Assembly: GCF_026625885.1 (NCBI RefSeq)
Contig: NZ_CP113068.1
Location: forward strand, 372,001-436,000
Origin: Roseateles sp. SL47
Lineage (GTDB): Bacteria > Pseudomonadota > Gammaproteobacteria > Burkholderiales > Burkholderiaceae_C
Direction: 5' to 3'
DNA length: 64,000 bases
Positions 1 through 64,000 of the stretch are shown here, one piece after another; positions within the stretch are counted from its first letter, which is position 1; every line of letters begins with the position of its first letter. A program made the translations under genes and the position numbers. The notes beneath the pieces are model-generated. The model searched no databases. It worked only from the letters and a program-made list of their open reading frames with translations, and was not told the DNA's origin.

Positions 1-1896
1 GCCGTTCGCAACGTCGCCGGCACGGGCGGGGATTTCGGCTTCAACGGCAGTGCGCAACCACTCATTCTGCTGCGGGGCTTTCAGACCGAGTCGATGACTG
101 CATCAGGCCCCATGTCGGGCATGTCCACCTATTACATCAATGGGGTCAAGGTCAAAGGCGTGCCGGTGAACATGGCCAACGTCGAGTCTGTTGAGGTGGT
201 CAAGGGGCCGGCGTCGGTGCTCTATGGACGTTCTGAACCGGGTGGACTGATTAACATCGTGCCGCGCGCCTTGTCGGCCACGCCAACCCTGGGTTTTGAG
301 CAGACGATCGGCCAGTACGATCAGTCGCGCACCATCCTCGAAGGCGGTGGCGCCTTGGACAGCAACAAGACGCTGCTCGGCCGTGCCAGCGCTTCGTACG
401 ACACCGCGAAGTCCAACCGGGACTTCGTCGAGAACCGACTGGCGGCCTTCAGCGGCACGATTGCCTGGATCCCAGACGCCGACACGCGCGTGTCCCTGGC
501 CTACGACCGCAATGCGCAGAAATACCGCAACGACTTCGGCGTCTACGCGGATGGCAACCGACCGGCGCAGGTGCCGCACTCGTTGCAGTTCAACAATGCA
601 CCCGAGTTGTCTTCCTTCGACAGCCAATCACTGACGCTGGATGCCTCGACTCGACTGTCACCCGCATGGACGCTGAAGGCCCGTGCAGTGACGCTGCGCG
701 CGAAGACGAAGGAGGTCGACATCTGGCCTTACCGGGTCGATCTGGGCGCTGGCACCGGCCCTGCCGACAGCTGCGTGGAGACCACTCCGCTGCAGCGCAT
801 GTGCCGCTACTACTATTACGACCGCCCTGACGGTCGAGTGCGCCTGGACCAGGCCACCGTGGACCTGCAGGGTGACATCGCCTGGGGCGGGCTGACGCAC
901 AAGCTGCTGTTCGAGCTGGATCACTACGAGACCCGGCGCACCGGGGCGCTGGTGTTCGCCCAGGTCAATGCGGTGGACGTCAATCACCCGGACTTCAGCG
1001 GCACCCCCACCATCGGCCAGACCCTGGCGCCCGGATCGGAGACACGGGACGTGCAGCGCTGGACCAGCCTCGTTGTGCAGGATCAGATCCAGCTCGGCAG
1101 CGGCTGGCACGCCGTGTTCGCGCTGCGCCACGATCACACGGCGGGCCTGTACAGCGCCGATCCATCGCTGGACCTGAACCGGCAGAGTTTCACGACGCCG
1201 CGTGTGGGCATCGTCTACGAGGTATCGCCCGGGCAGACGCTCTACTCGCAATACCAGGACTCGGTCGCCGCCAACAATGGCCGCAATCCCGACGGATCGC
1301 CATTGGCGGCCGAGCGTGCGCGACAGGTGGAAATCGGCTGGAAGAGCTCCGCGCTCGATGGCCAGCTCAACACCACGGTCGCCGTGTTCGACTTGGTCAA
1401 GCGCAACCGCGCGGACTACAGCTTGTATCCCACGATCACCACCATTGGCGAAGCCCGTTCACGCGGACTGGAAATCGACCTGCTGGGCCAGCTCACCCGG
1501 CAACTGGCCGTCATGGCTTCGTATGCCTACCTGGACGCGAACATCACCGACGCAGGCACCTACGCCGGCACACGTCTGGCGAATGCTGCGCGCAATTCCG
1601 GCAGCCTGTGGGGGCGTTGGATGTTCGATGCGCAATGGGCAGCCGGCGCTGGCGTGTTCTTCCAGAGCCAACGCGAAGGCGACCAATTGAACAGCTTCCA
1701 GCTACCCGGCTATGGCCGCGTTGATGCCATGTTGTCCTACGGCTTCCGGGCGGGTGCGGGCAAAGGTTCCGTCCAGTTCAATCTGAAGAACGTGTTCAAC
1801 AGGCTGTACTACAGCGGCAGCCATCCCGGGGCCCGTGACTGGATCCAGACGGGCGCGCCCCGGACCGCATCGGTCACGCTGCGCCTGGACTATTAA
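1..1896 (+). CDS. TonB-dependent siderophore receptor, 5'-truncated by window edge
   Basis: The frame is open from base 1, so the gene starts before the window; 631 residues are visible. They begin inside the plug domain (LILLRGFQTES, then VESVEVVKGPASVLYGRSEP and GGLINIV), which is typical of ferric-siderophore receptors of the outer membrane. The rest is a 22-strand-type beta-barrel with many Tyr/Trp-rich strands, ending in an aromatic residue (RLDY), as expected for outer-membrane insertion. The ATG at 94 is internal and is not the start. The family imports ferric siderophores using TonB-ExbB-ExbD energy. The next gene begins 11 bases downstream and encodes a PepSY membrane protein, a common partner in ferric-siderophore reduction. 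The substrate cannot be read from the sequence. Confidence 0.93.
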   Translation, partial: AVRNVAGTGGDFGFNGSAQPLILLRGFQTESMTASGPMSGMSTYYINGVKVKGVPVNMANVESVEVVKGPASVLYGRSEPGGLINIVPRALSATPTLGFEQTIGQYDQSRTILEGGGALDSNKTLLGRASASYDTAKSNRDFVENRLAAFSGTIAWIPDADTRVSLAYDRNAQKYRNDFGVYADGNRPAQVPHSLQFNNAPELSSFDSQSLTLDASTRLSPAWTLKARAVTLRAKTKEVDIWPYRVDLGAGTGPADSCVETTPLQRMCRYYYYDRPDGRVRLDQATVDLQGDIAWGGLTHKLLFELDHYETRRTGALVFAQVNAVDVNHPDFSGTPTIGQTLAPGSETRDVQRWTSLVVQDQIQLGSGWHAVFALRHDHTAGLYSADPSLDLNRQSFTTPRVGIVYEVSPGQTLYSQYQDSVAANNGRNPDGSPLAAERARQVEIGWKSSALDGQLNTTVAVFDLVKRNRADYSLYPTITTIGEARSRGLEIDLLGQLTRQLAVMASYAYLDANITDAGTYAGTRLANAARNSGSLWGRWMFDAQWAAGAGVFFQSQREGDQLNSFQLPGYGRVDAMLSYGFRAGAGKGSVQFNLKNVFNRLYYSGSHPGARDWIQTGAPRTASVTLRLDY

Positions 1897-1907
1897 CAGA
1901 GGGATGA

Positions 1908-3407
1908 ATGGCACAAGCACAACATGCAATGCCTCACACACGAGGCGAGTGCAGACAAGCCGGCAGTCCTGGAAACAGCAATGACCCTATGAACAAAGGC
2001 AACAACGGCAACAACGGCAACAACGAATCCGCACTGTACCGTCGCGTCTGGCGCTGGCACTTCTATGCAGGCCTGATCTGCTTGCCATTCCTGCTGCTTT
2101 TAGCGGTTACTGGCGGGCTCTATCTGTTCAAGGATCCCATCGAACACTGGGTCTATCGTCCCCTGCTGTGGGTGGACATCAAGCCGGGCACACCACTGAC
2201 CGCCGAGGCGTTGGTGGCTCGGGCCATGGCGGCGGAGCCGGGAACGGCGGTGCGATACGTCTCACCGCCCGCGCCGGGCCGCAGCGCGGAGGTGGGGGTC
2301 AAGACCGCATCCGCAGGCGTGGTCGCGGTGTACCTGGATCCGGTTGATGGCCGCGTGCTGGGCCAGGTGGCCGATGACTCTCGACTGATGACGGTCATCA
2401 AACATCTTCATTCTTTGGCCCTGGTGGGCAAGGTCGCCAACCTGTGGATCGAGGTGGTGGCGGGGTGGGCGATCGTGCTGGTCGTCTCGGGGCTGTTCCT
2501 GTGGTGGCCGCGGGGCCGCGCTGGCGGGGTGCTGAGCGTCCGAGGACGGCCCCGGCAGCGGGTCTGGTGGCGGGACGTGCATGCGGTCACCGGCTGCATG
2601 GCCGCTGCTGCCATCCTCTTTCTGGCGGTGACGGGCATGCCTTGGTCCGCGTTCTGGGGCGAGCAATATGGTCGGCTCACCAGCACCTGGGGCCTTGGAA
2701 CGCCGCGCTATGTCTGGGGCGGTGCACCGCCCTCCACGCTGCCGCTGGCGGGGCTGCCGGACGTGCCCTGGTCATCGAGCCAGGCCGCACTGCCCCGATC
2801 GGGTGGGCATGAGGGCCACGACGCCCATGAGGCACACCATCCACCAGCGCCGATGGCGGACAAGCCCGTATCGGCAGGTGCGCCCCCTTCTCTTGGCCTT
2901 GATCAGGCCTTGCAGATCTTTGCCCGCATGGGTCTGCCGGCCGGCACACCCGTGCGTCTCCCCAGCGGGCCCCAAGGTGTCTATTCGGCACTGCGCTTTC
3001 CGGATGACGTGCGGGACCTTCGGGTGGTGCATCTGGATCGATACAGCGGGGCCGTTCTGGCGGACATCGGTCTGAAGGATTACGGGGCAGCGGGGCGGAT
3101 CACCGAGTGGGGCATCAGCCTGCATACGGGGCGTCAGTTCGGACTGTTGAACCAGTTGCTGATGCTGGCAGGGTGTCTGTCCATGGTCGTGTTGGCGCTG
3201 TCCAGCGTGGTGATGTGGTGGAAGCGCCGTCCCCGCGGGCGTCTGGCGGCGCCACCCCGCCGTGCAGGAGACCGGGCCGCTGTTGGTGCGGTGGCAACCG
3301 CCGTGTTGCTGGGTCTGCTCTATCCCTTGCTTGGTGCTTCCATGCTGGTGGCACTCCTGGTCGATACGCTGCTGCCGCGCCTCTGGCGGCAGCGGTTCGG
3401 CCTGTAG
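1908..3407 (+). CDS. PepSY-associated transmembrane protein (putative siderophore-iron reductase-like)
   Basis: A 499-residue inner-membrane protein of the PepSY/PiuB family. The first helix is FYAGLICLPFLLLLAVTGG at about residues 47-65. A PepSY-like periplasmic segment follows, then a helix with EVVAGWAIVLVVSGLFLWW near 180-200, a third at VTGCMAAAAILFLAVTGMPW, and two C-terminal helices. A His-rich loop (GGHEGHDAHEAHH) near residue 300 may bind metal. The start at 1908 has a good Shine-Dalgarno (AGAGGG). The ATG at 1989 gives MNKGNNGNNGNN and matches where family similarity would begin, so the first 27 residues are uncertain. The gene sits 11 bases after a TonB receptor. Relatives are thought to help release iron from siderophores; the exact reaction is inferred. 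Confidence 0.85.
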   Translation: MAQAQHAMPHTRGECRQAGSPGNSNDPMNKGNNGNNGNNESALYRRVWRWHFYAGLICLPFLLLLAVTGGLYLFKDPIEHWVYRPLLWVDIKPGTPLTAEALVARAMAAEPGTAVRYVSPPAPGRSAEVGVKTASAGVVAVYLDPVDGRVLGQVADDSRLMTVIKHLHSLALVGKVANLWIEVVAGWAIVLVVSGLFLWWPRGRAGGVLSVRGRPRQRVWWRDVHAVTGCMAAAAILFLAVTGMPWSAFWGEQYGRLTSTWGLGTPRYVWGGAPPSTLPLAGLPDVPWSSSQAALPRSGGHEGHDAHEAHHPPAPMADKPVSAGAPPSLGLDQALQIFARMGLPAGTPVRLPSGPQGVYSALRFPDDVRDLRVVHLDRYSGAVLADIGLKDYGAAGRITEWGISLHTGRQFGLLNQLLMLAGCLSMVVLALSSVVMWWKRRPRGRLAAPPRRAGDRAAVGAVATAVLLGLLYPLLGASMLVALLVDTLLPRLWRQRFGL

Positions 3408-3432
3408 CCCGCTTTGTCCCCCAGGATCTTCC

Positions 3433-4269
3433 ATGACACCTACCCAACGTCGGCACTTCCTTCGCGCTGCTGCGGCTGCCATGACCGCCTCACCTTGGCT
3501 GGGGCAAGCCGCCGATTCAGCAACAACGGCGCCCGCCACCAACGAGGGCATGCAGAACCTGCCTGCCCACTGGACCGGCAAAGAGCAGATCGGCATGCTG
3601 CTCTACCCCGGCATGACGGCGCTGGATTTTGTGGGTCCCCAGCACATGTTCTCTTCGCTCATGGGCGCCCAGGTGCATCACATCGCCAAGACCATGGCGC
3701 CGGTGACCAGTGACGCGAACCTCACCCTCCTGCCCACCACGACCTTGACGCGGGCGCCTCGCGACCTGGACATTCTGTTCGTTCCGGGCGGCGGGGACGG
3801 CACGCTGGCCGCCATGCAGGACGCCGCCGTGCTGGCATTCCTGGCCGACCGCGGCGGGCGCGCGAAGTGGGTCACCAGCGTCTGCACAGGCTCGCTGATC
3901 CTCGGGGCTGCAGGTCTTCTGAAGGGTTATCGGGCGACGTCGCATTGGGCGACGCGTGGGGTACTCAGCGACGCTGGCGCTATCGAGTCCGAAGGCCGTG
4001 TGGTGCGCGACCGCAACCGCATCACCGGGGCAGGTGTCAGCGCAGGCCTGGATCTGGGCCTGACGCTGGTGGGCCTGTTGCGAGATCAGTCCTATGCGGA
4101 GACGGTGCAATTGCTGGCCGAATATGCCCCGGAGCCTCCCTACAACGCAGGGTCACCCCACACCGCTTCGCCTGCGGTTCGGGCGATGACTGAAGCCATG
4201 TTCCCGCAGTTCAACCGCAAGGCCCGTGCAGCCTTGATCGCGCGCAAGGAGGGGCGCCGTCGCTCATGA
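3433..4269 (+). CDS. Tat-exported DJ-1/PfpI family protein (isonitrile hydratase-like)
   Basis: A 278-residue protein. It starts with a twin-arginine type signal (RRHFLRAAAAAMTASPW) and then a DJ-1/PfpI fold: IGMLLYPGMTALDFVGP, ILFVPGGGDGT, and the nucleophile elbow SVCTGSLILGAAGLL with Cys near residue 151. The pattern resembles isonitrile hydratase InhA and related ThiJ/PfpI proteins. Most such enzymes are cytoplasmic, so an export signal is unusual but is seen in some proteobacteria. ATG 3433 was chosen because it creates the signal peptide; the frame is open further upstream but without features. The gene is 25 bases downstream of the PepSY gene and probably shares its transcript. The substrate is unknown; a role in releasing iron from a siderophore is a guess from context. 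Confidence 0.85.
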   Translation: MTPTQRRHFLRAAAAAMTASPWLGQAADSATTAPATNEGMQNLPAHWTGKEQIGMLLYPGMTALDFVGPQHMFSSLMGAQVHHIAKTMAPVTSDANLTLLPTTTLTRAPRDLDILFVPGGGDGTLAAMQDAAVLAFLADRGGRAKWVTSVCTGSLILGAAGLLKGYRATSHWATRGVLSDAGAIESEGRVVRDRNRITGAGVSAGLDLGLTLVGLLRDQSYAETVQLLAEYAPEPPYNAGSPHTASPAVRAMTEAMFPQFNRKARAALIARKEGRRRS

Positions 4270-4360
4270 CCCGAAGTACCAAGCCGCCTGTCGCGAGGGC
4301 GCCCTGGCAAACCGCCCAGGCTCCCCATGCGACGGCAGCTCGTCGGTTGCGGGAGCGTGA

Positions 4361-6460
4361 TCAGAACAGGTATCGGGCGGTCATGGCCACCGCCCGCCCC
4401 TCTCCGGGTGTCACCCAGCGCGCGACATGGAGATGACTGGAGACGTAATAAGCTTTGTCCAACACGTTGCGCAACGACAGTTGGAGCTCCAGGGTCTGAT
4501 CCGTGCCGACTCTTGTGGACCAGCTCTGCAGCAGATCGACCCGCGCATAACCCGGAAGCGTCGTCGTATTGGCCTCATCCGCCCATCGGCGGCTCTGCGT
4601 TGCTACGTTGACGCCGGACTTCCAGCCCTGTCCCCACTCCCACTGCCCCCACAGGTTCAACACATGGCGGGCCACGTTGGGCACCTGCTTGCCGCCATAG
4701 GTGGCGTTGTATCCATACGTCGCCTGGGTGTAGGCATAACTGGCCTGGAGCGCCAGACGCTCGGTGAGTTTGCCGCCGAGTGTGGCCTCGATCCCGCGGG
4801 ACGTGGCTTCCCCGGCCAAGTCGAAGTCGAACAGATTGCTGGGCGTACTGAGGTCGGAAGAAATCATGTTCCGCTGCTTCAACCGGTAGGCCGCCAGATC
4901 GGAGGCCAAGGCGCCGCCCAGCCATTGCGATTTCCACCCGATCTCCTGCTGCGCCGCGCGCCGACTCGGAAGTGACTGGTTGGTGGAAGAGGCCACCTGA
5001 TTGGGCGAGATCCCGGTGCTGACATTGGCGTAGACCGTATCGGAGGCGCCCAGATGGCAGAGCACTGCCACTTTGGGTGACCAGCGCGACTCGTTCACCG
5101 GTAATACGCTGGTGGTGCCATACCGGAAGTTCTGGCGGTCCAGACGCGCTCCGGCCACCAGGGACCATTCGCCGAGGTCCACTTGATCCTGCAGAGAGGC
5201 ACCAAAGGCATACAAGCTCTGGGTGGTGAGCGACATCGGCAAGGCGTCTGGATTCGCAGGGGCGGTCACTCGCCCGTACACCGGGTTGTAGACGTTAATG
5301 CTGGGGCTGGTGGACGCTGGAACCGAGCGGGTGGGCTGGAAAAGCGACTCTTCGTAGTAATCAAGGCCGATATAGAGCCGGTGCGTCATGCCCGCCAGCG
5401 CCTGATCGCGGCTGACCGAGCCGGTGACGGCATTGATGCGACGGGTGGTCCCGGGCTCCCAGGAAGACACGCGCGCCCAGGTGCCCGCAGGCTGGTTGGC
5501 CAGGGGAGACCCGTTCAGCACATTCTTGATCGAGGTGGAATCGGCCTCCAGGTGGGTCAGTTGAAGGGAGGCGCGGGTCAGCGCGTCCAGCGCGACATCG
5601 CCCGCGAGGTCCACGATCCGATTGCGGGTGGTGGAATCACCAAAGGGCTCGCTCAGCTGTCGGTCCAGCGGCACATCGACCGGGCGGCCGTTCAGTGAGG
5701 GCAGGCCGTAGTCAGGCTGGTAAGTTTGATTCGTGGCCTCCACGCTGGCACGCAGGTGATAGCGGGAGCCTCCGCTTTTGGCGACGCCCACTTTGACGCC
5801 GTTCAACTCATCGGGAACATGCCGCCACTCGCTGCTGGTGGACCGTGTGGCAGTGATGCGCCCCGCCCATTCAGTCTCGGCGGAGAGCACTCGATTCAGA
5901 TCCACCGAGATTTCCCTCGCGTTGGACTGACCGACCGTGACCAGTGCTGAGCCAAAGTTCCTGAGCTGTGGCTGCTTGGTCACGATGTTGACCGTACCAC
6001 CTGGCTCACTCCGCAGCGCGACCGCCGCGCCGGGGCCGCGAAGAACATCCACGGCCTCCACAAATGCGGGGGTGAACGGGTAGTTGGACAGCCGCACACC
6101 GTCCCGCATGACGCGATTGGACCCGGTGCCGCTATCGGTGACAGCGCCGCGCAACACAAAGAACTGCGTGTGAGAACCGTTGAAGCCTGAGTCCGCCTGG
6201 GCGCCCGGCACATTGCGAAGCACGTCCTGAAGTGTGGTTGCTCCCTGGGCGCGGAACAGGTCTGCCGGGACGCTGTTGATCGAAAACGGGGTCTCCAAAG
6301 GCGCGGCTTTGATGCCGAGCGCAAGCGCTGTGGCGGACGCTGCATCCGCCACAGCGGAAATTCGCACGGGAGGGAGCACTGCGTCGGGCGCCTCGGTGGA
6401 CTGCGCAGCAGCAAAACCTGGCAGTACGGCCAGGGCTATGGTGAGTGAGGTGGCGGGCAT
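4361..6460 (-). CDS. TonB-dependent siderophore receptor
   Basis: A 699-residue outer-membrane receptor. It has a signal peptide (MPATSLTIALAVLPGFAAAQ), no N-terminal signalling (STN) domain, a plug around residues 50-170 (VDVLRGPGAAVALRSEPGG, then TVNIVTKQ) and a beta-barrel ending VAMTARYLF. Length is normal for a siderophore receptor without an STN domain. It lies 17 bases downstream of another receptor gene on the same strand (the amber-interrupted one), so the two are probably cotranscribed. The DJ-1/PfpI gene converges on it with 91 bases between. Regulation by Fur is expected for the family, but I could not identify a convincing Fur box. Confidence 0.93.
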   Translation of the reverse strand: MPATSLTIALAVLPGFAAAQSTEAPDAVLPPVRISAVADAASATALALGIKAAPLETPFSINSVPADLFRAQGATTLQDVLRNVPGAQADSGFNGSHTQFFVLRGAVTDSGTGSNRVMRDGVRLSNYPFTPAFVEAVDVLRGPGAAVALRSEPGGTVNIVTKQPQLRNFGSALVTVGQSNAREISVDLNRVLSAETEWAGRITATRSTSSEWRHVPDELNGVKVGVAKSGGSRYHLRASVEATNQTYQPDYGLPSLNGRPVDVPLDRQLSEPFGDSTTRNRIVDLAGDVALDALTRASLQLTHLEADSTSIKNVLNGSPLANQPAGTWARVSSWEPGTTRRINAVTGSVSRDQALAGMTHRLYIGLDYYEESLFQPTRSVPASTSPSINVYNPVYGRVTAPANPDALPMSLTTQSLYAFGASLQDQVDLGEWSLVAGARLDRQNFRYGTTSVLPVNESRWSPKVAVLCHLGASDTVYANVSTGISPNQVASSTNQSLPSRRAAQQEIGWKSQWLGGALASDLAAYRLKQRNMISSDLSTPSNLFDFDLAGEATSRGIEATLGGKLTERLALQASYAYTQATYGYNATYGGKQVPNVARHVLNLWGQWEWGQGWKSGVNVATQSRRWADEANTTTLPGYARVDLLQSWSTRVGTDQTLELQLSLRNVLDKAYYVSSHLHVARWVTPGEGRAVAMTARYLF

Positions 6461-6477
6461 GCAAGTGGGCTCTGAAG

Positions 6478-8607
6478 TCAGAAAACATAGCTGGCGGACA
6501 GACGGGCCGAGCGTCCTGCACCCGGCTGCAGCATGTAGTTGAAGGTGCTGGCACTACCGCCGGTGTAGTAGGTCCGGTCCAGTACGTTGTCCACGTTGAG
6601 CTGCAGCCGCCATGCGTCCTGTCGGTAGAACACGGCCAGGTCGCTCCGGACATAGCCGCTGAGCTTGTAGGTGTTGGGCAAGGTGGCCTGGCGGGCACCC
6701 ACGTAATACACACCGGCGCCAATGCCCCAGCCAGGCAGGGAAGCGAGGTCCCAGGTCTACCACAGGTTGGCGTGATGGCGCGGCACATTCGTCAGCGCAT
6801 CACCCGTGGGAATGCTGCCGTCGCGTTTCACAAACGCATCGGTATAGCTGTAGCTGCCCATGACCTTCCAGGTGTTGGTGATCGAGCCGGCGAGATCCAA
6901 TTCCAGGCCACGGCTGGCTTGTTGACCGGTCAACACCTGGCGCGTCGGGTCGGTCGGATCAGTGCTCAGCATGTTGCTACGGTCGAGACGAAAGGCGGTC
7001 ACGGTCAGCAGCAGCCGGTTGTTGAGCAGTTGCTGCTTCACACCCGCTTCCCACTGAGTGGCCACCTCCGCTTCGAAAGTGTTTTCGTTGGCACCGTGTC
7101 CCACATTCGGAGCATGGCTGCGGCTCCAGTCGGCGAACACCGAAGTCTGGGCGGTCGGCAACCACACCAGTCCCAGTCGTGGCGACCAGGCGGACTGGCT
7201 CTCCCGGCTGGTTTCGATGTCGGCCACCAGAGCACGGTTGCGAAATCGGTCCGCCCGCAGGGCAAAAGACGCCTGCCAGGTCGGGCTGAAGATCACCTGG
7301 TCTTGAACGAAGATCCCCAAGTCCCGCCCCTGTCCCTGATGCGAGGCATTGCTGCCCAGCTCGGTGAGCGGCAAGCGCACGCTGGAATCGGTCAGGTCCA
7401 GGGTCCATCCATAGCTTTGGGATCCTCGACCTCCCTGTTTGAGATAGCCGTAGTCCACACCCGCGCTGACTTGTTGTTGGAACCCGCCCAGACTGAGCGT
7501 GCCAAGCAGTTCAGACCGCCATCCATACTGCGTGGATTCCTCCAGAGACCCCGAATACACGGTGAAGTCCAGCAGGTCGTCAGTCGCAGTCGTGGTGTTG
7601 GGGAAGGTCTGGGTGGAGCGCTGTCGTGCGTAGCTGTATTGAACGGCGGTTCGCAGCGTCCATGTATCGTTGAATCGATGCTCCAATTGCGCCGTGACGG
7701 CACGGGTGTCATTGCGGCCGAAATCCCCAGAAACACCGGGGTACATGCCGTCGGTCAACCCGTAATAGCGTTTCGTGTCGAGCTTCTTGTAGTCCGGGAC
7801 ATTGGGCACACCAAAATCAAATCCCTGACGGCGCAGCCGATTGAACTCGGTCAGCAAGGTGACCGACGTGTTGGCGTCCACCGCCCAACTGAGCGCTGGC
7901 GCGATGGAGACGCTGTTGAATCCGGCGTGGTCTCGCTCCATGTCGTTGTGCTCGGCGGCTGCATTGAGCCTCACCTGCAGGGCCGGGCTGATCGATCGGT
8001 TCAGATCCAGCGCCGTCCGCGCTTGCTCGTAGGAGCCGGTGGTGACACGAAGCTCGGTGAGGTCCTTGCTCAATGGCTGCTTGGACACCGTGTTGACGTA
8101 GCCACCCACAGCGCCCACACCCCCATACAGGGCGCCCGACGGCCCCTTGAACACTTCGACGCGCTCAATGTTCTGGACGTCGCGAAATGCGAGGTAGCCG
8201 AAGTTCCTGAATCCGTCGCGCAGCCCGTTGTTTTCGCTGAAGCCGCGGATGTTGAAAAAGGTGGCGCCGTTTCCGCCGTAGGTGGACTCGGGCAGGACGC
8301 CGCTGACGTTTTCAATCAGTTGGTCGGTGCGCGTCACATTGCGATCCCGCAGGACCGCCTGGGGAACGACCTGGATGGCCGCCGCCTGCGCGCTCAGGGG
8401 CGTGGCAGTGCGGCTGACGTTGACGGATGCGTCCGGTAAATAACTGCCAGCCGGGGCTGTGCCCGTGACCAGGACATCCGGCAGCTTGCTGGCGTCCTGG
8501 CCCAGGGCGGGCATCAGAAAGCCTGCAGACAGAGCGGCGGGGAGAAACTTGAGGGCACCACGGTACCCAGAAACGGTTTCGCGCAAGGCGCGTTCGATCC
8601 TTGACAT
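6478..8607 (-). pseudogene. TonB-dependent siderophore receptor interrupted by an in-frame TAG
   Basis: A single reading frame of 709 codons encodes a complete receptor: signal region (LKFLPAALSAGFLMPALG), plug (VEVFKGPSGALYGGVGAVGG, VNTVSKQ) and barrel ending in ARLSASYVF. Codon 617 (6757-6759) is TAG, just after VPRHHANLW. Receptor sequence resumes at once in the same frame (TWDLASLPGWGIGAGVYYVG). No base is lost, so this is a point nonsense change, for example TGG or CAG to TAG, or a sequencing error. Truncation would remove the last four to six barrel strands and the C-terminal aromatic, which should block outer-membrane assembly. The flanking receptor downstream and the DUF2946 gene upstream are intact. 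Confidence 0.85.
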
Positions 8608-8715
8608 GGATCACTCCTGAACGGGGTGCTCCGGGCGGCAGTGCGCCGGGCGCCATCCACAAAGACGGGACCGAAGGCCGATCAGATCAGGCCGAGTTCG
8701 GACCGTGCCGGGGGT

Positions 8716-9099
8716 TCAAGCGTTCAAGGGTGGAGCGCGTGCCTGGATCGTGGCCCAGGCGAAGAGCGTGCGCGCTGCGCTGAAAAACAGCGGCGGCAAC
8801 GGGTCCGCGAGGAGAGGCTCCCGCAGACCGACGTCTGGCGCGTGGGGCAGCCCGAGGTCAGGGGCGTGGGAGGCGCAGTAGCTGCAGCCCTTCATGCCGA
8901 AGGCTTTGGAGGAATCCGGGTGCGGGGCATCCAAGTCCACTTGCACCCGCTTGGCGCCGGTGACGCTGCAGACCTCGACCCAAGCGCCCGTCACGTCCGG
9001 CACCAAGGCCCACGACAGGCTGGGCGCGAGCGCAGCCCACAGGATTGCCAAGGTGGCGATCCATGCGGTGAATGCGTTCTTGCGCCGGGAATGCAGCAT
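8716..9099 (-). CDS. DUF2946 family protein
   Basis: A 127-residue protein with an N-terminal hydrophobic segment (AWIATLAILWAALAPSLSWAL), a region with VCSVTGAKRV, and the CSYCASHAPD motif that marks DUF2946. Members often sit next to TonB receptors or copper genes; their function is not established, and a metal-related periplasmic role is inferred from the Cys/His motif. It precedes the two receptor genes on the same strand, with 108 bases to the next start. A TATACT element (minus strand, 9106-9111) lies only six bases before the ATG. If it is a -10 box the transcript would be nearly leaderless, but I see no matching -35 at the usual spacing. Confidence 0.75.
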   Translation of the reverse strand: MLHSRRKNAFTAWIATLAILWAALAPSLSWALVPDVTGAWVEVCSVTGAKRVQVDLDAPHPDSSKAFGMKGCSYCASHAPDLGLPHAPDVGLREPLLADPLPPLFFSAARTLFAWATIQARAPPLNA

Positions 9100-9220
9100 G
9101 AAAAAAGTATAGAGGGCTTGAGCGGCTGCAATTCAATGGCACGGCGATCCCATCAAAAACCTGAGCGCACGTTGCGCGAAGATCACAACCAAGGACATTG
9201 GTCGCGACCCACGCTCCGAG

Positions 9221-11572
9221 TCAGGCCCGACGTCCCCGCCCGGCCGCTTTCGCCGCATACACCGCGGCATCGGCGCGGTGGATCAAGCCTTGCCAGCCAT
9301 CCACCGTGCCCAGCGCGATCCCCACGCTCGCGCCGACTTCCACTCGGTAAGGTCCCAACTCGAAGGGCCGATGCGCGACCACCAGCACTTTGTCGGCCAC
9401 CAGTTCGGCATGCCTGCGGGACTTCACGCCCATCAGCGCAATCAGGAATTCATCGCCGCCAATGCGCGCCACCAGGTCGGTGGGCCGCACCTGGCTGCGG
9501 ATGCGATCGGCAAAGGCCTTGAGCAGCGCATCGCCCACCGGATGACCGTAGGTGTCGTTGACCGGCTTGAAGCGGTCCAGGTCGATATAGAGCAGGGCCA
9601 CGCCGTTGGTGTCCTCCAACGAGTGACGGGAGACGAAGGCATCAACCCCGTGCCGGTTGGCCAAGCCGGTCAGCGGGTCACGTTCGCTGATGCGGATCAG
9701 GCTGCTCTCGCGCTGCTTGTGGACCGTGATGTCTCGCCCGACCGCCACCAGCCCGTCCTGCGTGCCATCCGGCTGGCACAGCGGGATGAAGTTCACCAGG
9801 ATGTCCCGGCGCTGCTGATTGATCTGTGTTTCCGCCTCGTAGCTCACCGTCTCTCCAGCCAGGGCTCGGGTCACCCAGGGCAGCACCTCCTCCAGTACGT
9901 CCGGCGGTATCAGTTCCTCCAGACGACGGCCGAGCAGAGCCTCACGCGGCTGCCCCATCCAGCGCTCGAAGGCGGAATTCACAAACCGATGACGGCCCTG
10001 CGCATCAATCACCGCGATGAAGTCGGGCAGCGCTTCGGCCACCGAGCTGAGCGTCTGCTGTTGGCGGCGCAACTCGGCCCGGGCCGCCACTTCCACAGAA
10101 ATGTCCCGCATGACGGAGGAAAAGCGGCCCACACGCCCCTTCTGATCGCGGTGCGCCAGCACCATGTGGGTGACCGGCACAACGCCGGACGCCAGCACCA
10201 CCGTGGTTTCGCCGAGCCAGGGGCGTCCGCTGGTCACCTGGGTCACGATCTCACGCTCGTACCGGGCCACCGTCTCGCGGGTGTTGAATTCAAGGAAGGA
10301 TCGTCGTGTCACGTCCTCGTCCGGCCCGATACCGGCCGCCTGGCGTGCGGACGGATTCATGTAGGTGATCATGCCGTGGCGGTCGACCTGCACGATGTAG
10401 TCGGGCGCGGTTTCGATGATTTCGGTGAGCACCCGCAGGGCCTCTTCCGCCGCCTTGCGCGCGGTGAGGTCGATGGACACATTAAAGACGCCCACCACCG
10501 CGCCGTCCGCATCGAGGTCCGGGATCAAATGACAGTCGGTCACTCGATCCTGCCCGCCATAGGTTTCGGCATGCTCGAACTGCTGTTCATGTCCCAGCAA
10601 GGCCGCCGCCAGCGGCGCGGCTGTGATCACCAGGGTGTCCTCGTCCAGTAGCTCGCTGCGTGTTCGTCCGATGATGGCTTCGCGGGGCAACGACAGCCGC
10701 TCACAGGCCGCCTCATTGGCGAATTGATAGCGTCCTTGCGCATCAAAGTAGGCAATGCGTACCGGCAGATGGTCGGTGATGCTGCGGATGAATTGCTCGC
10801 TGTCGGCAATGCGCTGCTCGGACGCCTGGCGCAGCGCCACCTGTTCCTGCAGCTCGCGCTCCCGCAGGGCCAGCGCCTCGGCCATTGCGTTAAACCGGCT
10901 GGCCAGCGCACCCAGCTCATTGCTGGAGGAGAAGGTGGTGCGCGCCGACAGATCGCCCGAAGCCAGTGCCTGGGTCAGGGCTTCGAGTCGCCGCAGAGGG
11001 CGAAGCACCTTGGCCGCCACCAGCAGCACCAGCAGCAGCGCCAGCACCGCCATGATGCCCAGCCCGGTCAATGCCGCCCGCATGAACATGAGCCCGGCCC
11101 GGTGCTCCAGCTCGGAGGCCTTCACCGACCAACGGAAGATGTCGTCCGTCAGGGCCTGCGTGCTGATCAGCAGCTGATCCACCATCAGGGCGCGCTTGCG
11201 CTCGGCCAGGTCACTGTCCGGCAGGTCCTGGGTAGCGACGAAGCGCTCAAACTGCTGCCCCAGCGAGCGCGTGGCCTGCCGCAGTGATTCGATCTCCAGG
11301 GCCGCCATCACGCGGGTATCCGAGGTGAGTTGTGCCTCCAGCGCCTGGCGCTTGACCTCCCACTGCAGCGCCGTGCCGCTGCTCCAGGTCCGCGCATAGT
11401 CTTGCGTCAGCGGTAGCAGCGCCACCACCTCGCGCGCCGCTGCACGGGCGCGCTCCTGGTCCCGCTCAGCCGCGTGGCGGCCCTGCGCCGCCAGCCACAC
11501 ACCATGGCCCACCACGGCCACCACCAGGACCACCAGCAGGACACTCAGCCGGAGCAGGTGGCTGATCTTCAT
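9221..11572 (-). CDS. Membrane diguanylate cyclase with HAMP, PAS and GGDEF domains
   Basis: A 783-residue sensor. TM1 is at about residues 7-29, followed by a periplasmic helical region to about 160. TM2 is near 164-190 (ALTGLGIMAVLALLLVLLV), followed by HAMP, and three PAS domains lie at about 260-375, 380-500 and 505-620. The C-terminal GGDEF domain has an intact active site (VARIGGDEFLIAL). The product-inhibition site RxxD is present just before it (RPTDLVAR), so it should make cyclic-di-GMP from GTP and be feedback-inhibited. No EAL domain is present. The gene overlaps the end of the upstream substrate-binding-protein gene by four bases (ATGA), so the two are translationally coupled. The signal sensed is unknown; capture by the binding protein is a reasonable inference. 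Confidence 0.93.
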   Translation of the reverse strand: MKISHLLRLSVLLVVLVVAVVGHGVWLAAQGRHAAERDQERARAAAREVVALLPLTQDYARTWSSGTALQWEVKRQALEAQLTSDTRVMAALEIESLRQATRSLGQQFERFVATQDLPDSDLAERKRALMVDQLLISTQALTDDIFRWSVKASELEHRAGLMFMRAALTGLGIMAVLALLLVLLVAAKVLRPLRRLEALTQALASGDLSARTTFSSSNELGALASRFNAMAEALALRERELQEQVALRQASEQRIADSEQFIRSITDHLPVRIAYFDAQGRYQFANEAACERLSLPREAIIGRTRSELLDEDTLVITAAPLAAALLGHEQQFEHAETYGGQDRVTDCHLIPDLDADGAVVGVFNVSIDLTARKAAEEALRVLTEIIETAPDYIVQVDRHGMITYMNPSARQAAGIGPDEDVTRRSFLEFNTRETVARYEREIVTQVTSGRPWLGETTVVLASGVVPVTHMVLAHRDQKGRVGRFSSVMRDISVEVAARAELRRQQQTLSSVAEALPDFIAVIDAQGRHRFVNSAFERWMGQPREALLGRRLEELIPPDVLEEVLPWVTRALAGETVSYEAETQINQQRRDILVNFIPLCQPDGTQDGLVAVGRDITVHKQRESSLIRISERDPLTGLANRHGVDAFVSRHSLEDTNGVALLYIDLDRFKPVNDTYGHPVGDALLKAFADRIRSQVRPTDLVARIGGDEFLIALMGVKSRRHAELVADKVLVVAHRPFELGPYRVEVGASVGIALGTVDGWQGLIHRADAAVYAAKAAGRGRRA

Positions 11573-12573
11573 GGCTGGCGTCCGCTGGCCACGGCCTGAG
11601 GGTTGGCCCTGCGCAGCGGCTCCACATCAATGACCGCGCTGAAATCCGGCTGCGGCCCCGGCTGCACGTGTTGCTCACGCACCGCCCAGCGACCGAGGCT
11701 TTCGAGGCCCTTGGCCAGATTGGCATCCAGATTGAGCCGGAACTGCAGGCCGGCGAAGATGCGGTCGGCCAGCTCCGGATGCAACTGCAGGCGCTGGCGC
11801 ATGGTCTCCCGGGCCTTGCGGGGTTCGCGCTGGATGTAGGCAATGGCACGGTCCAGCCCACGCAGCAGCGCGACTTCCTGATCAGTGCCCGGCTGCCCCG
11901 GCAATCGCGCGCTGACCACGGCGAAGATGGGTCGGTAACCCGAGTGATCGACCAGCACCGCTGCCGCCGGGCCCACCGCCATCAGGGCCTGGGTGGCAAA
12001 GGGCTCCCCGACCGCCACTGCGTCCAGTTGGCCCAGCGCCAGTTGGTGGGCCGCATCTTCCGGCTGTACCGGAATCTGCTTCACCGCATGGGGATCCACG
12101 TCCTGATTCAGAAGAAGCGCATCAAAGAAATATTGGCTGGCGGTCGACGGGACGATGCCCACACGCAGCCCCACCAGTTGACTCGGCGCGCTGATGGCCT
12201 TGCCATTGCGCACCACCAGGCGGAGGTCGTCCTGCGAAGAGGCAAATGCGGCCAGCATGCGCCAATTGCGCCCCCGGAATGCATTCACCGCCACCAGCAC
12301 ATCCGAGGCGGTGGCGAAGTTGGCTCGCCCCTCCTGCATCTGGCGCAGGCACCGATGCACCCCCAGGCAGTCGGCCACGATCAGGTCCAGGCCCTCATCA
12401 CGAAAGTAGCCCTGCTGCAGCGCGACGTAGAACGGCAGCGACATGGGCGCACGCGCCACCGCCATGGTGAGGCTGGCGGCGGACGCTGTGCCAAAGCCAG
12501 CCAGGCACAGGCCGATGCCCAATCGGGCACTGCGGAGCCAACCGGGCAGGTGATGGACACAAAAGATGCGCAT
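11569..12573 (-). CDS. Periplasmic substrate-binding protein, NMT1/SsuA-like
   Basis: A solute-binding protein of the NMT1/THI5/SsuA type, 334 residues from the ATG at 12573. The signal peptide ends near GTASAA; then come the typical LTMAVARAPMSLPFYVALQQ and GYFRDEGLDL, and a second lobe with LVGLRVGIVPSTASQYFFD. An upstream ATG at 12603 is possible, but 12573 places the signal peptide at the N-terminus. Normally such proteins deliver sulfonates, nitrate or pyrimidines to an ABC importer. No permease or ATPase gene is nearby. Instead the next gene, with a four-base overlap, is a membrane diguanylate cyclase, which suggests a ligand-sensing rather than a transport role. Confidence 0.85.
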   Translation of the reverse strand: MRIFCVHHLPGWLRSARLGIGLCLAGFGTASAASLTMAVARAPMSLPFYVALQQGYFRDEGLDLIVADCLGVHRCLRQMQEGRANFATASDVLVAVNAFRGRNWRMLAAFASSQDDLRLVVRNGKAISAPSQLVGLRVGIVPSTASQYFFDALLLNQDVDPHAVKQIPVQPEDAAHQLALGQLDAVAVGEPFATQALMAVGPAAAVLVDHSGYRPIFAVVSARLPGQPGTDQEVALLRGLDRAIAYIQREPRKARETMRQRLQLHPELADRIFAGLQFRLNLDANLAKGLESLGRWAVREQHVQPGPQPDFSAVIDVEPLRRANPQAVASGRQP

Positions 12574-12603
12574 GAAACCGTCGTTCTCGGAGACTCTCCC
12601 CAT

Positions 12604-13415
12604 GCTAGGGAGACGCCTGCCACTTCCCTAGTGGGCAAGTCCGTCAGTTGCTGTAGGGCGCTTCCCTACACAGATGAATCAGAAGCTGGCCCTCTCGTCG
12701 TCGTTGCAGCGTTCAGCCACGGCCGTGGCGGGCGTGACGCTGGCAGCGACAGACCGGACGCAGGTCGCCACAAGCGCGACCAGGGCTGGCTGCTGTTGGA
12801 CAGACAGTCGGTTCATTGGGGTCCGGAACGGCAAAGAGGTAGGGAGGCCCTGAGGCAAGGGGCGAATGCCTGCCAGACGACTCACCGGGACGGTTGGGGA
12901 GGCAAGCAAAAGCCGTGGATGGGAACCCGTCGAAGTGATGCAGCGAGCAAGGCGATCGCAATCCGATGCAGATGCTACGGACGTTCAACATATTGAACAA
13001 ACCGGCCGGCCTGTTCGATTGTGATGGACTCCCCGTCAGGGTGGGCCTACCCCCTCAAATGGGGGAAAAGCGGGCAGAAAGAGTGATCCAAAAACGCGGG
13101 CGATTGGCGCGCAGGCCGGGGTCAAAACCGTGTCGGGTTCCTCATCCGGCCTTGGCTGGCCCGGTCGCAACCTGTCACCCGCCCTGACAATTCCGCTCGT
13201 GAGGCGCATCACCGACCCGCGTTTCCTACAGGTTGTTTCAAAAACAGACAGCCTTGAAACAAGCGCAAGGAAGCGGATACAGACAATTCGCGACCGCGCA
13301 TGCGTCTGCGCGATGCCCTGTCTATCTGCTTTCCGTTGTTCGATTGCGCTGCGTTCCGTCCGAGTGACCAAGCTTCGGGGTTCCCGATAGCGCCCTGTGA
13401 GCCTGACCGTCAAAG
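12604..13415. other. Region of about 800 bases without a convincing gene
   Basis: I could not assign a gene here. Short open frames exist on both strands (for example 12679-12909 minus and 12966-13187 plus), but they have no recognisable domains or good ribosome sites. The stretch holds two inverted repeats: GTTCAA-N4-TTGAAC at 12983-12998, and a 9-base pair of arms at 13233-13262. It must contain the promoters for the divergent binding-protein/cyclase pair and the DUF1631 gene. From about 13200 to 13400 it is visibly less G+C-rich than the flanking genes. Confidence 0.5.
13233..13262. promoter_or_regulatory. Inverted repeat, possible operator upstream of DUF1631 gene
   Basis: Perfect 9-base arms TTGTTTCAA (13233-13241) and TTGAAACAA (13254-13262) are separated by 12 bases. 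The arm centres are 21 bases apart, two turns of B-DNA, as expected for a dimeric regulator. There is no T-tract after it, so it does not look like a terminator. It lies about 150 bases before the start at 13416. The binding protein is unknown. Confidence 0.4.
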
Positions 13416-15323
13416 ATGGATGCCGTGCCCCTGCCCTGTGATTGGATCGAAGCCTGCCGCGCTGACTTGGTGGTGGCGGCTGCGGAATGGGTGAGCGCCA
13501 CCGGAAGTGCGCTGGAGCGCGCCCAGAACCGCGCCGACAGTGTGGGCGAAGCCAACCGGCTGTTTCATGTGCAGCGGGCCCTGGACCGCTGGCAGCACAG
13601 CGCCCCCGAACGCATCGTCAACCTGCTGCTCTCCAGCATGAACGAACGCTGCAGCGAGCCCCGGTATGGCGCTGGTGGCCCGCCGATGCTGCCCAGCGAG
13701 ATGGAGCTGGTGGATGACGATGTGGTGAGCGAAAGCATCGGCATCTCGCGTCTGGTGACCGGCATCTTTTCGGTGGCGGAATGGGAGATCCGCATCGTCG
13801 AGCGGGCCCTGTCGAGCAGCGTGACCGATTTCTCGGAACGCTCCAACCCCTTCCATCCCGAAGCCATCGCCCGCACCGTGTGGAAGCTGGCGGAAGACCT
13901 GGGCCTGCATCGTGAAGAACGCGCAGCCTGCCTGCGGGTTTCGCTGGAGGCCACCACTGCATTCGCCAAAACGACTTATGCGAATCTTGGCACCTGGCTG
14001 TCCAGCCAGACCGAGGTGGGGCCGCTGGCCATCCAACGTCAGTCCGCCCTGCAACACAACATTCCGGTGGATGTGCTGGCCGGGCTCAGCGGTGAAGCGC
14101 TGGCGCTGGAGCTGGAACCGATGCACGGTCGCCCGTTCGAGGGCGGCAGCGCACCACGGGCCGGTTCGCCCAAGGCCGGAGGCGAGGTGGTGTTCACGCG
14201 GCTGATCCGCAGCACCGACGACATCCTGGCCGATGTGCGGCTCACCCATGAACTGCGCCGTGTGCTCAGCGGCCTGCAGCTGGCCGTGCTCCGCTTTGCC
14301 TTTGGCACGCCGTCGGCGCTGTATTCCGCCCAGCACGACATGTGGGAGATCAGCAGCGTGCTGGTGCAGTACGCGCTGAACCACTGCCTCAAGGACCGGG
14401 TGGTGCACGACGACTTCGTGCTCTTTGCCGACCAGACCATCCAGCGCCTGCTGCAGCTGGACGTGAGCCGGCTGCATGAGCTGGACAAGGTGCTGGTCCG
14501 CATCCGTCGATATCTGAAGGAGCGTCCGGCCGAGCTGGTGGAAAGCCGTCGCCATGCATCGATGCAGTTTGCGCGGCTGGAAGAACGCCGCCGGCAGATC
14601 CGCAGCGTCTCCATCAATCGTCACCGTGAACGGATCAATGGCGCGATTGCGTCGCAGGAGATTCCATACCGGCTGCGGCAGTTTCTGCTGGTGGACTGGG
14701 CGGAAGCGCTGGCCCATGCGGAAGTCGCCGAAGGCCCGAAGTCGCCCGCCTATGCCGAGCTGTGGGGCGCGGTGGAGCGCATGCTGCGCGCCGTGCAGAA
14801 AGACACCCTCACCGCAGACGCCAGCAGCCTGCAGGAGAAGGGGGAACTGCTCAAGCTGCTGGAGCGCGGCATTGCCTGCGTGGCGGTGCCCAGCGTCGAG
14901 AAATACGAACTTGCCGACATCCTGGATCGCTCCGGGATGATGTCGCGCGAAGGCGAGGAATGGTCCGACAGCGATGTGGGCAGCCTCGACAGCGCCCTGC
15001 CCCCACCGCCGTCCGCCCCCCGCAAGGACTTCTGGGGTGCCCAGCCCGGTGACCAGGCTTGGGCCGCCGCAGACGACACCACCGTGGGCTTCACCACCGC
15101 CATGCCGACCTCCGATGCAGAGCACTGCGTCAATGCGCTGCAGGAGGATGACCTCATCGAACTGTTCCTGGCCGGCACCTGGGTGGAAGTGCGCTTGGTC
15201 GAACTGGCCGAAGACGGGCAGATCTTCCTGTTTGAAGGCGAGACGGACGGCGGCGGTACCCATCAGCTGACACGGCGGGCGCTGTTGCGCCTGTTCCGTG
15301 AAGGTCTTGCCACCCCGATCTGA
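13416..15323 (+). CDS. DUF1631 family protein
   Basis: A 635-residue acidic cytoplasmic protein matching the DUF1631 family by its layout: an N-terminal LLSSMNERCS motif followed by EMELVDDDVVSESIGISRLV, a helical middle (VLVQYALNHCLKDR, LADQTIQRLLQLD-type segment), and a C-terminal part with LFLAGTWVEVRLVELAEDGQ resembling a PilZ-like barrel. Family members are widespread in Burkholderiales; a link to cyclic-di-GMP has been suggested from the C-terminal part, but function is unproven. The next gene starts only five bases after the stop and encodes a BTAD/AAA regulator, so the two are almost certainly cotranscribed. Confidence 0.8.
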   Translation: MDAVPLPCDWIEACRADLVVAAAEWVSATGSALERAQNRADSVGEANRLFHVQRALDRWQHSAPERIVNLLLSSMNERCSEPRYGAGGPPMLPSEMELVDDDVVSESIGISRLVTGIFSVAEWEIRIVERALSSSVTDFSERSNPFHPEAIARTVWKLAEDLGLHREERAACLRVSLEATTAFAKTTYANLGTWLSSQTEVGPLAIQRQSALQHNIPVDVLAGLSGEALALELEPMHGRPFEGGSAPRAGSPKAGGEVVFTRLIRSTDDILADVRLTHELRRVLSGLQLAVLRFAFGTPSALYSAQHDMWEISSVLVQYALNHCLKDRVVHDDFVLFADQTIQRLLQLDVSRLHELDKVLVRIRRYLKERPAELVESRRHASMQFARLEERRRQIRSVSINRHRERINGAIASQEIPYRLRQFLLVDWAEALAHAEVAEGPKSPAYAELWGAVERMLRAVQKDTLTADASSLQEKGELLKLLERGIACVAVPSVEKYELADILDRSGMMSREGEEWSDSDVGSLDSALPPPPSAPRKDFWGAQPGDQAWAAADDTTVGFTTAMPTSDAEHCVNALQEDDLIELFLAGTWVEVRLVELAEDGQIFLFEGETDGGGTHQLTRRALLRLFREGLATPI

Positions 15324-15328
15324 GGCTG

Positions 15329-17242
15329 ATGGCCATGACCCGCGACACCCCCGTCTCCGACGAGATCCTCGAACGCAGCGCCACCATCCGGCTGTTGGGC
15401 GAGGCGGAATGCCGCAGTGACGACGGCACCGTCACCCGCATCACCGATGCACGCGTGGCCACGCTGGTGGCCATGGTGGCACTGGAAGGCGGTATCCCGC
15501 GCACCCGCGCGGCCGATCTCTTCTGGCCGCAGTCCGGCAGCACGGCCCGCACCAACCTGCGGGTGCTGCTGCATCGCATCCAGAAGACCTTCGACCTCAA
15601 GCTTTTCAGCTCCGGCGACATCATCGAGCTGGCGCCTCACATCCGGGTGGACCTGCAGGCCCCGGACAGCCAGCTGGTGCTGAACTGTCTGGCGTCAGGT
15701 GCCGCCGGCTTGCGGCTGCTCTCCAGCCTGGAACTGCCGGAAGGCCTGACCGAGGCCGGCCATTGGCTGGCGGCGGCTCGTGGACAGATGGAGCAACGGC
15801 TCACCCGCAGCCTGATCGGCTGGTTCGAACGCGCCGGCGAGGCCGTGGACCTCAGCCAGTCCATGGCCTTGGCGGAAGCGTTGATCAGCCTCAATCCGCT
15901 CAGCGAAGTGGGTTATCAGGAGCTGATGAAGGCCCTGGTGGCCAAGGGCGACCGATCAGCCGCGCTGGCGGTGTTCGAGCGCTGCCGCAAGGAACTGCAG
16001 GAACACCTGGGCACACATCCCAGCCGGACCACGGTGGAGCTGCACCGACAGATCCTGCGCTCCCGCGCGGAGGGCCAGCAGCTGGGCAGTGCCGGGCGGC
16101 TGATCCAGCGTGAGGTGGAGATCGAGCAGATCACCAACGCCATCAGCAAACGGCGCATCGTCATCGTGGAAGGGCCCAGCGGCATGGGCAAGTCCGCCCT
16201 GCTGCGCCATGTGGCGCAGGAGCGTGGTGATCTCTACTGGCGCATCACCGAGCAGGACAGCAGCCGCCCCCTGGCGAGCCTGCATCGCATCACCCTGCAT
16301 CTGATCGACCGCCTGCGCGCCCACCCCGACCACCGCCCGCAGGACCTGGCGCGCGCCGAGCGCTTCCTGGAGCAATTGAACCCGACCCATGCACCGGAAC
16401 TCGGCACACCGGCCCTGACCCGTTCGCTGCTGCAATCAGCCCTCGATGTCATCCAGCTGAGCCGACCGGAACGGAACACCGCCCTCATGGTGGACGACCT
16501 GCATCTGTGTGACGACGAAAGCCTGGACGTGCTGTCCACGCTGGTCACCGAAAGCGCAGCGCTGATGCCCTGGTGCGACTTTGTGCTGGCCTACCGGCCG
16601 ATGCGGGCACGGCGCCGCCTGCGGGCCTTGTGCGAGAAGCTGGCGGCGTCTGGCCGCCTGAAGCTGGTGCAGCCGGCAGCGCTGACCAGTGCGTCGGTGC
16701 TGCGCATGCTCAACGAGGACGGGTCCGCCCTGCCGCCCCCATTGGTGGAAGAAGCCATCCGGCTGAGCGGCGGCACCCCCGCCATCCTGATGGGCTTGCT
16801 GCAGGCCTGTCAGGACCAGGGCAGCCTGGTGGGCGTGCCGACACCGGCCATGCGCTCGCTGCTGCTGCAGCGTCTGGGCTCCTGCAGCTCCACCGCCGAG
16901 GGCGTGGCGCGGCTGGCCAGTGTGGCGGGTGGCAGCTTCTCGGTGCGCATGGCCTCGGACATCACCGGGCTGTCGTCCTGGCGGGTGGCCGAGAAATGGA
17001 ATGAACTGCTGCTGGCCGGCGTGTTTGACGCCAAGGGCTTTGCGTTTCCGCTGCTGGAAACGGTGGTGTATGAGTCGGTGCCGGAAACGGTGCGGCAGTT
17101 CATGCATGGCGAGGTCGCTGCCGTGCTGGAGCGCCATGGCGCCACGGCGGCTGAACTGGCCCACCACTGGCGGATGGCCAGCGACATGGCCCGTGCGGCG
17201 GACTATGAGCGCAAGCTGACGACGGGGTCGTCGTCCGACTGA
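15329..17242 (+). CDS. BTAD/AAA ATPase transcriptional regulator
   Basis: A 637-residue protein. Residues about 10-105 resemble a winged-helix domain of the SARP/AfsR type (IRLLGEAEC, RTRAADLFWPQSGSTARTNL, VLLHRIQKTF). Residues about 110-250 are a bacterial transcriptional activation domain with TPR-like helices (SLNPLSEVGYQELMKALVAK, then GDRSAALAVFERCRKEL). An AAA-type ATPase follows with Walker A GPSGMGKSALL near residue 288 and Walker B-like TALMVDDLHLCDDE near 388. Such regulators act as ATP-controlled activators. The C-terminus is short compared with full AfsR-like proteins and no separate sensor domain is visible. ATG 15335 is an alternative start. The target genes are unknown; the adjoining DUF1631 gene is the obvious candidate partner. 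Confidence 0.85.
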   Translation: MAMTRDTPVSDEILERSATIRLLGEAECRSDDGTVTRITDARVATLVAMVALEGGIPRTRAADLFWPQSGSTARTNLRVLLHRIQKTFDLKLFSSGDIIELAPHIRVDLQAPDSQLVLNCLASGAAGLRLLSSLELPEGLTEAGHWLAAARGQMEQRLTRSLIGWFERAGEAVDLSQSMALAEALISLNPLSEVGYQELMKALVAKGDRSAALAVFERCRKELQEHLGTHPSRTTVELHRQILRSRAEGQQLGSAGRLIQREVEIEQITNAISKRRIVIVEGPSGMGKSALLRHVAQERGDLYWRITEQDSSRPLASLHRITLHLIDRLRAHPDHRPQDLARAERFLEQLNPTHAPELGTPALTRSLLQSALDVIQLSRPERNTALMVDDLHLCDDESLDVLSTLVTESAALMPWCDFVLAYRPMRARRRLRALCEKLAASGRLKLVQPAALTSASVLRMLNEDGSALPPPLVEEAIRLSGGTPAILMGLLQACQDQGSLVGVPTPAMRSLLLQRLGSCSSTAEGVARLASVAGGSFSVRMASDITGLSSWRVAEKWNELLLAGVFDAKGFAFPLLETVVYESVPETVRQFMHGEVAAVLERHGATAAELAHHWRMASDMARAADYERKLTTGSSSD

Positions 17243-17246
17243 GCCT

Positions 17247-17302
17247 GTGACCGGTCAGGCGTGACCGGTCAGGCATGTTCGGTCAGGCGTGTTCGGTCCG
17301 CC
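17247..17302. repeat. Four tandem 14-base units at a convergent gene junction
   Basis: Units: GTGACCGGTCAGGC at 17247-17260 and again at 17261-17274, ATGTTCGGTCAGGC at 17275-17288, and GTGTTCGGTCCGCC at 17289-17302. The first two are identical and the others diverge. The array begins four bases after the regulator stop and runs through the stop codon of the convergent hypothetical gene, so it codes part of that protein's C-terminus (RRTEHA). Confidence 0.8.
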
Positions 17303-17858
17303 GATCGGGGCTGGGGTCCATCGGCACCGTATCCATGAAGACCGTGTCGCGCCAGGACGGCACCATGGCGGCGGCCTGGTCCTGCGCATCCAGCGGCGTC
17401 ACCGCCGGGTTGCTCAGCGCCGCATCACCGGCGGTCAGCACCGCTTCCACCCGCGAACGGCGCTCCTGCAGGTGCCGATCCAGTTGCAGGCGCAGCACAT
17501 CCAGCGTCGGCGACTGCCGGGCCGCCTGCTCCAGCTGCTTGATGGCCACATCCAGGGTGCGCGGTGGCAGGCGGGAAAACGGGTCGTCTCCGCTGGTCGA
17601 GCAGGCGAATTCCAGCAGGACCAGATGCCCATGCTGCTCCCGCAGCGCAGGCTGGGCCTGCAAGGCCGCACGCAGGGCATCCACCCGCAGCGGCACTGCA
17701 CGGCCAGCGGGCGGCATCGGCGCCGGCTCCGCCGACGGGCGGGTCGGGGCGAACTGCCGCGTTTCCACCCCTGCGGCGGGCTTGCCGGCCAGGCCCAGCG
17801 AACGCGCAAAGGCGCGTCCGATGGTTCGGCACCACGACGTCGTCTTGGAGTCTTTCAT
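17283..17858 (-). CDS. Hypothetical protein
   Basis: A 191-residue protein from the ATG at 17858; the open frame continues upstream but reads as non-coding there. It has no membrane segment or motif I recognise. The N-terminus is basic (MKDSKTTSWCRTIGRAFARS), the middle is Pro/Ala-rich and disordered-looking, and the region of about 70-150 is likely helical (LRVDALRAALQAQPALREQH, TLDVAIKQLEQAARQSPTLD). The last codons lie inside a tandem 14-base repeat. It is convergent with the BTAD/AAA regulator and divergent from the next gene, with about 210 bases of shared upstream region. Confidence 0.55.
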   Translation of the reverse strand: MKDSKTTSWCRTIGRAFARSLGLAGKPAAGVETRQFAPTRPSAEPAPMPPAGRAVPLRVDALRAALQAQPALREQHGHLVLLEFACSTSGDDPFSRLPPRTLDVAIKQLEQAARQSPTLDVLRLQLDRHLQERRSRVEAVLTAGDAALSNPAVTPLDAQDQAAAMVPSWRDTVFMDTVPMDPSPDRRTEHA

Positions 17859-18070
17859 GGGCAGGCAGGCGTGTCGGGCAGGGAGCATCACGGGTGCCGT
17901 AAGTGTGCGTAACAACCGTTTCACCAGCGTTTCGACAGGTGTAACAGGGACATCCGGACGAACCCTGATTCGGACACGCCAGGCCCGTAACGGCGGCACC
18001 TGGCACCGGAAACGGATGTGAAACGCCTGGGCGGGATAGTGCCGGTCATTCGAATAAACAGGGCACGGAC

Positions 18071-18577
18071 ATGACACTCGCGGCACGCATTGAAACGGCA
18101 ATCAAGATACAGAGCCTGCTGAAGGACCATGCCATCTCGGTGGACGCGGTCCGGTTGGCCTGTGATGCGGATTACGCATCGGCCATGGAGCAGGTCTGCC
18201 GCCAGGTGGGCCAACTCGACGAGTGCCTGCACCTGCTCCATGCGCTGGTGGACACCGTTGTCCTGTCCGGTCTGCCGTCAGCGGATGAGGACATCCGCCT
18301 GGGCGACGTGCATCCGGAATTTGCCGACACCGTCTCCACCCACCTGCTGGATCTGGATGTGGATCAGGGCCCCGGCGTGGACATCGACCTGGACCAGACC
18401 GCCATTGCACGTTCCCACCGTCGCGTGCGCACCCACTTTCAGGCGGGCATCGACTACCTGCGCCGGGATGCGCATCCCAGCCATTTCGGCACCAGTCCGG
18501 AGCTATTGGCCGCCTTTGTGGTGGCTTCTGCCGCCGAAGTGCTGGCCAAGGCACTGACGCAGACCTCCCACAAATAA
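18071..18577 (+). CDS. Hypothetical protein
   Basis: A 168-residue acidic, soluble, mostly helical protein. No family is recognised. The first 50 residues (MTLAARIETAIKIQSLLKDH) look like a helical bundle. A very acidic stretch (LLDLDVDQGPGVDIDLDQT) lies near residue 95. The start is at the only good ATG. The next gene begins 22 bases downstream on the same strand, and the two may form a small operon. Confidence 0.6.
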   Translation: MTLAARIETAIKIQSLLKDHAISVDAVRLACDADYASAMEQVCRQVGQLDECLHLLHALVDTVVLSGLPSADEDIRLGDVHPEFADTVSTHLLDLDVDQGPGVDIDLDQTAIARSHRRVRTHFQAGIDYLRRDAHPSHFGTSPELLAAFVVASAAEVLAKALTQTSHK

Positions 18578-18599
18578 CCCTTCGCCGTTTCATCGCCCC

Positions 18600-18923
18600 A
18601 TGCAAGCGTTTCAACTCCAGCACTGGATCTTCAGCGGCTTTCTGGCCGGCGCCCTGCTGGGCGGATTCATGAACCCCATGCGGGTGATCAACCTGGCCGC
18701 ACTGTGCGGTGTGGGCGCCTTTGCCGGCCTGTGCTTCTGGCCGGATGCCTTCGGCGGCCGGGGAGCGGATGTGTTCGGCGGCTTCGTGATGGCGGTGCCG
18801 GCCTGGGGCGGGGCCACGGCCGTGGGCGCCTTGATGAGCTACCCCACGGTCCGCATGCTGCGCAAGAAGGGCTACCTGCGGATCCGCAAGCGGGCCCGCT
18901 TCATGAACCATCCGGACGGCTGA
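18600..18923 (+). CDS. Small hypothetical membrane protein
   Basis: A 107-residue protein with two or three hydrophobic helices (IFSGFLAGALLGGFMNPM, INLAALCGVGAFAGLCFW, GGFVMAVPAWGGATAVGALM) and a strongly basic tail (MLRKKGYLRIRKRARF), so the C-terminus is probably cytoplasmic. No family is recognised. It follows the 168-residue hypothetical gene after 22 bases. No clear Shine-Dalgarno precedes the ATG. Confidence 0.55.
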   Translation: MQAFQLQHWIFSGFLAGALLGGFMNPMRVINLAALCGVGAFAGLCFWPDAFGGRGADVFGGFVMAVPAWGGATAVGALMSYPTVRMLRKKGYLRIRKRARFMNHPDG

Positions 18924-18953
18924 GCGCGGGCACACCGCGCCCGGCCGGGCTGA

Positions 18954-19868
18954 TCACACGGCCAGGGCTCTCAGCCGCTGCGCCAGGGCCTCGCTCACCG
19001 GCTGCATCGGCGGCCGAAGTTCATGGGCCATCCAGCCCGACTGCGCCAGCGCCGCCTTGACCGGCCCCGGATTCGGCTCGGAGAACAACAACTCGATCAT
19101 CGGGACGAGTTGCGCCCACAGCGCTCGCGCCTCCCGCAGGTGGCCTTGCTGCACCCACTTCAACAGTTGGACCCAGCGCGCCGTCTGCAGATGAGCGCTG
19201 GCGGCAATCGCTCCCACAGCGCCCTGGGCCAGATGGGAGAACAGCTGCAAGTCTTCGCCAGCCAGAACGGCCAGGCGACCATCGGCCAGGACCGCCAGGG
19301 TCTTGCCCAGGTCGCCGCCGCAGTCCTTGATGGCCCGGATGCGGGGATGGGCAGCCAGGGCCAGCAGTGTGTCCCGGTGGACGCTGACACCCGTGCGGTA
19401 GGGAATGTCGTAGAGCACCAGCGGAAGCTCACCGCTGTCCGCCAGGGATTCAAACCAGCCGCGCACACCGGACTGGCTGGGGCGGACATATTGCGGGGCA
19501 GAGACCAACAGGGCCCGCAAGGTGGGCACCTGCGTCCGGGCCAGACGCCCGGCTTCACAGACACGCGCTCGGGCATGACCGAGGTGTTCACCGCCCACTC
19601 CCATCATCAGCGGCAGGCCGTTGGCATGGGCGGCCACGGTGACCAGGCTGGCCCAGGCCTCTTCGGGCTCCAGCGCCGCCGCTTCACCGGTGGAGCCGCA
19701 CACCACGAAGCCGGCGATGCCGGCGGAGGCAAGATGGCGCGTCAGGCGGCCCAGGGCCTGATGGTCCACCTGGCCGGCCCGGAACGGTGTGACGATCGGG
19801 ACCCAGAGCCCCGCGAAGGGATCGGCGAGCGTTGCCTCAGGATGAGACGCGGGCGTGAACATCGACAT
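18954..19868 (-). CDS. DapA-family lyase/aldolase (dihydrodipicolinate synthase-like)
   Basis: A 304-residue TIM-barrel of the DHDPS/N-acetylneuraminate lyase family. It has the GSTGEA loop (about residues 58-63), Tyr153 in LVLYDIPYRTG, and the Schiff-base Lys181 in RAIKDCGGD. These residues suit pyruvate condensation. In DapA proper the product is 4-hydroxy-tetrahydrodipicolinate for lysine synthesis, but the family has many side branches and no lysine gene is adjacent, so this may be a paralogue with another aldehyde substrate. It stands alone, with a leader region containing two hairpins on the far side (19952-20011). Confidence 0.85.
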   Translation of the reverse strand: MSMFTPASHPEATLADPFAGLWVPIVTPFRAGQVDHQALGRLTRHLASAGIAGFVVCGSTGEAAALEPEEAWASLVTVAAHANGLPLMMGVGGEHLGHARARVCEAGRLARTQVPTLRALLVSAPQYVRPSQSGVRGWFESLADSGELPLVLYDIPYRTGVSVHRDTLLALAAHPRIRAIKDCGGDLGKTLAVLADGRLAVLAGEDLQLFSHLAQGAVGAIAASAHLQTARWVQLLKWVQQGHLREARALWAQLVPMIELLFSEPNPGPVKAALAQSGWMAHELRPPMQPVSEALAQRLRALAV

Positions 19869-19951
19869 GCAAAAGTCCTTTCAGGGTGAGACCGAGGGTC
19901 ACCGTTGAAGGACAAGCGAAGGGCGTGGTGTGTCGAGCTGGCTATCCACCC

Positions 19952-19980
19952 GGTTCCGTCGTTCATCCGACGACGGAACC
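19952..19980. repeat. Strong 11-bp hairpin upstream of the DapA-family gene
   Basis: Perfect arms GGTTCCGTCGT (19952-19962) and ACGACGGAACC (19970-19980) flank a 7-base loop. It lies 84 bases upstream of the DapA-family start on the minus strand and just before a terminator-like hairpin on the plus strand. It could be an RNA structure in the leader of that gene or an operator. Confidence 0.55.
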
Positions 19981-19981
19981 A

Positions 19982-20011
19982 CAGCTCCGGTCAGATGAGC
20001 TGGGTTTTTTT
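19982..20011 (+). terminator. Intrinsic terminator-like hairpin with T7 tract
   Basis: The stem CAGCTC (19982-19987)/GAGCTG (19997-20002) with a 9-base loop is followed by GG and seven T (20005-20011). In orientation it would end plus-strand RNA, yet no plus-strand gene precedes it: the neighbours on both sides read on the minus strand. This hints at a small plus-strand transcript, or it may be chance. Confidence 0.45.
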
Positions 20012-20118
20012 CGCTTTGCAGGCCATGCCTCCGGCCACGGCGGTTGCCGTTGGGCGGGGAAGCGTTCGGGATTGCATGAGAAGCAGTCTAGCAGCCGCCC
20101 CGCCAGGTCTGGTCTGGC

Positions 20119-20937
20119 TCAGGAACACACGCGGATGCGCTCGGTACGGATGTTGGTGTAGGCCTGCGCCGCCGTCGGGACTTCCTTGCGCTTGGCCAGG
20201 TAGCGGCGGATGGTGCCGTCCGGCTGTCGCTCTTCTTTCAGGCACAGGTCCGGATTGAGGTCCAGCGCCAGTTTCTCTTCCATCGACGGGCGCGGCGAGT
20301 TGCTGCGCGGGTCCAGCGTGGCGGGGTTGGCCAGCGAGCCGCGCAGCACCTCACGACTCGGACGGGTGGCCACCCGCTGCGCCCCGGAGGCGGCAGCAGC
20401 CGGCACATGCGCGGCGCCGTCCAGGCCCACCGTGCCGAAGGATTGAGGACTCTCGGCGGTCGTGCTGCTGTTCGGCACCGAAGCAGAGGTCCACTCCGCC
20501 GGCTCAAAGAGCAGATTGACCTGGGTGCGCAGACCGGGCGGCAACGCCGTGGACGGCGCGGCCATGGAGGGCGGGGCTGGCGGAGGAACCGTGGCAGAGG
20601 CCAAGGACCGGGCCGCGTCCGGTTGGGCGGACGGGGAGGGCAACAGGCGCAGCGTGCTGGAGCGGCGGTTGTCTCGCTCATCCGCAGGCGGCGGCTTCAC
20701 ATTCCAGGCCCACAGCAGCAGCAACAGATGCGCCAGCACCACGGCCGCCAGGGCGGGGCCACGGGAGCGGAACCAGGGAGGCGCGTTCCAACGCCATGCC
20801 ACCACAGGGCTGTCTGACTGTATGAGCACCAAGGGCGATCGCCTCACTTCAAGCACGCCGCATGCTAAGCAAAGGACGTGGTCATGCGATGGCTGCATGC
20901 CTGCAACATGGTTGGGCAGAGGTAAAGACGCCGACAT
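20119..20937 (-). CDS. Hypothetical membrane-anchored protein
   Basis: 272 residues from the first ATG. A GTG at 20829 is an attractive alternative, giving about 236 residues and leaving a longer space to the divergent GNAT gene. One hydrophobic helix (GPALAAVVLAHLLLLLWAWN) is followed by a long Pro/Ala/Ser-rich linker and a C-terminal part with LNPDLCLKEERQPDG and RTERIRVCS. The layout (cytoplasmic start, single helix, proline-rich periplasmic spacer, small end domain) recalls TonB-like or other envelope-spanning proteins, but the TonB motif is not seen. Function unknown. Confidence 0.6.
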   Translation of the reverse strand: MSASLPLPNHVAGMQPSHDHVLCLACGVLEVRRSPLVLIQSDSPVVAWRWNAPPWFRSRGPALAAVVLAHLLLLLWAWNVKPPPADERDNRRSSTLRLLPSPSAQPDAARSLASATVPPPAPPSMAAPSTALPPGLRTQVNLLFEPAEWTSASVPNSSTTAESPQSFGTVGLDGAAHVPAAAASGAQRVATRPSREVLRGSLANPATLDPRSNSPRPSMEEKLALDLNPDLCLKEERQPDGTIRRYLAKRKEVPTAAQAYTNIRTERIRVCS

Positions 20938-20988
20938 GAAGCGCGCGGATCACGACTACGATCGCCGCATTGCACTTCAGCCACCCCC

Positions 20989-21489
20989 ATGACGCTCACC
21001 CTCCGTCCGGCGCTGCCTTCCGACATCGCGGCCTGCATCGACCTGCGCGGCCGTACCCGGGAGAACGCGGTCTCCGCCAGTCGCCTGGCGGAACTGGGCA
21101 TCACCGAAGCCTCCTGGTCTGCGCAGGTGCGCGAGGCTGCGCTGCCGGGCGTGGTAGCGATCGTCCACGGCGCCCTGGCGGGGGACACGCTGGCGGGAGA
21201 CCCCGTGGCTGGCGGCACATTGGCCGGGTATTGCTTTGGCGACGCCCATAGCGGCGAGATCGTGGTGCTGGCCATGCTGCCCAGGTATGAAGGCCAGGGC
21301 CTGGGGCGGCGCCTGCTGGACACGATGGTGGCCCACTTGGCCGCCCTGGGCCACCGGCGTCTGTTCCTGGGCTGTTCGGACAACCCCGCGCACCGCTCCC
21401 ACGGGTTCTACCGCCGCCTGGGCTGGTCCCCCACCGGCCTCAGGGACGGCCTGGGTGACGAGGTGCTGGAATTGCGCCTGCCTTACTGA
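20989..21489 (+). CDS. GNAT family N-acetyltransferase
   Basis: A 166-residue GNAT protein: an N-terminal LTLRPALPSDIAACIDLRGR, the acetyl-CoA binding motif A with VVLAMLPRYEGQGLGRRLLD (Q/RxxGxG/A as EGQGLGRR near residue 103), and a C-terminal HGFYRRLGW motif B. It transfers an acetyl group from acetyl-CoA to an unknown amine. It contains a short repeated loop (ALAGDTLAGDPVAGGTLAG) near residue 60-78 that is unusual for the family. Divergent from the membrane-anchored hypothetical gene. Confidence 0.85.
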   Translation: MTLTLRPALPSDIAACIDLRGRTRENAVSASRLAELGITEASWSAQVREAALPGVVAIVHGALAGDTLAGDPVAGGTLAGYCFGDAHSGEIVVLAMLPRYEGQGLGRRLLDTMVAHLAALGHRRLFLGCSDNPAHRSHGFYRRLGWSPTGLRDGLGDEVLELRLPY

Positions 21490-21688
21490 GCGTCGACGCG
21501 GGCCAAGCCCTGCCCCCATGAATACGCACCACTCCCCTGCAGAACCGTCAAGAAAAGACGGCAGAATGCCGACTTCACAAACACGACACGCACCCGCCGC
21601 CAATGAGCGGCTGGCCGCTGCGCCTTCAGTGCGCTGACCCAGACGGGTCCTGGGCGGCCCAGTGTGCAGTCACGGGAGGATCTGAAGC

Positions 21689-22195
21689 ATGGCGCTCACA
21701 CGCTGGAATCGACTGCGGCCGGGCCGGATCGGCCTGACGCTCCTGCTGGCCGCCTTGGCCACGGGTTGCAAGCCATCCCGGCTCAATGAAGACATGGTGC
21801 GCGACATGATCAACACGGGGCTGCAGGCCACGGCGAATCGCAATGCCACCGTGCTGTGCGACCAGATCGCCGACGATGCCGACATCCGGCTGGTGGTCTT
21901 CAAGTTCTCCGGGTCGGACATCCGCACCTTCAGCAAAGCCCAATGGTGTGATTACCTGCGCGAAGGGTTTTCCAAGGCCGAAATGCCGGGCATGACGATC
22001 AACGTACACATGAACATCGAGTCGCTGCAGATCGCGTCCGACGGCAAATCCGCCGATGTCAGCGCCGAAGTGCTGGAAGAAGTGGGGGTGGGCGGTCGCA
22101 GCCTGGTGCGCATGTCGTCGAAGCAGACGTTTTCGGTGGAAATGCGCAAGGGCAAGCCGAAATATGTGAAGCTGAGCGCCCGCTACACAGCCTGA
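21689..22195 (+). CDS. Putative lipoprotein
   Basis: 168 residues. The N-terminus is a lipoprotein signal (RIGLTLLLAALATGCK, lipobox LATGC near residues 25-29), so the mature protein should be lipid-anchored. The rest is a small alpha+beta domain (NEDMVRDMINTGLQATANRN, SLQIASDGKSADVSAEVLEE) resembling NTF2/DUF4440-like or other small periplasmic folds; I do not claim a family. It stands alone between a GNAT gene and a hypothetical gene. Confidence 0.7.
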   Translation: MALTRWNRLRPGRIGLTLLLAALATGCKPSRLNEDMVRDMINTGLQATANRNATVLCDQIADDADIRLVVFKFSGSDIRTFSKAQWCDYLREGFSKAEMPGMTINVHMNIESLQIASDGKSADVSAEVLEEVGVGGRSLVRMSSKQTFSVEMRKGKPKYVKLSARYTA

Positions 22196-22272
22196 CGTGC
22201 GAACGTCACAGCGTCTGCCCCCGCGCCCTTACCCTTACCCTTGCCCTGGCCCCTCCTCTACCGGTCTGCACC

Positions 22273-22689
22273 ATGTCCGAGAACGAACGCGACGCCCTTC
22301 CCAGCGACCCTGCGCCCATGGTGGTGCTGGGGCCCTGGCGTGCCTTTCGCTCGCCGATGGGCAAGTTGCATATCGCCAGTGAACTGGGCCCCGGCTCGGT
22401 GCGCATCACCTCCTCCCTCAGCGGTGTGGACCGGGTGGCGCGTATTGCCAAGACCAGTTCCGGCAACCTTTACCGCTTTGTCTCGCCTCCCGCGCAGGAC
22501 CAGGTCACCTGCGGCATGCTGGCGGACTACGCCGGCCGCGCCGGACTGGCAGGCGCCAAGGACGTGAGCGCCAAGCTGTGGGAGGCCATTGAAGAAAAGA
22601 CCGCCGAGCGCGCGGCCCAGAGGGCGGCGGAAGCCGCGGCTGCCCCCCACCACACGCTGGGTCCGGCGGTAGAACCACATCAGGCCTGA
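22273..22689 (+). CDS. Hypothetical protein
   Basis: A 138-residue soluble protein with no recognised family. The first 90 residues look like a beta-rich domain (PMVVLGPWRAFRSPMGKLHI, SVRITSSLSGVDRVARIAKT). The C-terminal 40 residues form an Ala/Glu-rich helix (EEKTAERAAQRAAEAAAAP). It lies 78 bases after the lipoprotein gene. Confidence 0.55.
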   Translation: MSENERDALPSDPAPMVVLGPWRAFRSPMGKLHIASELGPGSVRITSSLSGVDRVARIAKTSSGNLYRFVSPPAQDQVTCGMLADYAGRAGLAGAKDVSAKLWEAIEEKTAERAAQRAAEAAAAPHHTLGPAVEPHQA

Positions 22690-22727
22690 GCGCCAGCAGG
22701 CGCCTGACACTCGCGCCGCCCCACCGC

Positions 22728-22742
22728 CTGTTTTGTAAACAG
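22728..22742. promoter_or_regulatory. Inverted repeat, possible operator for the LacI-family gene
   Basis: CTGTTT-TGT-AAACAG lies 73 bases before the LacI-family start. It overlaps an AGCGCT core (22741-22746), the type of centre common in LacI-family operators. Autoregulation of the LacI gene and control of the following epimerase gene is a plausible inference. Confidence 0.4.
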
Positions 22743-22815
22743 CGCTAAACAACGCGCAAAAATCGCGGGCTTGTGTTGACCCGTCGCCGACCGGCTCAAA
22801 AAATCGGCGCCACCC

Positions 22816-23805
22816 ATGAGTTCAGTCACCATCCGCGATATTGCCAAGGCATCCGGCCTGTCGATCGGCACGGTGTCGCGTGGATTGCGCAATCAAGGCG
22901 GTTTGTCGGACAACACCCGGCAGATCGTGCAGGACTGGGCGGCGCGCCTGGGATATGACCTCTCCCAACTGCGCAGCCATCGCATCCGGCGCGTGGGCTT
23001 CCTGCTGCACAGCCAGCACAACACGCTGGCTTCCAGCCCGTTTTTCTCGTCCGTGCTGCATGGCGCTGAAGAGGTCTGCCGCCGCGAGGGGCTCACCTTG
23101 TCCTTCATCGTGGCCGGCCCCACCGACCGGGTCATCGACCAAAGCCGCGAGCAGCAGTTGGATGCCTATCTCTGCGCCGGTTATTTCGAACCGGAAATCC
23201 TCGACAGCCTGCGCCGCACCGGCAAACCGATGGTGCTCGTGGACATGCATCGCCACGGCATTTCCTCCATCAATCCGGACCACCAGCACGGCAGCTTCCA
23301 GGCCACCAGCCACTTGCTGCGCAGCGGCCGACGCCAGATTGCGGTGATCGCGGGGTCACCGGCCCATTACAGCCTGCAGCAGCGCGCCCAGGGGTATCGC
23401 CGGGCCCTGTTTGACGCCGGCATCCAGGCCGACCCGGACCTGGAGGTCGTGGCCTCGCACCTGGGCGATGGTGATGCCGGTGTGGCCGCTGCCATGCGAC
23501 GGCTGCTCAGCCTGCGCAAGCGGCCCGATGCGGTGGTCTGCTTCAACGACAACGCCGCCCTGGTCGCCATGCAGCATTGCCTGGGCGAAGGGCTGCGCGT
23601 CCCTCAGGACATCGCCATCGTCGGCTTCGACGACATCAGCGGCGCCTCCAGCGCTCACCCCCCCTTGAGCACGGTGCGAGTGAACAAGGAGGCGCTGGGC
23701 GCCCAGGGCCTGGAGCTGCTGTTGCGCAGCCCGCAGGCGGACACCCCTCAGGAGCGGGTCATGCCGGTGGAATTGATCGTGCGTGACAGCTCCAGCCTCG
23801 ACTGA
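22816..23805 (+). CDS. LacI family transcriptional regulator
   Basis: A 329-residue regulator with the N-terminal LacI helix-turn-helix (VTIRDIAKASGLSIGTVSRG, residues 4-23), then a hinge, then a periplasmic-binding-protein-like sugar domain (RVGFLLHSQHNTLASSPFFS; IAIVGFDDISGA near residue 265). Such proteins repress sugar genes until a sugar binds. It is followed after 20 bases by an AGE-family sugar isomerase gene, the likely target. The nearby GH5 cellulases may belong to the same regulon. Confidence 0.93.
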   Translation: MSSVTIRDIAKASGLSIGTVSRGLRNQGGLSDNTRQIVQDWAARLGYDLSQLRSHRIRRVGFLLHSQHNTLASSPFFSSVLHGAEEVCRREGLTLSFIVAGPTDRVIDQSREQQLDAYLCAGYFEPEILDSLRRTGKPMVLVDMHRHGISSINPDHQHGSFQATSHLLRSGRRQIAVIAGSPAHYSLQQRAQGYRRALFDAGIQADPDLEVVASHLGDGDAGVAAAMRRLLSLRKRPDAVVCFNDNAALVAMQHCLGEGLRVPQDIAIVGFDDISGASSAHPPLSTVRVNKEALGAQGLELLLRSPQADTPQERVMPVELIVRDSSSLD

Positions 23806-23825
23806 GGTTCAACCCAAATCCCGTC

Positions 23826-25076
23826 ATGTCCACACCCATGTCTTCACTCCCGGATTTCCGATCTCCCGAGGTGCTGCTGGCCCATGTGCAGCACACCATG
23901 CGCTTCTATCACCCGCGCTGCATCGACCCCAGCGGGGGCTTCTTCCACTTCTTCCGGGACGACGGCAGCATCTACGACGCCCATCAGCGGCATCTGGTCA
24001 GCAGCACCCGCTTTGTTTTCACCTACGCCATGGCCTGGCGCCACTTTGGTGACCCGGCGCATCTGGAGGGGGTACGGCATGGCGTGCGCTTCCTGCGGGA
24101 GGCGCACTTCGACCCGGCGCAAGGTGCTTATGCCTGGCTGCTGGACTGGCGTGACGGCCAGGCCCGTGTGCTGGACGGTACGCGCCACGCTTACGGCATG
24201 GCCTTTGTGCTGCTGGCCTATGCCCATGCCCTCATGGCTGGCGTGGAAGAAGCCCGCCCGTGGCTGGCGGAGACCTTTGAGCTGATGGAGTGGCGCTTCT
24301 TCAGCGAGACCGACGGTCTCTATGCTGACGAAGCCAGTGCCGACTGGCGGGTGCTGTCGCCCTATCGTGGCCAGAACGCCAACATGCATGCCTGTGAGGC
24401 AATGCTGGCCGCTTATGACGCCACGAAGGAACTGCGGTATTTGCAGCGGGCCGCTCTGATTGCACGCAACATCACGCAAGGTCAGGCCGAGCGCTGTGGC
24501 GGGCTGGTCTGGGAGCACTACGACGCGCAATGGCAGCCGGACTGGATGTACAACAAGCATGACCCGGCCAATCTCTTCCGGCCTTGGGGATATCAGCCTG
24601 GGCATTTCACCGAATGGACCAAGCTGCTGCTGCAATTGGAGACCCATGACGACGCACTGCAGCAGGACCTGAGCTGGGTGCTGCCCACCGCCACGCAGTT
24701 CTTCCGGGTGGCCGTGCGCCGTGGCTGGGACGCCGAGTTCGGCGGCCTGTGCTACTCGCTGGCGCCGGACCTGACCGTCTGCGACGCCGACAAGTATTTC
24801 TGGGTGCAGGCCGAGAGCATGGCCGCCGCCGCCCTGCTGGCCGAACGGACCGGTGATGCCGTCTATTGGGACTGGTATCAGCGGCTCTGGGCCTACAGCT
24901 GGACCCATTTCGTCGACCATGAACACGGCGCCTGGTGGCGCATCCTGGATCGAGAGAACCACAAGCTCAGTGATGAGAAGAGCCCGGCAGGCAAGGTGGA
25001 CTATCACACCATGGGCGCCTGCTACGACATCGTGAAGGTGCTGAAGCGACTGCCCTCGCAGGGCTGGCGACGCTGA
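23826..25076 (+). CDS. AGE family epimerase/isomerase
   Basis: A 416-residue (alpha/alpha)6-barrel of the N-acylglucosamine 2-epimerase family. Typical segments are RFVFTYAMAWRHFGDP, YGMAFVLLAYAHALMAG, QNANMHACEAMLAAYDAT and KYFWVQAESMAAAALLAE; the conserved His, Arg and Glu positions of the barrel are present. The length fits D-mannose isomerase/YihS-type enzymes, which interconvert aldoses and ketoses, or cellobiose 2-epimerase. The sequence alone does not settle which. Preceded by a LacI regulator, probably in one operon. ATG 23844 is an alternative start. Confidence 0.88.
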   Translation: MSTPMSSLPDFRSPEVLLAHVQHTMRFYHPRCIDPSGGFFHFFRDDGSIYDAHQRHLVSSTRFVFTYAMAWRHFGDPAHLEGVRHGVRFLREAHFDPAQGAYAWLLDWRDGQARVLDGTRHAYGMAFVLLAYAHALMAGVEEARPWLAETFELMEWRFFSETDGLYADEASADWRVLSPYRGQNANMHACEAMLAAYDATKELRYLQRAALIARNITQGQAERCGGLVWEHYDAQWQPDWMYNKHDPANLFRPWGYQPGHFTEWTKLLLQLETHDDALQQDLSWVLPTATQFFRVAVRRGWDAEFGGLCYSLAPDLTVCDADKYFWVQAESMAAAALLAERTGDAVYWDWYQRLWAYSWTHFVDHEHGAWWRILDRENHKLSDEKSPAGKVDYHTMGACYDIVKVLKRLPSQGWRR

Positions 25077-25113
25077 AAACACCCTCGCCCCCCAGCCTCA
25101 AGGGAGACAAAAC

Positions 25114-25254
25114 GATGACGACCATGAACGGAGCATCCGTCTGGGCGCCTTGAAGCAGAGCGATTCGAATCGCTTCTACCAGCGGCACGGGTTCGAGCTC
25201 ACCGAAGAAGGAGAGTTGGATCTCTATTACCTCCGCGCACCGGTCGGGGTCTGA
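25114..25254 (+). pseudogene. Relic of a GNAT acetyltransferase (3' end only)
   Basis: In this frame the DNA reads ERSIRLGALKQSDSNRFYQR then HGFELTEEGELDLYYL and a TGA at 25252. This is the typical C-terminus of a GNAT enzyme (xxFYxRxGFxxxxE). A good ribosome site (AGGGAG at about 25102) and an ATG at 25115 lie just before it, but in a different frame, giving only a 12-codon peptide. It looks like a gene that lost its middle by an out-of-frame deletion, keeping the start and the end. Confidence 0.7.
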
Positions 25255-25262
25255 GCGCTGGC

Positions 25263-25294
25263 GTCAGTGACCGCAAAAACCTGCGGTCACTGAC
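25263..25294. terminator. 13-bp perfect hairpin between convergent genes
   Basis: Arms GTCAGTGACCGCA (25263-25275) and TGCGGTCACTGAC (25282-25294) flank a 6-base loop. It sits between the plus-strand relic and the 3' end of the minus-strand cellulase. There is no T-tract on either side, so it is a probable bidirectional 3'-end structure rather than a textbook intrinsic terminator. Confidence 0.5.
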
Positions 25295-25317
25295 GGCTGT
25301 GAACACCCTGGAACGCC

Positions 25318-26958
25318 TTATTTGCAGACGTTCGCATCAACGGCTGAACCGTCCCACAGGCGCTTGAGGTTGTTGTACTTGTCCTGGGACACCGTCTGCC
25401 AGTCGTCTTGCAGGATGCCGCCGGTGTCTCCGGAATTGGGATTCCAGGACCAGTAGAAGAAGTTGCGCACGCCCTTGCACTTCAGCCAATCCACAAACTT
25501 GACCTGCCACTGGCGGTCCTTGTCGGTGAAGCGTCCACCGAATTCGCCCAACACCACGGCGTTCTGAGCCATGAAGCGGCCGAGCTGGTTCTGCCAGATC
25601 GGGGGCAGGTTGTTGGGGAAACCCGTGCCGTCATTGAAATACGGCTGGTTGCTCACCGAAGGGCCATAGATGTGCGGCGACAGCACCAGCTTGTTGCGCG
25701 GAATCTTGGTGGTGTCGATCGGGTAGCAGCTCACCGGCTCGATGTTGCCGCCCCACCAATGGGCATCAGGGTTCTCGCAGCGGCCGCCGTTGTCCGACAC
25801 CCCTTCCACAAACACCAGCAGCTTGCTGTTGGAGCTGAGTACCGCGCTGCCGGCCCGTTCGGCTGCCAGCTTCCAGTCATTGTTGATGTCGCCCGTGCCC
25901 CAGAACGCCCCACTGCCCCCGGTGCTGTGCGGCTCATTCTTCAGGTCGATCGCAAAGACATTGGGGACATTCTTGTAGCGGTCCGCCACGAATTGAAGAT
26001 CCGCCACCCATTGATCCAGCGTGTAGCCAGGAATCTGCGGTGTGGTGGAGATGGCATTGCAATCGGGCCGATGGTGATCCAGCAGCACATAAAAGCCCTG
26101 TGTGGCGAATTCAGCCACGATGCGGTCCAGCACCTGCAAGGGCGTCTTGTTGGCCAGGTCGGCGTTGACGCTGGTATTGAGGGCGCCACTCGGGCGGCCG
26201 ATGGAACGCAGCGTGGTGGGGCAGAACGGCAGACGGACGGCATTGAAGCCCAGCGTCTTCATCTGGCTGATCATGTCCTTGTAATTGCGCTGCCACAGGC
26301 CGTGTGCCACCAGGTCCGGGGTTTCGAAACCAAACCAGTTCACGCCACGCAGAGACACCACCGCGCCCTTGGCGTCGAGGATGCGGCCATCCGTGGCCAC
26401 GCTGAAGGGCAACGCAAACTGGCCTGCGGCGGGGACGGACAGGTCGCCACCGGGGGCAGGAGCAGGGGCTGGCGCTGGTGAAGGCGCTGGGGCCGGTGTG
26501 GGTGCCGGTGCCGGTGCTGGAGCCGGAGACGGGGCTGGGGCCGGTGAGGGCGCGGGAGCCGGGGACGGTGCAGGGGAAGGTGCCCCCGCTTCACTGATAC
26601 GGAAGGACGCATTGCTGGGTGCCGTGCCAGTGCCGCAAAAGCCAATCTCAAAGCTCTGGCCCGCTGCGGCCGGCGAATTCCAGCTGAGACCAGTCACCGC
26701 ATAGGTGGAAGCATTGACGCGAGTGAACTGCCCACTCCAGCTGTTGTTGATCTGTCCATTGGGCAGATCGAATTGCAGCGTCCAGGTGCCACTGGCCGAG
26801 GTGCCGGGATTGCGAATGGTGACGTGGGAGCAGAAGCCGCCCGTCCAGACGTCCTGCGCCACTGTGACGCTGAGGGCCGCATGGGCCGGTGCCATGGCGC
26901 CAAATGCCATGGCCACCAGACTGCTGCGCAGGAGAAATTGGCGAGGGAGAGCGCGCAT
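25318..26958 (-). CDS. Secreted GH5 endoglucanase with N-terminal CBM2
   Basis: 546 residues: signal peptide (to about residue 27, MAPAHA), a carbohydrate-binding module of family 2 at about 28-125 (LSVTVAQDVWTGGFCSHVTI, WTLQFDLPNGQINNSWSGQF), a Pro/Ala/Ser linker at about 130-170 made of PAPSPAPAP repeats, and a GH5 catalytic domain to the end. The acid/base Glu is in DLKNEPHS (about residue 341) and the nucleophile in VLGEFGG (about 471). It should cut internal beta-1,4 bonds in cellulose outside the cell. Its catalytic domain is almost the same as that of the gene at 27687-29117, in the same orientation. Confidence 0.93.
   Translation of the reverse strand: MRALPRQFLLRSSLVAMAFGAMAPAHAALSVTVAQDVWTGGFCSHVTIRNPGTSASGTWTLQFDLPNGQINNSWSGQFTRVNASTYAVTGLSWNSPAAAGQSFEIGFCGTGTAPSNASFRISEAGAPSPAPSPAPAPSPAPAPSPAPAPAPAPTPAPAPSPAPAPAPAPGGDLSVPAAGQFALPFSVATDGRILDAKGAVVSLRGVNWFGFETPDLVAHGLWQRNYKDMISQMKTLGFNAVRLPFCPTTLRSIGRPSGALNTSVNADLANKTPLQVLDRIVAEFATQGFYVLLDHHRPDCNAISTTPQIPGYTLDQWVADLQFVADRYKNVPNVFAIDLKNEPHSTGGSGAFWGTGDINNDWKLAAERAGSAVLSSNSKLLVFVEGVSDNGGRCENPDAHWWGGNIEPVSCYPIDTTKIPRNKLVLSPHIYGPSVSNQPYFNDGTGFPNNLPPIWQNQLGRFMAQNAVVLGEFGGRFTDKDRQWQVKFVDWLKCKGVRNFFYWSWNPNSGDTGGILQDDWQTVSQDKYNNLKRLWDGSAVDANVCK
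25330..26430. repeat. Direct repeat copy A: GH5 catalytic domain
   Basis: The DNA coding the GH5 catalytic domain here is nearly identical over about 1.1 kb to 27700-28800, in the same orientation. The limits are approximate; identity falls off at the proline-rich linker. Homologous recombination between copies would delete the VOC gene and one N-terminal region. Confidence 0.85.
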
Positions 26959-27176
26959 GATGACAATGCCTCATTCACTTTGAAGGCAATCAGTGTGCGG
27001 CAGTGCCGGTAAGCATCCAGCAATAAATGGTAAGAGAACCTTATGGATGCTTTGCCGGAATGCAATGAAAGTGGTCCATTCGCAGCAAGCATTCCCCCCC
27101 TCACCGAATGTAGGGAGAGCGCCGCTGCCGCACCTGGAGTAAGCTGCGGCCGCACCTGACGGTGCATGGAGCAGGC

Positions 27177-27605
27177 ATGTTCTCTCACGTCTTCCTCGGC
27201 GTTACCAATTTCAATGAAGCCAAGGCGTTTTACGACCCGCTCATGGCGCTGATCGGCGCGCGGCCGCGTTTTTCCGACCACTCGCGTCCATGGGCCGGCT
27301 GGGAATCGTCGCCCGGCGTGCGCCCTCTCTTCATCATCGGCAGCCCCATCAATGGAGAACCGGCCACGGCGGGCAATGGCACGATGGTCGCGTTTCAGGT
27401 GCAGTCACGCGACCAGGTGGATGCGGCCCATGCGCTGGCCTTGTCCGGGGGCGGGCGGGATGAAGGGGCGCCTGGGTTGAGACCGGAGTACCACGCCCAC
27501 TACTACGCCACCTACTTCCGCGACCCGGACGGCAACAAGATCTGCGTGGTGTGCCATGCTCCGATCGAACGGCACAACGAGCTGCCCTACGGAAGCCCTG
27601 CCTGA
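27177..27605 (+). CDS. VOC family protein (glyoxalase/bleomycin-resistance fold)
   Basis: 142 residues from the ATG at 27177; an ATG at 27162 is possible but adds only five residues. The pattern FSHVFLGVTNFNEAKAFYDP at the start and YYATYFRDPDGNKICVVCH at the end is typical of the vicinal-oxygen-chelate superfamily, with a metal-binding His near the N-terminus. The substrate is unknown. It is placed between two convergent or divergent GH5 genes and is not obviously related to them. Confidence 0.82.
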   Translation: MFSHVFLGVTNFNEAKAFYDPLMALIGARPRFSDHSRPWAGWESSPGVRPLFIIGSPINGEPATAGNGTMVAFQVQSRDQVDAAHALALSGGGRDEGAPGLRPEYHAHYYATYFRDPDGNKICVVCHAPIERHNELPYGSPA

Positions 27606-27686
27606 CGGCGCGACGCTGCGCGGACGACATCCACGCAGGTCACAAGAGCCTGCCAGGGTGCCGTCGCCGGGCAGCGGCCAGAGCGC

Positions 27687-29117
27687 TTATTGGCAGACGG
27701 CGGTATCCACCGCTGAACCGTCCCACAGGCGCTTGAGGTTGTTGTACTTGTCCTGGGACACCGTCTGCCAGTCGTCCTGCAGGATGCCGCCCGTGTCGCC
27801 GGAATTGGGATTCCAGGACCAGTAGAAGAAGTTGCGCACGCCCTTGCACTTCAGCCAATCCACAAACTTGACCTGCCACTGCCGGTCCTTGTCGACGAAC
27901 TTGCCGCCGAACTCACCCAGCACCACGGCATAAGACCCCATGAACCGACCCAGCTGGTTCTGCCAGATCGCTGGCATGTTGTTGGGGAAGGTGGTGCCGT
28001 CATTGAAATACGGCTGGTTGCTCACCGACGGGCCATAGAGATGCGGGGACAACACCAGCTGGCTGCGCGGGATCTTGCTTGCATCCATCGGGTAGCAGCT
28101 CACCGGCTCGATGTTGCCACCCCACCAATGGGCATCAGAGTTCTCGCAGCGGCCACCGTTGTCCGAGACCCCTTCCACAAACACCAGCAGCTTGCTGTTG
28201 GAAGCGAGTACCGCGCTGCCGGCTCGTTCGGCTGCCAGCTTCCAGTCATTGTTGATGTCGCCCGTGCCCCAGAACGCACCGCTGCCACTCACGCTATGCG
28301 GCTCATTCTTCAGGTCAATCGCAAAGACATTGGGCACATTCTTGTAGCGATTCGCCACGAACTGCAGGTCTGCCACCCATTGATCCAGCGTGTAGCCGGT
28401 GATCTGGGGCGTGGTGGAAATGGCATTGCAGTCCGGCCGGTGGTGGTCCAGCAAGACATAAAAGCCGTTGGTGGCGAATTCCGCCACCACCCGGTCCAAC
28501 ACTTCCAGCGGGGTCTTGTTGGCCAGATCCGGATTGACGGTGGTGTTGAGTGCGCCACTCGGGCGGCCAGTGGAATGCAAGGTGGTCGGGCAGAACGGCA
28601 GACGGACGGCATTAAAGCCCAGCGTCTTCATCTGGCTGATCATGTCCTTGTAATTGCGCTGCCACAGGCCGTGTGCTACCAGGTCCGGGGTTTCGAAACC
28701 AAACCAGTTCACACCGCGCAATGACACCACTGCACCTTGGGCATCCAGGATGCGGCCGTCGGATGCAACGCTGAAGGGCAAGGCGAAGCTGCCGGTGGCG
28801 GGGACCGACAGGTCACCGGCGGGTGCGGGTGCGGGTGCGGGTGCGGGTGCTGGGGCGGGCGACGGCGACGGCGACGGAGCCGGTGTGGGCGCTGGAGAAG
28901 GAGCGGGGACCGGCGCGGGAGCGGGCGACGGGCTCGGTGCGGGTGCCGGAGATGGGCTCGGGCTCGGCGATGGCGAGGGTGCCGGAGATGCCGTCGGCGG
29001 CGACGCCGGCCCGGCGCTTGCATCCGTCTTGTCAGAACCTCCGCCGCAGGCTGTCATGGAAGCGGCGGCCAGCAAGGCAGCCAGGCTGGAAGTCAGAGGA
29101 GGACGGGGGCACTTCAT
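27687..29117 (-). CDS. GH5 endoglucanase, lipoprotein form
   Basis: 476 residues. The N-terminus is a lipoprotein signal (LAALLAAASMTACGGG, lipobox MTAC). A long Pro/Ala/Ser linker (SPSPSPAPAPSPSPAPA type, about residues 45-105) is followed by a GH5 domain. The acid/base Glu lies in DLKNEPHS (about residue 271) and the nucleophile in VLGEFGG (about 401). No CBM2 is present. The catalytic part is nearly the same as that of the gene at 25318-26958, so the pair are recent duplicates with different anchors: one free with a cellulose module, one tied to the cell by lipid. An AAAGCGCTTT palindrome lies 44 bases upstream of its start. Confidence 0.92.
   Translation of the reverse strand: MKCPRPPLTSSLAALLAAASMTACGGGSDKTDASAGPASPPTASPAPSPSPSPSPSPAPAPSPSPAPAPVPAPSPAPTPAPSPSPSPAPAPAPAPAPAPAGDLSVPATGSFALPFSVASDGRILDAQGAVVSLRGVNWFGFETPDLVAHGLWQRNYKDMISQMKTLGFNAVRLPFCPTTLHSTGRPSGALNTTVNPDLANKTPLEVLDRVVAEFATNGFYVLLDHHRPDCNAISTTPQITGYTLDQWVADLQFVANRYKNVPNVFAIDLKNEPHSVSGSGAFWGTGDINNDWKLAAERAGSAVLASNSKLLVFVEGVSDNGGRCENSDAHWWGGNIEPVSCYPMDASKIPRSQLVLSPHLYGPSVSNQPYFNDGTTFPNNMPAIWQNQLGRFMGSYAVVLGEFGGKFVDKDRQWQVKFVDWLKCKGVRNFFYWSWNPNSGDTGGILQDDWQTVSQDKYNNLKRLWDGSAVDTAVCQ
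27700..28800. repeat. Direct repeat copy B: GH5 catalytic domain
   Basis: Second copy of the approximately 1.1-kb GH5 catalytic segment (partner 25330-26430), same orientation, differing at scattered positions, mostly synonymous as far as I can see by eye. Confidence 0.85.
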
Positions 29118-29475
29118 CGCGGCGGTGGAATCCAGGAGAACAGGCCCGCGATGTTCGTTGAAAGCGCTTTACCACTTCGTCACATTGTGTCCCTGCGGCG
29201 GACAACTTCGTCTCCATTGGTAAACGTCTCCAGGGGTCAACAACACCCCGGTGCTCCAAGAACGCGCCGCCGAATGACAGCCTCTTGAAGCGCAGGTAAC
29301 AGCACCGTTTCCGGGGACACGCCGCCGATGCCCTCGCCGCCGCTCCGGCATTGACACAAAGCATTCACCCGACTGTCAAACGCCCTCCTGAAGATGCAGC
29401 CGGCTCGCAGCGGCGCGCACAAGGGCCCTGCCCCTGCCGACCGCCCCCAAGGTCCGATCTTCAGGAGCTTTCCTC
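29118..29475. other. Intergenic region between GH5 and PEP-CTERM genes
   Basis: 358 bases between two divergent genes with no gene I can support. It holds the palindrome at 29161-29170 and presumably the promoters of both neighbours. Confidence 0.5.
29161..29170. promoter_or_regulatory. AAAGCGCTTT palindrome, possible LacI-family operator
   Basis: Perfect 10-base palindrome with the A-A-G-C-G-C-T-T centre seen in many LacI/CcpA/PurR-type operators. It is 44 bases upstream of the lipoprotein GH5 start. The LacI gene at 22816 is a candidate binder, by inference only. No equivalent palindrome was found before the other GH5 gene. Confidence 0.4.
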
Positions 29476-30093
29476 ATGCGTGTTTCCATCCCGCGTCTTT
29501 CCATCCCGCGTCTTTCCATTCCCCAACTTTGCCGCCTGGCCCTGCCGCTTGCACTGGCGCTGACCACCTCGCTGCTCCCGTCGCTGGCGTCGGCCACGGT
29601 CCTCACCTTCGACGATCTGGGTGACGACGGCGATGTTCCGGTCCATTACGGCGGGCTCGACTGGTCGGGCAGCAGCTGGTTCCAGTACGCCGGTGAACAA
29701 GCGCCGTTTGCGGCCCATTCCGGCGACCGCCGCGCCACCCTGGGCTGGGACGGCGGCGCCGACACCAGCGCGGTCCGCTTCCAGACCGCCAGCAGCTTCG
29801 CCGGGGCCTGGTTCGCCGGTTATGAGGGCGTGTCCGTCACCATCGACCTCTACAGCGGCGGCACCCTGGTGGCCAGCACGGCCACGCTGGACCTGAGCGC
29901 CTCGCCGGTGTTCCTCGCCTCCAGCTACAGCGGCCTGTTGGACCGCCTGGTCTTCCGCAGCAACGACCCGGCCAACTTCGTGATGGACGACCTGACCTTC
30001 ACCGCCGCCGTGCCGGAACCTTCCACCGCCGTGCTGAGCCTGGCCGGCCTCGGGCTGGTCGGTTTTGTCGCCCGCCGCCGTCGCCACGCCTGA
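29476..30093 (+). CDS. PEP-CTERM sorted exoprotein
   Basis: 205 residues: a signal peptide with a repeated leader (SIPRLSIPRLSIPQL, coded by a 15-base tandem repeat), a beta-rich central domain (TVLTFDDLGDDGDVPVHYGG, GAWFAGYEGVSVTIDLYSGG) like other PEP-CTERM proteins, and a C-terminal sorting signal VPEPSTAVLSLAGLGLVGFV followed by ARRRR. The family is exported and processed by exosortase, usually in strains that make exopolysaccharide. A 17-base gap separates it from the phospholipase C gene downstream, so both are probably on one transcript. Confidence 0.9.
   Translation: MRVSIPRLSIPRLSIPQLCRLALPLALALTTSLLPSLASATVLTFDDLGDDGDVPVHYGGLDWSGSSWFQYAGEQAPFAAHSGDRRATLGWDGGADTSAVRFQTASSFAGAWFAGYEGVSVTIDLYSGGTLVASTATLDLSASPVFLASSYSGLLDRLVFRSNDPANFVMDDLTFTAAVPEPSTAVLSLAGLGLVGFVARRRRHA
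29488..29517. repeat. 15-base tandem repeat in PEP-CTERM signal peptide
   Basis: The 15-base unit TCCATCCCGCGTCTT occurs twice in a row with a third degenerate copy, coding SIPRL repeats inside the signal peptide. Copy number changes would stay in frame but alter the n-region length. Confidence 0.75.
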
Positions 30094-30110
30094 GCCCAAG
30101 GAGCCCTGCC

Positions 30111-32321
30111 ATGTCCCATTCCGATTCGCCCTCCCCATCCGCCGCGCGTCGGCAGTTTCTGCGCGCCATGGCCGGCACGGCCGGCGCCACCGCCGCCCTG
30201 GCCAGCTTTCCGCCCGCCATTGCACGCGCCCTCTCCATCCCCGCAGCCCGCCGCACCGGCACCATCCGGGATGTGGAGCACATCGTCATCCTGACGCAGG
30301 AGAACCGGTCGTTTGACCATTACTTCGGCACGCTCAACGGCGTGCGTGGTTTTGCCGATCCGTTCCCGATCCCGGTCGCGGATCAACCGGCCGCCGGCAT
30401 CGTCGGCAAGACCGTCTGGACGCAACCCACCGTGGCCGGCACCGCCGTGCCGGCGATTGCGCCCTTCCACCTCAACACCACCCAGAACTTTTCGGTGATG
30501 CGGGTGAGCGGCACGCCCCACTCCTGGACCGATGCCCAGGCTGCCTGGGACCAGGGCCGCATGAATGCCTGGCCGCGCGCCAAGCAGAACCATTCGATGG
30601 GGCATTACCAGTCGGCCGACCTGCCCTTCCAGTACGCGCTGGCGAATGCCTTCACGCTCTGCGACGCCTACCACTGCGCCACACAGACGGGCACCAACAC
30701 CAACCGGCTCTTTCTCTGGACCGGCACCAATGACCCGCTGCGCAAAGGCAATGGCCCGTCCACCGACAACAGCCACGATTGGTTCAACGCCAATCCCGCC
30801 GATGACTACACCTGGACGACCTATCCCGAGCGTCTGCAGGCCGCCGGCATCAGCTGGCAGGTCTACCAGAACATGGACGACAACTTCACGGACAACTCGC
30901 TGGCCGGCTTCAAGGTCTTCCGCGACGGTTGGTATCAGCGCCCGGGATATTCACAGGCCCTGAAAGACCGCGGCATTTCCACGCGCGACCTGGACCTGCT
31001 GCGCGAGGACGTGCTGAACAACCGCCTGCCGCAGGTGTCGTGGATCGTGGCCACCGCCGAGGGTTCCGAGCATCCCGGCCCGTCCAGCCCCGCCCAGGGC
31101 GCGGACTACACCGCCAAGGTGCTGGATGCGCTGACCGCCAATCCGGAGGTCTGGAGCAAGACCGTGCTGTTCGTCAACTTCGATGAAAACGACGGCTTCT
31201 TCGACCATGTGCCGCCCCCGGCCGCACCGTCGTATGTGGCCTGGGATGCGGACCCCGCCAAGGCCCTGCTCGCGGGTGCCTCCACGGTGGACACGACCGG
31301 TGAGTACCACGAGATTCTGAATGGCTCCGCACCGCAGACCCTGCACCGCCCCTACGGCATGGGCCCGCGTGTGCCGATGTATGTGATCTCACCCTGGAGC
31401 AAGGGTGGCTGGGTGAACTCCCAGGTGGCGGACCACACCTCCTTCCTGCGCTTTGTGGAGGCCCGCTTCGGCGTGATGGAGCCCAACATCAGCGCCTGGC
31501 GCCGCGCCGTGGCCGGTGACCTGACCTCCTGCTTCAACTTCGCCGACCCGGAGGACAGCGAATTCTTCTCCAAGCTGCCCACCACCATCGCACTGGCAAA
31601 CCGGGCCCGCGCGCTGCCCGGCACCACCACCCCGGTCCTTCCCGGCAGCGTGGTTGCACCGAGCCAGGCCACGGGTGTGCGGCCCGCACGGCCACTGCCT
31701 TATGACCTGCAGGTCAGCGCCCGGATTGCACCGGCCGCCGCGCTGGGGGCCTCCACCGTCGCTCTGAACTTCGAGAACACCGGCCGCGCCGCTGCGGTGT
31801 TCCATGTGTACGACCGCCTGCGTCTCCCGGAGCTGCCACGCCGCTACACGGTGGAACCGGGCAAGCAGCTCACCGGCAGCTTCACGCCGGCCAGCAGTGG
31901 TGCCTACGACCTGTGGGTGATGGGCCCCAACGGCTTCCATCGCCACCTGGCAGGCAATGCCCGACGCGCGGCCGCCGCCGGCCAGCCCAACCCGGATGTG
32001 GGAGCCCGCGCCGAGCCGGCCAGCGGTGAACTGGTGCTCACGCTCACCAACACCGGCCCGGTGGCTGCCAGCTTCACCCTGGTACACAACAAGTACCGGC
32101 AAGTCCCGGCGCAGACGGTGAATGTGCCGTCACGCAGCAGCAGCGTACTGCGGATTCCGGTGTCCACCAGCGCCCACTGGTATGACGTCTCGGTGCGTGT
32201 GGGCGGCCAGGCGGACTTCCTGCGCCGCTTTGCGGGCCACATCGAGACCGGCCAGCCGTCAGTGTCGGACCCGGCCATGGAAGGTGCGGCGGTGACCGAG
32301 CAATTCCGCGTCGCGGGTTGA
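30111..32321 (+). CDS. Phosphocholine-specific phospholipase C, Tat-exported
   Basis: 736 residues. A Tat signal (ARRQFLRAMAGTAGATAALA) leads into the phosphoesterase domain of the PLC-N/PLC-H family: VEHIVILTQENRSFDHYFGT at about 60-79, GHYQSADLPFQYALANAFTL, and NFDENDGFFDHVPPP near residue 360. Two C-terminal beta domains with LTLTNTGPVAASFTLVHNKY-type repeats follow. It should release phosphocholine-type head groups from phosphatidylcholine or sphingomyelin outside the cytoplasm. It follows a PEP-CTERM gene by 17 bases. A cobalamin riboswitch begins about 40 bases after its stop but belongs to the next operon. Confidence 0.9.
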   Translation: MSHSDSPSPSAARRQFLRAMAGTAGATAALASFPPAIARALSIPAARRTGTIRDVEHIVILTQENRSFDHYFGTLNGVRGFADPFPIPVADQPAAGIVGKTVWTQPTVAGTAVPAIAPFHLNTTQNFSVMRVSGTPHSWTDAQAAWDQGRMNAWPRAKQNHSMGHYQSADLPFQYALANAFTLCDAYHCATQTGTNTNRLFLWTGTNDPLRKGNGPSTDNSHDWFNANPADDYTWTTYPERLQAAGISWQVYQNMDDNFTDNSLAGFKVFRDGWYQRPGYSQALKDRGISTRDLDLLREDVLNNRLPQVSWIVATAEGSEHPGPSSPAQGADYTAKVLDALTANPEVWSKTVLFVNFDENDGFFDHVPPPAAPSYVAWDADPAKALLAGASTVDTTGEYHEILNGSAPQTLHRPYGMGPRVPMYVISPWSKGGWVNSQVADHTSFLRFVEARFGVMEPNISAWRRAVAGDLTSCFNFADPEDSEFFSKLPTTIALANRARALPGTTTPVLPGSVVAPSQATGVRPARPLPYDLQVSARIAPAAALGASTVALNFENTGRAAAVFHVYDRLRLPELPRRYTVEPGKQLTGSFTPASSGAYDLWVMGPNGFHRHLAGNARRAAAAGQPNPDVGARAEPASGELVLTLTNTGPVAASFTLVHNKYRQVPAQTVNVPSRSSSVLRIPVSTSAHWYDVSVRVGGQADFLRRFAGHIETGQPSVSDPAMEGAAVTEQFRVAG

Positions 32322-32360
32322 TCGAGATGCCCGCCACCGCCCGAAGCGGTTAACATCCGC

Positions 32361-32564
32361 CTCGCCTTGGGTGCGTTCTTTCCGATGGGGAAGAGCGTTA
32401 AACGGGAAACCGGTGACGTGGTGGGATCGCAAGGCCCCACCACCAGTCCGGTGCAGCCCCCGCTGCTGTAAGCCAGACGAACCTGCATACCAGCCACTGT
32501 GAATGTCACGGGAAGGCGCAGGCAAGGATGACGGCGAGCCAGAATACCGGCCCGATGGCGAGAT
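32361..32564 (+). promoter_or_regulatory. Cobalamin (B12) riboswitch
   Basis: The aptamer is bounded by P1 arms CTCGCC (32361-32366) and GGCGAG (32559-32564). Inside are the conserved blocks in order: GGGAAACCGGTG (about 32404-32415), GTCCGGTGCAGCCCCCGCTG (about 32448-32467), the B12 box AGCCACTGT (about 32493-32501), GGGAAGGC, GGATGACGG and GCCAGAATACCGGCC. This is the arrangement of AdoCbl-type riboswitches. It lies 136 bases upstream of cbiM and should lower expression of the cobalt-import and corrin operon when B12 is plentiful. The switch probably hides the ribosome site, as no terminator T-tract is seen before cbiM. Confidence 0.95.
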
Positions 32565-32699
32565 GTCAGCACCATTCCCCGGGGCGAGGGAAGCCGCTGT
32601 CGGTACCGCACCGCCCTTGATGGCCTTGTGGTTGCTGATGTTGCCGCCGTAGCTCCCGTGATTGGTGTCGAGTTTGAACCATTCGACGGGAGGTATCGA

Positions 32700-33380
32700 A
32701 TGCACATCATGGAGGGCTTCCTGCCTTTCAAGCATGCGCTTGCGTGGACGGTGGCGTCCGCACCCTTTCTGGCCTGGGGCCTGGCCTCCATGGGCCGCCG
32801 CCTGCGCGCCCATCCCGAGCACCGCATGCTGCTCGGCGTCAGTGCCGCGTTTGCCTTCCTGCTGTCGGCGCTGAAGCTGCCTTCGGTCACCGGCAGTTGT
32901 TCGCATCCCACCGGCGTGGGGTTGGGGGCCCTGCTGTTCGGGCCTGCGGCCATGGTGCCGGTGGGGTTTGTGGTGCTGCTGTTCCAGGCCCTGCTGCTGG
33001 CGCATGGCGGCTTGACCACGCTCGGGGCGAATGTTTTTTCGATGGCCATCGTGGGGCCCTTTGTGGCGTACGGTGTGTTCCGCCTGGGCTGTGCGCTGGG
33101 GATGGGGCGCAGCCTGTGCGTCTTCCTGGCGGCCTGCCTGGGGGACCTCGCCACCTATGTCACCACGTCGCTGCAACTGGCGCTGGCATTTCCGGACCCG
33201 GTGGGCGGTGTGCTGCTGTCCTTCGAAAAATTCGCCGGCATCTTTGCGCTGACCCAGCTGCCGCTGGCCATCACCGAAGGGCTGTTGACGGTGTTGGTCG
33301 TGAATGCCATGGCGCAATTCAATGCGCGTGAGCTGCGGCTCATGCCGGTGCTGGCCCATGCGCGGAGGGCGGCACCATGA
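32700..33380 (+). CDS. cbiM: Cobalt ECF transporter S component CbiM
   Basis: 226 residues starting MHIMEGFLP, the invariant N-terminus of CbiM in which the free amino group and His2 bind cobalt. The ribosome site GGGAGG lies just before the ATG at 32700, and the frame upstream of it is the riboswitch tail. Six to seven hydrophobic helices follow ([57 protein letters not shown]). It is the substrate-specific subunit of the cobalt importer formed with CbiN, CbiQ and CbiO, which follow directly. The stop overlaps the next start (ATGA). Riboswitch control is described under 32361. Confidence 0.95.
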
Positions 33381-33925
33381 GCCAGCGCATCCGCCCACCG
33401 ATATCGGATGGCGTGAGTGAGACGATGAGCGAGGCGCCGGCCACCCCAATGAGCCGGGTCGCGACCTGGACGATGTGGGCAGCGGTGCTTGCACTGACGG
33501 CGCTCCCACTGATGTGGGTGAGCAAGGCTCCGGCGAATGCCAGCGGCGCGGAAGGGGAGCTGTTTGAAGGGGCGGACAGCCGTGCCCAGCAAGCCATCAC
33601 GCAGATCGCACCGGATTACAAACCCTGGTTCAGCCCGGTGCTGGAACCGTCCAGCAATGAAATCGCGTCCTTGCTGTTTGCGTTGCAGGCGGCAGCGGGC
33701 GCCGGGGTGATCGGTTATTGGTTGGGTCTGTCGCGGGCACGTGCGGCGGCGGCAAAGGCTGCCACTGCTGGCCATGTGGTGGGTACGGCCACCGCTACGG
33801 ACAATACGGCAGATGCGGTCGATGCCGCAGCGGAGCTGCGCATCTCCGTGGCCCATGACCGGCGGCCCGATGTCGACGCTGAAGGAATGCCCTCGCCCAC
33901 TCAGAACGGTCGCCGTGAGCATTGA
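33377..33925 (+). CDS. cbiN: Cobalt ECF transporter small subunit CbiN
   Basis: 182 residues, longer than the usual 90-110. The core has a first helix ([20 protein letters not shown], about residues 31-50), a periplasmic loop with [20 protein letters not shown] and [15 protein letters not shown], and a second helix ([20 protein letters not shown], about 96-115), the CbiN signature. An extra 65-residue Ala-rich tail follows. ATG 33377 overlaps the cbiM stop; later ATGs at 33425 and 33452 would shorten the start. The subunit stabilises CbiM and stimulates cobalt loading. Confidence 0.88.
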
Positions 33926-34685
33926 GCGTCTGGCCTATGCCAGCCGGTGGCGCCCCCTGGCGCCGTCGGCCAAGGCCCTGTTCTGTGGCGGCGCCATGGC
34001 GGCGGCCTGGCTGGCTGCGTCCCCTTGGACCACCCTCGCGCTCGCGGGTCTGATGGCCACACTCACTGTGGTGGCGGCGGGCGTTCCGATGCAGGCCTAT
34101 CTGAAAGTGGCGCTGGCGCCGCTGGGCTTTCTGTGCATCTCCTGCCTGACGATGCTGGTGACGCTGGCTCCTGGGAACAGCGGTCTGCATTGGCGGCTCG
34201 CGCCCGAGTTGCTGCCTCAGGTGGCCATGATTGTCAGCCGTGCCGCAGCCTTGTGCACCACCCTGCTGCTGCTGGTCCTCACCACGCCGCTGGGCGATCT
34301 GCTGGGGCTGCTGCGCCGGCTGCATGTGCCGGCCCTGCTGCTGGATCTGATGGCCCTGGCCTACCGCATGCAGGCGGTGCTGGCCGAAGCGATGCAGGAC
34401 GGCCTGACCGCGCAGCGTGCGCGGCTCGGTTATGGCGGACGCCGTCAGGCCTTGCGATCCAGCGCACTGCTGATCAGCCGGATGGCGGTGCAGATCTGGG
34501 CCCGCGCCAGTGCGCTGCAGGCGGCTGCGGATGCCCGCAACTTCAATGGCGAACTCCGTGTGCTGCCCGCCAGCTATCCGCGCTGGCGGCTGCAATGCGC
34601 CGTCGCCGTGCTGGGTGGATTGGTGTTGATCGCGGGCGCGGCGTGGGTCGGTGCCGCAGGCGCCGGCAGCGGGAGCGCCGCATGA
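33915..34685 (+). CDS. cbiQ: Cobalt ECF transporter transmembrane protein CbiQ
   Basis: 256 residues from GTG 33915, which overlaps the end of cbiN by 11 bases; an ATG at 33870 is possible but gives a non-conserved N-terminus. CbiQ-type features are [20 protein letters not shown] at the start, four to five helices, and a cytoplasmic coupling segment with AQRARLGYGGRRQALRSSAL and ASALQAAADARNFNGELRVL (the two Ala-Arg/Gly type motifs that contact the ATPase). It is the T component joining CbiMN to CbiO. Stop and next start overlap by four bases. Confidence 0.9.
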   Translation: MSIERLAYASRWRPLAPSAKALFCGGAMAAAWLAASPWTTLALAGLMATLTVVAAGVPMQAYLKVALAPLGFLCISCLTMLVTLAPGNSGLHWRLAPELLPQVAMIVSRAAALCTTLLLLVLTTPLGDLLGLLRRLHVPALLLDLMALAYRMQAVLAEAMQDGLTAQRARLGYGGRRQALRSSALLISRMAVQIWARASALQAAADARNFNGELRVLPASYPRWRLQCAVAVLGGLVLIAGAAWVGAAGAGSGSAA

Positions 34686-35551
34686 ATCCGCTGATCGAGC
34701 TGGTGTCCGCCACCTATCTGTATCCCGACGGCACGGCCGGGCTGCGTGACTGCAGCCTCGCCTTGCGTGCGGGTAGCCGCAACGCGTTGCTGGGCCCCAA
34801 TGGCGCGGGCAAGACCACCCTGATGCAGCACCTCAACGGTCTGCTGAAACCCGATGCTGGCCGCTTGTGCTGGCAAGGCCGGGGCGTCGACCATGGCCGT
34901 GAAGGGCTGCGCGCGCTGCGCCAGCAGGTCGGTCTGGTCTTCCAGAATCCGGACCGCCAGTTGTTCGCGGCGCATGTGGAAGAGGACGTGTCCTTCGGCC
35001 CGCTCAACCTCGGATTGAAGGAGCGGGAGGTCCGCGAGCGCGTCTCCGAGGCCTTGCACGCCGTCGGCATGCAGGCCCACGCGCGCACCCCCGTGCATCA
35101 CCTCAGCTTCGGCCAGAAAAAGCGGGTGTGCCTGGCCGGGGTACTGGCCATGCGGCCCCAACTGCTGGTGCTGGACGAGCCGATGGCCGGCCTGGACCTG
35201 CCCATGCAGCAAGACCTCCAGCGCCTGCTGGACAGGCTGGTGTCGCAAGGCGTCACGGTGTTGCTCTCCACCCATGACGCCAGCTTCGCCGCTGACTGGG
35301 CCGACGAGATCCACGTCATGACGGCCGGCCAGTGCCGACTGTCGGCCCCGGTGGAAACGCTGCTGGCACAGCCGCAAGCCTGGCGGGACGTCGGCCAGTC
35401 CCCCCCGCCGGTGATGGCCTTGCATGCGGAGCTGGTCCGCCAGGGCCTGCTGCCGGCGCAACCCGTGCCCCGCTCCATCGACCGACTGCTGCACACCCTG
35501 CGTGCGCAGCCGCTCTCCCATTCTCAAGAAAGCGCACTCCATGAAGGCTGA
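34682..35551 (+). CDS. cbiO: Cobalt ECF transporter ATPase CbiO
   Basis: 289 residues from ATG 34682 (ATGA overlap with cbiQ). Walker A is LGPNGAGKTTLMQ (about residues 38-50), the Q-loop is VGLVFQNPDRQLF, the ABC signature is LSFGQKKRVCLAG, Walker B is LLVLDEPMAGLD and the switch His is in LLSTHDASF. It powers cobalt import by CbiMNQ. The C-terminal 80 residues after the ATPase core are typical of CbiO but not obviously catalytic. It overlaps cbiF by 11 bases. Confidence 0.95.
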   Translation: MNPLIELVSATYLYPDGTAGLRDCSLALRAGSRNALLGPNGAGKTTLMQHLNGLLKPDAGRLCWQGRGVDHGREGLRALRQQVGLVFQNPDRQLFAAHVEEDVSFGPLNLGLKEREVRERVSEALHAVGMQAHARTPVHHLSFGQKKRVCLAGVLAMRPQLLVLDEPMAGLDLPMQQDLQRLLDRLVSQGVTVLLSTHDASFAADWADEIHVMTAGQCRLSAPVETLLAQPQAWRDVGQSPPPVMALHAELVRQGLLPAQPVPRSIDRLLHTLRAQPLSHSQESALHEG

Positions 35552-36332
35552 CATGCCAGGCACCGTCTGGTTCGTCGGGGCCGGCCCGGGCGATCCCGAA
35601 CTCATCACCGTCAAGGGCCAGAAGCTGCTCGCCCAGGCGGGCGCCGTGCTGTTTGCCGGCTCGCTCGTCGACCGTGCGGCCACCACCTATGCACCGCCCG
35701 GCTGCGACATCCGCGACTCCAAGGACATGACGCTGGAGGAGATGACCGACTGGCTGGTGACCCGCACCCGCACCCACGGCACGGTGGTGAGGCTGCAGAC
35801 CGGCGATCCGGCGTTATATGGCGCACTCATCGAAATGGCCCGGCCACTGGATGCGGCCGGCGTGCCCTGGCGCGTGGTGCCCGGTGTGTCGTCGGCCATG
35901 GCGTCGATGGCGGCGGCCGGTGAATCCATGACCCTGCCCGAGGTCACCCAGAGCGTGATCCTCACCCGCGTCGCCGGCCGCACGCCGATGCCGGAAGGTG
36001 AAGACCTGGCCGCACTCGCCGCGCACCACACCACGCTGTGCATCTTCCTGTCCATCACCTTGCTGCACAAGGTGGAGGCGGCCCTCCGGCAGGCCGGCTG
36101 GGCCGAGGACGCCCCGATGCTGGTGGTGCACAAGGCCAGTTGGCCGGGCGAGGAAATCGTCATCCGCGGCACGCTGGCCGACATCAAGCAGCGCTGCCGT
36201 GAGGCCGGTGTGGTCAGCCAGGCCATGATCGTGGCCAGCCCCACGCTGGGCTCGCGCCATTGGGAGACGCTGGCCCGCTCCAAGCTCTACGACCCCACTT
36301 TCACCCATCGATTCCGAAAGGCCACCGCATGA
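35541..36332 (+). CDS. cbiF: Cobalt-precorrin-4 C11-methyltransferase (CbiF/CobM)
   Basis: 263 residues from ATG 35541. Typical SAM-dependent tetrapyrrole methylase: VWFVGAGPGDPELITVKGQK (about residues 9-28), TGDPALYGALIEMARPLDAA, and VVPGVSSAMASMAAAGESMT, then TQSVILTRVAGRTPMPEGED, the CbiF/CobM signature. It adds a methyl group at C11 of the corrin precursor using S-adenosylmethionine. The start overlaps cbiO and the stop overlaps cbiX by four bases, which points to tight translational coupling. Confidence 0.93.
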   Translation: MKADMPGTVWFVGAGPGDPELITVKGQKLLAQAGAVLFAGSLVDRAATTYAPPGCDIRDSKDMTLEEMTDWLVTRTRTHGTVVRLQTGDPALYGALIEMARPLDAAGVPWRVVPGVSSAMASMAAAGESMTLPEVTQSVILTRVAGRTPMPEGEDLAALAAHHTTLCIFLSITLLHKVEAALRQAGWAEDAPMLVVHKASWPGEEIVIRGTLADIKQRCREAGVVSQAMIVASPTLGSRHWETLARSKLYDPTFTHRFRKATA

Positions 36333-37384
36333 TCAGCGCCACCGACACCATCCTGATTGTGGGCCACGGCTCGCGCGAGGACTCCGGCAACCAGGAGATC
36401 CTGGCGTTTGCTGCGCAATGGCAGACGCGCCAGCCGGACTGGCGAATCCAGGTCTGCTTCATTGAATTCGCACCGCCTTCGCTGCAGCAGGGGCTGCTGG
36501 AGGCCGCGCGCCAGTCCAGCCGCGTGCTGGTGGTGCCGCTGATCCTGAACGCTGCGGGCCACGTGAAGATGGAAGTGCCCGAAGCAATCGAGCAGGCCCG
36601 GGCGGCCTGCCCCGGCACCGAAATCCTGCTGGCACCCCATCTCACCGCCTGCGACCCGGTACTGACCGTGCTGCGACGCCGCCTGCGCCATGCCATGCAG
36701 GCGCTGGACATGCCGGACCCCACCACCACGGGCGTGGTGCTGCTGGGCCGCGGCTCGTCGGACCGGGGTGCCAACGGCGACATGGCGAAGATGGCCCGCT
36801 GGCTGCTGGAAGTGGGCGACCATGAACTGGTGGACCTGGCTTTCACCGGCATCACCTGGCCGCGGCTGGAGCGGGTGGTGCAGCGGCAGGTGCTGCTGGG
36901 CATGAAGCAGATCGTGGTGCTGCCCTACTACCTCTACACCGGCACGCTGATGCAGCGCATTCACCGGCAGGTGGACCATCTGCGGACGCAGTACCCGCAG
37001 GTGCGCTTCAAGAGCACCGAGCATTTCGGGTTTGAGCCGGAGATCTTTGACCTGATGAGCCAGCGCGTGCTGGACCTGGACGCCCAGGTGCCGGACAGCC
37101 GCCTGCCCTGTGACGGTTGCAGCTACCGGGAGCTGGCCCATGAAGCCGGCCACGGCCATTCGCATGAGCATACGCACGCTGCGCCAGCAGGCACTGCAGC
37201 CAAAGAGCAGCCGATTCATCTGCATGGGCATCAGCACCATGAGCATGAGCATGCACATGGGCACGAGCACCATGAGCATGAGCATGCACATGGGCACGAG
37301 CACGAGCACGATCACGGGCATGCGCACCACGATCATGGTCAGCATCCCGCCGCATCCTTGAGCCGCGAGGGCCAGACGGCATGA
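36329..37384 (+). CDS. cbiX: Sirohydrochlorin cobaltochelatase CbiX with His-rich tail
   Basis: 351 residues from ATG 36329. Two chelatase half-domains are present: ILIVGHGSREDSGNQEI (about residues 8-24, with the metal-binding His) and GVVLLGRGSSDRGANGDMA (about 133-151), where the first is a usual CbiX active-site segment and the second its counterpart. It inserts Co2+ into sirohydrochlorin, the entry point of the anaerobic B12 route. After residue 260 comes SHEHTHAAPAG and then a long His/Glu/Gly tail (HGHQHHEHEHAHGHEHHEHE and onward), coded partly by a 33-base tandem repeat. The tail may store or buffer cobalt. Confidence 0.93.
   Translation: MISATDTILIVGHGSREDSGNQEILAFAAQWQTRQPDWRIQVCFIEFAPPSLQQGLLEAARQSSRVLVVPLILNAAGHVKMEVPEAIEQARAACPGTEILLAPHLTACDPVLTVLRRRLRHAMQALDMPDPTTTGVVLLGRGSSDRGANGDMAKMARWLLEVGDHELVDLAFTGITWPRLERVVQRQVLLGMKQIVVLPYYLYTGTLMQRIHRQVDHLRTQYPQVRFKSTEHFGFEPEIFDLMSQRVLDLDAQVPDSRLPCDGCSYRELAHEAGHGHSHEHTHAAPAGTAAKEQPIHLHGHQHHEHEHAHGHEHHEHEHAHGHEHEHDHGHAHHDHGQHPAASLSREGQTA
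37235..37300. repeat. Two tandem 33-base units coding His-rich tail of CbiX
   Basis: The same 33-base unit lies at 37235-37267 and 37268-37300. It reads HHEHEHAHGHE twice, in frame with CbiX, so gain or loss of a unit changes His number without a frameshift. Confidence 0.85.
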
Positions 37385-38103
37385 GCACCGTCAACGTCAT
37401 CACCGAGCAGCTCACCCGGGCCGGTCAGGCCATCGAGCACGACAGCTTTTCCATCATCGATGCAGAAGCCGGCCCGCATGCTTACACCTCGCAGCAATGG
37501 GCCATCGTGCGGCGGATGATCCATGCCAATGCCGACTTCGACTTCAATGGCCTGACCGATTTCCATCCGGAGGCCGTGCATGCCGGCGTGGGCGCCATGC
37601 TGCGTGGCGGCACGCCGGTGGTGGCCGATGTGGAGATGATCTGCTCCGGCCTGTCCCGTCCGCGCCTGAACCACTTCGGCATGAAGACCTGGCAGTTCAT
37701 CAGCGACGAGGATGTGATCGCCGCCGCTCAGGCGCAAGACACCACCCGCGCGGTGCAGGCCATGCGAAAGGCCCATCGGCAGGGCTTGCTGGATGGCGCC
37801 ATCGTCGGCATCGGGAATGCGCCCACCGCGCTGATCGAGCTGGTGCGCTTGATCCGTGAAGAGGGGGTGCGCCCTGCGCTGGTGGTGGGCATGCCGGTGG
37901 GTTTTGTGTCCGCCGCAGAGTCCAAGGATCTGATGGCCGAGCTGCAGCAAGTGCCCTGGATCGTCATCCGTGGCCGCAAGGGCGGCTCCACCTTGGTGGT
38001 GGCGGCGCTGCACGCCCTGCTTGCACTGGCGGAAGCGCATCAGCGCAGCGCAGACGCGGCGCCCCAGGGGACTGCGGCAAGGCCCCAAGGGGCCGGTGCA
38101 TGA
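37381..38103 (+). CDS. cbiC: Cobalt-precorrin-8 methylmutase (CbiC/CobH)
   Basis: 240 residues; the start overlaps cbiX (ATGA). Signature segments are SQQWAIVRRMIHANADFDFN with the catalytic His, GGTPVVADVEMICSGL, and GAIVGIGNAPTALIELVRLI. It moves a methyl from C11 to C12, giving cobyrinic acid-type products. The length is slightly above the usual 205-210 because of the N-terminal and C-terminal extensions. Overlaps cbiD by four bases. Confidence 0.93.
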   Translation: MSTVNVITEQLTRAGQAIEHDSFSIIDAEAGPHAYTSQQWAIVRRMIHANADFDFNGLTDFHPEAVHAGVGAMLRGGTPVVADVEMICSGLSRPRLNHFGMKTWQFISDEDVIAAAQAQDTTRAVQAMRKAHRQGLLDGAIVGIGNAPTALIELVRLIREEGVRPALVVGMPVGFVSAAESKDLMAELQQVPWIVIRGRKGGSTLVVAALHALLALAEAHQRSADAAPQGTAARPQGAGA

Positions 38104-39311
38104 AGGACAACAGCCAGGCAGCGCCACGCGGCACCCGCACCGGTTTCACCACGGGCGCCTGTGCGGCCGCGGCAGCCCGTGCCGCCGTACTGGGGCTAGC
38201 TGGCGGCGAGATCCCTGCCCGCATCGAGAGCCTGCTGCCCAACGGGCAACGCGTCTGGTTCGACGTTCACAACGGGCGCAGCGACGAGACCACGGCCCAT
38301 GCCATGGTCATCAAGTTCGCGGGGGATGACCCCGACTGCACCGACGGGGCCCACCTCACCGTTGATCTGACGCTGCTGCCGGGCCAGGCCCAGGAGGTGA
38401 CTTTCCACGCAGGGGACGGCGTCGGCATGGTCACCATGCCGGGCCTCGGCCTGGAAGTGGGAGGCCCCGCGATCAACCCGGTGCCGCGTCGCAACATTGC
38501 GGACAACCTCCGCGAGGCGGCCCCGCAGTTGCTGGCGCAACATGGCATTGCCGTCACCATCAGCGTGCCGGGCGGCCAGGAGATGGCCCGCAAGACCACC
38601 AATGCCCGCCTGGGCATCCTCGGCGGCATCAGCATCCTGGGCACCACCGGCATCGTGCGGCCCTACTCCACCGCCGCCTGGCGCGCCAGTGTGGTGCAGG
38701 GCGTGCAGGTGGCCGCCACCGTGGGCCATGGCCTGGTGGCGTTGACCACCGGCGGGCGCACCGAAAGCTTCGCCATTGCCGCGCTGCGCAGCGAACGTCC
38801 GGAATTGCCACAAGCCTGCTTTGTGCAGATGGGCGACTTCCTGCGTTACGCACTGGATGAAGCCGTGGCCCAGGCCATCCCGCTGGTGGTGCTGGCGGTG
38901 ATGGTGGGCAAGCTCACCAAGATCGCCCAGGGCGAGACCATCACCCATGCCAATCGCAATGTGGTGGATACCGATCTGGTGGCCGAGATCGCGCGCCGCA
39001 TCGGTGCCAGCGATGACGACTGCCAGGCCATTGCCGCCGCAGAGACCGCGCGCTTTGGTGCCGAGCTGATGGTGGAACGGGGCCTGGGCGATGCCTTCCA
39101 CCACGCGCTGGCGCAGGCCGCCATCGACACCCTGCTGGCGCCGGATCGTTACGACCATGCCTTTGCCCTGCGGGTCATGGTGTGCGACTTCAACGGCCAG
39201 TGCGTGGCCGATGTTCGCTCCGCCCCGGCTCGCCCACGCGAGCGCCCGGCCACCGCTGGACGCACCGGCATCGACCATCTGCTGGACACGGACACCGCCT
39301 CGGACCTCTGA
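38100..39311 (+). CDS. cbiD: Cobalt-precorrin-5B C1-methyltransferase CbiD
   Basis: 403 residues with the CbiD start motif RTGFTTGACAAAAARAAVLG and later VTMPGLGLEVGGPAINPVPR, ARLGILGGISILGTTGIVRP and FVQMGDFLRYALDEAV. CbiD is specific to the oxygen-independent (early cobalt insertion) route and replaces CobF of the aerobic pathway. Its presence with CbiX and CbiG argues for that route here. Overlaps cbiC by four bases; 18 bases to the next start. Confidence 0.94.
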   Translation: MKDNSQAAPRGTRTGFTTGACAAAAARAAVLGLAGGEIPARIESLLPNGQRVWFDVHNGRSDETTAHAMVIKFAGDDPDCTDGAHLTVDLTLLPGQAQEVTFHAGDGVGMVTMPGLGLEVGGPAINPVPRRNIADNLREAAPQLLAQHGIAVTISVPGGQEMARKTTNARLGILGGISILGTTGIVRPYSTAAWRASVVQGVQVAATVGHGLVALTTGGRTESFAIAALRSERPELPQACFVQMGDFLRYALDEAVAQAIPLVVLAVMVGKLTKIAQGETITHANRNVVDTDLVAEIARRIGASDDDCQAIAAAETARFGAELMVERGLGDAFHHALAQAAIDTLLAPDRYDHAFALRVMVCDFNGQCVADVRSAPARPRERPATAGRTGIDHLLDTDTASDL

Positions 39312-39329
39312 GGCCATCAAGGAATTCGA

Positions 39330-40658
39330 GTGAAAGATCCCAACCCTTGTCACATCGTCGGCGTGCTGGATGACGGCATGGCCAGCCTGAGTGCCACGGC
39401 CGGCGCACTGATCCGGTCGGCGGATGTGGTCATTGGCGGCAGCCGCACGCTGGAGCTGTTTGGCACCTGGTTCAAGCCGGGCGCCGTGCGGCACGACCTG
39501 ACCGGCGCCTTGAGCCACGTACCGGAGTGGGTGCGCAGCGCGCGTGAACAGTTGCTGCGCTGCGTGGTGCTGGCCACGGGCGACCCCTTGTGCCATGGCA
39601 TTGCGCCCTACCTCGCGCAGCATCTGTGCATCGATGCGCTGGAGATCCATCCCAACCTCTCTACGCTGCAACTGGCGTGTGCACGCATCGGCCTGGCCTG
39701 GCAGGACGCCCGCATTGTGTCGGCCCATGGCAAGGATGCCGGCGAATGGCACCGGGGCAACGGGCCCAGCCATGGCCTGTATCCGCTGGCGCAGGCGCTG
39801 CGCCAGCACGACCGGCTGCTGGTGCTCACCAGCCCCTGCAACAGCCCGGACCGCATTGCCCGTCTATTGAAGGCGGAAGGTCTGGCGGATGACTTCCATA
39901 TGGCCGTGGCCGAACGGCTGCTGCAAGCGGAAGAGCGGGTGTTGCCGCAGCTGTCGCCAGCGGAGGCGGCGGAGATGACGTTTGCCGAGCTGAATGTGGT
40001 GCTGCTGTGGCGCCACGTGCCGGCCCCCCGGCCGGTGCGTTTCGGCCTGCCGGATGCGGCCTATCACCAGCGACAGCCGGAGAAGGGCCTGATCACCAAA
40101 CAGGAAGTGCGGGCGGTCAGTCTGGCCCGCATGCAGTTGCGTGCGGACAGCGTGGTGTGGGATATCGGGGCCGGCTCCGGTTCGGTAGGCCTGGAAGCCG
40201 CCCGCCTGTGCCCGCAGGGGCATGTGCATGCCATCGAGAAAAATGAGGCGGATGTGGCCATTGCCCGCCGCAACCATGAAGCCTTTGGCGTGAGCAACTA
40301 CAGCCTTCACTGGGGCAAGGCCCCGGAAGGGCTGGACACGTGGCCAGCCCCGGACGCCGTGTTCATCGGCGGCTCCGGCGGTGAACTGGCCACGCTGATC
40401 GGCGGCATTCTGGAACGGCTGCGTCCGCAGGGCCGGCTGGTGATGAACTTCGTCACGCTGGAAAACCTGGCCACCGCTACCGCCGCGCTGCAATCGCTGG
40501 TCGACCAGGGGGTGATGTGGGACGTGCTGCAGATCCAGGCGTCCCGCAGCAAGCCGATCCTGCACATGCATCGCATGGTGGCGGAGAACCCGGTGTGGAT
40601 CGTCTGCGCCTGGCGCGGGCAGGCCACTGAAGGCGTCCAGGGAGGCCAGGATGAGTGA
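39330..40658 (+). CDS. cbiET: Bifunctional CbiE-CbiT / precorrin-6Y methyltransferase (CobL-type)
   Basis: 442 residues starting at GTG 39330 with an AAGGAA ribosome site. The N-terminal half is a tetrapyrrole methylase (CbiE: HIVGVLDDGMASLSATAGAL, VVLATGDPLCHGIAPYLAQH), the C-terminal half a class I methyltransferase (CbiT: VSLARMQLRADSVVWDIGAG, SGSVGLEAARL). Together they methylate C5 and C15 and remove the C12 acetate carboxyl. The two activities are separate genes in Salmonella and fused in CobL and here. The stop overlaps cbiL by eight bases. Confidence 0.92.
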   Translation: MKDPNPCHIVGVLDDGMASLSATAGALIRSADVVIGGSRTLELFGTWFKPGAVRHDLTGALSHVPEWVRSAREQLLRCVVLATGDPLCHGIAPYLAQHLCIDALEIHPNLSTLQLACARIGLAWQDARIVSAHGKDAGEWHRGNGPSHGLYPLAQALRQHDRLLVLTSPCNSPDRIARLLKAEGLADDFHMAVAERLLQAEERVLPQLSPAEAAEMTFAELNVVLLWRHVPAPRPVRFGLPDAAYHQRQPEKGLITKQEVRAVSLARMQLRADSVVWDIGAGSGSVGLEAARLCPQGHVHAIEKNEADVAIARRNHEAFGVSNYSLHWGKAPEGLDTWPAPDAVFIGGSGGELATLIGGILERLRPQGRLVMNFVTLENLATATAALQSLVDQGVMWDVLQIQASRSKPILHMHRMVAENPVWIVCAWRGQATEGVQGGQDE

Positions 40659-41505
40659 CACGATCGGCGCGCCCGCATCCGCGCCCGTTAGCGCGCCCGT
40701 GACCGCCGCCACGCGTCCAGGCACCTTGTGGGGGGTGTCGCTGGGGCCGGGCGACCCCGGCCTGATCACACGCGCGGCCTGGCAGGCGCTGCAGCGAACC
40801 GATGCCGTCTGGGTCTATCCCGCCCGCAGCGGCAAGACGCCCAGTTATGCCTTTGACATCGTTCAGCGTGCCGGGCTGACACCGCCGGCCCAGCACACGC
40901 AACTGCTGTTCCCGATGACCCACGACGGCGAGAAACTCGCCCGCGCCTGGTTGAAGGCGGCCGACACGGTGCTGCCGTGGTTGCAATCCGGCCTGGATGT
41001 GTTGTTCCTGGTGGAAGGTGATGCCAGCACTTATGCCACCTTTGGGCATCTGGCACGCACCGTGCGCCATCTGAATGCCGACATTCCGGTGCAGACCATC
41101 GCCGGCGTGAATGCCTTCACCGCCGCGTGTGCCAGCGTGGACACGCCCTTCGCCGAGCAGGACGACACCGTGGCCATCGTGCCGGCGGCTTATGGCGTGA
41201 GTGCAGTGGAGCGCCTGCTGCCGGACTTCGACACGCTGGTGCTGATGAAGATCAAACCGCTGATCGGCGACCTGCTGGATTGGCTGGAGCAGCGTCGACT
41301 GCTGGACGGCGCGCATTTCATTGAACGGGTGGGGGCACCGGACGAGCGGCGCCTCTCCGGGCCCGCCCTGTTGTCGCTGCGCGGAGAGAAGGTCAGTTAT
41401 CTCTCGCTGCTCATCGTCAAGAACCCGCATCGCATTCGCGGTGAACGCATCAAGGGCTGCCTCAAGAAGAGCAGCCCGATTCCGGACGTATTGGAAACGC
41501 CATGA
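40651..41505 (+). CDS. cbiL: Cobalt-precorrin-2 C20-methyltransferase (CbiL/CobI)
   Basis: 284 residues. It has the methylase motif WGVSLGPGDPGLITRAAWQA near residue 26-45, then DAVWVYPARSGKTPSYAFDI, FLVEGDASTYATFGHLARTV and VQTIAGVNAFTAACASVDTP, which mark the CbiL/CobI branch. It uses SAM to methylate C20 of cobalt-precorrin-2. The first 22 residues (Ala/Pro-rich) are not conserved in the family. The start overlaps cbiET and the stop overlaps cbiG by four bases. Confidence 0.93.
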   Translation: MSDTIGAPASAPVSAPVTAATRPGTLWGVSLGPGDPGLITRAAWQALQRTDAVWVYPARSGKTPSYAFDIVQRAGLTPPAQHTQLLFPMTHDGEKLARAWLKAADTVLPWLQSGLDVLFLVEGDASTYATFGHLARTVRHLNADIPVQTIAGVNAFTAACASVDTPFAEQDDTVAIVPAAYGVSAVERLLPDFDTLVLMKIKPLIGDLLDWLEQRRLLDGAHFIERVGAPDERRLSGPALLSLRGEKVSYLSLLIVKNPHRIRGERIKGCLKKSSPIPDVLETP

Positions 41506-42368
41506 CCGCCTCCCAGCCCTCCTCCCCCGCGAACCTCCCCACAGCGACTGCAGGCGCGACCACCGTCGTCACCACCGCCACCTCCACCACGAGTGCCAGC
41601 ACTAGCGCCACGGACCCGCGTGTGTGCATCGTTGCCATCACCAAGCATGGCGCCGCCCAGGCGGCCAAGCTGGCAGCCGCCCTGCCTCAGGCGCAGGTCT
41701 GCACTTCCGCCAAATTCGCCGAGGCCTTTGCCGGCCTGCCCAACACGGTGAAGGCCTATGACGGCGCGCTGCGGGACCAGATCGGCCCGCTGTTTGCCGA
41801 GCAGGACCAGTTGGTGTTCTTTGTGTCGCTCGGCGCCGTCGTGCGGCTGATTGCGCCGCACCTGCGGGACAAGGATGTGGACCCCGGCGTGATCGTGGTC
41901 GATGACGCCGGGCAATACGTCATTCCGGTGCTGTCCGGCCATGTGGGCGGGGCCAACGAATGGAGCGAGCGGGTGGCTGACCTGATCGGCGCCACACCGG
42001 TGCTCACCACCGCGTCCGATGTGGGCAAGACCATTCCGGTGGACATTCTGGGCCGCCATCTCGGCTGGCGGGTGGAAGCGCCGAAGATCAACATCACCCG
42101 GGTCTCCGCCCATGTGGTGAATGGTGAGCCCATCGCATTTGTGCAGGAGGCCGGCAGCCGCCACTGGTGGACACGGCCAACGCCCTTGCCGGGCAACGTG
42201 CATCTGTTTGACCACTTCAAGGACGTCGATCTCTCCCGCTTTGCCGCCGTGCTGTGGGTGACCCATGCGCCGGTGGCGCCCACTCTGTGGGAGCAGTTGC
42301 AGGAGCGGCTGGTGGTCTACCGTCCGCCCGAAGCCAACCAACCGGGCACCCCCGGGGCGGCTGCATGA
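41502..42368 (+). CDS. cbiG: Cobalt-precorrin-5A hydrolase CbiG, N-terminal and central domains
   Basis: 288 residues. After a 45-residue Ala/Thr/Ser-rich start, CbiG-type sequence follows: VCIVAITKHGAAQAAKLAAA, QLVFFVSLGAVVRLIAPHLR, PGVIVVDDAGQYVIPVLSGH and VGGANEWSERVADLIGATPV. CbiG opens the delta-lactone ring with loss of acetaldehyde, specific to the anaerobic route. The C-terminal CbiG/CobE domain is missing here and is supplied by the next gene, which overlaps by four bases, so CbiG is split in two. Confidence 0.9.
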   Translation: MTASQPSSPANLPTATAGATTVVTTATSTTSASTSATDPRVCIVAITKHGAAQAAKLAAALPQAQVCTSAKFAEAFAGLPNTVKAYDGALRDQIGPLFAEQDQLVFFVSLGAVVRLIAPHLRDKDVDPGVIVVDDAGQYVIPVLSGHVGGANEWSERVADLIGATPVLTTASDVGKTIPVDILGRHLGWRVEAPKINITRVSAHVVNGEPIAFVQEAGSRHWWTRPTPLPGNVHLFDHFKDVDLSRFAAVLWVTHAPVAPTLWEQLQERLVVYRPPEANQPGTPGAAA

Positions 42369-42775
42369 CGCCCTTCCTGGTCACCCTGGGCATCGGCTGC
42401 GACCGGGGGACGGCGCAGGCCACGATCCAGGAAGCGGTGGACCTGGCCCTGGCGCAGGCCGGGGTGTTGGCCGGCCAGGTCAAGGCGGTGGCCAGCATCA
42501 CGCTCAAGGCCGATGAACAGGGCCTGCTGGACCTCGCCGCCGCACACGGCTGGCCGCTGCAGTTCTTCCCGCCGGAGGCTCTGGCCGCTGTACCGGTGCC
42601 CAACCCGTCGGAGACCGTTCGCCGCCACACCGGCACGCCCTCTGTCAGCGAGGCGGCCGCCCTGCTGGCCGCCGGCCCCCACACCCCCATGACCGCACTG
42701 GTGCTGGAGAAACTGCGCCACCGCGGCAACGATGGCCGCCACGCCACCGTATCGATTGCAAGGAAAACGCCATGA
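42365..42775 (+). CDS. cobE: CobE/CbiG C-terminal domain protein
   Basis: 136 residues from ATG 42365 (ATGA overlap with cbiG). It starts LVTLGIGCDRGTAQATIQEA and continues KAVASITLKADEQGLLDLAA, with VSEAAALLAA near the end, the CbiG C-terminal/CobE fold. As a separate protein next to a CbiG lacking this domain it probably completes the hydrolase. The stop overlaps cbiH by four bases. Confidence 0.88.
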   Translation: MTPFLVTLGIGCDRGTAQATIQEAVDLALAQAGVLAGQVKAVASITLKADEQGLLDLAAAHGWPLQFFPPEALAAVPVPNPSETVRRHTGTPSVSEAAALLAAGPHTPMTALVLEKLRHRGNDGRHATVSIARKTP

Positions 42776-43782
42776 CACAGGACACCCCCGCAGCCGCAGC
42801 CCCCAGCGCCGGAAAGATCATGCTGGTGGGCATCGGCCCCGGCAGCGTGGAGCACATGACCCAACGCGCGCGTGATGCCATTGCCGAGGCCGATGTGGTC
42901 ATCGGCTATGTCACCTACATCAAGCTGGTGGCCGATCTCATCGAGGGCAAGGAGATCATCCGCAAATCCATGACGGAAGAGCTGGACCGGGCAGTGAGCG
43001 CTCTGGAAGCCGCCCGGCAGGGCAAGAAGGTGGCCCTCATCTCATCGGGTGATGCCGGGGTGTACGGCATGGCCGGCCCGACCTATGAAGTGCTGTTCCA
43101 GGCCGGATGGACGCCCGAAGACACGGTGCAGGTGGAGATCATCCCCGGCGCGTCGGCACTGAACAGCTGCGCGGCCCTGGTCGGTGCACCGCTGACGCAT
43201 GACTTCTGCGCCATCTCGTTGTCCGACCTGCTCACCCCCTGGCCCACCATTGCCCGCCGGCTCGATGCCGTGGCCATGGCCGACTTTGTGGTGGCGCTCT
43301 ACAACCCGAAGAGCGGCCGCCGCACCCGGCAGATCGTGGAAGCGCAGCGGCTGTTCCTGCGGCACCGTCGGGCGGACACGCCAGTGGCCATCGTCAAGAG
43401 TGGCTATCGGCGCCGACAGAACATCGTCTTCACCACGCTGGACCAGATGGCGGAGGCGGACATTGGCATGCTCAGCACCGTGCTCATCGGCAACAGCAAC
43501 ACCTTCATCCGCCACGGGCTGATGGTGACACCACGGGGTTATGCCAACAAATACGACATGGCCGATGGCGGCAGCACGCGTGAAGGTGAGAAGGCGGGAC
43601 GTTCCTTGTCCACCGGGCTGCTGGGCTGGCTGCAGCAGGTGAAGCTGGAGCATGCAGAAGGGGCGGACGTCGCCGCGCTGGCCCGGCGCCATCGCCTGCC
43701 GGAAGACTACATTGCCGAGGTGCTGGCCGAGCCGGAAGAGGCCCTGGAAGAACCCGCGCAGGCCGAGGAGGATGTGGCATGA
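42772..43782 (+). CDS. cbiH: Cobalt-precorrin-3 C17-methyltransferase (CbiH/CobJ) with C-terminal extension
   Basis: 336 residues. The first 260 are a standard methylase of this branch: IMLVGIGPGSVEHMTQRARD (about residues 13-32), ISSGDAGVYGMAGPTYEVLF, IIPGASALNSCAALVGAPLT and FVVALYNPKSGRRTRQIVEA. It methylates C17 and contracts the ring. The last 75 residues (LGWLQQVKLEHAEGADVAAL, LPEDYIAEVLAEPEEALEEP) are additional, with a small helical unit and an acidic end. No iron-sulfur motif is seen in this extension. The stop overlaps the ferredoxin gene by four bases. Confidence 0.92.
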   Translation: MTQDTPAAAAPSAGKIMLVGIGPGSVEHMTQRARDAIAEADVVIGYVTYIKLVADLIEGKEIIRKSMTEELDRAVSALEAARQGKKVALISSGDAGVYGMAGPTYEVLFQAGWTPEDTVQVEIIPGASALNSCAALVGAPLTHDFCAISLSDLLTPWPTIARRLDAVAMADFVVALYNPKSGRRTRQIVEAQRLFLRHRRADTPVAIVKSGYRRRQNIVFTTLDQMAEADIGMLSTVLIGNSNTFIRHGLMVTPRGYANKYDMADGGSTREGEKAGRSLSTGLLGWLQQVKLEHAEGADVAALARRHRLPEDYIAEVLAEPEEALEEPAQAEEDVA

Positions 43783-44195
43783 GCCAGCCGGAGATCATCA
43801 AGCCCAAGATCGGCGACTACCGGCGTCACATCCTCGTGTGTACCGGAGAGCGATGCACCAGTGACGGCGCGTCTCAAGCCCTGTTTGACAGCCTGGGGGA
43901 CAAGTTCAAAGCGGCCGGACTCAACGCCGGCCCACTGCGGGTCAAACGGACCCGGGCCAGTTGTTTTGCGGCCTGCAAGGGCGGGCCGATTGTGTGTGTG
44001 CAGCCTGACGGCACCTGGTACTACAACGTGACGCCGGAGAATATGGACCGCATCATCGAGCAGCACCTCTGCGGGGGGCAGCCGGTGGAGGACCTGGTGT
44101 TCCATCAGGCCCAGTCACCGGAAGAAGAAGCGGCGGATGCGGCCGTGGGTGCGTCCGTGGATGCGGCCGTGGATGCGGCGGGAGCCACACGGTGA
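43779..44195 (+). CDS. Thioredoxin-like 2Fe-2S ferredoxin
   Basis: 138 residues. The fold is that of (2Fe-2S) ferredoxins of the thioredoxin-like type: [20 protein letters not shown] near the start and [18 protein letters not shown] in the middle, giving four cluster Cys candidates (CTGERC and [12 protein letters not shown]), then [19 protein letters not shown] low-complexity Ala/Val/Asp tail (VDAAVDAAG type) follows. Such proteins occur in many B12 operons of Burkholderiales and may pass electrons to a corrin-ring reduction; which enzyme is served is unknown. Overlaps cbiH and cobA by four bases each. Confidence 0.88.
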
Positions 44196-44958
44196 AGTCG
44201 GAGGTGATGCTCAGCCCGGGCAGCGTTGCCCTGGTGGGCGCCGGACCCGGCGCGGCCGATCTGCTGACCATCCGCGCCTGGCATTGCCTGCAACAGGCGG
44301 ATGTGGTGCTTCATGACCAGTTGGTGAGCCCGGACGTGCTGGCCCTGCTGCCGGATCGTGCCGAGTGCATCAGCGTCGGCAAGGCCGGTGGTCGGCACAG
44401 CTGGGCTCAGCGCGACATCTGCAGCCTGATGGTGGAGAAAGCCCGCGCCGGCCACCGCGTGGTGCGGCTCAAGGGCGGCGACCCGTTCATCTTTGGCCGG
44501 GGGGCGAAGAGATGGAGGCGCTGCTGGCGGCCGGCATCGCGGTGCAGGTGGTGCCCGGCATCACCGCCGCCGTGGGTGCGGCGGCGTGGCTGGGGGTGCC
44601 GCTCACGCATCGGGATCATGCCCACAGCTGCATCTTTGTGACGGGCCATCTGCAGCACGACACCCTGGCGCTGAACTGGGCCGCACTGGCCCAACCCCGG
44701 CAGACGGTGGTCATCTACATGGGCATGACCGGTGTGGAGACCATCTGCAGGGAGTTGCAGGCGGCAGGGATGCCCGCCAGCACGCCGGTGGCGGTGGTCC
44801 GGTATGCCACTCGGCCAGAGCAGGAAGTGTGGACGGCCACCGTCGCCACGCTGCCGGACCTGATCCAGCAGCGGGGGCTGCAGCCCCCGGCGCTGCTGGT
44901 GATCGGCACCGTGGTGCGTCTGCTGGACGGTGCCCTTGGCGCGGACGTCAGGTCTTGA
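44192..44958 (+). pseudogene. cobA: Uroporphyrinogen-III C-methyltransferase cobA, frameshifted
   Basis: The first frame (from 44192) reads [20 protein letters not shown] ... [16 protein letters not shown], typical of SUMT. Then, after the run of six G at 44499-44504, it turns to nonsense (AKRWRRCW) and stops at 44641. In the +1 frame the protein carries on perfectly as [20 protein letters not shown] ... MGMTGVETICRELQAAGMPA to a stop at 44958. A run of seven G would restore [10 protein letters not shown]. So one G has been lost, by mutation, by a sequencing error in the homopolymer, or by a slip that could be reversible. The enzyme makes precorrin-2 from uroporphyrinogen III; another copy (cysG-type) may exist elsewhere. 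Confidence 0.88.
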
Positions 44959-46024
44959 GGCTCCCGTGGGGGCTCGCAGTGGTGCTCGCTGTGGTGCTCC
45001 CCTTGGCGCTCCCCTGGGTGCCTGCATTGAGGCTGCGATGGGCGCCGCCCTCCCGAGAGCGATCGACGCCACGCCTGCGCCACATCACCAGCAGCCCCAC
45101 GCCGGTCAGCAGCATGGCGTAGGTGGCCGGCTCCGGCACCGGTGCCGCCAACTGTTCAAACGCCAATTGCTGAAGCGCGCTGGCCTGCGCGGTCGTGATG
45201 CCCAGCTGGGCGGCCGACGTCTCATTGGCGCCCAGGCTGCGAGGGTCCAGGCCGGTGATGTGACCGAAGATGGTCAGCGCCTCCAAATAGCTGCCGTAGA
45301 CGCTGGCGTGGTAGTTGTCGTTGGCCCAGAGCTTCACCTTGCCAGGGTCAATGCCGTCATACGGATTGATGTCGGCAAAGCCCTGCGACATGGCCCGATT
45401 CCAGGCCAGCCCCACCGGAATCACGCCCTGGATGTTGTCCGAAGCCGCATCGGCCAATTGATAACCGGCATTCACATCCAGCGCCATCTGGTAGATGGAT
45501 TGCCCGTACCAGGCTCCCGTGGTGGGATAGGTCTGGTCTGCGCGTGACCAGGTGGCCAGCAGTTGCACATCCACCTGGCTGTTCCTGGCCTTGAAGGTGT
45601 TGGCCAGCAGGCCGGCATATTGAATCAGCTTGGCCGGATTGCCGGGGTGGTTGGCATCCAGCGTGCTGTAGCTCTGCAGCACCACCTTGTCCCAGGGCTT
45701 GTCCAGCACCGCCAACTTGTTGTTGTAGTGATAGTCCAGCCCCTGGCCGCCGGCAGTCTCCAGGCTCACGTCATAACTCAGGCCCGCCTGCACGGTAAAA
45801 GCCTTGAAGAGCGCGGGAATGCCACCGATGCCCTGCTGGTTCAGGTCGGTGACGGTGTTGGCATGCCAGTACTTGACGGCGGAGCCTTCCGCGTAAGTGA
45901 AGCTGTTGCCCACAAACAGGATGGTCTCGGCCTGTGCAGCGCCAAGGCCCCAGGTGAGCGAAACGCCCACCAGCAGGCCTCCCAGGGGTCTGCGCCATGC
46001 AGTGCGGGTGGCAAGTCGCTTCAT
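44948..46024 (-). CDS. PEP-CTERM protein with SGNH-hydrolase-like domain and long tail
   Basis: 358 residues from ATG 46024, which has a good ribosome site (AAGGAGA). The signal peptide ends about AQAE. The mature part starts TILFVGNSFTYAEGS (block I of SGNH hydrolases, Ser in GNSFT) and has WANDNYHASVYGSYLEALTI near the end (the Asp-x-x-His block), so an esterase-like activity is plausible. The sorting signal VPEPATYAMLLTGVGLLVMW is followed by RRRG. The chain then continues for about 38 residues of Ser/Thr/Gly-rich sequence instead of stopping. The 3' end overlaps the end of cobA on the other strand by 11 bases. Confidence 0.85.
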   Translation of the reverse strand: MKRLATRTAWRRPLGGLLVGVSLTWGLGAAQAETILFVGNSFTYAEGSAVKYWHANTVTDLNQQGIGGIPALFKAFTVQAGLSYDVSLETAGGQGLDYHYNNKLAVLDKPWDKVVLQSYSTLDANHPGNPAKLIQYAGLLANTFKARNSQVDVQLLATWSRADQTYPTTGAWYGQSIYQMALDVNAGYQLADAASDNIQGVIPVGLAWNRAMSQGFADINPYDGIDPGKVKLWANDNYHASVYGSYLEALTIFGHITGLDPRSLGANETSAAQLGITTAQASALQQLAFEQLAAPVPEPATYAMLLTGVGLLVMWRRRGVDRSREGGAHRSLNAGTQGSAKGSTTASTTASPHGSLKT

Positions 46025-46264
46025 CACGTGCTGTCTCCTTGGGACCTGAACTTCGGTCTGTGGTGGGAGCAACTGATCGTGCCGATGTGCCGGGCTTTGA
46101 CCAGACAATGGCGTCACCACTGGGAGCGACAGGTCTGTCCCTTGCGTGGAGCGCTCCGTGGCCCATCGCTTGCCGTGGGGTCTTTGCCGTACGGTGCACT
46201 CAAGCTGTTTCCGTGCGCCGGGCCGGGCGACCCGCACATGCGTTGCGACACAATGGCCACCGCC

Positions 46265-46291
46265 ATCACCGCCATCACCGCCATCACCGCC
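46265..46291. repeat. 9-base tandem repeat upstream of VOC gene
   Basis: Three copies of ATCACCGCC (46265-46273, 46274-46282, 46283-46291) lie 42 bases before the start of the glyoxalase-fold gene, within the 308-base space shared with the divergent PEP-CTERM gene. Copy number could affect promoter spacing. Confidence 0.7.
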
Positions 46292-46332
46292 GCTAGCGCA
46301 TTGAACACTTCAGCATTCAGGGAGAGAGGGTC

Positions 46333-46698
46333 ATGAGCCTCGGCGCCGTCACACCCATTCTGCGCATCTTTGATGAAGCCAAGGCGCGGGAGTTCTATGT
46401 GGACTTCCTGGGCTTCCAGGTCGATTGGGAACATCGCTTCGAACCCACGCTTCCGCTGTACCTCCAGATTTCTCGTGACGGCTGTGTGCTGCACCTGTCC
46501 GAACATCACGGTGATGCCTGCCCTGGCGCGGCCGTGCGGATCGACACCACCGACATTGGCACCCTGCATGCTGAGCTGCTGCAGCGGAACTATGGCTATG
46601 CCCGTCCGGGCATCGAAGACGCGCCCTGGGGCGCTCGCGAGGTGTCGGTGAAAGACCCTTTTGGCAATCGCCTGACCTTCACCATGGAGTTGCCATAG
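46333..46698 (+). CDS. Glyoxalase-superfamily (bleomycin-resistance-like) protein
   Basis: 121 residues. The sequence TPILRIFDEAKAREFYVDFL, then GFQVDWEH, YLQISRDGCVLHLSEHHGDA and VSVKDPFGNRLTFTMEL fits the small VOC proteins related to bleomycin-resistance proteins, which bind rather than cleave their ligand. Such proteins usually act as dimers. The start has a GAGAG ribosome site. It is divergent from the SGNH/PEP-CTERM gene. Confidence 0.85.
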   Translation: MSLGAVTPILRIFDEAKAREFYVDFLGFQVDWEHRFEPTLPLYLQISRDGCVLHLSEHHGDACPGAAVRIDTTDIGTLHAELLQRNYGYARPGIEDAPWGAREVSVKDPFGNRLTFTMELP

Positions 46699-47036
46699 TG
46701 CCTCCGTTCTGCTGAGAGAGACCTTCCGCGGAATCGCGCACCAAGGAAGCAAGAGGCCCAGGGGATACAGCCCAGGGAATACAAGCTGCCCAAGGCCTGA
46801 CCCTGCAGGAATTGTCCAGACGGAAGCGGTGGCCCCTTTCCTGACGCACGCGCATTTTTTTCCAGCTCGACACATTGAGCCGCACGGGAAGGCCCATTCC
46901 ACCGGCATTGCCAAGTTTCGTAGCGGGTTTTCAAAGTTTCGGTAAAGCCCGCTCCCGGAGCCTGGCACTGGGCTCATGATGCTGCCGAAATTCGGCGGCC
47001 CGCCTTTGCGGCCGCGCCTCACGCCCCACCGCATTC
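46699..47036. other. Intergenic region, no gene seen
   Basis: 338 bases. No supported gene on either strand. A short palindromic motif GCCGAA-A-TTCGGC (about 46983-46995) and a repeated AAGTTTCG pair (about 46913 and 46933) are the only structure I see. It should hold the promoter of the first glycosyltransferase gene. Confidence 0.45.
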
Positions 47037-48095
47037 ATGAGCCCCACGTCCCCTGCCCCGCTTCGCCCCCGCACCGCCGTCCTGCATCAATGGGTCGGCA
47101 TGGGGGACCTGGTCTGGCATGTGCCCTATCTGCGGCGCATTGCCGAGACCAGCAGCGAGGGCAAGGTGTCGCTGATCGCCTCTCCCACCACCTTTGCGCG
47201 CGACCTCGTCGGCCACGAGCCCTGGCTGCACGAAGTGATCGACTTCGACCGGCATCCGCGCCGTGAGGAAGGCCGACGCGGCCGACATCGGGGGGTGGCC
47301 GGCCTGTTCCGCATGGGCCGCGAACTCCGCGCTTATGGCTTTGAACGCATCATCCTGCTCACGCATCACACCAACCGCTCGGTGGTGGCCAATGTGGCGG
47401 GCATTCCGCAGCGGCTGGGATATGGAAGCAGCTGGCTGCAACGTCGCCTGCTGAGCCAGGGGCCTTTCATCCGCCCCTATGCCGGCCCCGCCGTGAAGGC
47501 CTACAAGGACGTGACCGCCTTCGCCATCGCCCAGGGATGGGCCTCCGAACCCATCGTACCCAGCTTGGTGGTACGACCGGAGGCGCTGGAAACGGCACGT
47601 TTGCGGTTGATCGGTCTACCGCGCCCGCTGGTGGCCCTGGCCATTGGCGCCTCCGAGCCCTACAAGCAGTGGGGCGCTGAACGCTTCTCCGCCCTGGCCG
47701 CCAGCCTGGCTCATGCCGGATGCGGTGTGGTGCTGCTGGGCGGCCCTGCGGAACGCGCACTGGCGCAGGAAGTGCGGAACACCCTGGACGCTGCGCTGAG
47801 GCCGCAGGTGCTCGCCATCACGGACGGCAGCGTGGCGGAGACCGTGGCCACGCTCTCGCTGATGCATGTGTGCGTGGGCAACGATACCGGCGCTGCGAAT
47901 ATTGCCGCCGCAGTCGGCACGCCGACCTGGGTGGTCCTCGGCCCCCGCCCGCCCCTGGAGCACGACCCGCAGACGCTGCGGGGCATCGTGTCGCCACGGC
48001 TGGAGGACATCACCGCCGGTGATGTTGTGGCCCGGATGATGAGCGCCTTGCGGCGGGCCCCGGCGGAACTGAAGCGCGAGCCGGCGGTGCTCTGA
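47037..48095 (+). CDS. Glycosyltransferase family 9 (heptosyltransferase-like)
   Basis: 352 residues of the GT9/waaF-waaC type, with HQWVGMGDLVWHVPYLRRIA near the start (the acceptor-side GDxV/IW loop) and VCVGNDTGAANIAAAVGTPT, WVVLGPRPPLEHDP near the C-terminus (the nucleotide-sugar loop). It probably transfers heptose from ADP-heptose to LPS core or to another glycan. It shares about half of its sequence with the next gene, so the two are tandem paralogues. The ADP-heptose genes converge from the other side. Confidence 0.88.
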   Translation: MSPTSPAPLRPRTAVLHQWVGMGDLVWHVPYLRRIAETSSEGKVSLIASPTTFARDLVGHEPWLHEVIDFDRHPRREEGRRGRHRGVAGLFRMGRELRAYGFERIILLTHHTNRSVVANVAGIPQRLGYGSSWLQRRLLSQGPFIRPYAGPAVKAYKDVTAFAIAQGWASEPIVPSLVVRPEALETARLRLIGLPRPLVALAIGASEPYKQWGAERFSALAASLAHAGCGVVLLGGPAERALAQEVRNTLDAALRPQVLAITDGSVAETVATLSLMHVCVGNDTGAANIAAAVGTPTWVVLGPRPPLEHDPQTLRGIVSPRLEDITAGDVVARMMSALRRAPAELKREPAVL

Positions 48096-48150
48096 TCCAG
48101 GCCCCCAGGCTCCAAGCTCCCCCCTCCATGACGCACGCCCCTGATCCATC

Positions 48151-49239
48151 GTGACCCGACCCGACGCCGACCTGCGCCCCGTCACCGCCGTCCACATGCG
48201 CCACAACGGCATGGGCGACCTGGTGTGGCATGCCGAATATTTCCGGCTGGTGGCGGCCACCAGCCGGGATGGCCAGGTGACGATTGTGGTGCCGCCCTCC
48301 ACCATGGCGCGAGAACTGCTGGGCCACGAGCCCTGGGTGCGCGAGGTGATCGACTACGACCGGCGCCCCCGCCGCAGCGAAGGCCGTCAAGGCCGCCACA
48401 GTGGCCTCACCGGCCCGCTTCGCTTCGGCGCGGTGCTGGCCCCCCTGGGCCTGGAGCGCATGGTGCTCTTCTCCGACCGGCCGATGCGCACGCTGGTGGC
48501 CTGCTTTCGCGCCGGCATCCGCACCCGCCTGGGTTACGGCAACACCTGGCTGCAACGCCGCCTGCTGACCCGGTCCCGCTGGATCGAGCTCTACAACGGT
48601 CCTGCCGTCGGGCTTTATCACGACGCCAGCCGGTTCGCAATGGCGCAGGGCTGGTGCACCGCGCCCGTGGTGCCTCGGCTGACGGTACGGACCGATGCCG
48701 TGCGGCGCATGCGTGCCCGTCTGGCCTCGCTGCCCTGGCCGCTGCACGTCCTGGCCATCGGCGCGTCCGAGGCCTACAAGCAGTGGGGGGCGCGGAACTT
48801 CAGCGCCCTGGCCAATCTGCTGGCCACCCGGGGCCATGGCGTGGTGCTGCTGGGGGGGCCGGCCGAAACCGCGCTGGCCCGGGAGATCCTGGCGGGCATG
48901 CATCCCGCACTGCGCACGAAGGTGCTCGCCTTGACCGACACAACAGTCTCCGACAGTGCGGCGGTGCTGTCGCTGGCCCAATCCTGCATCGGCAATGACA
49001 CCGGCATGACCAATATTGCGGCTGCGGTCGGCACCTCGACCTATGTGGTGCTGGGCCCGCGTCCGCCCCTGGAGCATGACCCCGGACGCATGACCCTGCT
49101 GCAGGCGCCCGCCTTGAGCGACATTCGCGCCGATCTGGTGGCACAGCGGGTGCTGCGCCTGGAGACCGCCACCCCGGCCGCCAGCACGCCGGTGGCAATG
49201 ACCGGCAGCGGATTCAATCGTCCCCTGGGGGCGGCCTGA
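48151..49239 (+). CDS. Glycosyltransferase family 9, tandem paralogue
   Basis: 362 residues from GTG 48151. It mirrors the gene before it: VHMRHNGMGDLVWHAEYFRL, GHEPWVREVIDYDRRPRRSE and SCIGNDTGMTNIAAAVGTST, then YVVLGPRPPLEHDPGRM. No GT9 substrate can be assigned. Its last 26 bases overlap the end of gmhB on the opposite strand, an unusual convergent overlap. It is probably cotranscribed with the first GT9 gene (55 bases between). Confidence 0.88.
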   Translation: MTRPDADLRPVTAVHMRHNGMGDLVWHAEYFRLVAATSRDGQVTIVVPPSTMARELLGHEPWVREVIDYDRRPRRSEGRQGRHSGLTGPLRFGAVLAPLGLERMVLFSDRPMRTLVACFRAGIRTRLGYGNTWLQRRLLTRSRWIELYNGPAVGLYHDASRFAMAQGWCTAPVVPRLTVRTDAVRRMRARLASLPWPLHVLAIGASEAYKQWGARNFSALANLLATRGHGVVLLGGPAETALAREILAGMHPALRTKVLALTDTTVSDSAAVLSLAQSCIGNDTGMTNIAAAVGTSTYVVLGPRPPLEHDPGRMTLLQAPALSDIRADLVAQRVLRLETATPAASTPVAMTGSGFNRPLGAA

Positions 49240-49810
49240 CGCCCAACAGCGCCCCCACGGCGGACGCCAGGGACCGATGGCAGGGGGTGTCTCGCAGCGC
49301 GTCCGGCAATGCGCCGGGCAATGATTCCGGACGCCCTTCGCCATTCGTCGCCAGCAGGGCGTAGTGGGCCACGCCGGCATTGCGCGCCGCTTCAATGTCA
49401 GACACCTTGTCGCCAAACAGCACGGACCGCGTCAGATCAATGTCCAGCGCACGTGCCGCCCGAAGAATCAAACCGGGGCCAGGCTTGCGGCAGTCACAGT
49501 CCACCGCATAAGCAGCCACCGAGCCACCAGGCAGATGCGGGCAATATTCGATGGCATCCAGCGTGATGCCCTCGCACAGCAGATGTGCACGCAGTTGGTC
49601 CCCCAGCCGCTGCACGTCCGCCTCGGTGTAATAGCCCCGGGCAATGCCGGACTGGTTGGTCACGATGACCAGCGCATATCCGGCGTCCTGCAAGCGCCAC
49701 AGGGCCGCGACGGCCCCGGGCACGAACTGGAAGTCTTCCCACTTGTGGACATAGCCGTGATCGATGTTGATCACGCCATCGCGGTCCAGGAACGCCGCCG
49801 GACGGCCCAT
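49214..49810 (-). CDS. gmhB: D-glycero-D-manno-heptose-1,7-bisphosphate 7-phosphatase GmhB
   Basis: 198 residues of the HAD-IIIA type: the catalytic DRDGVIN (FLDRDGVINIDHGYVHK), VIVTNQSGIARGYYT, a zinc loop CPHLPGGSVAAYAVDCDCRK and VLFGDKVSDIEAARNAGVAH. It removes the 7-phosphate from heptose bisphosphate in the ADP-heptose pathway. Its C-terminus is about 15 residues longer than the core needs, and its end overlaps the convergent GT9 gene. The start overlaps the hldC stop by one base (TGATG). Confidence 0.92.
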   Translation of the reverse strand: MGRPAAFLDRDGVINIDHGYVHKWEDFQFVPGAVAALWRLQDAGYALVIVTNQSGIARGYYTEADVQRLGDQLRAHLLCEGITLDAIEYCPHLPGGSVAAYAVDCDCRKPGPGLILRAARALDIDLTRSVLFGDKVSDIEAARNAGVAHYALLATNGEGRPESLPGALPDALRDTPCHRSLASAVGALLGVRPPPGDD

Positions 49811-50316
49811 CAGTCCGCACCTGACTGACGGATGCGCTGCACCAGCGCGGTGGTGGAATAGCCGGAGACAAAGGGAATCGCCAGCGACGAGCCACCCCAG
49901 GACCGCACGAGACGGGTCTCCGCCAGCGTTTCCATGTCGTAGTCACCGCCCTTCACATAAATCTCCGGCCGCACCCGCGACAGCAATTCGCACGGGGTGG
50001 GTTCATCGAAGAACAGCACGGCATCCACGGCGCTCAGGCCAGCCAGCACCAGGGCGCGATCCAGGTCGCGGTTCAGCGGACGGTCGGGCCCCTTGCCAAG
50101 GCCGCGGGCAGACGCGTCGGAATTCAAGGCCAGGATCAGGCTGGCGCCCTGCTGGCGTGCCGCATGCAGGTAGGCCACATGACCCCGGTGGAGCACATCA
50201 AAAACGCCGTTGGTGAACACCCAAGGACGCGGCAGGTGGGCCAGCACCTGCTGGAGCGCGCCCTCTGGCAGGGTGCGGCCATCGATCAGTTTGTCTTCCA
50301 GCGCCGGTGCGCTCAT
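49810..50316 (-). CDS. hldC: D-glycero-beta-D-manno-heptose 1-phosphate adenylyltransferase
   Basis: 168 residues. Nucleotidyltransferase motif TNGVFDVLHRGHVAYLHAAR (HxGH), ALNSDASARGLGKGPDRPLN and IYVKGGDY, YSTTALVQRIR are diagnostic for RfaE domain II. It makes ADP-heptose from heptose 1-phosphate and ATP. The kinase half, fused in E. coli HldE, is a separate gene here and overlaps by four bases. Confidence 0.92.
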   Translation of the reverse strand: MSAPALEDKLIDGRTLPEGALQQVLAHLPRPWVFTNGVFDVLHRGHVAYLHAARQQGASLILALNSDASARGLGKGPDRPLNRDLDRALVLAGLSAVDAVLFFDEPTPCELLSRVRPEIYVKGGDYDMETLAETRLVRSWGGSSLAIPFVSGYSTTALVQRIRQSGAD

Positions 50317-51257
50317 GCAGCCAATTCCTCGTAACTCACGGCGGCAGTGCCGAACTTGCCAACCACGATACCACCGGCCTTGTTGGCCAGCCGCATCGCC
50401 TCGCCCAGCGGCTGCCCAGCCGCCATCAGGGCGGCCAGGGTGGCAATCACCGTGTCGCCGGCACCGGTCACATCAAACACCTCCCGCGCGCGGGCCGGCT
50501 CATGCTGGATGGCCTGCGGCTCGAAGAGGGTCATGCCCTCTTCCGACCGGGTGAGCAGGATCGAAGGAATGCGGATTTCGTTGCGCAGCGCGTCCACCCG
50601 GCGCACCAGGTCGGACTCGTCGCGCCACTGTCCAATCACCTGCGCCAGTTCCGCCCGGTTGGGCGTGATCACGGTGGCGCCAGCATAACGACGGAAGTCG
50701 TGTCCCTTGGGGTCGACCAGCACCGGCTTGCCGGCTGCGCGCGCCAGGGCAATCATTTGTTCCACCTGGGCCAGCGCGCCCTTGGCGTAGTCCGAGAACA
50801 GCACCACGTCATGGTGCTGCACCTGCTCGGCGAACGTCTGCGTCAGGCGGTCCAGCAGAGGCGCGGCGGGTGGCCGCTCCACATCGATGCGCAACAGCTG
50901 CTGTGCCCGACCGATGACCCGCAGTTTGACGATGGTGGGCACCGCCTCATCCGATTGCAGCAGGGGGACCACGCCGCTGCGCAACAGCAGGCGGCGCAGG
51001 GCATCCGCCGCCGCGTCCTCACCGGTCACCGTCAGCAGCGTGGCCTGGGCACCCAGCGTTTTCACATTCATCGCCACATTCGCGGCGCCGCCGAGGCGGT
51101 CTTCCTCCCGCTCCATCCGAACCACCGGAACGGGGGCTTCCGGCGAAATGCGGTCCACCACGCCGTGCCAATAACGGTCCAGCATCACGTCGCCCACCAC
51201 CAGCACCCGGCAGGCGGCGAGCGCTTCCGGGGCGGGGATCGAGAGCTCCGGTGTCAT
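50313..51257 (-). CDS. hldA: D-glycero-beta-D-manno-heptose-7-phosphate kinase
   Basis: 314 residues from ATG 51257 (ATGA overlap with gmhA); an ATG at 51290 would add 11 residues and overlap gmhA more. The PfkB/ribokinase fold is seen in VLVVGDVMLDRYWHGVVDRI, SPEAPVPVVRMEREEDRLGG and the signature DVTGAGDTVIATLAALMAAG with the catalytic Asp. It phosphorylates C1 of heptose 7-phosphate. It corresponds to RfaE domain I. Confidence 0.92.
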   Translation of the reverse strand: MTPELSIPAPEALAACRVLVVGDVMLDRYWHGVVDRISPEAPVPVVRMEREEDRLGGAANVAMNVKTLGAQATLLTVTGEDAAADALRRLLLRSGVVPLLQSDEAVPTIVKLRVIGRAQQLLRIDVERPPAAPLLDRLTQTFAEQVQHHDVVLFSDYAKGALAQVEQMIALARAAGKPVLVDPKGHDFRRYAGATVITPNRAELAQVIGQWRDESDLVRRVDALRNEIRIPSILLTRSEEGMTLFEPQAIQHEPARAREVFDVTGAGDTVIATLAALMAAGQPLGEAMRLANKAGGIVVGKFGTAAVSYEELAA

Positions 51258-51823
51258 GCCACACCCAGCTCGATCTCGATCATCCCGCACAGCGTGTGAC
51301 CGATCAGCAGATGCGCTTCCTGGATGCGTGCGGTGACTTGGCTGGGCACCACGATGGCGGTGTCGCAGACCTCGCGCAGGCGGCCGCCGTCCCGGCCCAG
51401 CAGGCCCACGGTGAACACACCCAACTCACGCGCGGCTTGCACCGCCTTGAGTACGTTGGCGGAATTGCCGGACGTGGAGATGGCCAGCAAGGCATCACCC
51501 GGCCGCCCCAGCGCCACCACCTGGCGCGCAAAGACGTCGTCAAAGCTGTAGTCGTTGCCGATGCAGGTGAGCGCGGAGCTGTCGGTGCTCAGGGCGAGGC
51601 CGGCCAAGGGGCGGCGGTCCTTCATGAAGCGGCCGGTGAGTTCGGCCGCGAGATGCTGGCTGTCCGCCGCAGATCCCCCATTGCCGCAGAACATCAGCTT
51701 GCCACCATGGCGAAGCCGTTCGCCCAGGGCCTTGCCCGCCGCCGTGAGCACACCGTCGAGCGCGGGCAGTTCGGCCATCAAGGCCTGATGGCTCGTTAGA
51801 TTGGAAAGAAAGAGTGAAGTCAT
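51254..51823 (-). CDS. gmhA: Sedoheptulose-7-phosphate isomerase GmhA
   Basis: 189 residues from ATG 51823; ATG 51850 is an alternative nine codons further up. The SIS fold shows in KLMFCGNGGSAADSQHLAAE, the active-site segment STDSSALTCIGNDYSFDDVF and LLAISTSGNSANVLKAVQAA. It starts ADP-heptose synthesis from sedoheptulose 7-phosphate. It is first in gmhA-hldA-hldC-gmhB, each with one to four-base overlaps. Confidence 0.93.
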   Translation of the reverse strand: MTSLFLSNLTSHQALMAELPALDGVLTAAGKALGERLRHGGKLMFCGNGGSAADSQHLAAELTGRFMKDRRPLAGLALSTDSSALTCIGNDYSFDDVFARQVVALGRPGDALLAISTSGNSANVLKAVQAARELGVFTVGLLGRDGGRLREVCDTAIVVPSQVTARIQEAHLLIGHTLCGMIEIELGVA

Positions 51824-51934
51824 GGCACGCAAAACAGTCGCCGAGATCATGCGTCGGCGACCGCTAAGCGTGCGTCAGGCGGCTTCAAAGAAAGGTAAAG
51901 AGACTTGGGCGCACTGACAAGAAGTGAATGGGTG

Positions 51935-52903
51935 TCACCGCGTCGGGGCCGCCTCGAAATTCACGGGCACCCATTCAAACCCGCCGGAGGTCTCACGCAC
52001 ATGGCCCAGGCCGGGGAAGGACACATGGGCGGCGGCAAGCAGCCACCGCCCGCGCGCCGCCGCCCGCAGTTCGGTGACACGCGACTGGCGCGCGGCAGTG
52101 CCGTCACTGTCGTACTTCACCGTCACTTCGGGGTGTGGCAGTTGAAGGGCCGCCACATGGATCAGGTCGCCCATCACCACCAGCGTCTGGCCACCACTGG
52201 TGAAGCTGTAGCTGAGGTGGCCGGGGGTGTGGCCCGGCGATGTGATGGCGGCAATGTCGTCGCCGATCGGGCCGGCGCCTTCGATGGGCCGCAGTCGCCC
52301 CGCAGCCTTGTACGGGGCCAAGGCCTCCACCGCCGCATCGAAGAACGACGCCAGGAAGTCCGGGGCTCTGGCCTTGGCGGTGGTCGAACTCCAGTAGTCC
52401 AGATCGGCCTTTGACGCACGAATCACGGCATTGGGAAAGAGCGCGCGTCCGGAGGCGGTGATGCCGCCGACATGATCCTTGTGCAGATGGGTCAGCAGCA
52501 CCACGTCCACCTGCTCCGGTGAATAACCGGCCGCGCGGATCTGCTGCAGCACCTGACCGCAACAGTCCCCATACAGCGCCCCGGCGCCTGCATCCACCAG
52601 CACCAGCTGCTGGCCGGTATGGATCAGGAAGGCATTGATGGAACCGGCCGGCGGGCGGCCCAGGAACTCGTGATCCAGGGCCTTGCCAATCTCCGTGTCG
52701 GTGGTGCCCACCATGACGGTGTCGACCGGGAAGGGATGGGTACCGTCGGACAGTGCCGTCACATCGAGTTGCCCAAGCTTGAAGCGGTAGATGCCGGGGG
52801 GAGGCACCTTTGACACATCGGCCGTGGCCTGCACGGCGCTGCAGAACAGCAGCCCCGACAGACAGGCGGCCAGGACAGGACGGAAGGAGAACGTGCGGCG
52901 CAT
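51935..52903 (-). CDS. Secreted metallo-beta-lactamase-fold hydrolase
   Basis: 322 residues from ATG 52903, chosen because it gives a signal peptide (RTFSFRPVLAACLSGLLFCS). The metal motif is VVLLTHLHKDHVGGITASG (HxHxDH), with further ligands at SPGHTPGHLSYSF and VVMGDLIHVAAL. The layout, with DCCGQVLQQIRAAGYSPEQV before the motif, resembles AHL-lactonase-like and other exported MBL proteins. The substrate is not clear, and quorum quenching is only a possibility. Upstream frame to 52951 reads but lacks features. Confidence 0.85.
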   Translation of the reverse strand: MRRTFSFRPVLAACLSGLLFCSAVQATADVSKVPPPGIYRFKLGQLDVTALSDGTHPFPVDTVMVGTTDTEIGKALDHEFLGRPPAGSINAFLIHTGQQLVLVDAGAGALYGDCCGQVLQQIRAAGYSPEQVDVVLLTHLHKDHVGGITASGRALFPNAVIRASKADLDYWSSTTAKARAPDFLASFFDAAVEALAPYKAAGRLRPIEGAGPIGDDIAAITSPGHTPGHLSYSFTSGGQTLVVMGDLIHVAALQLPHPEVTVKYDSDGTAARQSRVTELRAAARGRWLLAAAHVSFPGLGHVRETSGGFEWVPVNFEAAPTR

Positions 52904-53385
52904 CGTGAGTCTTTGCCAAGTGAGGGGTGGAGGCGCCATCGTGGAGCGCATCAGGCCGATCCTTCACCCCCAATGGAAAGAGTCGGAGCTCCCGCGTTTG
53001 CGAGGCCCTTCGTTTGTCATCCCCACCCCAGACAGCTCATGACAATCTCGCCGCCGCCTCCACGAACCTGAAGCGAAGCTGACGGCATCGGTGCAATCCC
53101 ATGCACTCATGCATGAGGTCACACAAGCGATGGAATGGGCACGCCACCCGGTTCAGACGGAGGACAGCGGCCTTGCTTTCGGGAGGCACTCGTGGAAACA
53201 ATTCGTTAACGCTTTGGCAAAGGTTCGATTCCGCCAGGCGCCAAGGGCAAACCAGTCGAAAGGCTGGGGCGCAAAGCTTCCGGCCTACCGCATGCAATCC
53301 ATGCCACGGCAGCGGGGCCGCCGAAGGGTCTGCCGTTGCAGGCCGGTGGGTGGCTGCGCGGCCCTGGCGCACTCCTTGACCCGCC
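52904..53385. other. Intergenic region before S53 peptidase, no gene seen
   Basis: 482 bases between divergent genes. Several short frames are open but none has a recognisable product. It is expected to hold the promoters of both neighbours. Confidence 0.45.
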
Positions 53386-56043
53386 ATGACGCCACGTACG
53401 CCTCGGTCTCTTCGCCGCCCCGCCGCCCTGGTGGCCGCCAGCGCCCTCTTCTGCCTGACCCTCGCCTTGACCGCCTGTGGCGGCGGCGGTTCCGACACGG
53501 CGTCTGCCACCCCAGCGGCTGCAGCCGCATCCGACGCTGGCAGCGCCGCAAGCCTGGCAGCGCAAGTGCAGTTGCAGCCCACCTACCACCTGTCTCCGGT
53601 GCTGCCAGGCGACCCGAGCGATGTGGACCGCAACGGCAGTTCGGCCAGTGCCTACATGCAGCCGCGTTCGGTGGACATTCCGGCATCGCGTCAGGGCATC
53701 AACACCCGCGCGCTGACATTCCAGGAACTGGAAGACGGCAACGCACGAGCGCGCGCCCTGGGCGCTGGCTCCACGACAACGACTCCGCAGGCTGCCGCTG
53801 CCACCAGCGTCACCTACACGCCGGCGCAGATTCGCGCGGCTTACGGACTGCCGCCGGTCCCCACCAGCCTGACCGGGCTGACCGCCCTGCAAGCCGCGCA
53901 GCTGGGTGCGGGGCAGACCGTCTATGTGGTTGATGCCTTCCACGACACGTATGCCTTCAACGAACTGGCCGCGTTCAGCAGCCAGTTCGGCCTGCCGGCC
54001 TGCACGAAGAAGACGCTGGCCACCACCGCCGCCCTGCCGCTGGCGGCTCCCAGCACCACGCAGCCCGGTTGCGAGTTCTATCAGGTCGCCAGCACCTCCA
54101 GCGGCACGGTGGCGGCCACCTTCCCGCGCTACGACGCCCAGTGGGCCACCGAGATCGCCCTCGATGTGCAGTGGGTGCATGCGATTGCACCACTGGCCCG
54201 CATCGTGCTGGTGGAAGCCTCGGACGCCAGCATGGCAGCGATGAATGGCGCCATCCAACTGGCCAACCGCATGGGCCCAGGGGTGATGTCGATGAGCTTC
54301 GGCGCGCCGGAAGGCAGCTACGTCAGCAGCCTGGACGCTCTCTTCAAGACCCCCGGCATGAGCTACTTTGCCGCCACCGGCGACAACGGCACGGCGGTGA
54401 ACTGGCCGGCGGCTTCGCCCAACGTCGTGGCGGTGGGCGGTACCAGCCTGCGCTACAGCGGTACCGGCAGCCGCACCGAAACCGCCTGGTCGCTGGCCGG
54501 CGGCGGCATCAGCGCCTATGTGGCCTTGCCGAGCTATCAGAACGCAACCCTGCTGCGCACCACCGGCATCACGCGCCGCTCCGTGGCCGATGTGTCGATG
54601 AATGCCGATCCGACGACCGGCCATTACGTGGCGATCATTCCCAATCAATCGACCTGCACCTTCTGCCAGGTGAGCTGGGTGACGACCGGCGGCACCAGCC
54701 TCTCCACCCCGCTATGGGCCGGCTTGACGGCCGTGGCCAATGCACTGCGTGCGCAGGCGGGCAAGGGCCCCATCGGCGCAGCGCATGCCACGCTGTACCA
54801 GGCCATGGCCAACACCACCACCTACACGAGCGCCTTCCTGGACGTGGTGCAGGGCGCCAATGGCAGTTGCAGCACCTGTGCGGCCAAGGCCGGCTATGAC
54901 GGCCCCACCGGACTGGGGACGCCCAACGGGCTCGCGATGCTGAGCCTGCTGACCAACAGTGCCGGAGCCACGTCGACGCCCACGGCGCCGGTCGCCCCCA
55001 CCGTGGCGTCCGCCACCGTCAACGGTGCGTACGGTCAGGCCATCAGCTTCACACCGTCGGTGTCCAGCGCCAATGCGTTCACCCTCTCGCTGACCGGTGC
55101 TCCGGCCGGCATGGTGTTGTCGGGCACGCTGGTCAACTGGCCCAGCCCGGTCACGGGTACCTTCAAGGTGAACGTCGTTGCCAGGGATGCGAAGACCGGC
55201 CTCACCGGGACGGGTGTGTACACCGTGGTCGTGACACCGCCGCCGCCGCCCATCGTCGGCAACGGCAGCCTGACCGCCACCGTCGGCAAGGCCCTGAGCT
55301 TTGCGGTAGGCGCGGCAGACCGCTACCCCGTCAAGCTCAGCCTGGTGGGCGCGCCGGCCGGCATGACCCTGACCACCACCACCGGCTCCAATGTCGGCAC
55401 CGTCAATTGGCCCAAGCCCTTGGCGGGCATCTTCCGTTTCGGTGTGCGGGCCGACTCCACCCGGACGGGACTGTGGACCCAGGGCACCTACACGGTAGTG
55501 GTGAACCCAGTGGCGGCACCGCAGGTCGCCACCGGCCAGCTCGCCGCACGCACCGGATCGGCTTGGAGTGCTTCGGTCCATGTGGTGGCAGCCAACCCGT
55601 ACACGCTCAGCCTGACGGGCGCACCCGCCGGATTGACCATCAATGGTGCCGGCCTTCTCTCCTGGGCCTCGCCAGTGGCCGGCACCTATGCCATCACTGT
55701 GCAGGCGCGCGACACCAAAACCGGCGTGGTCGGCAGTGGTGTGATCAACCTGGTGGTGGGCAGCGGCACCGGCCCTGCCGTGTTCAGCACCGTGATGACC
55801 GGTGTGGTGGGAAAACCGCTGAACGGCACGATCCTGATCACCGATGCCACGGCGAGCCTGATGGGTGTCGGCTTCAGCGCCAATCAGGCCGGCATCAAGT
55901 TCACCACGGCCCTGGGCATGGGCACCACCACGGTCAGTTGGCCGACACCGGTGACCGGCAACTACACCATCCTGGTGTCGGTGACGGATTCGGTGGGCAA
56001 GAGCACGGTGGCGTCCATCCCGGTGGTGATCAACGCCAAGTGA
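53386..56043 (+). CDS. S53 family serine peptidase (sedolisin), lipoprotein, with Ig-like repeats
   Basis: 885 residues. The N-terminus has a lipobox (LTLALTACGGG). The catalytic domain contains ATEIALDVQWVHAIAPLARI with the Glu/Asp pair (about residues 256 and 260), SYFAATGDNGTAVNWPAASP with the oxyanion Asp, and GGTSLSTPLWAG with the nucleophile Ser (about 437), the sedolisin signature. After about residue 530 come four repeats of about 80 residues (for example LSLTGAPAGMVLSGTLVNWP and TYTVVV-type ends), putative Ig domains. Sedolisins are acid-active endopeptidases. A typical long S53 propeptide is not obvious between the lipobox and the core. Confidence 0.88.
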   Translation: MTPRTPRSLRRPAALVAASALFCLTLALTACGGGGSDTASATPAAAAASDAGSAASLAAQVQLQPTYHLSPVLPGDPSDVDRNGSSASAYMQPRSVDIPASRQGINTRALTFQELEDGNARARALGAGSTTTTPQAAAATSVTYTPAQIRAAYGLPPVPTSLTGLTALQAAQLGAGQTVYVVDAFHDTYAFNELAAFSSQFGLPACTKKTLATTAALPLAAPSTTQPGCEFYQVASTSSGTVAATFPRYDAQWATEIALDVQWVHAIAPLARIVLVEASDASMAAMNGAIQLANRMGPGVMSMSFGAPEGSYVSSLDALFKTPGMSYFAATGDNGTAVNWPAASPNVVAVGGTSLRYSGTGSRTETAWSLAGGGISAYVALPSYQNATLLRTTGITRRSVADVSMNADPTTGHYVAIIPNQSTCTFCQVSWVTTGGTSLSTPLWAGLTAVANALRAQAGKGPIGAAHATLYQAMANTTTYTSAFLDVVQGANGSCSTCAAKAGYDGPTGLGTPNGLAMLSLLTNSAGATSTPTAPVAPTVASATVNGAYGQAISFTPSVSSANAFTLSLTGAPAGMVLSGTLVNWPSPVTGTFKVNVVARDAKTGLTGTGVYTVVVTPPPPPIVGNGSLTATVGKALSFAVGAADRYPVKLSLVGAPAGMTLTTTTGSNVGTVNWPKPLAGIFRFGVRADSTRTGLWTQGTYTVVVNPVAAPQVATGQLAARTGSAWSASVHVVAANPYTLSLTGAPAGLTINGAGLLSWASPVAGTYAITVQARDTKTGVVGSGVINLVVGSGTGPAVFSTVMTGVVGKPLNGTILITDATASLMGVGFSANQAGIKFTTALGMGTTTVSWPTPVTGNYTILVSVTDSVGKSTVASIPVVINAK

Positions 56044-56271
56044 TGGAACTGCATCCGGAGAAGGGCAGCGCCGGAAGGCGCTGCCTGGAGGGTGTGATGC
56101 AGGGTCACCGGTGAACCGTTGGCATCCGGCGACGCACAGACGCTGGAACCCGCGGACGCGACCTGCGCGCATGCACCGCCCATGGGGCCGTGCGGCCGCA
56201 GCGAGCCCTGCTACAAGCGGGCCTGCGGCTTCACACATTCACGTCCTCTCTCCTCTGCATGGAGTTCACTG

Positions 56272-56571
56272 ATGAACCGTTCTGTCACGCCCCTGTCTGC
56301 AGCGGCGCTCGCGCTGGCTTTGACCACGGCCTTCGCCACCCTGCCGGCCGCAGCGCAATCCAAAGACAAAGAGAAGTGTTTCGGTGTCGCCCTCAAAGGC
56401 AAGAATGATTGCGCCGCTGGTGCGGGCACCACCTGCGCAGGCACCTCCCAAACGGACCATCAGGCGGATGCCTGGTCCTACGTGCCCAAGGGCACCTGCG
56501 AAAAAACGGTCTCCAGGACCTCCCCCACCGGCTTCGGCCAGTTGATGGCATTCAAGGCCGAGAAGCGCTGA
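56272..56571 (+). CDS. bufA1: Bufferin-1-type precursor, DUF2282 (BufA1)
   Basis: 99 residues. Signal peptide ([19 protein letters not shown]) followed by a small Cys-rich core [20 protein letters not shown] then [20 protein letters not shown] and KGTCEK, with four Cys in the DUF2282 spacing. In the studied family the core Cys residues are modified by the partner MNIO enzyme and the exported product binds copper. The gene lies 16 bases before the partner gene (56588), the canonical order. The ATG at 56272 was chosen for the signal peptide; the open frame goes further upstream. Confidence 0.9.
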
Positions 56572-56587
56572 GCGCCGGGGCCGCCAG

Positions 56588-57469
56588 ATGCATGCCACAC
56601 CTTCCCGGCTCCCGGCCCGATCGGGCATCGGGCTCAAGCCGCAGCATGTCCACCAGGTGCTGGACACACGGCCTGACATCGGCTTCTTCGAGGTCCATGC
56701 CGAGAACTACATGGTGCCAGGCGGCCCCTTTCATCACGGCCTGAGCCGCATTCGTGAGCACTATCCCCTGTCGTTGCACGGTGTGGGGCTCAATCTGGGT
56801 GGGCTGGATGCATTGGATGAGCTCCACCTGAACCGACTGGCCGAGCTGTTGAAGCGTTATGAGCCTGCCGCGTTTTCCGAACACCTGGCATGGACCCACC
56901 ACGGCGGGGTGTACTTCAATGACCTGCTGCCGCTGCCCTACCACCCGGCGGCCCTCGACCGGGTGTGTGATCGCATCGATCAAGCGCAGGAACGGCTGGG
57001 GCGACGCCTTTTGCTGGAAAACCCGTCCACGTATCTGGCGTCGTCCGCATCCACGATGAGTGAAGCCCAGTTTCTCACCGAGGTTCTCCGGCGCACCGGT
57101 TGCGGCCTGCTGCTGGACATAAGCAATGCCTATGTCTCCTGCGTCAACCATGGGTGGGATGTGACCCGCTACCTCAACGATCTGCCCCTGACGGCGGTGG
57201 GAGAAGTGCACCTCGCGGGATTCTCCCGAAGTGAGGACGCTAGCGGTGCGCCGCTGTTGATCGACAACCATGGCAGCCCGGTGGACGCCGCAGTGTGGCG
57301 CTTGTTCAGCGATGTGGTGGCGCGCATCGGTAGCGTCCCCACCCTGCTGGAACGGGACCATCACATTCCAAGCTTTGATGCCCTGTATGCCGAGGCGAAG
57401 TTTGCGGAACGGCTGCTGCGTGGCAGCAGCCACGAAGCGGTGGTGCCGCAAGAACAGGTGGCGTCATGA
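56588..57469 (+). CDS. bufB: MNIO-family (DUF692) peptide-modifying enzyme BufB
   Basis: 293 residues of the DUF692/MNIO family, TIM-barrel oxygenases with two or three iron ions. Typical segments: SGIGLKPQHVHQVLDTRPDI near the start, FFEVHAENYMVPGG, SLHGVGLNLGGLDALDELHL, AFSEHLAWTHHGGVYFNDLL, LLLENPSTYLASSASTM and GLLLDISNAYVSCVNHGWD, with conserved His, Glu, Asp and Asn metal positions. In bufferin loci it modifies precursor Cys residues. Overlaps bufC by four bases. Confidence 0.93.
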   Translation: MHATPSRLPARSGIGLKPQHVHQVLDTRPDIGFFEVHAENYMVPGGPFHHGLSRIREHYPLSLHGVGLNLGGLDALDELHLNRLAELLKRYEPAAFSEHLAWTHHGGVYFNDLLPLPYHPAALDRVCDRIDQAQERLGRRLLLENPSTYLASSASTMSEAQFLTEVLRRTGCGLLLDISNAYVSCVNHGWDVTRYLNDLPLTAVGEVHLAGFSRSEDASGAPLLIDNHGSPVDAAVWRLFSDVVARIGSVPTLLERDHHIPSFDALYAEAKFAERLLRGSSHEAVVPQEQVAS

Positions 57470-58239
57470 ACCTCGACGAAGAAGCATGGCACGGCCCTTT
57501 GGCGCGCGCCCTGCTGGACCCTCGTGAGGCAGGGCCCGCGTCGCTGCACACCTCAAACGGGTCCGCTGTCTCCACCCGGTTGGCGGTCTACCGGAACAAT
57601 GTGATGGCCAGCCTGATCAACGGGCTGGCGGAGACGTTTCCCGTGGTGCAGGCGTTGGTGGGCGAGGCCTTTTTTCGAACCCTGGCCGCGCGTTTTGTGC
57701 GCGCCGCCCCCCCGCGCTCACCGGTGCTCTGCGAGTACGGCGCAGGCTTTGCGGACTTTGTGGCGAGCTTCGAGCCCGCCGCGTCCGTGCCCTATCTACG
57801 GGATGTGGCGCGCCTGGAATGGCTGCGCGTGCGGGCGTATCACGCGGCGGACGCCTCGCCGGTGGCGCGGTCGGTGTTCCAGAACGCTGCGGCGCTGGGG
57901 GACGCCTTGAATGGGGTCACCGTGCGGCTTCACCCTTCTGTCCATGGGTTCGAAGCCCCCTGGGCGGCAGTCTCCATCTGGGCCGCCCATCAAGGCAGCG
58001 GCATGCTGGAGCAGGTGGCGGTCGAGTTGCCGGAATACGCGCTGGTGCTGCGCGCCCCTCTGGAGGTGCTGGTGCTGCCGACTTCGGAAGCAACGGTGCG
58101 GTTTGTCCAGGCACTCCAGGCCATGGAACCCTTGGGGGCTGCGGCAGCGGCTGCACAGGCTCATGACCCCGACTTCGCGCTGAGCGCCGTGCTGGCGCAG
58201 CTGCTGGCCTGGGGGGCCATCCACGATCTCGTCACCTGA
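57466..58239 (+). CDS. bufC: BufC, DUF2063 domain recognition partner
   Basis: 257 residues. The N-terminal DUF2063 half shows ALLDPREAGPASLHTSNGSA, STRLAVYRNNVMASLINGLA, ETFPVVQALVGEAFFRTLAA and RFVRAAPPRSPVLCEYGAG; the rest is helical and beta segments (PYLRDVARLEWLRVRAYHAA). These proteins help the MNIO enzyme bind the precursor. It overlaps bufB by four bases and follows the order bufA-B-C. No DoxX gene (sometimes called bufD) follows. Confidence 0.9.
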   Translation: MNLDEEAWHGPLARALLDPREAGPASLHTSNGSAVSTRLAVYRNNVMASLINGLAETFPVVQALVGEAFFRTLAARFVRAAPPRSPVLCEYGAGFADFVASFEPAASVPYLRDVARLEWLRVRAYHAADASPVARSVFQNAAALGDALNGVTVRLHPSVHGFEAPWAAVSIWAAHQGSGMLEQVAVELPEYALVLRAPLEVLVLPTSEATVRFVQALQAMEPLGAAAAAAQAHDPDFALSAVLAQLLAWGAIHDLVT

Positions 58240-58518
58240 TGCCAGTGGCCGCGTCGCGCGGCAAACGGTTCAGCAGTTGCCGGCCACGGAAGGGGCCTCT
58301 CGCAGCCGATCTGGTGGTGCCCTGGACAGTCGCAGGGACGATGGCCGCCAGCCTTCCCGCCCCCTCTCTTCTGGGCGACACCCGGCTTTCTCCTTGGATG
58401 CTGGTTGAGACCGGCCCGAGCGAGAGACGTCAAAACGCGGGCCACCCACTACCGTTGCATCGTGAGGGGCCATGCCCCATTGCAACGCCTGCGGGCCCAC
58501 TTTTTGAAAGAAGACACC

Positions 58519-59295
58519 ATGCGCAAATTTCTCCACAGCCTGATCGCCGTGAGCACGCTGAGCCTCGCGGCCACGGCCGCCGTCGCCGCAGACCCGAAGC
58601 CGACCATCGTGCTGGTCCATGGCGCGTTTGCCGGTTCCTCCAGCTGGAACGGCGTCGTCGGCGAGCTGTCCAAGAAGGGCTACACCGTGGTCGCAGCGGC
58701 GAACCCGCTGCGCGGCGTGGCCAGCGACGGGGCCTATGTGGCGGCACTGGCGAAGTCCATCAACGGCCCGGTGGTGCTGGTGGGGCATTCGTACGGGGGC
58801 GCGGTGATCACGGCGGCGGCCAATGGTCTGCCCAACGTCAAGGCGCTGGTCTATGTGGCGGCCTTTGCGCCGGACCAGGGGGAGAGCGCGCTGGACCTGA
58901 CCGGCAAGTTCCCCGGTTCGACCCTGCCACCGACCCTGGCCGCACCGGTGAAGCTGCCCGATGGCGGTGAAGATCTGTACGTGCAGCAGGACAAGTTCCC
59001 CAAGCAGTTCGCGGCCGATGTGCCGCTGGCGCAGGCCCGCGCCATGGCCGCGACCCAGCGACCGGTCGCGACCGCAGCATTGAAGGAAGCCGCACCGGCG
59101 CCGGCCTGGAAGACGGTGCCGAGCTGGTCCATCTACGGCACGGGTGACCTGAACATTCCCCCCCAGGCCATGGCCTTCATGGCTGAGCGTGCGCAGTCCA
59201 AGAAGACCGTGGTGCTGAAGAACGGCTCCCATGCGCTGATGGTGTCGCATCCGCGAGAAGTGGCGGCGCTGATCCAGGAAGCGGCTGGGAGCTGA
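58519..59295 (+). CDS. Secreted alpha/beta hydrolase
   Basis: 258 residues from ATG 58519. Signal peptide (FLHSLIAVSTLSLAATAAVA) leads into an alpha/beta hydrolase: TIVLVHGAFAGSSSW (oxyanion), the nucleophile elbow VVLVGHSYGGAV with Ser near residue 95, and GSHALMVSHPREVAALIQEA with the catalytic His. The sequence TPHxVLVHGAFAGxSW with GHSYGG is common in the family of esterase-like proteins often found in betaproteobacteria; the substrate is unknown. The gene stands alone with about 280 bases before it. Confidence 0.87.
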   Translation: MRKFLHSLIAVSTLSLAATAAVAADPKPTIVLVHGAFAGSSSWNGVVGELSKKGYTVVAAANPLRGVASDGAYVAALAKSINGPVVLVGHSYGGAVITAAANGLPNVKALVYVAAFAPDQGESALDLTGKFPGSTLPPTLAAPVKLPDGGEDLYVQQDKFPKQFAADVPLAQARAMAATQRPVATAALKEAAPAPAWKTVPSWSIYGTGDLNIPPQAMAFMAERAQSKKTVVLKNGSHALMVSHPREVAALIQEAAGS

Positions 59296-59352
59296 TCCTC
59301 CAGGTGGGGCCGGCGGGGGCGGCTGCAGCGGTCGGCAACCGTTGATAGGGGG

Positions 59353-60444
59353 TCAGGCCCGGCCCGTGTCACCCCCGGCCAGCACCAATGCCTCAATGGC
59401 CTGCCCGACCTCCCGGGTGGTGGCGGTACCGCCCAGATCCGGTGTGTGCGGCCCGTTGCGCAACACGTCTTCGATGGCCTGAAGAATGGCGTCATGCGCT
59501 GCACGATGGCCCAGAAAGTCGAGCATCAAGGCGCCGGACCAGATCATCGCGATCGGGTTCGCAATGCCCTTGCCGTAGATGTCCGGCGCAGAGCCGTGAA
59601 CCGGCTCGAAGAGCGATGGGAACTTCCGCTCCGGATTCAGGTTGGCGGACGGCGCCAGGCCAATCGTTCCGGTGGTCGCCGGGCCCAGGTCGGACAGAAT
59701 GTCGCCAAACAGGTTGGACGCCACCACCACATCAAAACGGCCGGGCTGCAGCACGAAGCGGGCACTCAGGATGTCGATGTGCTGCTTGTCGACCGTCACC
59801 GTTGGATAGGCCTGGCTCATGGCATCGGCACGTCCGTCCCACCAGGGCATGGAGATGGCAATGCCATTGCTCTTGGTCGCCACCGTGAGGTGCTTGCGTT
59901 GTCTTGAAGCGGCCAGGTCAAAGGCGTATTTCAAGACGCGGTCGGCGCCGAAGCGGGAGTAGACGGACTCCTGAATCACGATTTCGCGATCCGTCCCTTC
60001 AAACATCACGCCGCCCAGATTGGTGTATTCACCTTCCGTGTTCTCGCGGACCACCAGGTAGTCGATGTCTCCTGGCTTGCGGTTGGCAAGTGGGCACGGC
60101 ACGCCTTCAAACAGGCGTACCGGCCGCAGGTTGATGTATTGATCGAATTCACGGCGGAACTTCAGCAGGGAGCCCCACAGCGAGATGTGATCGGGCACCA
60201 CGGCCGGCCACCCCACAGCGCCGAAGAAGATGGCGTCCATGGGCTGGAGCTGCGCTTTCCAGTCGGGCGGCATCATGGCGCCGGTGTGCGCGTAGTAGTC
60301 GCAACTGGCCCAGTCGATATGTTCGAACTGCAACTCGATGCCAAAGCGCCTGGCGGCGGCGTTCACCACCCGCAAGCCCTCGGGCATCACTTCCTTGCCG
60401 ATGCCGTCACCCGGAATCGCAGCCACCTTCAATGCGGAACCCAT
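59353..60444 (-). CDS. Tartrate dehydrogenase / D-malate-type decarboxylating dehydrogenase
   Basis: 363 residues from ATG 60444. The isocitrate/isopropylmalate dehydrogenase fold has LKVAAIPGDGIGKEVMPEGL at the start, YLVVRENTEGEYTNLGG, the metal-binding NLFGDILSDL and the EPVHGSAPDI signature. The sequence FGIELQFEHIDWASCDYYAH and FFGAVGWPAVVPDHISLWGS is that of TtuC-type enzymes that oxidise D-malate or tartrate with NAD. It is divergent from a small alpha/beta hydrolase gene (about 70 bases between). The upstream frame beyond 60444 runs into that gene and is not coding. Confidence 0.9.
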   Translation of the reverse strand: MGSALKVAAIPGDGIGKEVMPEGLRVVNAAARRFGIELQFEHIDWASCDYYAHTGAMMPPDWKAQLQPMDAIFFGAVGWPAVVPDHISLWGSLLKFRREFDQYINLRPVRLFEGVPCPLANRKPGDIDYLVVRENTEGEYTNLGGVMFEGTDREIVIQESVYSRFGADRVLKYAFDLAASRQRKHLTVATKSNGIAISMPWWDGRADAMSQAYPTVTVDKQHIDILSARFVLQPGRFDVVVASNLFGDILSDLGPATTGTIGLAPSANLNPERKFPSLFEPVHGSAPDIYGKGIANPIAMIWSGALMLDFLGHRAAHDAILQAIEDVLRNGPHTPDLGGTATTREVGQAIEALVLAGGDTGRA

Positions 60445-60511
60445 GAATGTCCTCGGTTGAATCGATGCGGCCATCCTAGTCACTTTCCGGCGGCGAAGTA
60501 GCATGCTGTTC

Positions 60512-61144
60512 ATGGCGACATTTCCGAAAATCAAGTTCCTTCCGGGCGCGTCCGGAAACACCGAGTTCTGGAAGCCTGTGGCGGCGGCGATGCAGGTGCC
60601 AGAGGCGATCACGGAACATCTGGGCTGGCCCGGCCTCGGCCCCACGCCGGTGGACCCCGCGGTGTCGTCGCTGGACGATCTTGTCGCACAGCTCAGTGAG
60701 CGGATCACGGAACCCACGGCCTTGGTGGCGCAGTCGATGGGGGGCGTGGTCGCGCTGAAAGTGGCGCTGAAGGTCGCACGGGACCGGCCGCATCTGATCA
60801 CCCATCTGGTGTTGGCCGCGCTCTCCGGAGGCATTGACGTGCAGCGCCATGGGGCACGGGATTGGCGTCCTGCGCGCGCCCAACTTGATCCCGGCAACCC
60901 CTCTCATCTGTTTGCCAGGTATGACGGCGATCTGACGCCCGCCCTCGCCTCCATCCAGATTCCCACCCTGTTGCTCTGGGGAGGCGCGGACCCGATCAGC
61001 CCGGTCGCCGTGGGGCAGTGGTTGAGCGGCGTGCTACCGCGCTCAGCGCTGCACGTGGTGGAGGATGGGGATCACTCGTTCTGCCATTCCCGGGCCGATG
61101 GGGTGGCACCGTTGATTGCGAGGCACCTGGTGAGCGGCGGCTGA
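60512..61144 (+). CDS. Alpha/beta hydrolase
   Basis: 210 residues from ATG 60512; ATG 60503 is also possible. Features are IKFLPGASGNTEFWKPVAAA, the nucleophile elbow LVAQSMGGVVALKVALK with Ser near residue 78, PTLLLWGGADPISPVAVGQW and DGDHSFCHSRADG with the catalytic His. The fold suits a small esterase or RBBP9-like hydrolase. The substrate is unknown. Confidence 0.85.
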   Translation: MATFPKIKFLPGASGNTEFWKPVAAAMQVPEAITEHLGWPGLGPTPVDPAVSSLDDLVAQLSERITEPTALVAQSMGGVVALKVALKVARDRPHLITHLVLAALSGGIDVQRHGARDWRPARAQLDPGNPSHLFARYDGDLTPALASIQIPTLLLWGGADPISPVAVGQWLSGVLPRSALHVVEDGDHSFCHSRADGVAPLIARHLVSGG

Positions 61145-61263
61145 GCGTGCGCCGGTGCTTGGCGGCCTCTTGATGGGGCTCGGTGCCGGAGCCTGGGAAG
61201 GGTCGTTCAGAATCAACAAGGTCGGCGCCGCCAAGGTGTTGGCCTCGATTTCAGGAGACTGGC

Positions 61264-61653
61264 ATGGACCGATTCACGGGAAGTTGTCTGTGTGGAGATG
61301 TCCAGGTGGTGGCCACCGGGCAGCCCTACCGGGTGGGCCTTTGCCATTGCCTGGATTGCCGTAAACACCACGGCGCGTTGTTCCACGCGTCGGCCATCTT
61401 TCCGGACACGGCGGTGACGGTGACGGGAGAGATTCGCCAGTACGCAGGCCGTGGATTCTGCCCGCGTTGTGGGTCGTCGGTGCTGAGCCGGTCGGGGGAC
61501 GAGGTGGAGGTGAACCTCGGTGCGCTCGACAACATCGATCAGTTCAAACCGACCTACGAGTTGTGGACGATTCGGCGTGAGTCCTGGCTGCCGGCGTTTC
61601 CACTCTCGCGGCATTACGAGCGGGACCGGGACGGCCCGCAGCGTCAGGAGTGA
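61264..61653 (+). CDS. GFA family protein
   Basis: 129 residues from ATG 61264, with an open frame 27 codons further up that lacks features. The GFA zinc pattern is clear: GSCLCGDVQV, GLCHCLDCRKHHGALFHASA and GRGFCPRCGSSVLSRSGDEV, that is CxC and CxxC-type ligands, then VEVNLGALDNIDQFKPTYEL. The family includes glutathione-dependent formaldehyde-activating enzymes, but most members have no known reaction. The stop overlaps the end of a minus-strand TetR gene by ten bases. Confidence 0.88.
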   Translation: MDRFTGSCLCGDVQVVATGQPYRVGLCHCLDCRKHHGALFHASAIFPDTAVTVTGEIRQYAGRGFCPRCGSSVLSRSGDEVEVNLGALDNIDQFKPTYELWTIRRESWLPAFPLSRHYERDRDGPQRQE

Positions 61654-62057
61654 GATGAGCGTTGTGCCGGTTGCCGAAGGGGCCACCCCAGGCCCAAGGC
61701 TACCTGCAACACACAACCGCACAGGAAGATCAGCAGCCACGCCAGCAGTGCGCCTCGCACGATGGGATCGTCGGGGCCGTGAGCCACCGGATGACCGGCC
61801 GGAAGACGCTCTGCCACTGGGTCGTTGAAGTGCTGCTTCAATCCCGACAGCGCTTCCGGTGCATCCTCCCGATATTGGGACACGGCCGCTTTTACCAACG
61901 CTTCCTTGCTGGGAAAGTGATGATGGATGCTGGCCCCGGTGATGTTGCCCCGCTCGGCGACCTTGGCGTAGCTGAAGCTGTTGTACCCACACTGGACCAA
62001 CAGTTCACGCGTAAAGCTCAGAAACTCAGCGGCCTTGGGGGATAGCTCGGGACGCAT
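61644..62057 (-). CDS. TetR-family regulator, unusually short
   Basis: 137 residues from ATG 62057, against about 190 for the family. The N-terminal helix-turn-helix is normal (GYNSFSYAKVAERGNITGAS, then IHHHFPSKEALVKAAVSQYR). After about residue 65 the ligand-binding domain is cut short and replaced by PDDPIVRGALLAWLLIFLCG, CVLQVALGLGWPLRQPAQ, which is not typical. Either it has lost a piece of the ligand domain, or it is a divergent short member. Target genes are not evident; the convergent GFA gene is adjacent. Confidence 0.75.
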   Translation of the reverse strand: MRPELSPKAAEFLSFTRELLVQCGYNSFSYAKVAERGNITGASIHHHFPSKEALVKAAVSQYREDAPEALSGLKQHFNDPVAERLPAGHPVAHGPDDPIVRGALLAWLLIFLCGCVLQVALGLGWPLRQPAQRSSHS

Positions 62058-62312
62058 GGGGCGCCCGGTTGAACAGACGCTTGTTGGGCTTGCAGCGTCG
62101 TCGTTTGGCTCGCCATCCACGCGTTGGTAGGCTGGCTGTTGATAGGCAATGGGCAATGGGCAATGGGCCTGAGCGGGCGGTTCCAAATCGTGACATTTTG
62201 CCGCTCCGTCCCCCTCAGGTGCGATTGGAGGCGCCCTGCACTGCGGCTCCAATGCCCTCCGGGGACGACCCGCCCCACCCATTCAATTCATAGTTCATAG
62301 AGGGAGCTTCAC

Positions 62313-62681
62313 ATGCAAGGGTACGGAGGTTTTGGTAGCAGCGGCCGCACTTGGCAACCCCATCCGTCAGGTCGGGTGGCCGGCACACTCAAGATCGTCG
62401 CTTATGGGTACCTGGCCTTCGCGACGCTGTCAGCTTTTGTCTTTTGCCTGTCGCTGAAGGGCCGAGCCGACATGAATCCGCTGTATACGGCGCTCATTCT
62501 GGGTGCCCTGGGCGGATTCCACCTGTTCTTGTCGGATGCGGCTGATCGGAAGCAGGACTGGTCGCGCTCGGTCAGCGTGCTGGTTGCCGTGCCGCTGATC
62601 TTTGGCTTTCCGATCGGCAGCATCTTTGGCTTCATCATCATTGCCAATTCATTGAAGGACTGGGAAGTCGATCCAGAGTAA
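62313..62681 (+). CDS. Hypothetical membrane protein
   Basis: 122 residues with three hydrophobic segments (IVAYGYLAFATLSAFVFCLS, LYTALILGALGGFHLFLS, VSVLVAVPLIFGFPIGSIFG and FIIIANSL). The N-terminus is Gly/Ser-rich (MQGYGGFGSSGRTWQPHPSG). There is a GAGGGAG ribosome site before the ATG. No family is recognised. Confidence 0.7.
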   Translation: MQGYGGFGSSGRTWQPHPSGRVAGTLKIVAYGYLAFATLSAFVFCLSLKGRADMNPLYTALILGALGGFHLFLSDAADRKQDWSRSVSVLVAVPLIFGFPIGSIFGFIIIANSLKDWEVDPE

Positions 62682-62735
62682 AACGACCCTCCATTGGGCG
62701 CCGTCATGGCGCCCATGACGGGATGAGCCCGCCCC

Positions 62736-63014
62736 ATGAAACGCGTGCTGGCGCAGCAAGAGGGTCCGGCCTTGCTGGTCGGGCACTCCTATGCCGGCTT
62801 CTGGCGCGAAGAATCATCCCGGGCGAAAACCGGTGACGGATTCGGACTTGGGCTGGCCATCGTGCGGGCCGTGGCACCCATGCAGGGTGGCGACACCTTC
62901 GTGGGCAGATCACCAGTGCAGGTCGCTGCTGCGGAGCAGCACCGGGGGACTGCCACCGAGCACTACAACTGCATTGGCTTCACCATGAAGGGCGTGGTGG
63001 CCCCGAGGACGTGA
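62736..63014 (+). pseudogene. Chimeric relic: hydrolase fragment joined to histidine-kinase fragment
   Basis: The 92-codon frame reads RVLAQQEGPALLVGHSYAG, which is the nucleophile-elbow region of an alpha/beta hydrolase, then with no break SSRAKTGDGFGLGLAIVRAV, APMQGGDTFVGRSP, which is the G2-box region of a histidine kinase ATPase. Neither half is near complete. It looks like a deletion that fused pieces of two genes, and the last 30 residues match nothing I know. It is probably not functional. Confidence 0.6.
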
Positions 63015-63106
63015 GCGTCCACTGTATTGATGACGGCAGCACTTCGTGCGCGTTGACGTCACCATTTGCGCGTGAATAAATTCGGATTCCAACCCAGGAG
63101 AATCCA

Positions 63107-63388
63107 ATGGACAGCGATTCGATCGATCTCAAGAAGCTTTCAGGCGTATTTGGCAGGCTCGCCAGCGATTCAGGGGATACGGCTCTCGCATCTCTGGACG
63201 CCGGGCTTGAGGGCTTTCGTTCGAAGCTTGGTGTTGAACTCAATGACGCAGAGTTCAAGTATCTGAGTTCGGCACTCGTCAGCCAACGCAGCAATCACTA
63301 CCGGGCTGATGTTTCGCACTCCTCGCTTCGCTCGTCCGATGCGGGCGCCAACCTGGCTCGCGGGTTCTTCATCAAGGCCAAGATCTAA
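63107..63388 (+). CDS. Small hypothetical protein
   Basis: 93 residues from ATG 63107, with a CAGGAG ribosome site. The first half is likely helical and acidic (MDSDSIDLKKLSGVFGRLAS, DAGLEGFRSKLGVELNDAEF). The second half is Ser/Arg/Asn-rich (QRSNHYRADVSHSSLRSSDA) and ends NLARGFFIKAKI. No family is recognised. The DNA here is visibly poorer in G+C than the window average. It is followed after about 95 bases by a beta-propeller gene on the same strand. The shape (helical start, polar C-terminal part) would fit a small secreted or modified peptide, but nothing proves it. Confidence 0.6.
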   Translation: MDSDSIDLKKLSGVFGRLASDSGDTALASLDAGLEGFRSKLGVELNDAEFKYLSSALVSQRSNHYRADVSHSSLRSSDAGANLARGFFIKAKI

Positions 63389-63483
63389 GGCGCAATCGCG
63401 CTTTTCCAGGGACTGCCGCAGTCGTCTCGACTGGCAGGGGAGGCAGTGGCTCAGGGACCAGTGTGCGTGTCACAAGGTGCGGG

Positions 63484-64000
63484 ATGCTTGCAGCAAGAAA
63501 CAACCTTTCGATGTGCCTGCATCCCGACGAGCGCCTGCTTTTCGCAGGATCACTTTCGGGCCAGATATTGACGATAGACGTTGACGACTTCGTCATCAGG
63601 CACCGTACCCAGGCACATGCCGGAGGCATTCACGCCATCGCCTGCCACCCCACGCTTCCGTTTGTGGCAGCCATGTCGACAGAACGGGCGTTCTCGATTT
63701 GGCGTATCAATGACGAGGACGGACAACTCACCCGCGTGCTCTTCCAGGATGTTCGCACCCTGCCCTGCACCAATGATCCAGAACCCGTCCCGTTCATCCA
63801 GTCGACAAGCCAGGCCCTTGCTTTCCATCCGACCAAGCGCCGGCTCCTGACTCGGACGGGTTCCGGGGGTCTCCTGGAAGTCGAGTTCACGGATCAAGGG
63901 GATATCCACATCGTTCAATCGACCCGCGTGCATGGCCGAGAAGATCTCGTACAGGCACGCTATCTGGACGATGGTGAACGCATCCTCACAATGGCGAACT
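63484..64000 (+). CDS. WD40-like beta-propeller protein, 3' truncated by window edge
   Basis: An open frame without stop runs from ATG 63484 to the end of the window, 172 codons. It reads MLAARNNLSMCLHPDERLLF then AGSLSGQILTIDVDDFVIRH, then HAGGIHAIACHPTLPFVAAM and STERAFSIWRINDEDG, followed by ALAFHPTKRRLLTRTGSGGL. The repeated AxHPxxxxLLxxS and xxxW ends resemble WD40 or beta-propeller blades. AAGG precedes the ATG by about nine bases, and the frame is open further upstream (a GTG at 63463). The protein continues beyond the window. It follows the small 93-residue gene. Confidence 0.65.
   Translation, partial: MLAARNNLSMCLHPDERLLFAGSLSGQILTIDVDDFVIRHRTQAHAGGIHAIACHPTLPFVAAMSTERAFSIWRINDEDGQLTRVLFQDVRTLPCTNDPEPVPFIQSTSQALAFHPTKRRLLTRTGSGGLLEVEFTDQGDIHIVQSTRVHGREDLVQARYLDDGERILTMAN

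Follow-up and report, generated by a model that had tools for sequence, protein, structure and literature searches.

The window, a 64,000-nt stretch of the Roseateles sp. SL47 genome, contains three adjacent genes, bufA1, bufB, and bufC (Table 1; coordinates without a prefix are window positions). The intergenic distance between bufA1 and bufB is 16 bp, and the start of bufC overlaps the stop of bufB by 4 bp. Open reading frames and family profiles confirmed the genes, order, tight spacing, coordinates, and strand given in the original prediction, and the DUF2282, MbnB_TglH_ChrH, and DUF2063 matches all lie far above the Pfam cut-offs. The features of Buf1 membership found here are a four-cysteine DUF2282 precursor, an adjoining MNIO enzyme, and an adjoining DUF2063 partner; doxX is absent. 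Judged by its sequence, the trio belongs to the published class of Buf1-type bufferin clusters, and the proposal of a Buf1 operon with an MNIO enzyme and a PME-type 1 partner, without doxX, was supported.

Table 1. Features of the window bufferin locus and of the module beside the second cluster
Feature	Location	Strand	Basis
Left flank, long protein	53386-56043	+	No Pfam or NCBIfam match at E 1e-3
Extra segment with bufABC, ~2.5 kb	56042-58505		Absent between the same flanks in G003 and G009
bufA1 leader	56044-56271	+	GGAG before ATG, inverted repeat; both by eye
bufA1, Buf1 bufferin precursor, 99 aa	56272-56571	+	PF10048, 84.6 bits, cut-off 22.4; alignment
bufB, MNIO-family bufferin maturase	56588-57469	+	PF05114, 343.9 bits; NF050167, 373.5 bits, cut-off 310
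bufC, DUF2063 (PME-type 1) partner	57466-58239	+	PF09836, 85.9 bits
Right flank, alpha/beta hydrolase	58519-59295	+	PF12697, 96.5 bits on longer frame 58405-59292
Two NrsF-type genes flanking a sigma-factor-like frame	L121 6681-8640 = G000:C1:5536680-5538639		170.9 + 243.4 bits

Precursor and maturation enzymes

The N terminus of BufA1 is hydrophobic and ends in AAAQ, an apparent Sec signal peptide as judged by eye. Homology at E ≤ 1e-3 was found for 5,168 of 5,201 candidates (120 of these matches are listed), so a chance match to the family is out of the question. In NCBIfam, BufA1 scored under every bufferin cut-off (BufA2, 24.5 bits against a cut-off of 60). Its core is 76 to 84% identical to that of its best relatives, over 65 to 71% of its length.

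The original prediction held that the four cysteines (Cys36, Cys47, Cys55, and Cys76) have surroundings of their own, KEKC, KNDC, TTC, and KGTC, and that the modification pattern could therefore differ. The contexts had been read correctly, but they are not peculiar to this copy. In a BufA alignment of 18 rows (17 of them different; the window protein is present twice), NDC at Cys47, TTC at Cys55, and GTC at Cys76 are invariant; at Cys36, 14 rows have EKC and 2 each have DKC and EHC. We also compared 86 precursors, comprising the window copy, a resident copy in the same genome, and those of 80 named loci, some of which have several. KEKC occurs in 37 of these precursors, KNDC in 59, GTTC in 58, and KGTC in 45, and all 86, the window copy included, share the spacing C-10-C-7-C-20-C. 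The named loci were retrieved by patterns spanning the first two cysteines, so conservation at those two is partly selected; the patterns did not dictate the contexts of the third and fourth cysteines or the spacing. Because contexts and spacing are common across the family, the claim of altered modification is unsupported, and the cysteine surroundings were ruled out as a cause. In Buf1 bufferins, the modification is described on the central two cysteines, with a disulfide between the outer two (PMC12452194, in the part cited here).

BufB passes the NCBIfam bufferin maturase model and matches the MNIO structures 3bww, 8hci, and 7dz9. Twelve of its columns are identical in all 81 aligned rows, window included: H64, H99, E144, N145, D177, N180, N187, H208, D226, H228, E255, and D257. 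We take the iron-binding roles to be assigned among these invariant His, Asp, Glu, and Asn columns. Missing MNIO active-site residues had been named as evidence against the original prediction; the invariant columns are all kept. D257 is probably the counterpart of FonB-Asp249, for which a role as catalytic base has been proposed (PMC13097082, in part), because the 3bww alignment at this position reads LLERDF. The window BufB has rare residues at N69 (Ser in 80 of 81 rows), R129 (His in 78), and S152 (Phe in 73). It departs from columns that are at least 90% conserved at 7 positions, and 14 of the 80 other rows have at least 7 such departures. BufC scored 54.5 bits against the NCBIfam HvfC model NF050145, below the cut-off of 142.

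The two enzymes and the precursor were also analyzed by relative-rate comparisons, which share sequences and are not independent. Private changes exceeded those of the sister in 8 of 8 comparisons for BufB (chi-square 1.4 to 14.0, over 3.84 in 5) and in 5 of 6 for BufC (over 3.84 in 3), one of the latter by only 23 versus 22; in the sixth, the count was 26 versus 27. Together, BufB and BufC gave a chi-square above 3.84 in 8 of 14 comparisons. For BufA1, private changes were in excess in 5 of 8 comparisons, and chi-square exceeded 3.84 in none. The window tip in the BufB tree is long (0.5 versus 0.14 and 0.17), which together with the surplus of private changes suggests possible relaxed constraint. 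Such a pattern would be expected of two enzymes that evolve moderately faster or under relaxed constraint alongside a conserved peptide.

Absence of doxX and of the family promoter

The genome contains two DoxX matches, both outside the window. A tblastn search of the window with DoxX relatives gave weak matches only, the best of which (E 0.008) lies inside bufC; the predicted lack of a DoxX gene was borne out, and nothing convincing remained as a candidate doxX remnant. Among related loci, doxX is present in 72 of 74 and absent in L054 and L077. These 74 remain of the 80 named loci after removal of L043 and L050, whose stretches lack bufC, of L085 and L039, which end too soon after bufC to hold another gene, and of L088 and L115, in which bufB was not found; L114 was kept although a contig end cuts its doxX, a slight lean toward presence. 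Within the genus, 15 other genomes were searched; G009 and G012 gave no DUF2282 match, and the remaining 13 gave 14, each of which lies, by coordinates, no more than 3 kb from a DoxX match. The absence of doxX from the window cluster is therefore both real and uncommon. The cited part of PMC12452194 names doxX beside the other three genes as the cluster core and describes several cluster organizations. Since several organizations exist and no doxX is listed for the Caulobacter cluster CC2907-CC2905 discussed below, we did not treat its absence as a bar to the Buf1 class.

Some of the related loci are arranged in other ways. An uncultured Vibrio (L103, 4983-8600) has four tandem bufA matches followed by a single bufB-bufC-doxX set, and Niveibacterium (L044, 5025-9481) has a full bufABC-doxX cluster followed by a second bufB-bufC pair. 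In Microbulbifer rhizosphaerae (L088, 2520-5932), two bufA matches and doxX are present, and bufB and bufC were not found in the stretch.

The bufA1 leader contains, by eye, the inverted repeat GCAGCGCC-GGAA-GGCGCTGC after the left-flank gene. Of 79 loci, 58 have the motif TGTAA[C/G] in the 350 bases that precede the bufA match (mean of 9.1 and maximum of 14 in 50 mononucleotide shuffles); it was not found in the corresponding region before window bufA1. We also used a two-box model (TGTAAGAA and CGTCTA, separated by 14 or 15 bases), trained on the same loci that it scores. Its score lay above the 95% shuffle level for 61 of the 79 loci and reached 20.9 to 23.2 in L072, L085, and L042. Before window bufA1, the best score for such an ECF-like promoter was -0.27, which 62% of its own shuffles equal or exceed. 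The resident copy scored 1.6, with 61% of shuffles doing as well, because its promoter has the sigma-F form described below. A strict two-box motif at one spacing was not matched anywhere in the genome, no ECF motif was found in 56044-56271 even with up to 2 mismatches allowed, and blastn of the window upstream region against the other loci found nothing on the plus strand at E ≤ 0.1. A sigma-70 consensus scan of 56000-58620 was also empty, which says little, as only 0.1 matches were expected by chance. The original prediction had proposed looking for a copper-responsive promoter upstream of 56272; neither of the two family ECF forms sought was seen there, and the remainder of the search was the sigma-70 consensus scan.

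Among the related loci, the two-box motif TGTAAGAA-N14/15-CG[A/T]CTA (e.g., in L072, L042, and L106) is unlike the sigma-F form GTAACC-N16-CGAA, and many Pseudomonas loci have TGTAACG with TCTCTAG in place of the two-box form. Across the window in its entirety, 38 sites match GTAACC-N16-CGAA when up to 2 mismatches are allowed; the expected number is 25, and none of 100 shuffles reached 38.

Chromosomal site and the second cluster

The left-flank protein, which we take to be an S53/sedolisin-like peptidase, has apparent C-terminal repeats. In a search of 30 genomes, its own included, it was found at 70 to 75% identity in the same-genus genomes G001, G003, G009, and G014, whose corresponding stretches are L119, L117, L118, and L120. 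The right-flank hydrolase has matches of 88 to 91% identity in L117, L118, and L119 and was not found within L120. Blastn blocks shared with L117 and L118 stop at window position 56041 and resume at 58506, and the gap between the flank matches is 130 bases in L117 and 210 bases in L118. In L119, the flanks are ~2.0 kb apart, with a frame that is LysR-like by eye. None of the four stretches has a match to bufA, bufB, or bufC at E ≤ 1e-4.

A BufB tree with 93 rows places the window protein beside L072 and L085 (98/95) and next beside L042 (100/98), all of them Burkholderiales metagenome-assembled genomes. The resident copy joins G001 and G003 of the same genus (100/99). The window BufB groups with none of the nine same-genus rows, six of which adjoin a DUF2282 match; seven of the nine sit on long branches, which the program flags as prone to false joins. 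By quick FastTree distances, BufA is nearest to L042 and L072, but BufC is nearest to L105, L095, and L111, then L072, so BufC does not clearly repeat the BufB grouping. Third-position GC ranges from 0.745 to 0.80 across bufABC and is 0.84 for the left flank, at most weak evidence of import.

The rival reading of these data is an ancestral cluster that was kept in this genome and lost from its same-genus relatives, with no import. We saw no mobile gene in 56042-58505 and no direct repeats of at least 9 bp between 56030-56280 and 58230-58530, which leaves room for loss in the relatives, and the BufC distances point to kin other than those of BufB. Set against this are the lack of buf genes in any of the stretches L117 to L120 and the separation of BufB from every same-genus row in the tree. 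We therefore consider loss from the relatives unlikely; the window cluster was most likely acquired by horizontal transfer.

A second cluster, bufABC-doxX, is resident in the same genome at G000:C1:5534077-5536753. It is followed by an NrsF gene, a 199-aa frame labeled sigma-factor-like by eye, and a second NrsF gene (Table 1); a doubled NrsF is not mentioned in the cited passages of the literature. The sequence GTAACC-N16-CGAA, which is the published sigma-F consensus (PMC3511200, in part), occupies 5533998-5534023, upstream of the resident bufA ATG by 54 to 79 bases. Exact matches across the genome number 2 for this pattern and 8 for the reversed control, so only the position of the resident motif is telling. 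The resident cluster thus has NrsF genes and a predicted sigma-F-type promoter, and no ECF-type promoter was found before the window bufA1.

We take the Caulobacter operon CC3254-CC3257 to be the founding Buf1 cluster. Like the window copy, this sigma-F operon has a DUF2282 precursor, a DUF692/MNIO enzyme, and a DUF2063 protein in the same order (PMC3511200, in part); the window copy differs in having neither doxX nor GTAACC-N16-CGAA, whereas the resident cluster has both. Caulobacter CC2907-CC2906-CC2905 also combines a DUF2282-annotated precursor with DUF692 and DUF2063 proteins, with no doxX listed in the source's table; by description, it is sigma-F dependent (PMC3511200, in part), and the window copy has no such motif upstream. 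The gigPABT operon of Cupriavidus metallidurans, described as copper induced, resembles the window trio in its precursor GigP, with four cysteines and a leader, and in GigB, with DUF2063. It differs, again by description, in its DoxX-like gigT and the divergent ECF sigma gene rpoQ (PMC10304878, in part), neither of which was seen beside the window copy. The captophorins (fontiphorin, oxazolin, and gonophorin) likewise use an MNIO enzyme with PME1, which install 5-thiooxazoles, and bufferins have been proposed as members of this group (PMC13097082, in part); captophorin precursors carry EGKCG repeats, in contrast to the DUF2282 domain of the window precursor.

Predicted function of the window copy

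By content, the window cluster looks like an ordinary Buf1 operon, mildly unusual in that it is probably imported and has neither doxX nor the family promoter. We think it likely that it acts as the characterized members do and is an acquired extra copy without these two elements. The chemistry and copper role of those members (PMC12452194 and PMC13097082, in the parts cited) suggest the following course by analogy. BufB and BufC would modify the precursor in the cytoplasm, where BufB, with iron and O2, would turn Cys47 and Cys55 into 5-thiooxazoles, and Cys36 and Cys76 would pair as a disulfide. The peptide, exported by Sec, would chelate surplus copper and so buffer it in the periplasm. The copy probably arrived, or was left, without doxX and an ECF-like promoter, and with the family promoter missing, it would be read from some other promoter.

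Alternatively, the window cluster might be a decaying or silent extra copy whose promoter and doxX were lost or never present, with relaxed enzymes making little or no modified peptide. The missing family promoter, the long BufB tip, the private changes in BufB and BufC, and the seven departures from conserved BufB columns would all agree with decay. It is nonetheless improbable: the three frames are open, with tight spacing and an overlap, the BufB invariant columns are kept, equal or larger numbers of departures occur in other BufB rows, and the precursor core is conserved with no significant rate excess. A bufferin modified in some other pattern, to which rare BufB residues such as Asn69 and Arg129 might point, is very unlikely given the common cysteine contexts and uniform 10-7-20 spacing.

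Returning to a functional, acquired Buf1 operon, we suggest more tentatively that the genome might hold two independent bufferin systems, one resident with its NrsF/ECF-sigma module and one imported without doxX and the ECF promoter, the latter providing the same chelator chemistry under another signal or constitutively. If so, this genome would be a natural test of the contribution of DoxX, the role of which is left unsettled in the cited parts of PMC13097082, PMC12452194, and PMC10304878, and of the re-regulation of bufferins through transfer alone. The family and its chemistry are already published, and the value here is comparative: with a full sigma-linked cluster and a doxX-less trio in one strain, the roles of DoxX and ECF control could be separated by deletions.

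Elsewhere in the window, frames at 39330-43782 resemble, by eye, a run of cobalamin (precorrin) biosynthesis genes.
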